From Candidatus Adiutrix sp. (GTDB lineage Bacteria > Desulfobacterota > Desulfarculia > Adiutricales > Adiutricaceae), in NCBI GenBank assembly GCA_031261565.1, contig JAISJK010000070.1, forward strand, positions 1 to 40,737: 40,737 nucleotides of DNA, in the 5' to 3' direction. The notes under the pieces were generated by a model, which did no database searches, was not told the DNA's origin, and saw nothing but the letters and a program-made list of their open reading frames with translations. Of this stretch, positions 1 to 40,737 are shown in pieces. The position numbers and the translations under genes were made by a program. The stretch's first letter is position 1, and each line of letters starts with the position of its first letter.

Positions 1-572
1 AGAATGTTGAAATCAAACTCCGTGGTCTCGAAAATAGTGGTATCCGGCTTGAAATGAACTGCGGTGCCGGTCTTTTTGACTTTGTCCCGTATTTCCAGCC
101 CGGTGACCGGCAGGCCCCGCTCATAGCGCTGATAATACCGCTGGCCATCGCGCTTGACTTCCACTTCCAGAAATTCCGACAGGGCGTTGACCACCGAGAC
201 CCCCACCCCGTGGAGGCCGCCGGAGACCTGATAAGTTTTTTTGTCGAACTTGCCGCCGGCGTGGAGTTTGGTCATGACCACCTGCACACCGGGCACCTTT
301 TCCGTGGGGTGGATATCCACGGGGATGCCCCGGCCGTTGTCCTTGACCCTGACCGTGCCGGCCGGAGTGATGATCACCTCGATCCGGTCGCAGTAGCCGG
401 CCATGGCCTCGTCAATGGCGTTGTCCACCACCTCGTAAACCAGGTGGTGCAGGCCCTGGGAGGAGACGCTGCCGATATACATGGAAGGCCGTTTGCGCAC
501 GGCCTCCAGGCCTTCCAGAATCTGAATATGGTCGGAGCCGTAATCATCGGCTTTGACATTCTCAATGGACAT
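1..572 (-). CDS. gyrB: DNA gyrase subunit B, N-terminal part (cut by window edge)
   Basis: ATP-binding subunit of type II topoisomerase that introduces negative supercoils. The visible 190 residues are the GHKL ATPase domain: the reading frame shows the [10 protein letters not shown] helix with its catalytic Glu and Mg-binding Asn, the [12 protein letters not shown] loop and the [17 protein letters not shown] lid. The start is ATG at 572, seven bases after the dnaN stop, with a GAGGTCAG ribosome site overlapping that stop. The gene is therefore translated directly behind dnaN and probably co-transcribed. The C-terminal three quarters lie beyond the left edge. ParE is the alternative, but adjacency to dnaN favours GyrB. 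Confidence 0.96.
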
Positions 573-579
573 TCTGACC

Positions 580-1707
580 TCAAATTTTCATGGACATGAT
601 GACTCCGGTATAGCCGGGGTCTTCAGCGCTGGTCAGGAGAGCCGGTTTCTCCGAGTCAAAGAAACTGATTTTGACCCGGCTCCCGGCCAGCGGGGTCAGG
701 GCCTCGATAAAAAAGCGGGGGTTAAAGCCGGCCGCCAGATCCGGGCCGTCGTATTCAACAGCTAGTTTTTCCTCGGCTTTGCCCAGTTCCGGGGTCATGG
801 AGGTAATGGTCAGTTGGCTCTGGCTGAGGCTGAATTTGACCGCCTTGTAGTCGTCAGAGATCATGGTGGAGATGCGCTTTAAAACATCCAGCAGGGCCTT
901 GCGATCCACCAGGAGGTGTTTGTCGTTGCCTTTGGGCAGCACCAGGTTGTAATCCGGGAAGCGGCCTTCCAGAAGGCGGATAACCAGGATGGAGACCGGG
1001 GTGCGGGCCACCAGGGAATTGGCCGGTGTTTCGGGGACGCCCAGTTGGAGTGTTTCCGAGTTTTCGGCCAGGCGCTTTAACTCGGCCAGGCCCTTTTTGG
1101 AGACCAGGACCCCCTTGGTCAGCTCCAGGCCGGCCATATCCGGGGTAGTCAGGCCGGCCATATTGAGGCGGTGCCCGTCGGTGGAGACCAGGCGCAGAAA
1201 AGGGGCCCCCTCGGTTTCCACTTTTTCGACATAGATGCCGGAGAGGTTATAGCGGGCCTCCTCCTGAGCCACCGAAAAAATGGTCTTGTCAATAACCCCG
1301 GCCAGGGCCGGGCCTTCTATATCGATATATTTTATTTCGTCCACCACCGGCATATCGGGGAAGTCGGCCGGCGACAGGCCATACATTTGAGTTTCAAACT
1401 GGCCGGCCGACAGGCCCAGGCTGAAATTGGGCGTTTCGCTCAGGCTGACCTCGTCGTCATTCAGGAGGCGAACCAGCTCATTGAGTTTCCGGGCCGGCAC
1501 GGTCAGCCGCCCGGGCTCGGCCACCTCGGCCGGGTAGGAGCCCTGAAAGCTGATTTCCAGGTCGGTGGCCGTGAGTTTCAGCTCATTCTCCCCGGTCTCC
1601 AGCAGAATATTGGAAAGGATGGGCATGGTGCTGCGTTTTTCGGCTATGGCGCTGGCTTGCCCCAAGCCTCGGGCCAGGTCTTCTTTTTTGATTTTAAGCG
1701 CCAGCAT
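580..1707 (-). CDS. dnaN: DNA polymerase III beta subunit (sliding clamp)
   Basis: Ring-shaped dimeric clamp that tethers DNA polymerase III to DNA. The 375-aa product has the normal family length, begins [15 protein letters not shown], has the [12 protein letters not shown] segment typical of domain I, and ends in the usual hydrophobic C-terminus (GVIMSMKI). I chose ATG 1707 over a TTG at 1734 because AGGAGG lies about 11 bases upstream of the ATG. A TATAAT lies about 60 bases upstream, so dnaN may have its own promoter in addition to read-through from nth. gyrB follows after seven bases. dnaA and recF, common neighbours, are absent here. Confidence 0.97.
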
Positions 1708-1767
1708 AATATTCTGGGCCTCCTCTCCGGTCAAAAGTGATGGGCTTTTTCAACCCTTAAACTTGGG

Positions 1768-1773
1768 ATTATA
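1768..1773 (-). promoter_or_regulatory. Candidate -10 element for dnaN-gyrB
   Basis: A perfect TATAAT reads on the minus strand in the 92-base gap between nth and dnaN, about 60 bases upstream of the dnaN ATG. No convincing -35 hexamer is visible at the 17-base position (TAGTTT), so this is a weak promoter call resting on the -10 and its location. Confidence 0.4.
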
Positions 1774-1799
1774 CCACAACATGGCCTAAAAAACTACTT

Positions 1800-2459
1800 T
1801 CATAACCCAATTTGGGGGCAGACCCCGGCCAGCGGGCAAGGGCCGCACCGGGGCCGCCGGGCCCGGCACCAGGCCCGGCCATGGGCAATGGCCTGATGGG
1901 AAAAGAGAGTCCAGCGGGAGCGGGGAATAAGCGCGGCCAGGTCAGCTTCCACTTTGTCCGGATCCTGGCTGGCGCTCAGGCCCAGACGGCGGCTGAAGCG
2001 GCCCAGGTGGGTATCCACGGTCAGGCCCGGCAGGCCAAAGGCGTTGCCCAGCACCACATTGGCCGTCTTGCGGCCCACGCCGGGCAGTTTCACCAGCTCC
2101 TCCAGGGTGGCCGGCACCTGGCCGCCGTGTTCAGCCAGGATCTGCCGGCTGGCGGCGATCAGGTTTTTAGCCTTGTTATGGTAAAAGCCGCAGGGCCGGA
2201 CAACCGCCTCCAGCTCCCCCAGGTCAGCCCCGGCCAGGGCGGCTGCGTCCGGGTAGCGGCGAAAAAGTTCCGGGGCGGTCAGGTTGACCCGCTCGTCTGT
2301 GCACTGGGCCGAGAGAATGGTGGCGGCCAGCAGTTGGAAAGGCGTCTGGAAATCAAGGCGGCAACTGGCCGAGGGGTAGCACTCATCAAAGACAGCCAGG
2401 ATTTTTTTGACCAGGCCTGCTGGGGGTTTAGATCGCCCGGCGCCGGCCGGAGAGCTCAA
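1800..2459 (-). CDS. nth: Endonuclease III (DNA glycosylase/AP lyase)
   Basis: Base-excision repair enzyme that removes oxidised pyrimidines and cleaves the abasic site. The 219-aa protein has the helix-hairpin-helix LPGVGRKTANVV with catalytic Lys131, the catalytic Asp149 in TVDTHLGR, and a C-terminal 4Fe-4S site Cys198-x6-Cys205-x2-Cys208-x5-Cys214, the exact family spacing. The start is TTG 2459, and TTGA overlaps the stop of cooT, so translation is coupled. It belongs to the minus-strand run zinc ribbon-DUF3842-cooT-nth. Confidence 0.96.
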   Translation of the reverse strand: MSSPAGAGRSKPPAGLVKKILAVFDECYPSASCRLDFQTPFQLLAATILSAQCTDERVNLTAPELFRRYPDAAALAGADLGELEAVVRPCGFYHNKAKNLIAASRQILAEHGGQVPATLEELVKLPGVGRKTANVVLGNAFGLPGLTVDTHLGRFSRRLGLSASQDPDKVEADLAALIPRSRWTLFSHQAIAHGRAWCRARRPRCGPCPLAGVCPQIGL

Positions 2460-2656
2460 GGCCGCTCCACGCTTTCAAAAATAATGCGGTGATCCACCAG
2501 TTGCATGGCCCGGATACGCCCGGCAATGGTCTTCTGCTCGCCGAAAATGCTGGTCAGTTGCCAGGAATCCGGCCCCTCGGGGATAATCCGATCCACGGCC
2601 TCTAAAATCAGGGTTTCCTTCCGGCCGTCGGCCAGATAGACATTGGCTTCACACAT
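2456..2656 (-). CDS. cooT: CooT-family nickel-binding protein
   Basis: 66-aa protein opening MCEANVYLADG, the hallmark of the CooT family (PF10133). The Rhodospirillum rubrum CooT dimer binds one nickel through the N-terminal Cys2 and is linked to nickel insertion into CO dehydrogenase. Cys2 is present here. ATG 2656 has ACGGAG upstream and begins two to three bases after the DUF3842 stop; its own stop overlaps the nth start. The CODH/ACS genes at 20-27 kb give it an obvious client, but a role in their maturation is inferred from the family, not shown by the sequence. Confidence 0.9.
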   Translation of the reverse strand: MCEANVYLADGRKETLILEAVDRIIPEGPDSWQLTSIFGEQKTIAGRIRAMQLVDHRIIFESVERP

Positions 2657-2660
2657 CAGT

Positions 2661-3146
2661 TTACTCCGTATTATAAGCGATCAGGGCCAAATGACGGATG
2701 GCGTCGGCCACCAGGTGGGGCAGGGGCTCGCTGGTGAAACCGGCCAGGGTGATGCCCTCCTGCGACAGAGGTATCAGCACCTTGGGGGCCTGGCAACCAG
2801 TGACGGCCGCAGCCAGAGCGGGGGTGATCTCGCCCATCATGGCGTTGGGCCAGGTCACGGCAATGGGGCCCATCACCGCATCGGCCCGGGGCAGCGAGAC
2901 CCGGGCCGCGTTTTCGCCGGTGGCCCCCCGGTTGGCCCGGGCTTTCATCATGGCGGTGGTGGCCGTGGAGTTGGTTCCCACAGCCCAGATTTCCAGGGCG
3001 TCGCCAAAGCTGGCCCGCAGTTCCTTGATAATGGCCACCCCAAAGCCGCCGCCTTGGCCGTCAATGACGGCCACCACCGGCCGCCGGCTGGGGGAGTGGC
3101 CGGCGGTCAGCCCGCTGCCGGCTTCGCTTGGTCTAAGGTCAGCCAT
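2661..3146 (-). CDS. DUF3842 family protein
   Basis: 161-aa protein of unknown function. After about 20 poorly conserved residues it shows VVAVIDGQGGGFGVAIIKEL, a Rossmann-like nucleotide-binding turn typical of DUF3842, and a second conserved stretch with GTNSTATTAMMKARA. The start ATG 3146 overlaps the stop of the zinc-ribbon gene by one base (TAATG) and the stop lies four bases before cooT. Tight packing with cooT suggests a shared role, possibly metal or cofactor related; that is inference. Confidence 0.8.
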   Translation of the reverse strand: MADLRPSEAGSGLTAGHSPSRRPVVAVIDGQGGGFGVAIIKELRASFGDALEIWAVGTNSTATTAMMKARANRGATGENAARVSLPRADAVMGPIAVTWPNAMMGEITPALAAAVTGCQAPKVLIPLSQEGITLAGFTSEPLPHLVADAIRHLALIAYNTE

Positions 3147-3472
3147 TAGTCTTTGACCGTTTTGCTGAGGTCGGGAAAAGTTTCCGGCCGGCGGCGGTCA
3201 ATATATTTTTCCTCGCCCGGCCGGCGGGTCACGTTTTCAAACAGGCCGTCATCCACCCGCACCAGCTTGGTGAAGCCCAGATCCTTTAACTCGCAGTTGA
3301 ATTTACGGGGGCGAATGGTCGCGGCGGTCAGGCCCCGCTCCACTTTGGCCCCGCAGTGGGGGCAGACGGTCAGGGGCAGATCGCGGGCCACCTGCTCCCA
3401 CTCAAATTCGAAACCGGCCGGGCAGGCGCCAGCCGGGTCTTCAAGGTGACAATAGCTGTAAAATGGTGGCAT
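3146..3472 (-). CDS. Small zinc-ribbon protein, FmdB-like
   Basis: 108-aa protein beginning MPPFYSYCHLEDPAGACPAGFEF, with a later CPHC pair (Cys37, Cys40). Cys8, Cys17 and the CPHC pair could form one zinc knuckle, resembling FmdB-type regulators (MPxYEYxCxxC) but with a longer, atypical first knuckle. The rest is basic and not recognised. The open frame extends upstream to 3865, but the ATG at 3472 sits just downstream of a TTGTCC-17-TATAAT promoter, so the longer start is rejected. First gene of the run leading to DUF3842, cooT and nth. Confidence 0.7.
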   Translation of the reverse strand: MPPFYSYCHLEDPAGACPAGFEFEWEQVARDLPLTVCPHCGAKVERGLTAATIRPRKFNCELKDLGFTKLVRVDDGLFENVTRRPGEEKYIDRRRPETFPDLSKTVKD

Positions 3473-3487
3473 AAACCGGCCTTGTGA

Positions 3488-3510
3488 GTTATAATAGCGG
3501 CTATTATAAC
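3488..3510. promoter_or_regulatory. Palindromic divergent promoter with symmetric TATAAT boxes
   Basis: Perfect inverted repeat GTTATAATAG-cgg-CTATTATAAC. Each arm contains a perfect TATAAT, one facing each of the divergent genes starting at 3472 (minus) and 3533 (plus). On the minus strand a TTGTCC lies exactly 17 bases upstream of the -10. On the plus strand the -35 is poor (TGGCAT). The two -10 elements are so close that polymerase could occupy only one direction at a time; the palindrome could also be an operator. Confidence 0.65.
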
Positions 3511-3532
3511 AAAAAGTTAACCGGAGGACAAC

Positions 3533-4084
3533 GTGCCCATCAGAATCGCCTTTATCATTTCCGCGCCCAGAGAGCTGACTTTGACCGCCGGAAGGCGGGA
3601 AATAGCCCCGCTCAAGTCTTCCGAGGCCGATGAAGACCCGCCCTTCCTCAAGATTGGCCGCAATAAAAGCGATGAACTGCACCTGACCGGCCCCCTGATC
3701 GGCGATACCTCCCGCATCGCCGACAACCTGTCCATAGCCTGGTATTTCCCCGATGAAGAGATGCCCGACGAGGCCCGGCCGGTCAATCTGACCGAGGTTC
3801 GCCTTTTGATCAGCGTCACCCCACGCCCCCTGGCCGAGGACGGCTGGCGCTGGCATTACCATCACGAGTCGCGTATGCCCAGCCTCTCCACCCGGTATTA
3901 CGCCGAGGGTTATCAGCCGCCCTTTAAAGCCTCAGACCTGACCCTCAATCTCGAAAACTTGATTAATTTCAAGTATGACGGCCACATTCTCACCGGCCTT
4001 GATTACTGCCTGCGTCCCCCGTCCTATGTTGAATCTGACTGGGCCATGCCCACTCTGGAAGGGGAAGGCTTTATTGATGACTGA
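3533..4084 (+). CDS. Conserved-looking hypothetical protein
   Basis: 183-aa soluble protein, not recognised. It starts at GTG 3533 with GGAGGA five bases upstream and 38 bases from the TATAAT at 3490. The sequence is acidic and rich in aromatic residues towards the C-terminus (WRWHYHHESR, YVESDWAMP), has no signal peptide or membrane segment, and shows no obvious catalytic motif. Base use matches the GC-rich host, unlike the IS just downstream. It is monocistronic, followed by a GC-rich hairpin at 4095-4113. Function unknown. Confidence 0.75.
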   Translation: MPIRIAFIISAPRELTLTAGRREIAPLKSSEADEDPPFLKIGRNKSDELHLTGPLIGDTSRIADNLSIAWYFPDEEMPDEARPVNLTEVRLLISVTPRPLAEDGWRWHYHHESRMPSLSTRYYAEGYQPPFKASDLTLNLENLINFKYDGHILTGLDYCLRPPSYVESDWAMPTLEGEGFIDD

Positions 4085-4094
4085 CCAGTAATGA

Positions 4095-4152
4095 CCTCCG
4101 GCAGAGCCGGAGGCTTGGAAAGGCGTGAGCCGCTTAAAGCGGTTATTCCAAG
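4095..4152. repeat. Double stem-loop (possible terminator or transposon end)
   Basis: Two adjacent stem-loops follow the gene ending at 4084. The first is CCTCCGGC-aga-GCCGGAGG (4095-4113). The second has an outer stem CTTGGAA (4114-4120)/TTCCAAG (4146-4152) enclosing CCGC-TTAAA-GCGG. There is no T-run on the plus strand. On the minus strand they lie just downstream of a truncated ORF, the arrangement seen at right ends of IS200/IS605-type elements; that reading is speculative. Confidence 0.5.
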
Positions 4153-4177
4153 CACATATTCATTTCCCGGAAGAACC

Positions 4178-4251
4178 TTAATCTTCTTCAAGAATAGGGA
4201 TAATTCGAGAAAGAACCTCCTCTATCAATTTCTTAGGTGCCGTTGCTTTGA
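4178..4251 (-). pseudogene. 3' remnant of an unknown gene cut by the IS
   Basis: Reading leftwards from the IS edge, a frame stays open for about 24 codons and ends at TAA (4180-4178); its last residues read KKLIEEVLSRIIPILEED. Base composition is AT-rich like the IS and unlike the host genes. No matching 5' half is visible beyond the right IS end, so the insertion was probably accompanied by a deletion, or the remnant predates it. Family not recognised. Confidence 0.4.
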
Positions 4252-4282
4252 ATCCTGAATTTCGCAAAAAATTAGCCCATAC
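4252..4282 (+). repeat. Left terminal inverted repeat of the IS
   Basis: Begins ATCCTGAATTTCGC and ends ATTAGCCCATAC. It matches the reverse complement of 6032-6062 at 30 of 31 positions and abuts the 3' end of the transposase gene. Confidence 0.9.
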
Positions 4283-4290
4283 AAGATGAT

Positions 4291-5898
4291 TCAAGGCAAT
4301 GAAGCTACGATGCCATCGACAGCATTAAATGCTGCAAGGATAGCTTTTTGTTTCTTTGTCAGAGCCTGGGCGAAACGGTATTCCCCGTCATTATTTGCAA
4401 TTATTACAATATTTGACAGTTGATTTAACGCCTTTTTTAAAGATGTTGAGTTGTTTGCCAAATATTCAGACATTTTACGCAACATATACGCACGTATAAT
4501 GCAGGCAATAAAAGTCACAAATGTCTTCCCATTGGTCGTTGCCTCGGAATGAGTGCGTATTCGGTTGCCATCCATATCGACTTTAATTTGAGCAAACACT
4601 TTCTCGTCTGCGTCCTTTGCTCGGTAATAATCCAAAATTTCCGCTGGCGAAGCCCTCATATCCGTTGAGAACAACATAAAATACCCCTTTTTGCTCCGCA
4701 GTTTTTCAATTTTCTCTGGGTCAACGACGAAATCAAATCCTGAATCTTGTTCGTGTTTCGTAATTATAAAATACGGTGAAAATCGGGATAATTTTCCTTT
4801 CGGATAATGTTTTAACGCAGATAACTCGCCCTTTAATCGGTCGATTAGTTCAGATAGATCATTGCATTGATTTATGTGATTCTGCGAGTTAAAGAACAAC
4901 AATACTTTCCCGGAAACCCCACAAATATCCTTCTCGGTCGAAACACAATACGTATGGTGGTCAGGCAATTCGTCGGCATATTTCATAATCTCCGCACCAT
5001 GTTCAGCGTTCATTTTTTCCGATTCCTTCAGCGTAATCGGCATACCGACTGTAAACGCTTCACATAATTCGTTCAAATTTTTTAGGCATTCTTCGGACCA
5101 AAATCCGCCATCCAACACCATTTTGACTTTCTCAATACCAACATTTTTCGCATTGTTGAGCACGCTGGCAAGATTGGTTCGATCAGTCAACGAACCGCTG
5201 TAACGATTGTAATAGAGGGGAGTTTTTAGGGTTTCATCGCAGAACATTCCCAAATTGAATTGCGCAAGGTCATCACCGTCACGGTTATATCCACGTTCAA
5301 CAGAAATCATCGACTGTGAATAGGGCGAAATCGATGTTACATCGTAACATACATTACCACTGGTTAATGACTTTTTTACCCAATTTTTAAAAAAATTCAT
5401 TCTTTGCTGTAATGTCAGCGAAGCAAAAACACGGCTCGTGTATTGTGATGTTAGTTGCCGATCTATGTCAGGGAAAAAATTACGCTGTTGCCAGTCATCA
5501 ATTCCGTCCATTGCGTTTCCCTCACGAATTATATATGCTGCCATCACACAAATATCCGCACTTGTTTGTTTACCGAACACATACGAAAGACAGTCATGTA
5601 AACCCATATCACGACACACTTTCAACACGAGATATGTGTAACCATAATCCCAAATTTTAACATCAGGCAGCGTTGGTAAGAGATTGAATAATTGAAAATA
5701 ATTACTGTTGGGAAACATTTTGCCTGTATCAGGGTCAATTTTACCAATTATTTTGGTGCGGTTACGAGGCTTCCCCGCTTCATTTCGAAAATAGGCAATC
5801 TGCTTATAAACATAACGCTCACCTTTTGCACCTGCGATTTTGATAACCACACCTTTGTCGTCAGGAATCGTAACAAGTTTCTTTTTTACAAAATTCAT
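4291..5898 (-). CDS. IS1634-family DDE transposase
   Basis: 535-aa transposase that catalyses cut-and-paste movement of the IS. Features visible: an N-terminal basic segment with KGERYVYKQIAYFRNEAGKPRN typical of the family, the central DDE-fold strand MVLDGGFWSEECL with a candidate catalytic Asp, and the C-terminal RIRTHSEATTNGK helix region. I chose ATG 5898 because AGAGGTG lies about eight bases upstream; the longer frame from 5952 runs through the promoter region of the IS. Length is normal for the family and no frameshift is seen. Codon use is AT-rich, marking recent transfer. Confidence 0.88.
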   Translation of the reverse strand: MNFVKKKLVTIPDDKGVVIKIAGAKGERYVYKQIAYFRNEAGKPRNRTKIIGKIDPDTGKMFPNSNYFQLFNLLPTLPDVKIWDYGYTYLVLKVCRDMGLHDCLSYVFGKQTSADICVMAAYIIREGNAMDGIDDWQQRNFFPDIDRQLTSQYTSRVFASLTLQQRMNFFKNWVKKSLTSGNVCYDVTSISPYSQSMISVERGYNRDGDDLAQFNLGMFCDETLKTPLYYNRYSGSLTDRTNLASVLNNAKNVGIEKVKMVLDGGFWSEECLKNLNELCEAFTVGMPITLKESEKMNAEHGAEIMKYADELPDHHTYCVSTEKDICGVSGKVLLFFNSQNHINQCNDLSELIDRLKGELSALKHYPKGKLSRFSPYFIITKHEQDSGFDFVVDPEKIEKLRSKKGYFMLFSTDMRASPAEILDYYRAKDADEKVFAQIKVDMDGNRIRTHSEATTNGKTFVTFIACIIRAYMLRKMSEYLANNSTSLKKALNQLSNIVIIANNDGEYRFAQALTKKQKAILAAFNAVDGIVASLP

Positions 5899-6031
5899 CG
5901 CTAACACCTCTTTGTATGGGCTGATTATAGCCCATACAAAAAAGAATGTCAAAATCTAATTCCAATAATTTATATTACTGGAATTAAACAATTTTTTGAA
6001 ATTATTATTGCGCTTTTAAATGCGGATAAAA

Positions 6032-6062
6032 GTATGGGCTAATTTTTTGCGGAATTCAGGAT
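6032..6062 (-). repeat. Right terminal inverted repeat of the IS
   Basis: Starts GTATGGGCTAATTTTTTGCG and ends CAGGAT. Reverse complement of the left repeat with one mismatch. It lies about 130 bases upstream of the transposase ATG. Confidence 0.9.
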
Positions 6063-6262
6063 ACAACTATATTAGCATATCTAATTATTGTATTCAGGTT
6101 ATTTTTACACTGTTCCTAAAGCGATTGGAGAGCCTCTGCCCTACCAGGCCGGGGGTGTCACAAGCGATCTCGGCCTGTGTTTTGTGATACGCCCGCCGGT
6201 GGCGTTTGTCAATATGGTTGGGCCTTTTACTTCGGGGGCGGGTAGTCTCTGGGGTGGTTGAC
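6063..6262. other. Non-coding gap between IS and pyrC; AT-rich scar then structured stretch
   Basis: The first 60 bases are AT-rich and resemble foreign flank rather than host sequence. From about 6146 composition returns to host type. Here AGGCCG (6146-6151) can pair with CGGCCT (6171-6176), while TCACAA (6158-6163) can pair with TTGTGA (6182-6187). The stems interlock, so they are either alternatives or a pseudoknot. ACGCC/GGCGT (6189-6205) is a third small stem. No ORF with a ribosome site is seen. Confidence 0.4.
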
Positions 6263-6337
6263 GGTTGCCCTGGTTCTCCCCTTGTGGTAACCTTCCTCTT
6301 TAAATAATGAAACTAAGGAGGTTAGCACCGGCAACCC
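6263..6337 (+). promoter_or_regulatory. pyrC leader hairpin covering the ribosome site
   Basis: GGTTGCC (6263-6269) is complementary to GGCAACC (6330-6336), ending one base before the pyrC ATG. Inside it, TAACCTTCCT (6288-6297) pairs with AGGAGGTTA (6316-6324) with one bulge, burying the only good Shine-Dalgarno. That AGGAGG is an unusually long 16 bases from the ATG, which would be shortened if the leader folds. It suggests translational control of pyrimidine synthesis; unproven. Confidence 0.45.
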
Positions 6338-7615
6338 ATGACTTCCATTCTTATCAAAAACGGCCGGGTCATTGACCCGGGCCGGAATCTGGACGGGCCC
6401 CACGATGTCTGGCTGGAAGACGGCCTGATTAAAGCGGTGGAAGAGCCCGGCCGCCTGACCGGGACAGCTGGCTCGACCATTGAGGCGGCCGGGCGCTGGG
6501 TGTTGCCCGGCCTGATCGACCTCCATGTCCACCTGCGGGAGCCTGGCCACGAATATAAAGAAACCGTGGCCAGCGGCCTGGCCGCCGCCGTGGCCGGCGG
6601 CTTTACCGCCGTGGTGGCCATGCCCAACACCAGCCCGGCTATGGACAACGCTGAGCAGGTCTCAGCCCTTTTGGCCCGGGCTCAGGCCGCCGGGCAGGCC
6701 CGGGTCTGGCCGGCGGCGGCCATGACTCTGGGCCGCCAGGGCCAGGAACTGACCGAGTATGAGCATCTCCGGGCGGCCGGGGCCGTGGCCGTGACTGATG
6801 ACGGCGCCTGGGTCAGGAACCCCAAAGTGATGCGCCGGGTGCTGGATTACGCGGCCGTGGCCGGCCTTAGGCCTCTCTGCCACGCCGAGGATCACGATCT
6901 CTCTCAGGGCGGGGCGATTAACGAGGGGCCGATCTCCACCCGTCTGGGGCTGCCCGGCATTCCGGCCCAGGCCGAAATCAACGCGGTAACCAGGGATATC
7001 AACCTGGTGGAGCTCACCGGCCGGCCCCTGCACTTCTGCCACCTCTCCACCCGGGGGGCGGTGGAAGCTCTGCGGGCGGCCCGGGCCCGGGGCCTCCCGG
7101 TCACCGGGGAGACGGCGCCCCACTACCTCTTCCTGACTCAGGAGGATGTGGGCGACTACGACCCCAACGCCAAGATGAATCCCCCCCTGCGCACGGCCGA
7201 GGATCGCCAGGCTGTGCGCGAAGCCCTGGCCGACGGGACTATCTCGGCCCTGGCCACGGATCACGCCCCCCATTCAGTGCTGGAAAAAGAAGTGGAATTC
7301 ATTGACGCGGCCTTTGGCATCATCGGCCTGGAAACATCTTTGCCCCTGGCTCTGGAGCTGGTGCACGCGGGCCTGATCAGCCCGGCCCGCCTGGTGGAGC
7401 TGATGAGCCTGAATCCGGCCCGTATCCTTAACCTGCCGGCCGGGGATCTGGCCCCGGGCCGCCCGGCCGATGTGACTATTGTTGATCCGGAGGTCAAGTG
7501 GACGCTGCGCCCGGAGGACTCCCGGTCGCTGAGCCGCAATTCGCCCTTTTGGGGCCGGTCTTTCGCCGGGCGGGCCGTGGCCGTTATTGTGGCTGGTCGC
7601 CAGCTAGCCGGATAA
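6338..7615 (+). CDS. pyrC: Dihydroorotase
   Basis: Third step of de novo pyrimidine synthesis: cyclises carbamoyl-aspartate to dihydroorotate, cytosolic zinc enzyme. The 425-aa class I type protein shows the metal-binding DLHVHLREPG at residues 61-70 (His63, His65), GFTAVVAMPNTSP, the HFCHLSTRGA histidine, and ALATDHAPHS with the catalytic Asp. Length and motifs match the bacterial pyrC of the PyrBC type, but no pyrB lies upstream; an IS scar does. Its 3' end overlaps the convergent pseudouridine synthase gene by 32 bases. A foldable leader precedes it. Confidence 0.96.
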   Translation: MTSILIKNGRVIDPGRNLDGPHDVWLEDGLIKAVEEPGRLTGTAGSTIEAAGRWVLPGLIDLHVHLREPGHEYKETVASGLAAAVAGGFTAVVAMPNTSPAMDNAEQVSALLARAQAAGQARVWPAAAMTLGRQGQELTEYEHLRAAGAVAVTDDGAWVRNPKVMRRVLDYAAVAGLRPLCHAEDHDLSQGGAINEGPISTRLGLPGIPAQAEINAVTRDINLVELTGRPLHFCHLSTRGAVEALRAARARGLPVTGETAPHYLFLTQEDVGDYDPNAKMNPPLRTAEDRQAVREALADGTISALATDHAPHSVLEKEVEFIDAAFGIIGLETSLPLALELVHAGLISPARLVELMSLNPARILNLPAGDLAPGRPADVTIVDPEVKWTLRPEDSRSLSRNSPFWGRSFAGRAVAVIVAGRQLAG

Positions 7616-8567
7616 CCAGCGGCCGGCCGGTGCGGGGATGAGTAAAACTGAGCCCGGCCGAGGCCAGCATCAGACGCGGAGAGGGCCAGACCGCTTCTAT
7701 CTCCGGACGGCCGTAGAAGCGGTCGCCGGCCAGGGGCCAGCCGGCCCAGGCCAGGTGCAGCCGCACCTGGTGGGTGCGCCCGGTGCGGGGCGCGGCCCGG
7801 AAGAGCACCTGTTCCAGACCCTGGCCGGCGGGGTGGCCGGCCCGATCCAGCACCTGGAAATCAGTGCGGGCCACGCGGCCCGGCCCCCCGGCCCGGGCTA
7901 CATAGCGGCGGCCCTCCTTGGCGATGTGGGCCTCAACCTGAAATGGGGCCTGATCCGGGGCCGGCCCCAACCCCAGGGCCAGATATTCCTTGGCCACCTG
8001 CCCCTGCTGGAAGGCCCGGCCCAGAAGCCCGGCCGCCTCTCTGGTTCTGGCCATTAGCAGAAGGCCGGAGGTATCGGCGTCCAGGCGGTGGCAGAGCCAC
8101 AGCCGGGGCGGCTGGCCTCCCCTGGCGGTCAGCATCCGGCCCACCGCCGATAAAACATTGTTATGGGCATCGTGGGGCACAGCCTGAGAAGGCCGGCCGG
8201 ATTCCTTGTTATAGACCAGGAGGTCATCGTCTTCGTAGACAATGCGCCCGGCCTCGGCCTCGTAAAATTTCACCGGGCCGTAAGCCGGGGGGTTGAAACG
8301 AAAGCGCTGAAACCCGGCCAGGCCCAAGCCGGGCTGAAGGCAGGGGCGGTCATCCAGCCAGAGAGCGCCAAAGGCCACCAGGTCGGCGGCCTCGCTGTCC
8401 GTCAGTGCGGTCAGGCGGGCCACCAGCCCGGTGGCGGTCAGGTTGGCCAGATGGGCCGGCAGCGGCCCGGTCAGGTAGGGCTCAGTGGTGGCGCTCCGCC
8501 AGGAGCCGGGCGTCTCCGGGGCCGTCACCGGCGGGTCAAAGATGAGCCGCAGGCGGTCGGGCATCAT
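7584..8567 (-). CDS. RluA-family pseudouridine synthase
   Basis: Converts specific uridines in rRNA or tRNA to pseudouridine. The 327-aa protein has the signature HRLDADTSG at residues 160-168 (catalytic Asp163), followed by KEYLALGLG and RTGRTHQVRLHLAWAGWPLAGDRFYG, the standard RluA core. The first 95 residues are divergent and may hold a degenerate S4-like domain. Which RNA site it modifies cannot be told from sequence. The start ATG 8567 overlaps the hemA stop (TAATG), so it is translationally coupled to hemA; a second ATG follows immediately. Confidence 0.9.
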   Translation of the reverse strand: MMPDRLRLIFDPPVTAPETPGSWRSATTEPYLTGPLPAHLANLTATGLVARLTALTDSEAADLVAFGALWLDDRPCLQPGLGLAGFQRFRFNPPAYGPVKFYEAEAGRIVYEDDDLLVYNKESGRPSQAVPHDAHNNVLSAVGRMLTARGGQPPRLWLCHRLDADTSGLLLMARTREAAGLLGRAFQQGQVAKEYLALGLGPAPDQAPFQVEAHIAKEGRRYVARAGGPGRVARTDFQVLDRAGHPAGQGLEQVLFRAAPRTGRTHQVRLHLAWAGWPLAGDRFYGRPEIEAVWPSPRLMLASAGLSFTHPRTGRPLVIRLAGDQPQ

Positions 8568-9847
8568 TAGTCGGGGCGGCCTTCATCTGTCTCCAGGTTG
8601 AAAGCCCGGCGGATGGAATTGAGGTAGCCGGCCCCGCCCTCCGGGGCTGATTTGATGAAGGCCAGGGGGTCGTGCAGGAGGCGGCGCACCAGGGCGGAGG
8701 TCATGGCTTCCAGCGAGGCGGTCTGTTCCGGGCTGAAGTTGTTCCGGCGCAGAGTGCGGGACAGCTCCGACTGGCGGATATTCTCGGCTTTGCGGGTCAG
8801 GGCGGCCACAGTGGGCCGACTGGTCAGGGATTCGGTCAGCCACTGGCCAAACCGGGCCAGTTCCTCCTCAATAATGGCCTCGGCCCGGTCGGCGGCCTCC
8901 TGCCGGGTGGCCCGGCTCTCCCAGACCACTTCGTTGAGGTCATCAATATTGCGCAGGATGATGTTGGTCAGGCGCTTCAGGCTGTGGCCGGCGTTGCGGG
9001 GCAAGCCCAGGTCGATGATGGTCAGAGGCCGGTTCGGCCGCCGATCCATTATTTTTTGCAGCCGATCCAGAGTCAGAATGGGGCTGGGAGCGGCGGTGGC
9101 GGCGATGACCAGGTCGGCCTCCCGAAGGGCCGCGTCCAGCTCGGCCCAGGGCCGACAGGCAACCCCATTTTTGGCGGCCAGGATTTCGGCCTTGCCCTGA
9201 GTGCGGTTCAGGATGGTCAGGGCGGCCGGCGAGCGCTTTTGCAGGTGGGCCGCTGACAGGGCGGCCATGGGGCCGGCCCCCAGAATCAGGGCTGAGGTGT
9301 CGCTCAAATCACCCCCGCCCAGGGCCCGGGCCAGAGCCACGGCCGCCCCGGCCATGGAGACCGGGCCGCTGCCCAGGCTGGTTTCGCTGCGCACCCGTTT
9401 GGCCGCCCGAAAAGTTTTGTGCATCAGGCGGTTGATGAGCGGGCCGGAGCGGTGCTGATTTAGGGCCTCGCGGAAGGCCTCTTTGACCTGGCCCAGAATC
9501 TGGGGCTCGCCCAGCACCAGGGAGTCGAGGCTGGCGGCCACCCGAAACAGATGGCGGGCGGCCGCCAGGCCGGAAAATTCGTGGAGGTAGGGCTGAAGAG
9601 CCGGGATCGGCCACCCGGAAACCTCGGCCAGAGAATGCAAAACCGCCTGGCGGCCGGCGGCCGGGTCATCGGCCACCGCCAGGACTTCCAGCCGGTTGCA
9701 GGTGGCAATCACCAGGGATTCATTTAATTCGCCGCTGGTGACCTGAAGCTCGTAGAGACGATGCTCCAGCCCGGCCCGCTCGGCCAGCTTTTCCCGGACA
9801 GCCACCGGGGCCTGGTGGTGGCTGACCCCAATAATAAAATAATGCAT
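8567..9847 (-). CDS. hemA: Glutamyl-tRNA reductase
   Basis: First committed step of C5 tetrapyrrole synthesis: NADPH-dependent reduction of glutamyl-tRNA to glutamate semialdehyde. The 426-aa protein contains the catalytic Cys50 in LVIATCNRLEV, the GEPQILGQVKEAF substrate-binding segment, a Rossmann fold with LILGAGPMAALSAAHL, and the C-terminal dimerisation helices. The ribosome site before ATG 9847 is weak. Supplies haem, sirohaem and the cobalamin needed by the corrinoid protein AcsCD. Precorrin-2 dehydrogenase, often adjacent to hemA, lies 24 kb away here. Confidence 0.96.
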   Translation of the reverse strand: MHYFIIGVSHHQAPVAVREKLAERAGLEHRLYELQVTSGELNESLVIATCNRLEVLAVADDPAAGRQAVLHSLAEVSGWPIPALQPYLHEFSGLAAARHLFRVAASLDSLVLGEPQILGQVKEAFREALNQHRSGPLINRLMHKTFRAAKRVRSETSLGSGPVSMAGAAVALARALGGGDLSDTSALILGAGPMAALSAAHLQKRSPAALTILNRTQGKAEILAAKNGVACRPWAELDAALREADLVIAATAAPSPILTLDRLQKIMDRRPNRPLTIIDLGLPRNAGHSLKRLTNIILRNIDDLNEVVWESRATRQEAADRAEAIIEEELARFGQWLTESLTSRPTVAALTRKAENIRQSELSRTLRRNNFSPEQTASLEAMTSALVRRLLHDPLAFIKSAPEGGAGYLNSIRRAFNLETDEGRPD

Positions 9848-9970
9848 AAATATTTTAACCGCTTATTAAATTAAGCCACTTTAACGGGCGTTGCCGCACA
9901 TGATCGTCATCCTTTCATCTGGGGATGTATCCTGCTAAAATCGTTCATCAGCCGTCCGGCTTAAAAAGAA

Positions 9971-10059
9971 TACCACAAGGAGACTGGCAGGGCAACAGGC
10001 AATCATCTATCCATCCCCTGGATAGCACTGCCTGTTGCCCCGGCCGGCCCCTTGTGGTA
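9971..10059. repeat. Three-tier perfect inverted repeat upstream of mutS2
   Basis: Nested perfect arms: TACCACAAGG (9971-9980)/CCTTGTGGTA (10050-10059); GGGCAACAGGCA (9990-10001)/TGCCTGTTGCCC (10029-10040); CTATCCA (10007-10013)/TGGATAG (10019-10025), 29 base pairs in all. It sits between divergent hemA and mutS2, ending 12 bases before the mutS2 ATG. The right half recurs upstream of pyrC (6264-6296), so it is probably a mobile palindromic repeat family or a shared leader element. Confidence 0.75.
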
Positions 10060-10071
10060 ATCTTCCAAGGT

Positions 10072-12450
10072 ATGACCATTGATGATAATACTCTCTACCT
10101 GCTTGAATATGAGGCGGCCTTGGCCTGGCTGTCCGAGGAAACCCACTCCGAGGCCGGCCGCCTGGCGGCCCTGGCCCTGACCCCCGACCTGGCCCCCGAG
10201 GAAATTTTAAGGTCGTGGTCTTTAATCGCTGAAGGCCGCGAAGTCCTCAATCTGGGCGATCATCTGGATTTATCCGAACACATTGACCTGACTGAAATTC
10301 TGGAGCCCTTAAAAGTCGAGGGGGCTAGGCTCGGGGTGGAGGAGTTGCGGGCCGTGGGCTTTGAGGCCCGCACGGCCCGGGCGGCCCGGTCTTTCTTCGC
10401 CGGCCCGGAAATAGGGCCGGGGCTGGCTGATCTGGCCGCCGGCCTGACCTCCCGGCCCGAACTGATTGAAGCCCTGGAGCGCACCATCGGCCCGGACGGT
10501 GAAATTCTGGACACGGCCTCGCCGGAGCTGGCCCGGTTGCGGCTGGAGCAGGCCGCCACCCGCCAGGGCATCACCAGCCGCCTGACCAGCCTGATCCATG
10601 ACGACTCCTTCCGCCACCTGTTGCAGGATGACCTGATCACCACCCGCTCGGAACGTTTTGTGGTGCCGGTGAGGGCCGGGGCGGCCGGCGGGAAGCGCGG
10701 TCTGGTGCACGACTGGTCTAAAACCGGGGCCACGGCTTTTCTGGAGCCGCTGGAAGTGGTGGAGGACAACAACCGGCTGGGCCTGCTGAAACGCAAGGAA
10801 AAGACGGAGATTGAGCGCATTTTGCGGCGGCTGTCCGAGGACTGCCGGGCGGCGGCCCCGGATCTGGCCCTCTCCGGGGCCATTCTGACCCGGCTGGATT
10901 TGATTCTGGCCCAGGCCCGGCTGGCCCGCGTCTGGGCGGCCCAGGCTCCGGCCTACCGGCCCGGCCGCGGTTTCCATCTGCGCCAAGCCCGCCACCCGCT
11001 CCTGATGCGCCGCCTGAAAAATGAGGGCGGGGCCATGACCGCCCTGGAGCTGAGGCTGGAACCGGAGCAGCCCCTTCTGATCATCTCCGGGCTGAACACC
11101 GGCGGCAAAACCGTGGCCATGAAGACCCTGGGGCTCAATTTACTGCTGGCCAAAGCCGGCCTGCACCTGCCGGCCGGCCCTGACAGCGTCATTGACTTCC
11201 CCGACCAGATTATGGCGGTGATGGGCGACGAGCAGGACTTGTCGGCCGACCTCTCCACCTTCTCCGGCCATGTCCGCTCCCTGGGGCAGGTGCTGGCGGC
11301 GGCCCGGCCGGGGGTGCTGGTGCTGCTCGATGAAATCGGCTCGGGCACCGACCCCGCCGAGGGGGCGGCCCTGGGCCTGGCCGTGCTGGAGGAGTTGCGC
11401 TCCAGCGGGGCCCTGGTCATGGCCGCCACTCACTATCAGTTGATCAAGACCTGGGCGGCCCTGACCGGGGGGGTGGTCAGCGCGGCGGTCAATTCCTCGG
11501 ATTCCGGGCAGCCCCTCTATGGTTTGAGCTACGGCAGCCCCGGCTTTTCCGGGGGGTTGAAAATGGCCCGCCGCCTGGGTCTGCCCGAAGAGCTGGTCAG
11601 CCGGGCCGAAAGCTTTCTCGACGACGGCCAGCGCCGGGCCATGGAGCTGCTGGCCCGGCTGGATCAGGAGCGGGGCCGCCTGGCTCTGGCCCGGGCCGCT
11701 CTGGAGGAGGAAACCCTGTCTCTGGCCCGGGCTGAGGCCGAGCTGAGGGAGCAGACCCGCCGGGAGGCGGCTGAGGGGGATAAAAAAGCCCAGGCCCAGA
11801 GCCGGGCCATCAGCGAGGCCCTGGCCGAGACCAAGCGGGAATTTGAGGAGCTGAAGCAGGCCATGCGGGCTTCTCTGGCTCAGGCTGACGGCCGGAAATT
11901 GATGGAATTCAGCGAAAAAAAGGCCGGGCTGGATAAAAGGCTGCGGGCGGCCCGGCCAAGTCCGGCGGCCCCGGCCGGCCGGCCGCTTCAGGAAGTCCGG
12001 CCCGGTGACCAGGTCATGGTGGGTAAGCTCGGCCGCCTGGCTGTGGTGCGCTCGGTCAAGCCAGAGCGCGGCGAAGTCTGGGTGGAGACGGGCGGCCTCA
12101 ATGTCCAGGTGGCCCTGGCCGACATTTTTCCGCCGGCCAACCCTGAACGGCCGAAACAGCGGCCGGTGGTCAGCGTCACCGTCACCCCGGCCCAGCGGGA
12201 GGCGGCCGGCCTGGAGTTGAACCTGTTGGGCCGGACGGTGGAAGAGGCCTTAGGCGAGGTGGCTAGAGAGCTGGATCGGGCCATACTGGATCATCGCCAG
12301 AAATTATATATCGTCCACGGTTTCGGCACCGGCCGCCTGCGCCAGGGCATCCGCCATTATCTGGGCCGCCACCCCCAGGTCAAACACTTTGAGCGGGCCG
12401 CCCAGCAGGCCGGGGGCGATGGAGTGACCGTGGTCACGATTGAATCGTGA
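10072..12450 (+). CDS. mutS2: MutS2 family endonuclease
   Basis: MutS-like ATPase with a C-terminal Smr nuclease domain; in other bacteria it suppresses recombination or rescues collided ribosomes. The 792-aa protein has Walker A GLNTGGKT, the Walker B region VLVLLDEIGSGTDPAEGAAL, a long coiled coil rich in Ala/Glu/Arg, and the Smr domain at the end (LLGRTVEEALGEV..., IVHGFGTGRLRQGI). There are no mismatch-recognition domains, as expected. I chose ATG 10072 because homologues begin with a similar short leader; the frame open from 9925 runs through the inverted repeat. The ribosome site (AAGG) is close and weak. Confidence 0.94.
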   Translation: MTIDDNTLYLLEYEAALAWLSEETHSEAGRLAALALTPDLAPEEILRSWSLIAEGREVLNLGDHLDLSEHIDLTEILEPLKVEGARLGVEELRAVGFEARTARAARSFFAGPEIGPGLADLAAGLTSRPELIEALERTIGPDGEILDTASPELARLRLEQAATRQGITSRLTSLIHDDSFRHLLQDDLITTRSERFVVPVRAGAAGGKRGLVHDWSKTGATAFLEPLEVVEDNNRLGLLKRKEKTEIERILRRLSEDCRAAAPDLALSGAILTRLDLILAQARLARVWAAQAPAYRPGRGFHLRQARHPLLMRRLKNEGGAMTALELRLEPEQPLLIISGLNTGGKTVAMKTLGLNLLLAKAGLHLPAGPDSVIDFPDQIMAVMGDEQDLSADLSTFSGHVRSLGQVLAAARPGVLVLLDEIGSGTDPAEGAALGLAVLEELRSSGALVMAATHYQLIKTWAALTGGVVSAAVNSSDSGQPLYGLSYGSPGFSGGLKMARRLGLPEELVSRAESFLDDGQRRAMELLARLDQERGRLALARAALEEETLSLARAEAELREQTRREAAEGDKKAQAQSRAISEALAETKREFEELKQAMRASLAQADGRKLMEFSEKKAGLDKRLRAARPSPAAPAGRPLQEVRPGDQVMVGKLGRLAVVRSVKPERGEVWVETGGLNVQVALADIFPPANPERPKQRPVVSVTVTPAQREAAGLELNLLGRTVEEALGEVARELDRAILDHRQKLYIVHGFGTGRLRQGIRHYLGRHPQVKHFERAAQQAGGDGVTVVTIES

Positions 12451-12468
12451 AGGTTCTCCGGGGCCGGT

Positions 12469-15400
12469 TTATTCCACCACCAGCCGCTGGCCGGCGCCCC
12501 GGCCGTAATTTTCCGGAGCATACATTTCCTCAGCCTGGGGGCCGGGGGTCAGATAAGTCCCCCCTGTGACCGCCCGGGCCAGATAGGAGTAGGTGTAAAC
12601 GCCGGCGTCCAGATGGTCGGCGTAAACGGCCACCCGATCCGGCCAGATTTCCTGGTGGTTATACCAGTAACGGCGGCCATGGTCATCGTCTTCGCTATTG
12701 ACCAGCCCCAGAAGAGTCAGGTCGGCATCGGCCAGGTTGAAGTTGATCGGCTCAAAACCAGCCGGCACCCGGTCGGTCAGCACCAGATTGTGGCGCGGGG
12801 CCGGAACCATCATGGTGACCGAGACCCGCACCACCTCTCCCCGCCGGAAATGGTCAACCCCGGGAGTCTCGCCCTTGGGCGAGACCACGGTGAAGGCGCG
12901 CGACAGCATAAAGCCGCCCGAAGTGGCCGGGGTGAGATCCGGCTCAACCGGGGCGCTTTTGATTTTCAGGGCGGCCCAGGCCTGGCCTCGGCCTTTTAAA
13001 CTGTAAACCACGGCCGGGGTGGCCGGCACGGCCGTCAGGGGCGCTGAGCCGGTCACGGCCGGGTCGGTGAAGGACTTGAAATCAGCCCGGGCCAGGGTGG
13101 TTTGACCCAAAAGGGCGGCAATGGTCAGGGCCGGGGCTTCCGGCTCGGCCACTTTGATGTATTGAGCCAGGGCCGCCAGGGCGGTGGCGTTGTTCTGGGT
13201 GGTGCCGAAATGACCGGCCCGGCTGGCTGAGACGAGCCAGCGAACCAGAGCCGGCAACAGATCGTGACTGGGCGCGGCCTCGCTCAGGGCTTGCAGGGTC
13301 AGGGCCGAGGTGCGGACGGAGCTGGACCAGATTTCCGGCGCGCCAGTCTCCGGCTCCACCAGTTGGGCTTCGCCGGCTGTGATTTGGAGGTATTTGTCCA
13401 GGAGGGGCAGGAGCGTTTTCAGCCGGATATCCTGGCCCCGGCCCTCCGCCTGGAAGTGGATGGCCCGGATCAGGTTGACCAGCTCAAACAGATTCAAATC
13501 CCGACGCCGGCCATACTGGAGCTCGGTATAGGCGGCCACATTCTGCCCGGCCCGGCTGAGTATGGCCAGGGCATAGCTTTTGGTTTCCCCGATGGCTTTT
13601 GGGGAATACCAGGCGGGCCAGTATTGGTAGCTGTCGCTCAGAGCGCTCTTGAGAAACTCGGAGATCCGGTTGATCAGCGTTGGGTCGGGCAGTTTAAACC
13701 CGGCCTCCTGAGCCGACAGGAGAAAATCCAGCACATAGGCCGACAGGTAAACCGAGCGATGGGAGTAGTCGTAGGTTTCCGGCCACATATTATAGCCGCC
13801 GCTGTATTCCCAGCTATTCAGCTTGGTCAGTAAAGTCTCCACCTGGAGGCGGGCCCGGGCCGCCCGCTTTTCATCGCTTTTGAGGCGGTCTTTAAGGGTC
13901 AGCCAGAGCAGGTTGCCGTAGCCCCGGGAGGTGGATTGCTCCACGCAGCCGTGGGGGTAGGCCAGGAGCCAGTCAAACGGCTCGGAGAAAACGCCCACCA
14001 GGCTTGGGGAAAGCTCCAGCTCCAGGCCGCCCCGGCTCAGGTCGGCCCCCGGGGGCAGGGCCAGGTCAGTTTGCCATTGGCCGCTGTCGATCTGTTCATA
14101 GGAGGCCTGGGTGGTCAGCCGGTTGGGCGGGGAGACGGGAATGGCAAACTCCACCTGATCCCGATCCTGGCCCAGGGCCACGGTGAAAAGAAATTTAGCT
14201 TCCGGTTCTGTCCCGGCCCTGACCCGGAAAATGACTTCCCGGCTCTCCCCGGGCCCGAGAGGCACGGTCTTGCTGGTCTCTGGCTCAAGCAGGGTGAAGT
14301 TTTGGCCCGCCAGGGTCACGGTGGCCTGGCCCTGATTTTTACCCCGGTTGCTGACCACCATAGCCGCCCCGAATTCATCCCCCACCCCGGCGTAGCCGGG
14401 CAGGGCGGAGCGGGCCAGGAGATCGCGGGTCACCAGCACAGCGTTCTGACCGGTGCCGGTCAGGCGGCCATGGCCGGTGGCCACCGCGTAGATTTTAAAA
14501 GTGGTCAGGTTTTCGGGCATCTTTATTTTTACTTTGGCCCGGCCCTGATCGTCCAGATTGACCTGGGGGTCGTAAAAGGCCAGAGCGGTGAAAAACCGGC
14601 GCACTAGATCCAGATCCGAGGCGGCCAGCTCGCCGCCGCCCCCGCCCGGATGGCCGCCTTTCCGGCCCAGGCTCTGACGGCCGATGAGACTGAAAAGATT
14701 GTCGGCGGTCTGGACTAACAGAGGCTGAGCCTGATGGTAGAGGCTCTCGGGGTGGTAAGCCCCATCCCCGCCCAGCTGGATGACGGCCGCGTCAGCGGCC
14801 ACCAGGGCCACTTCGGCCTCCCTGACCGGCTGGCCCTGGCTGCCCGTCACGGCCACGGTCACTTCCACCTCGCCGCCGGGGCCGACTTCAGCCAGGCTGG
14901 GGGTGACCGAGACATTTAACAGGTTCTTTTTCGAGGGGACTTTTAGCTCGGTATAGCCGAGGCGGATGGCCGGCTTGCCGAAATCCTGGCCGGTCTCATC
15001 CAGCTTGTCGGCGATGCGGCCCCGGGACAGCAGCACCGAGACAAAGACATTGGGGGCTTCGTCCTCGGTCAGGGCGACTTCCAGCACCGGGGTCTGGCTC
15101 TCAATTTTGAAAACCCGGCTCTGGCGCACCCCGGCCCGCTCCACGGTCAGGAGGCCTTCGCCCTGGTCAAAGGGGCTCTGAACCAGGATGCGGGCCGTTT
15201 CGCCGGGCTTATACTCCCCCTTGTCCGGCGCCAGGGTCAGGTGGTCGTCATCATCCAGGTGCCAGCCCACCGCGCCCCCGCCGCTGACGTAAAAGTCGCT
15301 GGCGGCCTGGTTAATCCGGCCCTGGTCATCTTTGATTTCGGCCAGAACCCAGTAATAGCCCGGCTTTTCCGGGGTGAATTCAATATCCACCGGCAGCGGG

Positions 15401-18264
15401 CCGGAGGTCAGCTCCTGGCCGGCGATTTTTTCATCCACCATCCGGGAGATGTATTCATAGGCCGCGCCGGCTGTTTTCCGCCGCACATTCTGCCAGACCC
15501 GGCGGTAAAGGGTGGCCTTGAGGGCCCGGCCGGGCCGGAGGCGCCCCTGGGGGTCGGCGGCGAGGGCTTTGATTTTATAGGGCCGCCCGGCCTCAGTCAC
15601 GTAATTGTCCCGGTAGAGGCCGGCGTAGAGAGAGGCCGGATGCACTAGAAAGCTGGTGTGGGTGGAGACCTGGCGCTGGTCAACATCCGTGACCGTGAAA
15701 TAGGCCTCGTAGGTGCGCGGGGCCGGCCGCTGATTGAGGGCCGGGGCCAGAGAGAGGGGCAGGGTCAGGCGGCCGTCCTGATCCAGTCTGGTTTCATCCT
15801 CGGCCACGGTCACGGTGGGTTCGCTGTAATCATCGCCATCGGAAGGGTCGTCTTCGCTGACCGGAGAGAACTGGTTGAGGACGCTGTAAGCGGCCCAGTC
15901 GCCGGGCAGACTGAAGTAAGCCGGCTGGGTGGTAACCGTGTATTTGGCCGGCTGACCGGACACCGGAGCTCCAAAGTGGTAGTCGGCCCTGGCTTTGAGC
16001 TCGACCGGGTCGCCGAGCACCGCGTTGTCCGGCTGGCCCTCGACTTTTATTTCAAAAGCCGGGGCCCGGTAAGTCAGCACCCGGAAGGAGCCGGCCTGGG
16101 CCAGGCTGTCACTTCCGTCCCGCCCGGCCCGGACAGACCAGTAGCCCAGGGAGGCGTCAGCCGGGATGGCCACCTGGTGACTGACCGTGCCAAAGGGGCT
16201 GACCTCCAGAAGGGCGCTGTCCACCAGTTGATCCTGGCCATCGCGGACTTCCACCCGCAATTTTTGGTCGGTCAGATCTTTCAGCTGGTCATCCTGGCCC
16301 TGCCGGGCGATAATTTTGAATTTGGCCGTCTCCCCCGGCTTGTAAAGGGGCAGGGCGCTTAAGAGCCAGTTGGTGTTGGTTTCTTCGCGGCTCAGGGCGC
16401 TGCCGTAGTCCAGATTCCAGCGCCAGTTTTCCAGCCCATCGTCCCAGTTGACGTTCCACAGAACCATCTGGCCGGCGGCCCGGGCCACTACGAAAAGGCT
16501 GGGATCCTGGTCGGCCAGTTCTTTCAGTATTTCGGCGGCGCCGGGCAGGGTGGCCAGGCCCTGAGCATCGCTCCGGCCGCTCCAGAGCCGGCGGCCGGCG
16601 GGGTCGAGCAGCTCCAGCTCCACCCCGGCCCAGGATTGGCCCCGGGCCAGATTGGTCGTCCAAATCAGGGAGGAGGCCGAACCAGCTTTGATGGCCAGCC
16701 CCAGGTCGGAGACCTGAACCATGGTATAGGTGTGGCCCCGGGTTTGATCCGCCTGGCCGGGTCTGGCCCAGGTGGAGCGCAGATAGAGAAAGCGGCCCTG
16801 AAATTCATCGCCAAACATTTCCTTAAGATCGAGGGGCAGGGCCACCTGGCCGTTGACGGCCCCCTCGGGCACCGGCAGGGTGACCACCCGGGTCGGCTTA
16901 ATCCCCCGGAGGGCGGTCTCCGCTTCCCGGATTTTCCAGGACTGGCCCGGGGAAAAATCGGCGGCGGCTAAAAACTTGACGGCCTGTTCGGCGGTCAGGG
17001 CGTAGCCCTCAACTTTGGCCTCTTTAATATTGCTGGCCAGGAGGCGCAAGACCGGCTCGGAGGCGGTTTCCACCAGGCCGTAATCATCGCCCAGCTCCAG
17101 GCTGGTCTCATACGGGCCGGTTTTGAAGCTGGCCGACCAGCTCTGGCCCAAAGGCTGGCCATAGATATCCCGGGCGCGGCCGTCCAGAGTCAGGTTATAC
17201 TCGGAGTTGGCTTTGAAGCCATAGATATACAGGTAATCTCTGAGGTTGGCCGGGGCTTCGTATTCTTCAGCGACCCCTGATTCCGCGTAGCGCTTTTTGA
17301 GGGGCTCCAGATCAAAGCCGTTGTCTATCTTTAAAAGGGGCACGATTTTGGCCAGATCCACCGGGTTGGAAAAGTTGAGGGAGAGGCCATAGGCCGGCGC
17401 CAGCGGCTCATCGCCCGAGTGGCCGAAACTGACCGTCAGGGGGCCGTAGGTGCGGCCCTGGCCCGGCGTCAGCTCCGGCGCCGGCCGGGGGCCGGCCAGA
17501 GATTTGAGCCCCCCGGCGATCACCAGCCGGTAATCGGTGTTGCGGGGCAATCTCTCCCGGGCGGTGAAAAAGTAGGCCTGGCTGTCGTATTCCTCTTTTA
17601 ACTCCACCAGAGCCGGGACGCTCTTAAACGAGCCGCCGGTCTCAAAGACAAAGGCGGATTTGGCCGCCAGGTCGGCCAGATCCGGGGGCTGATTAAAATA
17701 GACCTGCCAGCGGGGCCGGAGGGCCTGGTCTTCGTCTTTGGGGTCGGTGTTGGTCTGGTAGGCGCTGGCGACCTCCAGGTCAGGCAGACTTATCTCAATT
17801 TCCGCGCCGGCGGCGGCCAGCCGGGCCCCGGACAGAGCGGTCAGGCCGGCCGGGTTAAGCCGGATTTTGGCCGCCAGGCTGCCGGTCAGGGGCGCTTTGG
17901 GGATGAAGGCCAGAGAGTATTGGTTAAGCCAGATGGTCTCGCCTTCGAGGGGCGGCTCAATGGTCAGGACGCCGGCCGGCACATTCCGGTAGTCTCCCAG
18001 AGCCGCCATGGGCTGGTTGAACATGGCCACCACCTGATTCAGTTTCCTGACCTGGCCCGAGGGCCCGAAGCGCAGGAGTTCCAGGGCCTGGCCCTCCGGG
18101 ATCAGGGCCTCCTGGCCCGGCCCGGGCTTCAGGGCCGCTTGCGGGGCCGGCGGGGCTTTAGGCGTAGCGGTGCGATTATCATCAGCCTGATCCTGGCAAC
18201 CGGCCAGCAGGAACAATAGGCAGGCGATGACGGCTAGCGAACGGCCGATCCCGGAGCTGAGCAT
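12469..18264 (-). CDS. Alpha-2-macroglobulin family lipoprotein (YfhM-like)
   Basis: Very large (1931 aa) periplasmic protease trap anchored as a lipoprotein. The N-terminus has a signal peptide with lipobox LLAGC. The intact thioester motif GCVEQ is at Cys1440, followed by the alpha-helical thioester domain (RGYGNLLW..., SGGYNMWPE) and the C-terminal receptor-like domain. The many beta-rich macroglobulin domains before it match E. coli YfhM architecture, somewhat longer than the 1653-aa E. coli protein. ATG 18264 is preceded by GAAGGAG at six bases, so a TTG at 18279 is rejected. The usual partner, penicillin-binding protein 1C, is not adjacent. Confidence 0.95.
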   Translation of the reverse strand: MLSSGIGRSLAVIACLLFLLAGCQDQADDNRTATPKAPPAPQAALKPGPGQEALIPEGQALELLRFGPSGQVRKLNQVVAMFNQPMAALGDYRNVPAGVLTIEPPLEGETIWLNQYSLAFIPKAPLTGSLAAKIRLNPAGLTALSGARLAAAGAEIEISLPDLEVASAYQTNTDPKDEDQALRPRWQVYFNQPPDLADLAAKSAFVFETGGSFKSVPALVELKEEYDSQAYFFTARERLPRNTDYRLVIAGGLKSLAGPRPAPELTPGQGRTYGPLTVSFGHSGDEPLAPAYGLSLNFSNPVDLAKIVPLLKIDNGFDLEPLKKRYAESGVAEEYEAPANLRDYLYIYGFKANSEYNLTLDGRARDIYGQPLGQSWSASFKTGPYETSLELGDDYGLVETASEPVLRLLASNIKEAKVEGYALTAEQAVKFLAAADFSPGQSWKIREAETALRGIKPTRVVTLPVPEGAVNGQVALPLDLKEMFGDEFQGRFLYLRSTWARPGQADQTRGHTYTMVQVSDLGLAIKAGSASSLIWTTNLARGQSWAGVELELLDPAGRRLWSGRSDAQGLATLPGAAEILKELADQDPSLFVVARAAGQMVLWNVNWDDGLENWRWNLDYGSALSREETNTNWLLSALPLYKPGETAKFKIIARQGQDDQLKDLTDQKLRVEVRDGQDQLVDSALLEVSPFGTVSHQVAIPADASLGYWSVRAGRDGSDSLAQAGSFRVLTYRAPAFEIKVEGQPDNAVLGDPVELKARADYHFGAPVSGQPAKYTVTTQPAYFSLPGDWAAYSVLNQFSPVSEDDPSDGDDYSEPTVTVAEDETRLDQDGRLTLPLSLAPALNQRPAPRTYEAYFTVTDVDQRQVSTHTSFLVHPASLYAGLYRDNYVTEAGRPYKIKALAADPQGRLRPGRALKATLYRRVWQNVRRKTAGAAYEYISRMVDEKIAGQELTSGPLPVDIEFTPEKPGYYWVLAEIKDDQGRINQAASDFYVSGGGAVGWHLDDDDHLTLAPDKGEYKPGETARILVQSPFDQGEGLLTVERAGVRQSRVFKIESQTPVLEVALTEDEAPNVFVSVLLSRGRIADKLDETGQDFGKPAIRLGYTELKVPSKKNLLNVSVTPSLAEVGPGGEVEVTVAVTGSQGQPVREAEVALVAADAAVIQLGGDGAYHPESLYHQAQPLLVQTADNLFSLIGRQSLGRKGGHPGGGGGELAASDLDLVRRFFTALAFYDPQVNLDDQGRAKVKIKMPENLTTFKIYAVATGHGRLTGTGQNAVLVTRDLLARSALPGYAGVGDEFGAAMVVSNRGKNQGQATVTLAGQNFTLLEPETSKTVPLGPGESREVIFRVRAGTEPEAKFLFTVALGQDRDQVEFAIPVSPPNRLTTQASYEQIDSGQWQTDLALPPGADLSRGGLELELSPSLVGVFSEPFDWLLAYPHGCVEQSTSRGYGNLLWLTLKDRLKSDEKRAARARLQVETLLTKLNSWEYSGGYNMWPETYDYSHRSVYLSAYVLDFLLSAQEAGFKLPDPTLINRISEFLKSALSDSYQYWPAWYSPKAIGETKSYALAILSRAGQNVAAYTELQYGRRRDLNLFELVNLIRAIHFQAEGRGQDIRLKTLLPLLDKYLQITAGEAQLVEPETGAPEIWSSSVRTSALTLQALSEAAPSHDLLPALVRWLVSASRAGHFGTTQNNATALAALAQYIKVAEPEAPALTIAALLGQTTLARADFKSFTDPAVTGSAPLTAVPATPAVVYSLKGRGQAWAALKIKSAPVEPDLTPATSGGFMLSRAFTVVSPKGETPGVDHFRRGEVVRVSVTMMVPAPRHNLVLTDRVPAGFEPINFNLADADLTLLGLVNSEDDDHGRRYWYNHQEIWPDRVAVYADHLDAGVYTYSYLARAVTGGTYLTPGPQAEEMYAPENYGRGAGQRLVVE

Positions 18265-18308
18265 AGTTAACTCCTTCAATTAAAAATATTCTGCAAGTAT
18301 ATCATAAT

Positions 18309-18860
18309 TCAGAAAAGGCGGCTGTCATTTTCCAGCCCGAGGGTCTTCATCTCCTCCATGGAGGGCAGGGCCTCCAGGCTGGGCAGGTCGAAAGTTTCCA
18401 GAAATTTGCGGGTGGTGCCGTAGAGCAGGGGGCGGCCGGGCAGATCCTTGCGGCCGGCCACCCGGATCAGGTCTTTTTCCAGGAGTTTTTTGATCTGCCC
18501 CCCGGCGTCCACGCCCCGGATTTTTTCCACTCTGGCCTTCAGCACCGGCTGATACCAGGCGATAATGGCCAGGGTCTCCAGGGCCGCCTGGGAGAGGCGG
18601 GCCGGGGATTTGTTTTTCAGGCGCAGGGCATAGGGCGACAGTTCCGGCCGGGTGCGGAACTGAAAGCCGCCGGCCACGGGCCGGAGGACAAAGGCCCGGC
18701 CCAGCTCCTCGTATTCGTTGATTAATTCATCCACGGCCCGGGCCAGACGCTCGGGGGAAACCTCCTCGTCAAAGGCCTGGGCCAGCTTGGCCAGCGACAG
18801 GGGCTCATCGGCCACAAAGAGGAGGCCTTCAATAATGGTGGTCAGAGAGAGGGTGCTCAT
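18309..18860 (-). CDS. scpB: Segregation and condensation protein B
   Basis: Kleisin-associated winged-helix subunit of the SMC-ScpAB condensin that organises chromosomes. The 183-aa protein shows the family start IIEGLLFVADEPLSL, the LSQAALETLAIIAWYQPVLKA helix-turn-helix region and RPLLYGTTRKFLETFDL near the end. ATG 18860 has AAAGGA upstream. scpA is not in the window; scpB appears to be followed by the A2M lipoprotein gene on the same strand with a 44-base gap. Confidence 0.95.
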   Translation of the reverse strand: MSTLSLTTIIEGLLFVADEPLSLAKLAQAFDEEVSPERLARAVDELINEYEELGRAFVLRPVAGGFQFRTRPELSPYALRLKNKSPARLSQAALETLAIIAWYQPVLKARVEKIRGVDAGGQIKKLLEKDLIRVAGRKDLPGRPLLYGTTRKFLETFDLPSLEALPSMEEMKTLGLENDSRLF

Positions 18861-18936
18861 TTATCCTTTATAAAGCCCCGCTCGGTGGTTTTCAAGTAAA
18901 ATTTGCGTTCCCGGCCGGATCGGTCGGGAATAGGGC

Positions 18937-18964
18937 TTGACAAAAAATGGAAATATGTTAAATT
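18937..18964 (+). promoter_or_regulatory. Sigma-70 promoter of the acs operon
   Basis: Perfect -35 TTGACA (18937-18942), 16-base spacer, -10 TAAATT (18959-18964). Transcription would start near 18971, giving a 235-base leader before acsD. The region is AT-rich relative to its surroundings and diverges from scpB. Confidence 0.75.
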
Positions 18965-18991
18965 CGTCTAAAAACTATTGAGAGAGTTGCC

Positions 18992-19068
18992 GGCGATGAA
19001 TGTTGGTAAGGCTAAAGCGGTCTTCCAGAGTCATAGATGAGCCACTTAGACTAGCCAAAGCATTCGCC
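18992..19068 (+). promoter_or_regulatory. Structured leader RNA of the acs operon (candidate riboswitch/antiterminator)
   Basis: Right after the promoter, GGC(gat)GAATG (18992-19002) pairs with CATTCGCC (19061-19068), closing a domain. Inside it GGCTA (19010-19014) and GTCT (19020-19023) pair with the continuous AGACTAGCC (19048-19056), leaving a 24-base apical loop. The closing stem shares its last two bases (19067-19068) with the first arm of the terminator at 19067-19103, so the two folds compete. I do not recognise a known riboswitch class. Confidence 0.5.
18996..19040 (+). CDS. Possible 14-aa leader peptide
   Basis: ATG to TGA encodes MNVGKAKAVFQSHR. A weak purine-rich stretch (GAGAGAG) lies about nine bases upstream. 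It lies inside the folded leader, so ribosome movement could alter the attenuator; it may equally be a chance ORF within an RNA aptamer. No run of one amino acid is visible that would suggest amino-acid attenuation. Confidence 0.25.
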   Translation: MNVGKAKAVFQSHR

Positions 19069-19103
19069 TTATCGCTTTTTTTATCAGCGATAAGGTTTTT
19101 TTT
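19067..19103 (+). terminator. Intrinsic terminator in the acs leader
   Basis: CCTTATCGC (19067-19075)/GCGATAAGG (19087-19095), nine perfect base pairs, followed by eight T. It lies between the acs promoter and acsD with no confident gene upstream on that strand, which is the hallmark of attenuation rather than of a gene end. Confidence 0.8.
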
Positions 19104-19204
19104 CCCCAATTCCGGCTGAAAATAATAAGAGTTGATTGCAATAAAAGAGCCGTAACCGGTTTATGGCTTAATCCAACTGCACAGAACCCCGAGGAGGTAG
19201 AACA

Positions 19205-20191
19205 TTGGCCTTTCAAATTCCGACCGTTAAATACAGCGGCAAAATCAACCAAGTTCCCGTTGGCGCTAAAAAAGTGCTGCTGGGCGGGCAGACCGCCTAC
19301 AATTTCCACACCTTTGAAGGCGAATTCCCCAACAAGCCCAAAATAGCCCTGGATGTCTGGGATTACGACCCCAAGGACGAATGGCCGGCCGCGCTGGTGG
19401 AAGCTTTCCAAGGGGTCACCGGTGACCCGGCCGCCTGGGCCAAAAAGTGTGTCGAGTATGGCGCCGACATCGTGGTGCTGCATCTCAAGAGCTCCGACCC
19501 CAACGCCCAGAATACCGGAGCGGCCGAGGCCATCGCCAATGTCCAGAAAGTTCTGGACGCGGTGGATGTGCCCGTGATCGTCTTTGGCGTGGACAACAAA
19601 GACAAGGACGTGGAGACCCTGGCGGCCATCGCCGAGAAATTCGCCGGCAAGAATCTGGTGCTCGGCCCGGTCACTGATAAAAACTACAAGCAGATCGGGG
19701 CCCAGGCCCTGGCTTACGGCCACACGGTCATCGCCCGTTCGCCCATCGACGTCAACCTGGCCAAACAGCTCAACATCCTCCTGACCGGCCTCGGCCTCCC
19801 GCTGGACAAGATCATTGTCGACCCCACCACCGGCGGCCTGGGCTATGGCATGGAATACGGCTACTCGGTTATGGAGCGCATCCAGATGGCCGCTCTGGTT
19901 CAGCAGGATGACAACCTCCAGCAGCCCATGATCAGCTTCTTCGGCGAAGATGTCTGGAAAACCAAAGAGGCCTCTCTGCCCACTGCGGAAAATCCGCAAC
20001 TGGGCGATGCCCAGTGCCGCGGCGTCCTGATGGAAGTGACCGAGGCTGTGGCCGTGCTGCACGCCGGCATCAGCGTGATTTCCATGCGCCACCCGGCTTC
20101 GGTCAAGATTGTCCGCGAATATATCGACAAGGTGACCGACGGCGGGGCCGTGAGCGGCGGTCTGCCCGAAGTGCCCATAACCAAGTTCTGA
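19205..20191 (+). CDS. acsD: CODH/ACS corrinoid Fe-S protein, small subunit (delta)
   Basis: Small subunit of the corrinoid iron-sulfur protein that carries the methyl group from AcsE to AcsB. The 328-aa TIM-barrel protein has the family segments ALDVWDYDPKDEWPAAL, KKCVEYGADIVVLHLKSSDPN and IIVDPTTGGLGYGMEYGYSVMERI. The start is TTG 19205, preceded by GAGGAGG at seven bases; no ATG offers a better start. First gene of the acs operon, behind a leader with a terminator, and 74 bases before a 39-aa ORF. Order D-A-B-C-E differs from Moorella, where acsC, not acsA, lies close behind acsD. Confidence 0.95.
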   Translation: MAFQIPTVKYSGKINQVPVGAKKVLLGGQTAYNFHTFEGEFPNKPKIALDVWDYDPKDEWPAALVEAFQGVTGDPAAWAKKCVEYGADIVVLHLKSSDPNAQNTGAAEAIANVQKVLDAVDVPVIVFGVDNKDKDVETLAAIAEKFAGKNLVLGPVTDKNYKQIGAQALAYGHTVIARSPIDVNLAKQLNILLTGLGLPLDKIIVDPTTGGLGYGMEYGYSVMERIQMAALVQQDDNLQQPMISFFGEDVWKTKEASLPTAENPQLGDAQCRGVLMEVTEAVAVLHAGISVISMRHPASVKIVREYIDKVTDGGAVSGGLPEVPITKF

Positions 20192-20203
20192 TTTTTTTCC
20201 CCG

Positions 20204-20231
20204 GCCGGGTTCGTCTGTCGGCGGGCCCGGC
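20204..20231 (+). repeat. Weak stem-loop after acsD
   Basis: GCCGGG (20204-20209) pairs with CCCGGC (20226-20231) across a 16-base loop. No T-run follows (a T-run precedes it), so it is more likely an mRNA stability or processing element than a terminator. Confidence 0.35.
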
Positions 20232-20265
20232 TTCACCAAACCACCCCTCAAGGAGTATAACAGCC

Positions 20266-20385
20266 ATGAGTGAAAAAGATAAAAAAGCAACCAAGGCCGC
20301 TGAACCCGCCGCGCCTCAAACCCCGGTGGCCGACCAGATTATTCACGAGCTCGAAAGAGTTCATATGCGCATTCCTAAGTACTGA
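20266..20385 (+). CDS. 39-aa small protein between acsD and acsA
   Basis: ATG preceded by AAGGAG at about ten bases and ended by TGA. The product begins MSEKDKKATKAAEPAAPQTP and ends IIHELERVHMRIPKY: a charged, Ala/Pro-rich flexible N-terminus and a short amphipathic helix. The strong ribosome site, position in the operon and host-like codon use argue that it is expressed. It could be a small accessory subunit or assembly factor of CODH/ACS; no known family is recognised. Confidence 0.6.
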   Translation: MSEKDKKATKAAEPAAPQTPVADQIIHELERVHMRIPKY

Positions 20386-20427
20386 GCGGGTGGCTTTAAG
20401 GCGGGCTCCGCAAGCCCTCCCCGCAAG

Positions 20428-20462
20428 GCCTATGAAAGGCAATCGCCGCCTATGAAAGGCGG
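20428..20462 (+). repeat. Tandem identical stem-loops before acsA
   Basis: GCCTATGAAAGGC occurs twice (20428-20440, 20448-20460), each folding as a small hairpin with a TATGAA-type loop; the second has a longer CCGCC/GGCGG stem. They end 26 bases before the acsA start and could be mRNA processing or protein-binding sites. Confidence 0.5.
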
Positions 20463-20488
20463 AATGTTACTCGTTGAAAGGAGTATCC

Positions 20489-22504
20489 ATGTCTGACGAT
20501 AAGAGAGCCGTCCCCGAGGACGTTAGCTGCGATAAAGCAACTATTAAAATGCTGCATGTGGCCCAGGATCGGGGTGAGGAAACCATCTTCGACCGGGCCG
20601 TAAAAATGAAGCAGTGCAATATCGGCACCGAGGGCATCTGTTGCAAGGTCTGTTCCCAGGGCCCCTGCCGCCTGCCCCTGACCAAGGCCATCAAAGAGGG
20701 CACCGAGCCCGACAACCGCAAAGGTCTCTGTGGGGCCACCCCGGAAACCGTCGTGGCCCGCAACCTGATCCGCCAGATAGCGGCCGGCTGCGCCTCCCAC
20801 TCCGACCATGGCCGGGGCGTGGTGGAAACCTTCCGGGCCATGGCCTATGGCGAGGCCAAAGACTACACCATCAAAGATGAAATCAAACTGCGCGAAGTGG
20901 CCGGCTTTTTTGGCGTGGCCACCACGGTCAAGCAGGGCGATGACGAGACCCCCCGCGACAAGTGGGAAATCGCCCGCGAAGTGGCGGATCTGGCTCTGGG
21001 CCAGTGGGGCCAGCAGCAGGGCGAGCTGATTTATCTCAAGCGCGCTCCCCAGGCCACCTATGACCGCTGGACCAAGACCGGCGTCAAGCCCCGGGGCATT
21101 GACCGCGAAGTCGTGGAAATTATGCACCGCACCCACATGGGCGTGGATCAGGATTACCGCAACCTCCTGAAGCAGGGTGCCCGCTGCTCCCTGGGCAATG
21201 GCTGGGCCGGCTCCATGATGGCCACTGATATTCAGGACATCATGTTCGGCACCCCCTATCCCAACACCGGCACCATCAACCTGGGCGTTTTGTCCCACAA
21301 CAAAGTCAATATCATCGTCCACGGCCATGACCCGCTCCTGTCGGAAATGATCGTGGCCGCCGTTCATACCCCGGATATGATTGAATACGCCAAGGGCGTG
21401 GGCGCCGAGGGCTATCTGGTGGCCGGCATGTGCTGCACGGCCAACGAGATCCTGGTGCGTCACGGCATGCCCATCGCCGGCGATTATCTGCAGCAGGAAC
21501 TGGCCGTGGTCACCGGCGCGGTGGAGGCCATGGTGGTTGACGTTCAGTGCGTCATGGAAAACCTGGCCAACATCTCCGAGTGCTACCACACCAAGTTCAT
21601 CACCACCATGCCCATTGCCAAGTGCTTCTCCGGCAAGAACACCGTTCACATTGAGTTCGAGGAGCACCACGCCCTGGATGTGGCCAAGAAGATCGTCAAG
21701 GAAGCGGCCGACAACTTCAAGAACCGCGATCAGTCCAAGGTCTGCATCCCCTCCGAGACCAACCGGATGGTGGTGGGCTTCTCCACCGAGGCCATCAAGT
21801 ATCACCTGGGCGGCACCTTCCGCGGCTCTTTCGTGCCCCTGAACGACAACATCATCAACGGCCGTATCCGCGGCATCTGCGGCGTGGTCGGCTGCAACAA
21901 CGCCCGGGCCGAGCATGATGAAGTCCATCTGGCTCTGATCAAGGAGCTGATTCGCAATGACGTCATCGTCCTGACCACCGGCTGCTCGGCCATGGCCTGC
22001 GGCAAGGCCGGCCTCCTGACTCCGGAAGCCGCCGCCGTTTACGCCGGCCCGGGTCTGGCCGAGGTCTGCGAGACCGTGGGCATTCCGCCGGTTCTCCACA
22101 TGGGTTCCTGTCTGGATAACTCCCGCATTCTGACTGCGGCCACCGAAGTGGTCAAGGCCGGCGGTCTGGGCAAAGAGCTGGCCGACCTCCCGGCGGCTGG
22201 CGCGGCTCCCGGCTGGATGAGTGAAAAAGCCGTGGGCATTGGCCAGTATTTCGTCACCTCCGGCGTTTACGTCATGCTCGGCATTCCGCTGGCCATCTAC
22301 GGCTCCCCGGTCGTGGTCAAGCACCTGGAAGAGGATATGGAAGAGCTCTACGGCGGCCGTTGGGATTACGATCCCGATCCGGTCTCCGGAGCCCGGAAGA
22401 TCCTGGCCCACATCGATGCCAAGCGCAAAGCCCTGGGCATTGATCAGGCCCGGGAGCGCGTGCTGATGGATATGGCCGACCGTCAGAAGATTGAGGCTGC
22501 TTAA
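20489..22504 (+). CDS. acsA: Anaerobic CO dehydrogenase catalytic subunit
   Basis: Ni-Fe-S enzyme (CooS type) that interconverts CO2 and CO and feeds CO to AcsB. The 671-aa protein has the N-terminal cluster ligands Cys43, Cys51, Cys52, Cys55 and Cys60 in QCNIGTEGICCKVCSQGPC, and downstream Cys-containing motifs expected for the C-cluster (GMCCTANEIL, IRGICGVVGCNN, TGCSAMACGKAG, MGSCLDNSR). ATG 20489 with GAAAGGAG five bases upstream is preferred over TTG 20474, which lies inside that ribosome site. Followed by a very strong hairpin and acsB. Lies downstream of a 39-aa ORF. Confidence 0.97.
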   Translation: MSDDKRAVPEDVSCDKATIKMLHVAQDRGEETIFDRAVKMKQCNIGTEGICCKVCSQGPCRLPLTKAIKEGTEPDNRKGLCGATPETVVARNLIRQIAAGCASHSDHGRGVVETFRAMAYGEAKDYTIKDEIKLREVAGFFGVATTVKQGDDETPRDKWEIAREVADLALGQWGQQQGELIYLKRAPQATYDRWTKTGVKPRGIDREVVEIMHRTHMGVDQDYRNLLKQGARCSLGNGWAGSMMATDIQDIMFGTPYPNTGTINLGVLSHNKVNIIVHGHDPLLSEMIVAAVHTPDMIEYAKGVGAEGYLVAGMCCTANEILVRHGMPIAGDYLQQELAVVTGAVEAMVVDVQCVMENLANISECYHTKFITTMPIAKCFSGKNTVHIEFEEHHALDVAKKIVKEAADNFKNRDQSKVCIPSETNRMVVGFSTEAIKYHLGGTFRGSFVPLNDNIINGRIRGICGVVGCNNARAEHDEVHLALIKELIRNDVIVLTTGCSAMACGKAGLLTPEAAAVYAGPGLAEVCETVGIPPVLHMGSCLDNSRILTAATEVVKAGGLGKELADLPAAGAAPGWMSEKAVGIGQYFVTSGVYVMLGIPLAIYGSPVVVKHLEEDMEELYGGRWDYDPDPVSGARKILAHIDAKRKALGIDQARERVLMDMADRQKIEAA

Positions 22505-22516
22505 TTGGTTACCATT

Positions 22517-22543
22517 GCCCGGGGAGCCGCCGGCTCCCCGGGC
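22517..22543 (+). repeat. Perfect 12-bp hairpin between acsA and acsB
   Basis: GCCCGGGGAGCC-gcc-GGCTCCCCGGGC, beginning 12 bases after the acsA stop. It is followed by GCTTAAAAATT, not a T-run, so it is more likely a 3'-end stabiliser or partial terminator that sets the acsA:acsB ratio. Confidence 0.7.
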
Positions 22544-22606
22544 GCTTAAAAATTGCGGCGTGATGGACGAACCGCCCACGCTCGCAGCCGAAAGGAAGTT
22601 ATCAAG

Positions 22607-24823
22607 ATGTCGAAACTCGTAGCCTTCGCCGCCATTCAGGGCGCCTACAATATAGTTCAGAAATCGGAAGGCGCCTATAAGCGCGCTTTGCAAAAATACG
22701 GCCCGGAGCAGAAGCTGGAATTCCCCAACACCGCCTACTACCTGCCCCTGATTTATTCCCTTTTGGGTATTCCGGTCAAGACCCTGGCCGACGCCAAAAG
22801 ACCCCTGGAAGTCTGCCGGAGCCTCTTGCCCCCGCACGTCAAAATCCAGAATCACCTGCCCTACCTCGGGCCCCTGCTCGATGCCGGCATGGCCGCCATC
22901 CTGGCTGAGGAAATCATTGAGGCCATTCGTTACGTCGAAGACCCGGATTTCTATCTGGTCAGCGAGGATGTGGATCTGGAAAAGGGCAAGATCTGGCTCG
23001 GCGCGGCCGAGGACACCGTCTTCCGCAAGCGCGGCGTTCAGTTCGTGGACGGCTCGGCCCCCGGCTTTGTGGCCATCGTCGGCGCCGCTCCCAACCCGGA
23101 GATCGCCAAGATGATCGCTCTGGAATACCAGAAGCGCTCCATCTACACCTTTATGTGCGCCAACCAGAGCGGCACCACCTTCTCCGAGCAGCTGATTGAG
23201 GCCGGGGTGGAAATCGGCTGGAACACCCGCCTGGTGCCCTTTGGCCCCGATATTTCGGCGGCCGTCTTCGCCCTCGGCTTTGCCAACCGGGCCGCCATGG
23301 CCTTCGGCGGGGTCAAGCCCGGCGACTACCAGAAGATGCTCCTGTATAATAAAGACCGTATTTTCGCCTTTGTCAACGCCCTGGGCGAAGTTAACGCCGA
23401 GTGGGCGGCCAACGCGGCCGGCTGCGTCAACTGGGGCTTCCCGACCCTGGCCGACACCGACATTCCCCCCATCCTGCCCACCGGCGTCTGCACCTACGAG
23501 CATGTGGTGCCCAACATCGGCTACGACGAAATGGTGCAGCGCTCAGTGGAAGTGCGCGGCCTCAAGACCACGGTGGCCACGGTGGATATCCCCCTGGCTT
23601 ACGGCCCGGCCTTCGAGGGCGAGCGTATCCGCAAGGGCGACTATCATGTGGAAATGGGCGGCGGTTCCAAAACCACCACCGTGGAGTGGGTTACCTCCCT
23701 GCCCATGGACAAGGTCGAAGACGGCCGGGTCGATGTCATCGGGCCGGGCCTTGACTCGGTCAAACCCGGCGGTTCCCTGCCCCTGGGCATCAAGGTCGAG
23801 GTGGCCGGCCGCAAGTTCCAGGAGGACTTCGAGCCCATTCTGGAGCGCCAGATTCACCACCTGCTGAACTACGCCCAGGGCCTGATGCACACCGGGCAGC
23901 GCGACATCGGCATGCTGCGCGTGTCCAACGAAGCCGTGACCAAGGGCTTCAAGCTGGAGCACATCGGGGTCATCCTGCACGCCAAACTCCATCAGGATTT
24001 CGGCGCGGTCTTCGACAAACTCCAGGTCAAGATCTACACTGACGCCAAGGAAGCCGACAAAGCCCGCGACCAGGCCCGCGAAGTTTACAAGCACCGCGAC
24101 GCCCGCGTGGAGAACATGACCGACGAGACCACCGACATCTATTACAGCTGCACCCTGTGCCAGAGCTTCGCCCCCAACCACGTCTGCGTGGTCTCCCCGG
24201 AGCGGACGGGTCTGTGCGGGGCCTACAACTGGATGGACTGCAAGGCCAGCTACGAGATCAACCCCACCGGCCCCAACCAGCCCATTGAAAAGGGCGAGGT
24301 GCTGGACGCCAAGCTCGGCGTTTACAAGGGGGCCAATGAATTCATTGAAAAGGCTTCCCGCCAGGCCGTGCCCAATGTCTGTTTTTACAGCCTGGTCAAC
24401 GACCCCATGACCACCTGCGGCTGTTGCGAGTGCATCGCCGCTGTTCTGCCGACCTGCAACGGCATTATGACCGTTCACCGCGACTACACCGGGGAAACCC
24501 CCAGCGGCATGAAGTTCTCCACCCTGGCCGGCACCATGGGCGGCGGGGCTCAGAGCCCGGGCTTTGTGGGCCACAGCAAGTATAACATCGTCCAGCGCAA
24601 ATACCTGATCGGCGATGGCGGCCTGTTGCGGATGGTCTGGATGCCCAAGAGCCTGAAGGAAGAGTTCAAGGAAAAGATCGAGGCCCGCGGCGCTGAACTG
24701 GGCGTGCCCGACCTCTATGACCGGATCGCCGATGAAACCATTGGCCTGACCGAAGAGGAAATTCTGCCCTTCCTGACCGAAAAGAAACACCCGGCCCTGG
24801 AGATGGACGGGATTCTCGGCTAA
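22607..24823 (+). CDS. acsB: Acetyl-CoA synthase catalytic subunit
   Basis: Makes acetyl-CoA from CO, a corrinoid-bound methyl and CoA at the Ni-Ni-[4Fe-4S] A-cluster. The 738-aa protein has Cys515, Cys518, Cys527 and Cys537 (CTLCQSFAPNHVC...) with spacing 3-9-10, identical to Moorella Cys506/509/518/528, and Cys604-Gly-Cys606, equivalent to Moorella Cys595-Gly-Cys597. All A-cluster ligands are thus present with a constant +9 offset. The N-terminal CODH-contacting domain is present, so this is the bacterial full-length type, not the shorter archaeal one. ATG 22607 has AAAGGAAG upstream; the earlier in-frame start at 22553 lacks one. Confidence 0.98.
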   Translation: MSKLVAFAAIQGAYNIVQKSEGAYKRALQKYGPEQKLEFPNTAYYLPLIYSLLGIPVKTLADAKRPLEVCRSLLPPHVKIQNHLPYLGPLLDAGMAAILAEEIIEAIRYVEDPDFYLVSEDVDLEKGKIWLGAAEDTVFRKRGVQFVDGSAPGFVAIVGAAPNPEIAKMIALEYQKRSIYTFMCANQSGTTFSEQLIEAGVEIGWNTRLVPFGPDISAAVFALGFANRAAMAFGGVKPGDYQKMLLYNKDRIFAFVNALGEVNAEWAANAAGCVNWGFPTLADTDIPPILPTGVCTYEHVVPNIGYDEMVQRSVEVRGLKTTVATVDIPLAYGPAFEGERIRKGDYHVEMGGGSKTTTVEWVTSLPMDKVEDGRVDVIGPGLDSVKPGGSLPLGIKVEVAGRKFQEDFEPILERQIHHLLNYAQGLMHTGQRDIGMLRVSNEAVTKGFKLEHIGVILHAKLHQDFGAVFDKLQVKIYTDAKEADKARDQAREVYKHRDARVENMTDETTDIYYSCTLCQSFAPNHVCVVSPERTGLCGAYNWMDCKASYEINPTGPNQPIEKGEVLDAKLGVYKGANEFIEKASRQAVPNVCFYSLVNDPMTTCGCCECIAAVLPTCNGIMTVHRDYTGETPSGMKFSTLAGTMGGGAQSPGFVGHSKYNIVQRKYLIGDGGLLRMVWMPKSLKEEFKEKIEARGAELGVPDLYDRIADETIGLTEEEILPFLTEKKHPALEMDGILG

Positions 24824-24831
24824 ACCAACCG

Positions 24832-24865
24832 GTTTCGGGTCGGCACCATAAAGCCGGCCCGAAAC
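24832..24865 (+). repeat. 13-bp hairpin between acsB and acsC
   Basis: GTTTCGGGTCGGC (24832-24844) and GCCGGCCCGAAAC (24853-24865) pair over 13 positions with one G-T wobble and an eight-base loop, starting eight bases after the acsB stop. No T-run follows. The rest of the 140-base gap holds a second weaker GC stem (about 24905-24935) and no ORF. Confidence 0.65.
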
Positions 24866-24963
24866 TGACCAATATTCCGGCCCCACCGGCCCAAAGTTCC
24901 CGAAGGGCTTGAGCGACCGCCGCTCGGCCCGCCCTTAATAAAACCTGAGTTAGGAGAAAAGAA

Positions 24964-26298
24964 ATGGCATTAACCGGTATTCAGATCTTTAAGATGCTGC
25001 CGGGCACCAACTGCAAAAAGTGTGGCGCCGCCACCTGCCTCGCCTTCGCCATGAACCTGGCTTCCGGCAAGGCCGAATTGGATGCCTGCCCCGATGTTTC
25101 CGCCGAATCGCGCGAGAAGCTTTCCGCCGCCTCCGCGCCTCCCATCCGCCCCCTGATCATTGGCTATGGCCCCACGGCCACCAAGATCGGCGGCGAGACG
25201 GTGCTCTTCCGCCACGAGAAGACTTTCTACAACCCCACCGGCATTGCCGCGCTGATCAATGACAGCGAATCCGATGCCGATATCGCGGCCAAGGTCAAAC
25301 GCTTTCAGAAGCTGCAGTATTTACGCGTTGGCCTCAACCTGCGGCCTGAGCTGGTCGTGGTCAAGGGCGGAGCCCGTCTGGCCGAAGCGGCCAAGGCCGT
25401 GGTGGACAACAGCGACCTGTCGGTTATCCTCTACAGCGAGGATGTGGCTGCCCTGAAGAAGGCCACCGACGCCCTGGCCGGCAAAAATCCCCTCATCGGG
25501 CCGGCCACCAAGGCCAACGCCGCTGATGTGGCCGCTCTGGCCAAGGAAGCCAAAGTTCCGGTCTGGCTGAAAGCGGTCAATATCGACGAAGTGGCCGAGC
25601 TGACCAAGACTCTGACCGCCGCTGGCATTAAAGATATCGTCATTGATTCCGGCGCCCGCACGGTCAAAGACGCTTTCACCGACTCTCTGGGCATCCGCCG
25701 GGCCGCCCTGGGCGGCAACCGCGACTATGGCTTCCCCACCATCGCCTTCCCGGTGGAGATCACCGACAACCTGGCCATGCAGACGGCCGTGGCCGCAGCC
25801 CTCATCGCCAAGTATGCCGGCGTGGTGGTGCTGTCTGACCTCGATGGCGCCTCGGTCTTTCCCCTGCTTCTGGAAAGACTGAATATCTTCACCGACCCGC
25901 AGCGCCCCATGACCGTGGTGCAGGATATTTACCCCATCAACAACCCCGACGAAAACAGCCCGGTGCTGGTCACCACCAACTTCTCGCTGACTTACTTCAT
26001 CGTCTCCGGGGAAGTGGAAGGCTCCCGCGTGCCCTCCTGGCTGCTCATCAAGGATTCCGAAGGCCTCTCGGTTATGACCGCCTGGGCCGCCGGCAAGTTC
26101 TCCGGCGATGACGTGGGCATGTATGTCAAGAAGAGCGGCATTGCCGACAAGATCAAGCACAAGTCCATCATTATCCCCGGCTATGCCGCCGCCATTCTGG
26201 GCGATATGGAAGAGGAGCTCCAAGGCTGGAAAGTGGCCATCGGCCCGCGCGAAGCGGCCCACCTGCCCAAGTTCCTCAAAGAGTTCAAGGTATCCTGA
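24964..26298 (+). CDS. acsC: CODH/ACS corrinoid Fe-S protein, large subunit (gamma)
   Basis: Large subunit of the corrinoid iron-sulfur protein: an N-terminal 4Fe-4S domain that reductively activates the cobalamin, a TIM barrel and a C-terminal corrinoid-binding domain. The 444-aa protein shows Cys17-x2-Cys20-x4-Cys25-x16-Cys42 (NCKKCGAATC...), the expected cluster motif, and ALGGNRDYGFPTIAFP in the barrel. ATG 24964 has TTAGGAGAA upstream. Forms the heterodimer with AcsD, whose gene is first in the operon. Confidence 0.96.
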   Translation: MALTGIQIFKMLPGTNCKKCGAATCLAFAMNLASGKAELDACPDVSAESREKLSAASAPPIRPLIIGYGPTATKIGGETVLFRHEKTFYNPTGIAALINDSESDADIAAKVKRFQKLQYLRVGLNLRPELVVVKGGARLAEAAKAVVDNSDLSVILYSEDVAALKKATDALAGKNPLIGPATKANAADVAALAKEAKVPVWLKAVNIDEVAELTKTLTAAGIKDIVIDSGARTVKDAFTDSLGIRRAALGGNRDYGFPTIAFPVEITDNLAMQTAVAAALIAKYAGVVVLSDLDGASVFPLLLERLNIFTDPQRPMTVVQDIYPINNPDENSPVLVTTNFSLTYFIVSGEVEGSRVPSWLLIKDSEGLSVMTAWAAGKFSGDDVGMYVKKSGIADKIKHKSIIIPGYAAAILGDMEEELQGWKVAIGPREAAHLPKFLKEFKVS

Positions 26299-26316
26299 GC
26301 TTCTTGGCCTGTATGA

Positions 26317-26368
26317 CCCCGGCCGCTCCGGCGGCCGGGGCCGCCTGAACCGGCCCCTAGGGGCGGTT
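26317..26368 (+). repeat. Two hairpins between acsC and acsE
   Basis: CCCCGGCCGC-tccg-GCGGCCGGGG (26317-26340) and AACCG(g)CCC-ctag-GGGCGGTT (26348-26368), the second followed by TATAAAATTT. The second could act as a leaky terminator reducing acsE expression relative to acsC. Confidence 0.6.
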
Positions 26369-26400
26369 TATAAAATTTCAAAATAGCGAGAGGAAAAATT

Positions 26401-27312
26401 ATGGCTGAAAAATATATGGTCACTATCGCCGAAAACCTCAATGTCATCAACAAAGGCGTGGGGGCCGGCTTTAAAGAGAAAGACCCCAAGCCCATCCGCG
26501 CGATGGTTGAGAATATCCTGAAAGCCGACCCTGACTACATTGATATCAACCTGGGGCCCGCCCGCAAAAACGGCGAGGAGCTGATGCCCTGGGTGGTCAA
26601 CATCGTTCAGGAAATCACCGACAAGCCGGTGGTGCTGGACACCTCCAACATCGCCGCCATTGAGGCCGGTCTCAAAGTCTGTAAAAAGCCGGCTCTGATC
26701 AACTCCATTATGTGCCGCCCGGAGCGCTATGAAGTCATGTTGCCCCTGGTCAAGACCTACGGCGCCGACTATGTGGCCCTGATGTGGGGCCCCACGGGCA
26801 TGGCCCGGGACGCCAACGAGCGGGCCGAGCTGACCACTGAGCTGCTTATGCACGCCCAGGGCCTGGGTATCCCGGTGGAGCGGGCCTGGGTTGACCCCAT
26901 CATCACCCCGGTCAACATTCAGCAGAATCAGCTGATGGAGAATCTGGCCTTCTTTGAAATGCTGCCCGATATCGTCGGGGCCATCCAGCCCGACGGCCTG
27001 GCCAAGAGCACCAACGGCCTCTCCAACATCTCCAATGGCAACGCCGACCACCTGCGGCCCATCCTCAACCAGGCCTATCTGTGTATGCTCAAACGCAAGG
27101 GTATGTATAGCTGCATCGTGGACGCCTTTGACCCGGTCATCAACGACATCTGCAAAGGCAAGCTGCCCTGGTTCGTTGACCTGGTTTACGGCGTGATGGA
27201 CGGCAAGGAATATGATCTCAGCACCCTGAAGAAAGAGGAAGTGGATGTCATCAAGACGGCCAGAGTCATCCTGGGCCACTCCCTGTTCAGCGAAAGCTGG
27301 CTGGACATCTGA
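26401..27312 (+). CDS. acsE: Methyl-tetrahydrofolate:corrinoid protein methyltransferase
   Basis: Transfers the methyl group of 5-methyl-tetrahydrofolate to the Co(I) corrinoid of AcsCD, joining the methyl and carbonyl branches of the Wood-Ljungdahl pathway. The 303-aa pterin-binding TIM barrel shows ADPDYIDINLGPARKNGEE, KPVVLDTSN, NSIMCRPERYEVMLPL and YVALMWGPTGMARDANER. It is about 40 residues longer than Moorella AcsE (262 aa), mainly towards the C-terminus. ATG 26401 has AGAGGAAAA upstream. It is the last gene before a strong terminator. Confidence 0.93.
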   Translation: MAEKYMVTIAENLNVINKGVGAGFKEKDPKPIRAMVENILKADPDYIDINLGPARKNGEELMPWVVNIVQEITDKPVVLDTSNIAAIEAGLKVCKKPALINSIMCRPERYEVMLPLVKTYGADYVALMWGPTGMARDANERAELTTELLMHAQGLGIPVERAWVDPIITPVNIQQNQLMENLAFFEMLPDIVGAIQPDGLAKSTNGLSNISNGNADHLRPILNQAYLCMLKRKGMYSCIVDAFDPVINDICKGKLPWFVDLVYGVMDGKEYDLSTLKKEEVDVIKTARVILGHSLFSESWLDI

Positions 27313-27340
27313 TCAGCCTGACTTTTCGAGTTGATTACCT

Positions 27341-27368
27341 CAAAACCCCCGCCCCGGCGGGGGTTTTG
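27341..27368 (+). terminator. Intrinsic terminator of the acs operon
   Basis: CAAAACCCCCGCC/GGCGGGGGTTTTG hairpin with a CC at its tip, followed within the palindrome by a T4 run, 29 bases after the acsE stop. Strong GC stem and U-tract make it a clear operon end; the palindrome could work in both directions. Confidence 0.85.
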
Positions 27369-27375
27369 GGTTTAA

Positions 27376-27512
27376 GCAGTGGCGGAAACCACGCCGTCGG
27401 CAGGGCGCCTCTTCCACGGGAGAGGAAACAAGATGCCTCACCCGTTCTTAGTATTCCCCTCCCGTGGAGGTGTGGCCCGCGTAGGGCCGGGGTGGTTTCA
27501 TCTTCCGCTGCG
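27376..27512. repeat. MITE-like palindromic repeat
   Basis: About 137 bases with imperfect inverted ends: GCAGTGGCGGAAACCACGCC on the left and GGGGTGGTTTCATCTTCCGC-TGC on the right. Inside, CCTCTTCCACGGGAGAGG pairs imperfectly with CCCCTCCCGTGGAGGTG. This resembles the widespread non-coding repeats with GGGGTGGTTT ends and CCTCCCGTGGAGG-like cores found between genes in many bacteria. It marks the left border of the AT-rich island. Confidence 0.6.
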
Positions 27513-27529
27513 GCAAGCCTTGTGCTTTC

Positions 27530-27720
27530 TTTTAGCGTAAACGCTTAAAAAACCTCGACGTTAGAGAGGGTTGCAATGTTTGTCAGTGAATTGCTGAGGA
27601 ACGGAGGACAAAAATGAGCACTCAAATTATCATAACCACCTCCCATAAGTGGATAATAATTCCTATATAAAACGATAGAATATAAAAAAATCCGGCTCAT
27701 CCGCCCAAATTCAAATTTTA
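27530..27720 (+). other. Gap with small palindrome and two tiny ORFs
   Basis: A small hairpin AGCGT-aa-ACGCT flanked by T and A runs lies near 27530-27550. ATG 27576 opens MFVSELLRNGGQK, whose stop overlaps (ATGA) a second ATG at 27614 preceded by CGGAGG; that second frame runs 18 codons (MSTQIIITTSHKWIIIPI) to 27670. The good ribosome site suggests the 5' remnant of a lost gene or a leader peptide. Nothing else is recognisable. Confidence 0.35.
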
Positions 27721-27749
27721 TTGACTTTTCTCCCCTCTTATGGTTTAAT
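27721..27749 (+). promoter_or_regulatory. Sigma-70 promoter of the accessory island
   Basis: TTGACT (27721-27726), 17-base spacer, TTTAAT (27744-27749). Transcription would begin near 27757, about 400 bases upstream of the first likely start codon, leaving a long structured leader. Confidence 0.7.
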
Positions 27750-27781
27750 TTTATCGGTACTAACTATACCCTAATGCGGTG

Positions 27782-27849
27782 CACGCCCGAAGCCGTGTTT
27801 TTTTTGCGAACCAGGGAACTGGCCAGGAAAACTGGCACGGCCGGGTGTG
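27782..27849 (+). promoter_or_regulatory. Multi-branched leader RNA of the island
   Basis: CACGCCC (27782-27788) pairs with GGGTGTG (27843-27849) and GCCGTG (27792-27797) with CACGGC (27836-27841), closing a junction that holds two hairpins in tandem: CCAG-ggaa-CTGG (27811-27822) and CCAG-gaaaa-CTGG (27823-27835). A T8 tract lies in the junction. It sits 30 bases after the promoter. No known riboswitch class is recognised; it could be a cis-regulator or a small RNA. Confidence 0.5.
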
Positions 27850-27901
27850 GACTGAATATAATACCGTCCGGAAATATGTCCGCAGATCATTAGAACTGTA
27901 G

Positions 27902-27958
27902 TTAGCGCCCGGCCTCTTTATAATATTGAGGGGCCATCAAAGCATGTAGGGGCGCTAA
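27902..27958 (+). promoter_or_regulatory. Nested stem-loop in the island leader
   Basis: TTAGCGCCC (27902-27910) pairs perfectly with GGGCGCTAA (27950-27958); inside, GGCCTC pairs with GAGGGGCC with a bulge of two G, leaving an AT-rich loop containing TATAAT. The stem ends exactly before a GTG (27959) that opens the first island frame, so it could block initiation there. A T-run does not follow, so it is not a standard terminator. Confidence 0.5.
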
Positions 27959-28153
27959 GTGGCGAACTTAATCTCCGGCATCCGGTTTGGTATAGTTAGC
28001 AAAGGCCTGGGTTACCTCTGCGCCCGGGCCCCACACCACTTTTCTTTCACCTCTATATCCAAAAATTTTAAGCTAAATCAAGCTGTTGAGATGGCCAATA
28101 TCATACCCATCGACAATCAGCCATTCACTACCGCCGGGGAAGGGATGAGTTCC

Positions 28154-29977
28154 ATGACTCAACAAAACAAATTATATTTGCGCTCACCAGGGATTCAGCA
28201 ACTCTTGATAGCGCTTCTACCTGTCTGCGTGATATGGCTTTTTGTCTCCATTATTATGCCAAAAGTATCGTTAGCCTTCGTCATGGCAGTGACTCTGGTC
28301 TGTGCATTCCCGGTCGCCGGCGTGGCTGCGTATCTCCTTGTTGTTCGGAAAACCCGTCAAAGTCAGACTTTTAAACAGGGCGGATGGCTGGCTAAAGTGC
28401 TGGGTCTGCGATTTTGGGCTGTTTTCCTTATTTTTTTAGTAAGCATTTTTACTTCATTTTTTATGCTAATTCAGTTGGCCGGTTTAAGGATATTTGATTG
28501 GGCATTCATTATTCTGACGGCCCCTGTTTTTATTACTATATATCGCCGGACAAATTCCATTATGCGCAAGGAATCTGTGGAATGGTTGGTTCCAGCCAGG
28601 GCTTTGAAATTGACAACTTACCTGACACCGGTGATTATGCTTCTTCTTTATGGCTTGGGTTTAAAATATTTCGGGGGGATCCCTGTTTATGCCAGCTTGG
28701 ATGAAGCCAGAGTATCCCAATTATTGCCCTTGGTCGCTTCCAATTCCGCTTTTCTACGTGAGAGTGCGGAATGGTCGATTTTGTTGGCCGGATATCGCGA
28801 TTATGTTTTCGGTCAATTATCGGTCGCCAGCCAGTTGAACAGCCTGCTGTTATGTTTTTTAGGGTATGGGCTCGTTTTTACAAATATATGCGCAATACTT
28901 GGGTTCATCTTCTTGCCATCCCCTGAGTACCGCCGAATTTTTCTACCCTTGGTGGCCGATTCGAACCTGCCCCGTGTATCGCCACTAACTGTAAGTTTGT
29001 ATGTGGCTGTTTTGGTCATGTTCATCCTGATGGCCTACCTGCCAGGCGTCGCTTGGCTGGAGCAGCAAGCTTTGATACCCCAAGCCGATGGCTCTGGTAC
29101 TGTTGTTTCAAATGTGCGTCAGGCGACCCAAAATAAATTTGATCGATTGGTTATAGCAGTTGAGGGGACATTTTATGATGAACAAATTCTTGGGGAAATC
29201 GATAATTTACGCCGAGCCACCATTCGCGCCAGCGAAGAGGCTAAAAAAGCACTCACAGCTGAGTATAATGGAATTTTTGATAGGTATGAACGAAATATTG
29301 ACTCCTATTTGGACTGGTATTACAGTCTGAGTGGAGAGTATACTCGTCTTGCCAAGCTGGTGCTTGGAGATATAGAAACATATATGATTGAAAAATTTAC
29401 TGAAAATATAAGCAAAGGAGTGGATACCAATGGCCTGTCGCGTGTCCTTGACCGCTATAAAGGTGATGTGGACGAATTTAATGCGAGAATCCAGGAACTG
29501 CAAGAACGGTACAAAGTGAGAGAGGATATCGCCCAAGTCAAAGTGGTTCGCACTATGACAAAAAGCGAGTTGCTTAGCCCCTTTAAAGAAGCGCCAGAGT
29601 TGTTGAATTTAAAAACTCGTGTAGGCACAAGCATCGGTGGAGGTTTGGCTGCTGGTGCGGCCGCCGGAGTAATCGCTGGCAAAGTAGCTCAAAAAGCTAC
29701 TTTCAAAATTGCCGCTAAAGCATTGTTTAAGGTTGCCGCCGCAAAAGGGGCAGGCATAGCTGGAACTACCGCCGCCGGTGCCGCCATTGGTTCTGTTGTT
29801 CCAGGGCCTGGAACAGCCGTTGGAGGAGCGGTAGGTTTGGTTGTAGGGACGGCTGGTTCTCTAATGTTTGAAAAAGGGCTTTTGATGTTAGAGGATGCCG
29901 TTAAACGTGAGGAATTTAAAGCTGAAATAAAGGCTTCCATTGAGGAACATAGGCGAGACGTGCTTTCTCAGTTTTGA
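28154..29977 (+). CDS. Polytopic membrane protein with Gly-zipper C-terminus
   Basis: 607-aa protein, family not recognised. Seven likely membrane helices (about residues 13-36, 38-64, 86-110, 114-131, 154-175, 226-253, 277-298) precede a cytosolic helical region (about 320-470, with DRYERNIDSYLDWYYSLSGE) and a Gly/Ala-zipper tail (491-510 and 531-571) of the kind that inserts into or spans membranes, ending in a charged helix. I chose ATG 28154 because GGGGAAGGG lies nine bases upstream; the frame is open from GTG 27959, which would add 65 residues. AT-rich codon use marks it as acquired. It precedes a YcjX-type GTPase by 36 bases and is probably its partner. Confidence 0.75.
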   Translation: MTQQNKLYLRSPGIQQLLIALLPVCVIWLFVSIIMPKVSLAFVMAVTLVCAFPVAGVAAYLLVVRKTRQSQTFKQGGWLAKVLGLRFWAVFLIFLVSIFTSFFMLIQLAGLRIFDWAFIILTAPVFITIYRRTNSIMRKESVEWLVPARALKLTTYLTPVIMLLLYGLGLKYFGGIPVYASLDEARVSQLLPLVASNSAFLRESAEWSILLAGYRDYVFGQLSVASQLNSLLLCFLGYGLVFTNICAILGFIFLPSPEYRRIFLPLVADSNLPRVSPLTVSLYVAVLVMFILMAYLPGVAWLEQQALIPQADGSGTVVSNVRQATQNKFDRLVIAVEGTFYDEQILGEIDNLRRATIRASEEAKKALTAEYNGIFDRYERNIDSYLDWYYSLSGEYTRLAKLVLGDIETYMIEKFTENISKGVDTNGLSRVLDRYKGDVDEFNARIQELQERYKVREDIAQVKVVRTMTKSELLSPFKEAPELLNLKTRVGTSIGGGLAAGAAAGVIAGKVAQKATFKIAAKALFKVAAAKGAGIAGTTAAGAAIGSVVPGPGTAVGGAVGLVVGTAGSLMFEKGLLMLEDAVKREEFKAEIKASIEEHRRDVLSQF

Positions 29978-30013
29978 TTAGCCTATTAATCGTATTTGAA
30001 AGGACATTGAACA

Positions 30014-31555
30014 ATGGAAAAGAAGATTGATTGGACAAAATTCCTTGACAAAACTGTTTCAGCAACAATGAAAACTATTGATATTTCAGGGAAAGTGTTA
30101 AATAAAGTAAATGAACTTACAAAGGATGCTACTGAAATAATACATACGCCCAATATAAAAGTAGCTGTTACCGGATTACAAAGTTCCGGTAAGACTGTCT
30201 TCATTCTATCCTTGCTTCAACACATTAAATATTTTCAAGCGGAACGTTTCCCATTAATAAAAGGTGATGACAAATATCAAATTCACGAGTTTAAAGAGTT
30301 GCCGGTTCCTTCTAATTTTGAACCGTTCCCATTTAAAGAAATGTGGACCAATGTGTTTGCTGCCCCGGAAGGCAAAGAATGGCCGAATAAAACTACTGAG
30401 ACTTATCTTTATAGTGCCTCTTTCAAATATTCAGGCCAATGGTTTGCCAATGGTAAGATTAAAATGGATTTATTGGATTTCCCAGGGGAACGGTTTGCGG
30501 ATGTCGAAATTGCCCGGAGTGAAGATTATGTCTCATGGTCAGATAAGATCATTGATCAATTGAAAGACGAAGAAAAAAACTACAATGGTAAAAAGAAAGT
30601 GGAAGACAAGAAGGAATATGTTAAAAAATATCTAGATGAGATAAAAGAAAATTCACTTTCGCGGCCTATACCACAATTTTGGATTGAATCATACAAAAAA
30701 CTTATGACCTTATTGAAAATTGACATCCGCAGTAATTTTATTACCCCTTCCAGCTTTCTTTTGGATTACGAAAACAAGTCTATGTTTTCTGCGGAAAATG
30801 ATGAGCCAAACAATGGCCGCGATAGGTTTTGTGGATTACGCAGTGGCGAATTTGTGCCATTACCGGCAGACATAAGAGATAAATACCCAGCAGAGGTAGC
30901 TGACATGGGGGAAAATTATTCGGTTTACAGAGAGAAAGTTGTTAAAAAGTTATTCGATTACTTAAATGAATGTAGCCATATAATTTTGACAGTCGACATT
31001 CTGGGTACGCTATATTTGGGTGTGCAACGTTATAATTCTTTAACTGATATTTTAATGTCGTGGGGGGAGATGTTCAAGCCTAATAAAATATTTAGTCTCT
31101 CCGAAAATTTAAAAAAATTAGCCGTAGTGGGTACGAAAAAAGATATGACCGTAACCGCTGATCACCCCAACATGAATCATCTCCTTGAGCAAATCAAAAC
31201 AATGCTTGAGAGACAACATAAGAAAATAAAATACGCTTCATTTTGTGTGTCAGCTTGGCGTAGCACCACAGATGCAGAGAGATATCGATACTTAATAGGC
31301 AAACGAGCACGTCATCGTGCTGGAGAGACAATAGAACTTCGAGCAGACGGCCAAGAAGAATGGCCAATAGGGTACCCAGTTCCTAAGGAATGGCCAGCTG
31401 ATTGGGATCCCGGGTATTTGGATCAAGACAAACCGAATGCGGAACCGAAACCGAAATTTGTCTACCCCCTGACTAAGCCAAGCCCAATTAAAAATACGAA
31501 GACCCCACCGGATCAATCCGGGATGGGGGATGTATTTCTCTTTATTGTTGACTAG
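30014..31555 (+). CDS. YcjX-family (DUF463) GTP-binding protein
   Basis: 513-aa P-loop protein. Walker A GLQSSGKT at residues 54-61 in KVAVTGLQSSGKTVFILSLL, switch-type DFPGE at 155-159, and a TKKD guanine-specificity motif at 374-377 (VVGTKKD), in the order expected for YcjX/DUF463. The C-terminal P-rich segment (VYPLTKPSP...GMGDVFLFIVD) also fits. E. coli YcjX sits beside membrane protein YcjF, and a YcjF-like gene follows here after 37 bases. ATG 30014 has AAAGGA upstream. AT-rich. The family's function is poorly understood; stress association is known from regulation in enterobacteria, but nothing in this sequence shows the role. Confidence 0.85.
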   Translation: MEKKIDWTKFLDKTVSATMKTIDISGKVLNKVNELTKDATEIIHTPNIKVAVTGLQSSGKTVFILSLLQHIKYFQAERFPLIKGDDKYQIHEFKELPVPSNFEPFPFKEMWTNVFAAPEGKEWPNKTTETYLYSASFKYSGQWFANGKIKMDLLDFPGERFADVEIARSEDYVSWSDKIIDQLKDEEKNYNGKKKVEDKKEYVKKYLDEIKENSLSRPIPQFWIESYKKLMTLLKIDIRSNFITPSSFLLDYENKSMFSAENDEPNNGRDRFCGLRSGEFVPLPADIRDKYPAEVADMGENYSVYREKVVKKLFDYLNECSHIILTVDILGTLYLGVQRYNSLTDILMSWGEMFKPNKIFSLSENLKKLAVVGTKKDMTVTADHPNMNHLLEQIKTMLERQHKKIKYASFCVSAWRSTTDAERYRYLIGKRARHRAGETIELRADGQEEWPIGYPVPKEWPADWDPGYLDQDKPNAEPKPKFVYPLTKPSPIKNTKTPPDQSGMGDVFLFIVD

Positions 31556-31592
31556 TTCACCTGCTGGTAATCATTGAAGGAGGACGGATCAA

Positions 31593-32963
31593 ATGACTGA
31601 AAATATGAATAAACAGGTAAGTAATGATAAAAACTATACTGATGATATATATGATGACGGCTCCCCTGTCTGTATGCCTATTAAACCAAACCCTCAGCCA
31701 TCTTTAGCATGTGAAACTGGCAATACAGTGCCGTCTGAAACCATTGCAGTGAAAATTGAAAAAGATGAAGGCACTCATCGTGAAGGTGAGTGCGATGTAG
31801 ATGTGCCAGATGCTCTTCCAATACAGGTTACAGGAGCCACCCACATACATAATCCTCCGAATGATCTGGATGGTAGCAACATTGACGATGTTAATTCAAA
31901 TTTAGCATGTGAAACTGGCAATACAGTGCCACCTAAAATCATCGCAGTGACAATTGAAAAAGATGAAGGCACTCATCGTGAAGGTGAGTGCGATGCAGAT
32001 GTGCCAGATGCTCTGCCAATACAAGTTACAGAGGCCTCTCACATATATAATCCTCCGAATGATCTGGATGGTAGCGACATTGACGAGGTTAATTCAAACG
32101 GCACAAATACCAAGTTGCGATTCAACTTGATTGTATTGGGTGCAATTGCAGTGTTGACTGCTTTTTTTGGGTTCTACATAAGTACCCAAGCGATTGGTGC
32201 TGTAGCCTTGGCTCAAACAATGCCAACTTGGGGGCAGGTATTATTTTTACCTCCTCTAACATTGTGCGGGCTTATTGTTATTCTGGTTTTTATAAGTTTT
32301 ATCTGGTCATGGTATAAGTTGAACAACTTTATACAGATTAACTTAGGTGATATTCAGAAGTTAGCATTGCAGCGAGATACAAGGCAAGAAGCAAGACACC
32401 ATTCGAGGGAGGCCAAAAACCGACTTCTGGCCTATCTGAAAAACTACCCGATACCGTCTGCACCGGATAAGCAAAGCCAATTTACTAAAGATAACACCAC
32501 AAATTTGGAAAATGCCAGAAAGAAATTACTGGCTGAAGTTACAGACACTGGAGACTGGATCGATAAATTCAATAGCGAATTTCTGGCCCAGTTGGACACC
32601 ATAGCTGATGCTAAAATAAAAGCTCAGGCAATTAAAGCAGGTGTTGCCGCTATGGCTTCACCTTTACCGCTATTAGACTCCATTCTTATTCTTGGTCTCT
32701 CTTTCGATTTACTGAAAGAATTGTGCAAAATTTATAATATTCGCATAGGGGGCTTGGCCCTGCCTTTTCTTTTTGGCAGAGTAATTCGTAACGCATTTAT
32801 TGCTGATGTTACCGACGGAGCTTTGGATTTGTTAAGTGACGCAGTAGGTAGTAGCTTTTTAAATTTTGTAGGAGCAAAAGTGGCAGAAGGTGGTATAAAC
32901 GCCATTTTCATGCGCCGACTAGGACGGTCAGCACAGGGTTTACTACGACCTGTAAAAAAATAG
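31593..32963 (+). CDS. YcjF/DUF697-like membrane protein with duplicated N-terminal repeat
   Basis: 456-aa protein. Residues 38-103 and 104-169 are near-identical 66-aa tandem copies beginning LACETGNTVP and containing EKDEGTHREGEC, acidic and probably unstructured. Two membrane helices follow (about 175-197 and 214-243), then a helical linker and a DUF697-like domain at about 340-456 (MASPLPLLDSILILGLSFDL, LKELCKIYNIRIGGLALPF, ending GRSAQGLLRPVKK), which matches the YcjF C-terminal pattern. ATG 31593 has GAAGGAGG ten bases upstream. Together with the preceding GTPase this recreates the ycjX-ycjF pair. The repeat is absent from E. coli YcjF as I know it. Confidence 0.78.
   Translation: MTENMNKQVSNDKNYTDDIYDDGSPVCMPIKPNPQPSLACETGNTVPSETIAVKIEKDEGTHREGECDVDVPDALPIQVTGATHIHNPPNDLDGSNIDDVNSNLACETGNTVPPKIIAVTIEKDEGTHREGECDADVPDALPIQVTEASHIYNPPNDLDGSDIDEVNSNGTNTKLRFNLIVLGAIAVLTAFFGFYISTQAIGAVALAQTMPTWGQVLFLPPLTLCGLIVILVFISFIWSWYKLNNFIQINLGDIQKLALQRDTRQEARHHSREAKNRLLAYLKNYPIPSAPDKQSQFTKDNTTNLENARKKLLAEVTDTGDWIDKFNSEFLAQLDTIADAKIKAQAIKAGVAAMASPLPLLDSILILGLSFDLLKELCKIYNIRIGGLALPFLFGRVIRNAFIADVTDGALDLLSDAVGSSFLNFVGAKVAEGGINAIFMRRLGRSAQGLLRPVKK
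31704..32099 (+). repeat. 198-bp tandem duplication within the YcjF-like gene
   Basis: Copy 1 is 31704-31901 and copy 2 is 31902-32099, each exactly 66 codons. Both begin TTAGCATGTGAAACTGGC and contain GATGAAGGCACTCATCGTGA. Only scattered substitutions separate them, so the duplication is recent and keeps frame. Confidence 0.9.
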
Positions 32964-33004
32964 GCTATCCACCTGAATATTTGCTATCTTCACAGGGTAT
33001 TTTC

Positions 33005-33235
33005 ATGCCAAATTTTTACTGCGCCTATTGCGGCCACAGAAGCCCCAACATTCCCGCACTGACCAGCGGGGCTTGCCCCAAAAGCCCTAATGGAAAGCAT
33101 ATTCCCTATGAGGGCAGCGAAAAAAGCACCTATACCTGCAAGTATTGCGGCATAAAGAGCCCTCATATTTCAACCTTAACAGCGGGGAATTGCCCTAAAA
33201 ATCCGGTCGGCAAGCACCACTTCCCAACCCTTTAG
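33005..33235 (+). CDS. Tandem small zinc-ribbon protein
   Basis: 76-aa protein made of two copies of one motif: YCAYCGHRSPNI...LTSGACPKSPNGKH and TCKYCGIKSPHI...LTAGNCPKNPVGKH. Each has Cys-x2-Cys, a later Cys and a His at the same spacing, giving a CCCH zinc site per repeat. Such short ribbons often occur in proteins of accessory or stress loci, where they may bind nucleic acid or protein; the function here is unknown. ATG 33005 has a weak GGGT site; it follows the YcjF-like gene by 41 bases. Confidence 0.7.
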   Translation: MPNFYCAYCGHRSPNIPALTSGACPKSPNGKHIPYEGSEKSTYTCKYCGIKSPHISTLTAGNCPKNPVGKHHFPTL

Positions 33236-33254
33236 CAGATGAAAGGAGCATACA

Positions 33255-33704
33255 GTGGCCAATGATTCCCAAAGGATTTGCCCGGTTTGTGATTCATCGG
33301 TGAACAGTAATGCAGAAATCTGCCCGGTTTGCGGTTGCGACGAGGAGGGTGGGCCCCAAGACGAGGCCAAGGCCTTCGCCTGGTTCCAGCAGACGGCTGA
33401 AAAAGGTGAGGCCGAAGCTCAGGTTTGTCTGGGACTTATGTATGAGAATGGCCAGGGAGTTCCGCAGGACGAGGCTAAAGCCGTCTATTGGTATCAGCGG
33501 GCGGCTGACCAAGGTGATGCCTCTGCCCAATTTAATTTAGGCGTCATGTATGCTCATGGCCGGGGGCTGCCCCAGGATTATGGCAAGGCCGCCTATTGGT
33601 GGGAGAAAGCCGCTGAGCAGGGCGAGCCGGATTCCCAGTTTAATTTGGGCTTTCTATATGCTACCGGCAAGGGCGTGCGGATAAGCGAAAGCAGAGCGGC
33701 CTAA
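33255..33704 (+). CDS. Zinc-ribbon plus Sel1-repeat protein, probably truncated
   Basis: 149-aa protein. Residues 9-28 form a double-CxxC zinc ribbon (CPVCDSS...CPVCGC). Then come Sel1/TPR-like repeats with LGLMYENGQGVPQDEAKAVYWYQRAADQG-type units: a first unit lacking its front half, two full units, and a last unit that breaks off after YATGKGV. Sel1 repeats mediate protein-protein contacts. The missing halves at both ends suggest this is a deletion product of a longer protein or that the end has frameshifted. Start GTG 33255 has AAAGGAG seven bases upstream. Its stop overlaps the next ATG. Confidence 0.75.
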   Translation: MANDSQRICPVCDSSVNSNAEICPVCGCDEEGGPQDEAKAFAWFQQTAEKGEAEAQVCLGLMYENGQGVPQDEAKAVYWYQRAADQGDASAQFNLGVMYAHGRGLPQDYGKAAYWWEKAAEQGEPDSQFNLGFLYATGKGVRISESRAA

Positions 33705-33928
33705 TGCGGGAAGCCGATATTTCTATTCGGGAAGCATTGGAATCGTGCATCAATGAGAATTTTAACGGCGACCTGAAAACAGAATTCTATGCCGCGCTTC
33801 GCAAGATAGTAGCCGATTATTACGCCGATAAGCCAAATCAGAAAAAAGAAAGAAAGCGCGATACCCGCCGGGTAGGAAAACTTATCGGGCAGTTAAATAT
33901 ACTAAAAGTTTTATACTATAGCCCATAA
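33704..33928 (+). CDS. Small hypothetical protein
   Basis: 74-aa basic protein starting at an ATG that overlaps the preceding stop (TAATG), so translation may be coupled. It has no ribosome site of its own. It contains a Lys/Arg-rich stretch (KKERKRDTRRVGK) that could bind nucleic acid. Not recognised; it may be the displaced C-terminus of the truncated Sel1 protein. Last ORF of the island before host-type sequence resumes. Confidence 0.45.
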   Translation: MREADISIREALESCINENFNGDLKTEFYAALRKIVADYYADKPNQKKERKRDTRRVGKLIGQLNILKVLYYSP

Positions 33929-33987
33929 AAGGATTATGAACGATCATCCAGGATTTCATTGAGGTCTGCAACGAAAGGGCTGGCCCA

Positions 33988-34662
33988 TCACTCCAGAACA
34001 TCGCCGGTGAGGCTGAAACAGCCATCCATTTGCAGGGGGGCCAGCAACTGGCTGACCACTGCTTTGGCTGCCTCGGTCTCGCCCCGGGCCAGATGGTTCC
34101 GGAGGGGCTCAGAGGCCACCACGCATTTAAACAGGCTGCCTCGGGTATTGGTGGGCAGGCCCGAAGACATGATCATCGGCCTCAGAGCGGCCATCAGCCT
34201 GGTTAGCGGGCCGTATTCCGGGCCAAACATTTCCGACAGCCTGGCGGCGGCCGAGGCGGCCAGGGCCGGGCTGGCCCCGCCGGTGGTCACGGCTATCTGA
34301 AAATCTCCCCGCTCGACCACGGCCGGCAAAATGAAATCAGAGGCCTCGGGATCATCGGCCACATTGACCCAGCAGCCCCGGCCCCGGGCTTCTTCAGCCA
34401 CTTTCCGGTTAAAAGCCGGGTCAGAAGTGGCCAGGAAAACCAGGGGCAGACCCTCCAGCAGTTTCGGGGTGTAATGGGCCGACATTTCTAGCCGGCCGCT
34501 CTCGGCCAGGCGGGTTATATCCGGGCTCGGATTGGGCTCCACGAGACGAATCCGGGCGCCGGCCAGGAGTATTTTGGCCAGTTTACGGCGGCCCACCCGA
34601 CCGGCACCGACCAGGAGCGTGAGGCGCCCTTTAAGATTCAGACTGATGGGAAACATATCCAT
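33988..34662 (-). CDS. Precorrin-2 dehydrogenase (sirohydrochlorin synthesis)
   Basis: NAD-dependent oxidation of precorrin-2 to sirohydrochlorin, a branch point to sirohaem, cobalamin and alternative haem. The 224-aa protein matches the CysG N-terminal/Met8 type: MFPISLNLKGRLTLLVGAGRVGRRK with a Rossmann GAGRVG turn, VFLATSDPAFNRKVAEEA, CWVNVADDPEASDFILPAV and ITTGGASPAL-type segment (VTTGGASPALAASAAARL). The start could be ATG 34662 or 34656; GTG 34689 is less likely. No chelatase or methyltransferase domain is fused. GC content is host-like, so the island ends just before it. Confidence 0.88.
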   Translation of the reverse strand: MDMFPISLNLKGRLTLLVGAGRVGRRKLAKILLAGARIRLVEPNPSPDITRLAESGRLEMSAHYTPKLLEGLPLVFLATSDPAFNRKVAEEARGRGCWVNVADDPEASDFILPAVVERGDFQIAVTTGGASPALAASAAARLSEMFGPEYGPLTRLMAALRPMIMSSGLPTNTRGSLFKCVVASEPLRNHLARGETEAAKAVVSQLLAPLQMDGCFSLTGDVLE

Positions 34663-34722
34663 ATAATATCCCAATTGGCGGTGAATCACAAGTCTCCCGC
34701 CGGCGCCGGCCGGCTATAAAAT

Positions 34723-34751
34723 TTGCCCCGGCCCGCCCGGTCTGCTATAAT
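34723..34751 (+). promoter_or_regulatory. Sigma-70 promoter for the 34774-36994 operon
   Basis: TTGCCC (34723-34728), 17-base spacer, perfect TATAAT (34746-34751). Transcription starts near 34758, only about 16 bases before the ATG at 34774, giving a very short leader. Confidence 0.75.
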
Positions 34752-34773
34752 ATAAACAGTGGAATGACCTTAA

Positions 34774-35622
34774 ATGAACGCGGTAGTCATCAACCTGCCT
34801 TACGCCGGCGGCGGAGCGCCGCCGCCGGTGGCTAAACATCTGAATCTCGCCCCCGGGGAATGGCAACTGGAGCATTGGCGTCTGACCGACCCCTGTCTGG
34901 CCGAGGTGCTCAGGTTGGCGGCCGCCCCGGAAGCCCGGCCCCCCCGGCCAGTAGTGGTCAACCCCTGGAGCCCGCTGGTGGCCGACCCTTGGGGGCTGTG
35001 GGCCGCTGAGCTGGCCTCCGCCGGCGATCAGCCCGAGCCCGGCGGAGCGGCTATTTTGTCCCGGACTACGGCCGGGAAGGCCATCACTTGGACCGAGGCG
35101 GAGCGGGAGGTCATCTTTGGCCGCTCAGTGCGGCCTTTTTACGCCCAAATTGAGGCGGCGGTGGCCGAGATGCTGCAAATTGCCCCCCTGGTTCTGGTGA
35201 TTACGCTGCGCTCTTACAGCTCCCGGCCTTTCGCCTTTGAGCGAAACCGGAAATTCCCCCGGCCCCAGGTTTGCGTGGGGGCGCGGAGCGGCCTGACCCC
35301 TCCCGGCCTGGCCGACTTGGCCGGCGATGTTTTTCTGGCCTGTCGCTGGTGGCCGGAGCTGTCCTGGCCCCAGGCCGGAGGGGCCTGTCTGCCGCCATCA
35401 CTGGCCGGTCGGCCCCGGGTGCGGGCTCTGGGCCTGTCCCTCTGCCGTTCGCTCTACATGGATGAGGACACCGGCCGCCCCAAACCGGCGGCCGCCGGTG
35501 TGGCCCGGGTTTTGAGCACTGTTTTCAATATTTTAGACCAGGAATTGAGCCGGGTGAGCCAACTGCGTCTCGATCGGGCCAGACCCAAGGATTCTCCGGT
35601 CATCAAGGCGAATCAGCTATGA
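34774..35622 (+). CDS. Degenerate N-formylglutamate amidohydrolase-like protein
   Basis: 282-aa protein whose layout resembles the FGase family (PF05013): an opening NLPYAGGG where the family has a PHAG/PHSG motif, LVLVITLRSYSSRP where it has a DLHS motif, VCVGARSGLT for the LGDxxG segment, and SLCRSLYMDE for the ExxRxLYMDE segment. The metal-binding His residues and the Glu are replaced, so it is probably not an active zinc hydrolase. It starts 16 bases after its transcription start and overlaps the next gene by ATGA. Confidence 0.5.
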   Translation: MNAVVINLPYAGGGAPPPVAKHLNLAPGEWQLEHWRLTDPCLAEVLRLAAAPEARPPRPVVVNPWSPLVADPWGLWAAELASAGDQPEPGGAAILSRTTAGKAITWTEAEREVIFGRSVRPFYAQIEAAVAEMLQIAPLVLVITLRSYSSRPFAFERNRKFPRPQVCVGARSGLTPPGLADLAGDVFLACRWWPELSWPQAGGACLPPSLAGRPRVRALGLSLCRSLYMDEDTGRPKPAAAGVARVLSTVFNILDQELSRVSQLRLDRARPKDSPVIKANQL

Positions 35623-36374
35623 TTATACTGACCATCGATACTGACTGGGCTCCGGAAGAGGCCACCGGGGCGGTTTTAGAGAAAGTCCGGGCCCTGGGGG
35701 TCAAAGTGACCGTCTTCTTTTCCACGCCCTCAGCCGTTACCGAGGCTCCCTGGCCGCTCCTGGAAATCGGCTGCCACCCGGATCTGTCCCGCCGCCAGGG
35801 GCAATCTCAACCCGACGGTGGCCTCGCCATGGCTACGCTGGCCGATGACGCGGCCGTGGACGCGGCTGAGAGCGGTATTTTGAGCGACTACCGCTCAGCC
35901 TTTCCCCGGGCCCGGGCTATCAGGACTCACCGTTTCTACTGGCACTCCGACCTCTCCCGCAACCTGGTCAAAAACGGCTTTGTCCACGACAGCTCCATGA
36001 TTATGCCCTTTCACCCCGGTTTGCAGGGCTTTAAAGTGGGGAAACTGACCCGCTGGCCGGTCTGGTCCAGCGACCACCTGCATCTGGCCCGCCACCTGCC
36101 TTTAGACCGGCTGGCCCTGCCCAACCTGGAGTCGCCGGGCCTGAAAATTTTTTGTTTCCATGTGGCCTATCTCCACTTAAATGTGGCCAGCCTCAGCGAG
36201 TTCAACATGGTTAAGACCCGGCTGGCCGATGGCCGGGGCCGGGAACCGGTGGCCTCCGGCCCCGGAGTCTGGGATTTATTTGAAAAGCTGGCCGCCAGAG
36301 TTTTAGAGGAATCCCCGGGGCGGTGGCTCAGCGAGATACCGCCGGAATTTATCGTCAAGGGGCCATCGGCATGA
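35619..36374 (+). CDS. WbmS-type polysaccharide deacetylase-like protein
   Basis: 251-aa protein with the N-terminal LTIDTDWAPEEA motif (Asp pair for metal binding, residues 4-15), VKVTVFFSTPSA, and IRTHRFYWHSDLSRNLVKNGF, matching the NodB-like fold of the WbmS group of polysaccharide deacetylases. It lacks a signal peptide, so it would act in the cytoplasm, perhaps on a glycan precursor. It overlaps both neighbours by ATGA, making a translationally coupled trio with the FGase-like protein and thyX. Substrate unknown. Confidence 0.72.
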   Translation: MIILTIDTDWAPEEATGAVLEKVRALGVKVTVFFSTPSAVTEAPWPLLEIGCHPDLSRRQGQSQPDGGLAMATLADDAAVDAAESGILSDYRSAFPRARAIRTHRFYWHSDLSRNLVKNGFVHDSSMIMPFHPGLQGFKVGKLTRWPVWSSDHLHLARHLPLDRLALPNLESPGLKIFCFHVAYLHLNVASLSEFNMVKTRLADGRGREPVASGPGVWDLFEKLAARVLEESPGRWLSEIPPEFIVKGPSA

Positions 36375-36994
36375 ACATTATCCCGCCGGAGATGGAAGTC
36401 CTCACCCCCCTGGAGCCGGAATCCCTGCTGGCCCGGCTGGAGCGGGCCGGCCGCATCTGCTACAAATCCGAGGGCCGCATCACCGGCCACTCAGCCAGAG
36501 CTTTTGTCCGGACCCTGATGCAAAGCGGCCACCACTCGGTCATTGAACATGAGAGTATCTCGGTGAGGCTGGTCTGCGACCGGGGGGTGACCCACGAGCT
36601 GGTGCGGCACCGGCTGGCCTCTTTCAGCCAGGAGAGCACCCGCTACGTCAATTACGGCCGGGGCAACAGCGACCGCCGGGGGCTGGAGATCATCAAGCCC
36701 CTCTTTTTTGAGGAGGGTTCGGAAAAATACCGCCTCTGGCGGTCGGCCATGGAGGTGGCCGAGGCGGCCTACCTGGCTCTGACCGCCGCCGGGGCCACGG
36801 CCCAGGAAGCCCGGACAGTGTTGCCCAACAGCCTCAAGACCGAAATCGTCATGACCGCCAACCTCCGGGAGTGGCGCCATGTGCTGGCCCTGCGCTGCGG
36901 CCCGGCCGCCCACCCCCAGATGCGGGAAATTATGAAAATGGTGCTGGCCCGCTTTCAGGAACTCTTGCCGGAAATTTTTGGCGATCTGGCCTGA
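36371..36994 (+). CDS. thyX: Flavin-dependent thymidylate synthase
   Basis: Makes dTMP from dUMP using methylene-tetrahydrofolate and FAD/NADPH. The 207-aa protein contains the ThyX signature RHRx7S at residues 79-89 (RHRLASFSQES) and the C-terminal TANLREWRHVLALRC segment with the dUMP-binding Arg. ThyX regenerates tetrahydrofolate directly rather than dihydrofolate, which suits an organism that runs much folate flux through the Wood-Ljungdahl pathway. ATG 36371 overlaps the previous stop; the longer frame from 36323 is rejected. Confidence 0.96.
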   Translation: MNIIPPEMEVLTPLEPESLLARLERAGRICYKSEGRITGHSARAFVRTLMQSGHHSVIEHESISVRLVCDRGVTHELVRHRLASFSQESTRYVNYGRGNSDRRGLEIIKPLFFEEGSEKYRLWRSAMEVAEAAYLALTAAGATAQEARTVLPNSLKTEIVMTANLREWRHVLALRCGPAAHPQMREIMKMVLARFQELLPEIFGDLA

Positions 36995-37013
36995 ACTGCC
37001 GGCTTGGGATCTT

Positions 37014-37835
37014 TCAGCGTTCGAAAAATTCAGGCTTTTGAGGCAGGGTCTCCACCATGAAACAGTCGCCCACCGCTTCGCCGTCCACCACCACGCCCCG
37101 GCCTTTTTCATTCACCCAGAGAATGACCAGGCAGGCGAAATGTTTCCCCGGCTGGCTCGGATCCAGAGGACTGTTGGCGTAATACGATTTATTTTCCGCA
37201 TCCTCTTGGCCCGCTTTTTTGCCCTTCGAGGCCTTGGCCGGCGTGGGGGCGGGCAGCACATTCAAGAGGCCCCGCTGGCGAAAGCCATAGGCGACTTCCT
37301 CGCCGTTGTCGCCCATCTGCTGCATGGGGAACCCCCACAATTCTTTCAGCTCTTTGCGGGTTTTGCCCAGAGAGCCCTGATAATTCCGGTCAAAGGCCTG
37401 ACGGGCCATGGCCATATCAGCTTCGGTGACCGGGCCGCCAGTTGGTTTAACGGCCGGGGGCGGCGTTGGCGCCGGTAGTGGCGCCGGTAGTGGCGCCGGC
37501 GGTTCGTCCTTCAGCTGTGATGGAGCCGGCCGCCGGGGAGGCTGGTTGGCTCCCTGGCGCTCCGGCAATTCAATAGTCGTGACTTTTTTCTCGTCATCAA
37601 CCCGCCGGCCCCGTTTCTCGGCGGGCGGCTCCGCTTGGTTCTGGTCGTAGTTAGGCGTCGGCGCATAGCCCGGGTCGTTGGGCCCGCCCCAGTGGTATTG
37701 CATGGCCTCGGTTTGGGCCGGGGTCAAAGGCTCCGGCGAGCGCACCTCCACCGGCCTGGGGCGGGCTATCGCCGGCCCGGCCACCGCCAGCAGCCAAACG
37801 GCCAGAGCGGCCGCCGCCATACTAGTAATTTTCAT
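37014..37835 (-). CDS. Secreted proline-rich hypothetical protein
   Basis: 273-aa protein with a signal peptide (basic MKIT, hydrophobic AAAALAVWLLAVAG, likely cleavage after AIA near residue 24). A proline-rich middle (residues about 95-135, with PLPAPLPAPTPPP) links to a C-terminal region with GKTRKELKELWGFPMQQ and two Cys (HFACLV, VGDCFM) that could form a disulfide. Not recognised. It ends convergent with thyX and its ATG lies nine bases after the ruvB stop, so it may be the last gene of the ruv run. Confidence 0.7.
   Translation of the reverse strand: MKITSMAAAALAVWLLAVAGPAIARPRPVEVRSPEPLTPAQTEAMQYHWGGPNDPGYAPTPNYDQNQAEPPAEKRGRRVDDEKKVTTIELPERQGANQPPRRPAPSQLKDEPPAPLPAPLPAPTPPPAVKPTGGPVTEADMAMARQAFDRNYQGSLGKTRKELKELWGFPMQQMGDNGEEVAYGFRQRGLLNVLPAPTPAKASKGKKAGQEDAENKSYYANSPLDPSQPGKHFACLVILWVNEKGRGVVVDGEAVGDCFMVETLPQKPEFFER
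37468..37503 (-). repeat. Three copies of a 12-base tandem repeat
   Basis: GGCGCCGGTAGT repeated, the third copy diverging at its end. It encodes the Pro-Leu-Pro-Ala repeats of the secreted protein on the minus strand; copy number could vary by slippage without changing frame. Confidence 0.8.
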
Positions 37836-37844
37836 CCTTTACCC

Positions 37845-38876
37845 TCAATCAAACAGACTTTTGCCCCCGGCCGGGGGCGTCAGCGACAGGTGGCTGTAAG
37901 CTTTCAGAGTGGCCACCCGGCCGCGGGGAGTGCGGTGGATAAAACCTTCCTGCACCAGGTAGGGCTCGTAAACTTCTTCGATGGTATTTGATTCCTCAGC
38001 CACCACGGTGGCCAGCGTTTCCAGACCCACCGGCCCGCCGCAGAAATTTTCGCAGATAACCGAGAGGATACGGCGATCCAGGTGATCTAGGCCCGAGCTG
38101 TCCACATCGAGCATTTTCAGGGCCAGGTCGGCCACCTGGCGGTCAATGAGGCCATCGGCCCTGACTTCGGCGTAATCCCTCACCCGCCGCAGGAGGCGGC
38201 CGGCGATGCGGGGCGTGCCCCGGCTGCGGCGGGCTATCTCCAGAGCCCCCTCTGGAGTAAGTTTGGCCTTTAACAGGTCAGCCGCCCTGGCGACAATCAG
38301 GGCCAGTTCCTCCGGCTGGTAAAAATCCAGCCGCAGTTGGATGCCAAAGCGATCGCGGAGGGGCGGCGTCAACAGGCCCACCCTGGTGGTGGCCCCGACC
38401 AGGGTAAAGGGCGGCAGATCCAGCCGCACTGAGCGGGCGCCGGCCCCTTGGCCGATCATCAGGTCGAGCTTGAAATCCTCCATGGCCGGGTAGAGTATTT
38501 CCTCCACCACCGGGCTCAGACGGTGTATCTCATCAATGAACAAAATGTCGCCGCGCGCGAGATTGGTCAGGAGAGCGGCCAGGTCGCCGGGCCGCTCAAT
38601 GACCGGGCCGGAAGTGCTTTTAAAGCCTTTCTTCAATTCCTGGCTGAGTATCTGGGCCAGAGTGGTCTTACCCAGGCCGGGGTGGCCGTGAAAGAGGGTG
38701 TGATCCAGGGATTCGTCCCGGCTGCGGGCCGCTTCAATAAAGACGGTCAGCTTTTCTTTCAGAGACGGCTGGCCCATGAAATCGGCCAGGGTTTGGGGCC
38801 TCAGAGCCTTCTCCAGAGCCGCCTCGGGGCCATCGTCCAATGGCCGGGGGCTAAGGATGTCGTCGTCCCGCTCCAT
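37845..38876 (-). CDS. ruvB: Holliday junction helicase motor RuvB
   Basis: AAA+ ATPase ring that drives branch migration with RuvA. The 343-aa protein has Walker [10 protein letters not shown] at residues 64-72, Walker [11 protein letters not shown], sensor [19 protein letters not shown] and the C-terminal winged helix with [17 protein letters not shown]. The Walker A begins GHPG where most homologues have GPPG. ATG 38876 lies two bases beyond the ruvA stop. Part of yebC-ruvC-ruvA-ruvB. Confidence 0.97.
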
Positions 38877-38878
38877 CT

Positions 38879-39523
38879 TTATTTAACCCTGGTCAGGGTT
38901 TTGAGGGCTAGGCGGAGCACCTGGCCCAGGTCACCCTCCGGGCCGCTCTCACTGCGGGCCAGCCGGGCCGCCTGCCGGGCCTCGGCCGGGGTATAGCCCA
39001 GGTTGAGCAGGGCGGAGACGGCTTCGTCCTCTTCGCCCGGGGGGCTGGCCCCCAGGGCCGCCTCGGGCGGGCTCGCGCCCATTTTCAGCTCCTCCTGGTT
39101 CAGCCCGGCCAGGGCGGCCAGCCGGGGAGCCTTGTCTTTCAGCTCCACCATCAGACGTTCAGCTGTTTTGGCCCCTATGCCCTTAATCCCGGCGATAGCC
39201 GACAAATCACGGGTCATCAGGGCCCGGGCCAGTTCGCCCGGCTCCAGAGCCGAGATGATGGTCAGGGCCAGCTTGGGCCCGACGCGGTTAACCGCCGTCA
39301 GGGCCAGAAAGCTCTCCCTCTCCAGGCTGGTCAGAAAGCCGTATAAATCCCACGACTCCTCCCGAATCAGGAGCTTGGTGAATAGGGCCACCTCGGCCGG
39401 GGGCTCGGGCAAACCGAGAAAAGTCCCCAGGGGCACGGCCAGCTCATAGCCCAGGCCTCCGGCCTCCACCACTGCCTGGCCGGGCTTTTTGCTGACCAGC
39501 CGGCCTTTGAGATGAGTAATCAT
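38879..39523 (-). CDS. ruvA: Holliday junction DNA-binding protein RuvA
   Basis: Binds four-way junctions and loads RuvB. The 214-aa protein has the N-terminal OB-fold ([20 protein letters not shown]), paired helix-hairpin-helix motifs ([20 protein letters not shown] and [20 protein letters not shown]) and a C-terminal RuvB-binding domain ([17 protein letters not shown]), joined by a long acidic linker. Gap to ruvC is 25 bases. Confidence 0.97.
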
Positions 39524-39548
39524 ATGTCGCCCGTTCGGTCTCTTTTAG

Positions 39549-40142
39549 TCATACTTTTCCCGTATAGCTCAAGGCGGCGAGGTCGCTTTCCGACATGGAG
39601 CGCCAACCGCCCCCTCGTCCGCCGCCGGAGCGGCCGCCGGGTAAAAGGCTGGCCCAGCGGCCCTGGCTGGCGTGGCAGATGGCCACGGCCAGGGCGTCGG
39701 CCGCGTCCGGGGCCAGCGGCTCATGAAAATTCAACAGCTCCGAGACCATGCGGGCCACCTGTATTTTCTCCGCCTGGCCGTAGCCGGCCACCGTATTTTT
39801 TACCAGCCGGGGCGCGTATTCAAACACTTCCGCCCCGGCCTGGGCGGCGGCCAGGAGCACCACTCCCCGCACCTGCCCCAGCTTCAGGGCCGAGCGGAAA
39901 TTTTTCCCCAGAAAAACATCCTCCACCGCCACGACCTGGGGTTGGTAGCCGGAGGCCAATTCCGTCAGGCCGTGGTGGATATGGGCCAGCCGACGGGGCA
40001 GGGGCCAGGCGGCCGGAGGCGAAAAGCGGCCCTGGGCCACCAGGGTGAGAGCGGCTCCGGCTGACTGAATCAGGCCGTAGCCGGTGTGCTGGCTGCCGGG
40101 ATCAACCCCCAGGATGAGGGTTTGCGGCTTCAGGCCGGCCAC
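39549..40142 (-). CDS. ruvC: Holliday junction resolvase RuvC
   Basis: Dimeric nuclease that cuts Holliday junctions symmetrically. The 197-aa protein has catalytic Asp14 in ILGVDPGSQHTGYG, the Glu in AVEDVFLGKN and the C-terminal DAADALAVAICH acids. After that it carries about 35 extra residues including a Gly/Arg-rich stretch (GGRSGGGRGGGWRS), which is unusual. The start is GTG 40142, seven bases after the yebC stop, with no strong ribosome site, suggesting coupling. Confidence 0.95.
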   Translation of the reverse strand: MAGLKPQTLILGVDPGSQHTGYGLIQSAGAALTLVAQGRFSPPAAWPLPRRLAHIHHGLTELASGYQPQVVAVEDVFLGKNFRSALKLGQVRGVVLLAAAQAGAEVFEYAPRLVKNTVAGYGQAEKIQVARMVSELLNFHEPLAPDAADALAVAICHASQGRWASLLPGGRSGGGRGGGWRSMSESDLAALSYTGKV

Positions 40143-40148
40143 CAGGGT

Positions 40149-40737
40149 TTATTCCAGCTCTGTGGCCGCTTCATCGGAGAAGTCGAGATTGCTCCAGACC
40201 TTCTGCACATCGTCCAGATCATCCAGGGCTTCCAGGAGTTTCATGGCGCTGGACAGGTTTTTGCCTTCCAGCTCCAGGTTGTTGGAGGGGACGAAGGTGA
40301 TTTCAGCGGTGGAATATTCCAGGGCGGCCTTTTCAAAGGCTTCCTTGACCGTCTCGAAATCACCGACGGCCGTATGAATTTCCACTGTCCCGCCGCCGTC
40401 ATCAATGACATCTTCGGCTCCGGCCTCCAGGGCCACTTCCATGGCCTGCTCCTCGGTGACCCGGCCGTCTTCAAAGACGATGGAGCCTTTTTTGGCGAAC
40501 ATCCAGGCCACCGAGCCCGGCTCGCCCAGGTTGCCGCCATATTTGCTAAAAGCGTGGCGCACTTCCGAGGCGGCCCGGTTTTTGTTATCGGTCAGCACTT
40601 CCACCAGGATGGCAACACCACCCGGGCCGTAGCCTTCATAGACCATTTCTTCTGGAATGGGGCCGTTGGTATCGCCGGTGCCCTTCTTGATGGCGGTCTC
40701 AATGTTGGTCTTTGGCAGATTTGCCGCACGCGCCTGT
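40149..40737 (-). CDS. yebC: YebC/TACO1-family protein, C-terminal part (cut by window edge)
   Basis: Probable transcriptional or translational regulator; YebC proteins help ribosomes at proline stretches in some bacteria. The visible 196 residues include ARAANLPKTNIETAIKKGTG, YEGYGPGGVAILVEVLTDN, KYGGNLGEPGSVAWMF and the Asp/Glu-rich C-terminus; the N-terminal part lies beyond the right edge. Position directly upstream of ruvC is the standard bacterial arrangement. Confidence 0.96.
   Translation of the reverse strand, partial: QARAANLPKTNIETAIKKGTGDTNGPIPEEMVYEGYGPGGVAILVEVLTDNKNRAASEVRHAFSKYGGNLGEPGSVAWMFAKKGSIVFEDGRVTEEQAMEVALEAGAEDVIDDGGGTVEIHTAVGDFETVKEAFEKAALEYSTAEITFVPSNNLELEGKNLSSAMKLLEALDDLDDVQKVWSNLDFSDEAATELE

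Follow-up and report, generated by a model that had tools for sequence, protein, structure and literature searches.

A YcjX-YcjF gene pair beside an unrelated membrane protein gene and a repeated sRNA-Xcc1-related RNA in AT-rich DNA of Candidatus Adiutrix

Expression of the ycjX and ycjF genes of Escherichia coli has been analyzed during infection with phage phiX174 and revealed that both genes are upregulated together with the phage shock response (PMC8125068). Both are also present in envelope-stress expression data of E. coli (PMC2868799). Two other described systems resemble parts of the locus reported here. The small RNA sRNA-Xcc1 of Xanthomonas precedes symE in integron cassettes (PMC12444791), and the LeoABC proteins act in the release of membrane vesicles (PMC4159319). 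We analyzed a stretch of 40,737 nucleotides (the window), corresponding to contig C101 in the 2.24-Mb draft genome of a Candidatus Adiutrix species. It harbours a YcjX-like and a YcjF-like gene (ORF2 and ORF3) behind a gene for a polytopic membrane protein (ORF1). This part of the window is probably a patchwork, composed of an ordinary YcjX-YcjF pair, an unrelated neighbour (ORF1), a repeated RNA and AT-rich DNA that is acquired or patchily retained.

ORF2 (30014-31555, plus strand) passed the cut-off of Pfam family PF04317 (DUF463) with 110.3 bits against 25 (E 1.5e-31). Its GTPase motifs, a Ras-like P-loop (GLQSSGKT), a DxPG motif (DFPG) and a TKxD motif (TKKD), are intact and were kept in all 5 relatives compared. 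A small profile of the ORF2 family furthermore matched the YcjX structure 6nz4 (E 8e-16), its only strong relative in the PDB. Starting 37 bases downstream, the DUF697 partner ORF3 (31593-32963, plus strand) passed the cut-off of PF05128 with 74.8 bits against 27.7 (E 8.5e-21), and scored 62.7 bits with TIGR01620, under the cut-off of 160 for that model. The reading of these genes in the earlier note, a P-loop GTPase with YcjX/DUF463 motifs followed by a DUF697/YcjF-like membrane protein, is borne out by the family matches, the motifs and the match to 6nz4. The window pair is similar to ycjXF of E. coli in protein families, GTPase motifs and adjacent gene order, but was not seen adjoining psp genes. 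It also differs in the long acidic N-terminal part of the YcjF-like protein, which is partly duplicated. The duplication (31703-32098, in frame) consists of tandem copies of 198 bases (66 residues) that are 92% identical, while the paralogue encoded on C15, another contig of this genome, has a single copy. The window pair is approximately 50% identical to this C15 paralogue, and only 24-26% to the other relatives tested. The predicted structure of ORF3 (pLDDT 43) was too poor for use. A scan of genome contigs with ORF2 alone as query returned no relatives, zero matches were found among phages, and nothing closer than distant YcjX matches was found on plasmids. The adjacent genes would yield a YcjX-like GTPase and a DUF697 protein as its partner in the inner membrane. 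Judged by its E. coli counterpart, the GTPase most likely alternates between its GTP and GDP states at the membrane, in concert with the YcjF-like protein, and the pair may help the cell to withstand envelope or protein-folding stress. A GTP-switched envelope-stress unit is the most likely function of the pair.

The three genes are arranged in tandem, with ORF1 at 28145-29977 and gaps of 36 and 37 bases between the genes, in the order and spacing described previously. Their composition is clearly different from that of the surroundings. ORF1, ORF2 and ORF3 have GC contents of 0.457, 0.384 and 0.414, against 0.58-0.67 for the flanking genes, and GC3 values of 0.43, 0.36 and 0.34, against 0.71-0.83. 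The visibly AT-richer codon use reported before for this segment, relative to both flanks, is thus confirmed by computed values. Along the window, GC drops from approximately 0.60 to 0.36-0.47 between the acs genes and a downstream sirohaem synthase-type gene. The genes 5' of the island read, from their sequence, as the acetyl-CoA synthase pathway (acsB-E), and the sirohaem synthase-type gene lies 3' of it, together with others. The AT-rich composition may reflect horizontal acquisition or patchy retention. Of the acquired island proposed in the earlier note, the foreign composition holds, while its uniformity does not. A Sel1-repeat gene at 33255-33704 (plus strand; Pfam Sel1 E 1.6e-36) has an intermediate GC content of 0.56, and the genome contains Sel1 relatives in several places elsewhere (12 additional matches); the island is therefore compositionally mixed. 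This gene also changes the expected two zinc-ribbon proteins. One, encoded at 33005-33235 (plus strand), is a small double zinc-ribbon protein with repeated CxYCG...C...H motifs and weak zinc-finger matches, while the second is the Sel1-repeat protein, which carries an N-terminal zinc ribbon. The gene is followed by a small ORF of 74 residues (33704-33928, plus strand) with a weak PHROG match at most. Between acsE and the island, a REP-like dispersed repeat (27390-27550) contains an inverted repeat (27403-27427/27454-27478) and has 16 more partial copies in the genome, with 73-90% identity. A second composition outlier of the window is an AT-rich DDE transposase gene (4291-5952, GC 0.40).

The tight tandem order of ORF1, ORF2 and ORF3 suggests a three-protein membrane module, as was proposed earlier. 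The occurrence of the genes in other genomes does not agree with this. None of the 80 ORF1 loci that were kept holds a DUF463 or DUF697 gene nearby, and DUF463 was absent from all 29 whole ORF1-bearing genomes reached via those loci, with a positive control in E. coli. Elsewhere in the class, ORF1 is present in 18 genomes, none of which has DUF463. The only other genome of the class with DUF463 (G055) is itself devoid of ORF1. In total, 0 of the 47 ORF1-bearing genomes other than the source genome harbour DUF463. The pair in turn occurs without ORF1. A second YcjX-YcjF pair, on contig C15, is 51% and 57% identical to the window copies and is preceded by non-coding DNA and the start of an oppositely oriented gene; it has no ORF1, because the genome contains a single copy of this gene. 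This gene start (positions 1-396 of the C15 locus, 5' of the second pair) is a minus-strand frame resembling inorganic pyrophosphatase, which stops after approximately 48 residues. The bare pair was also found in three other genomes (G055, G199 and G370; in G370 the contig ends within the second gene). The G370 locus also encodes, divergently and at 0.84 kb from DUF463, a Gly-zipper protein whose Gly-rich part gave a weak hit with the ORF1 profile (E 2.8e-8, 549 ORFs). It is one of two Gly-rich membrane-type ORFs that are divergent from the DUF463-DUF697 pair at this locus (5077-7206), and the match is to the tail of ORF1. Since ORF1 and YcjX-YcjF occur independently of each other, the three genes do not form a recurring module. 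The first membrane protein, which the earlier note had expected to co-occur with YcjX/YcjF if its proposal were right, was thus never found with them in 80 neighbourhoods. A clear terminator is absent between the three genes, which, with the gaps of 36 and 37 bases, allows a single transcript and may point to a functional link in this one strain. Terminator-like sites in the region were mostly located within genes, in a pattern scan that is not decisive. ORF1 may be co-transcribed with the pair, but it would belong to an independent, normally stand-alone family, placed by chance 36 bases before ycjX. Among seven genomes of the genus, DUF463 and ORF1 are confined to the present one, neither being found in the other six, and the DNA examined next to acsE in sibling genomes does not include the window's right flank. 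The segment is therefore specific to this genome among those compared.

ORF1 has seven hydrophobic segments, as judged by hydropathy, and a Gly-rich tail. Its soluble helical domain bears NIDSYLDWYYSL. In a family alignment of 56 sequences, a YLDWYY-L motif and Gly/Pro positions are invariant across the family. Hydropathy and alignment together support the polytopic protein with seven likely helices and a Gly-zipper tail that had been recognized from the sequence. An upstream in-frame GTG at 27959 would extend ORF1 by 62 residues; this extension is without counterpart in relatives, and the start of ORF1 is therefore probably the ATG at 28145 (or 28091). No family match was found for ORF1 in Pfam and NCBIfam. 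Its AlphaFold2 model (mean pLDDT 82) is good except for the tail, and searches with this model by Foldseek and VIA-align gave nothing above the helical-bundle background, which does not imply a new fold. Members of the family were found in 145 stretches from species genomes that represent many phyla, with 'Deltaproteobacteria' MAGs reported as closest relatives. It is common as a stand-alone gene, for example in many Nitrosomonas genomes, and also occurs in Coriobacteriia and Bifidobacterium. Its neighbours are lineage-specific and mostly of housekeeping type, and the gene is usually no richer in AT than the surrounding DNA (median difference of +0.009 over 66 loci). Zero matches to ORF1 were found among plasmids, and profiles of ORF1 and ORF2 found no relative in viral contigs.

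The same proteins could also be viewed as a dedicated membrane-remodelling module, in which the DUF463 GTPase would drive ORF1 and the DUF697 protein as a split dynamin-like machine comparable to LeoABC. Besides the tandem gene order and the vesicle release by LeoABC (PMC4159319), a match of LeoB to the tail of ORF1 (E 1.7e-7), shared by 9 of 15 ORF1 family members, is consistent with such a module. This match covers only positions 440-508 of 568, in the Gly-rich tail, which is matched by phage tape-measure proteins as well. ORF1 thus resembles part of LeoB in a Gly/Ala-rich tail, but differs from it by its seven membrane helices and the lack of a dynamin GTPase domain. Indeed, ORF1 matches no GTPase family and carries no GTPase domain, and the GTPase encoded by ORF2 is of the DUF463 type. 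With the lack of co-occurrence of ORF1 and YcjX and the solitary pair on C15, a remodelling module appears quite improbable. LeoB as identity for ORF1 was rejected, the likeness being limited to the Gly-rich tail.

It had also been suggested that the island, as a GTPase with membrane effectors, serves in anti-phage defence. The AT-rich and patchily distributed segment, and the adjoining phage-type RNA described below, could be taken to favour this. PADLOC, however, gave only partial matches (LeoB/LeoBC on the Gly-rich tail, Sel1 and P-loop segments), and neither a defence model covering most of a protein nor a defence family over a whole protein was found. Defence genes were not seen as recurring neighbours in the 80 ORF1 loci, ORF1 stands alone in many Nitrosomonas genomes, and ORF1 and ORF2 have no viral relatives. 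A defence role thus lacks support, and we regard it as very improbable. A further example of a YcjX-YcjF pair, next to an unrelated ORF1, remains the preferred reading of the protein genes.

The promoter that was thought to drive all three genes has a different origin. The box at 27721-27749 (plus strand; TTGACT, 17 bases, TTTAAT) serves as promoter of a multi-copy RNA gene and is conserved across the copies. Promoter-like matches in the region are no more numerous than expected by chance (13 against 12.4), and this pattern scan is not decisive. The sequence at 27720-28000 has six more copies in the genome, with 73-76% identity and surrounded by unrelated genes. The seven copies share the TTGAC box, an AT-rich -10 region and a predicted transcript of approximately 290 nt, in the window at 27756-28043 (plus strand). 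A hairpin followed by a T-run closes most copies; in the window copy, the T-run behind the hairpin is poor. Positions 27839-27922 of the window RNA matched RF02221, the sRNA-Xcc1 family of Rfam, with 47.1 bits, and the other copies in the genome with 45.9-51.9 bits, all slightly below the cut-off of 53. This cut-off was passed by the relatives in loci L251 (79.1), L253 (56.9) and L240 (53.4). The RNA aligns over the full length with the sRNA-Xcc1 fold, but it is longer (approximately 290 nt, with an extra 5' arm and 3' hairpins) and occurs in multiple copies. In the sRNA-Xcc1 type fold, 96.5% of the cells are paired and 9 of 19 pairs show two-sided change; none of 500 shuffles reached this fold support, and slid controls gave 37-52%. 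A competing fold that uses the same strand has 27 of 40 pairs changing on both sides (29 aligned places), in an alignment that was fitted to that fold and therefore leans towards it.

A model built from the seven copies detected, among 197 genomes, 13 copies in the sister genome G003, 4 in G002, 1 in G001 and, in three further genomes, 1-2 each. In G003 and other relatives, small genes follow immediately, with a ribosome binding site and a start codon directly behind the end of the RNA. They include genes for four Rha antirepressors, of which one is short and narrowly misses the Pfam cut-off, as well as one HTH gene and a family of short unknown ORFs. In the viral contig L253 the RNA directly precedes an AntA antirepressor gene, near an integrase and a tRNA. 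Two exact-pattern scans of viral sequences did not find the RNA, while the looser scan found L253; blastn against phage records gave no match. A literature search returned no paper joining the terms sRNA-Xcc1 and antirepressor. At one locus of G003 (contig C3, 3124-4361), at least six RNA cores are arranged in tandem, approximately 150-300 bases apart, before one short ORF.

The position of the RNA in relatives raises the question of its role in the window. It has been considered that the sRNA-Xcc1-like RNA is a cis-acting leader of the whole ORF1-ycjX-ycjF transcript, as it may be before the antirepressor genes of relatives, acting via the RBS-like AGGGGCGCT and the GTG at 27959. These are placed as the Rha and AntA starts are in relatives, the GTG is in frame with ORF1, and the promoter of the RNA is conserved. 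Most of the six other copies look like stand-alone RNAs, however, since they end in a clear hairpin and T-run. Furthermore, the 62-residue extension lacks a counterpart in ORF1 relatives, and a search of ORF1 loci from relatives did not detect the RNA. We therefore consider leader control of the three genes rather unlikely. A broader proposal holds that the sRNA-Xcc1 family is, at least partly, a cis-acting and switch-like leader of phage antirepressor genes, in which the GGCCGGGUG strand would pair with either the 5' arm or the 3' strand of the sRNA-Xcc1 fold. It would be present in up to 7-13 copies per genome in the genus, one of which would head and control the ORF1-ycjX-ycjF transcript. 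Taken as a whole this is speculative, and we are doubtful of it. In the patchwork that we prefer, a mobile-looking copy of the structured RNA with its own promoter would lie upstream of ORF1 and the pair.

With these results a tempting three-part membrane module is removed, and YcjX-YcjF is found to travel as a pair. ORF1 represents a widespread family of seven-helix Gly-zipper proteins for which the searched libraries gave no name. The two proteins are a further example of YcjX-YcjF, and it is the RNA encoded in the same interval that deserves further attention. This multi-copy structured RNA, for which those libraries likewise gave no name, links sRNA-Xcc1 with phage antirepressor genes, and this link makes the role of sRNA-Xcc1 directly testable.
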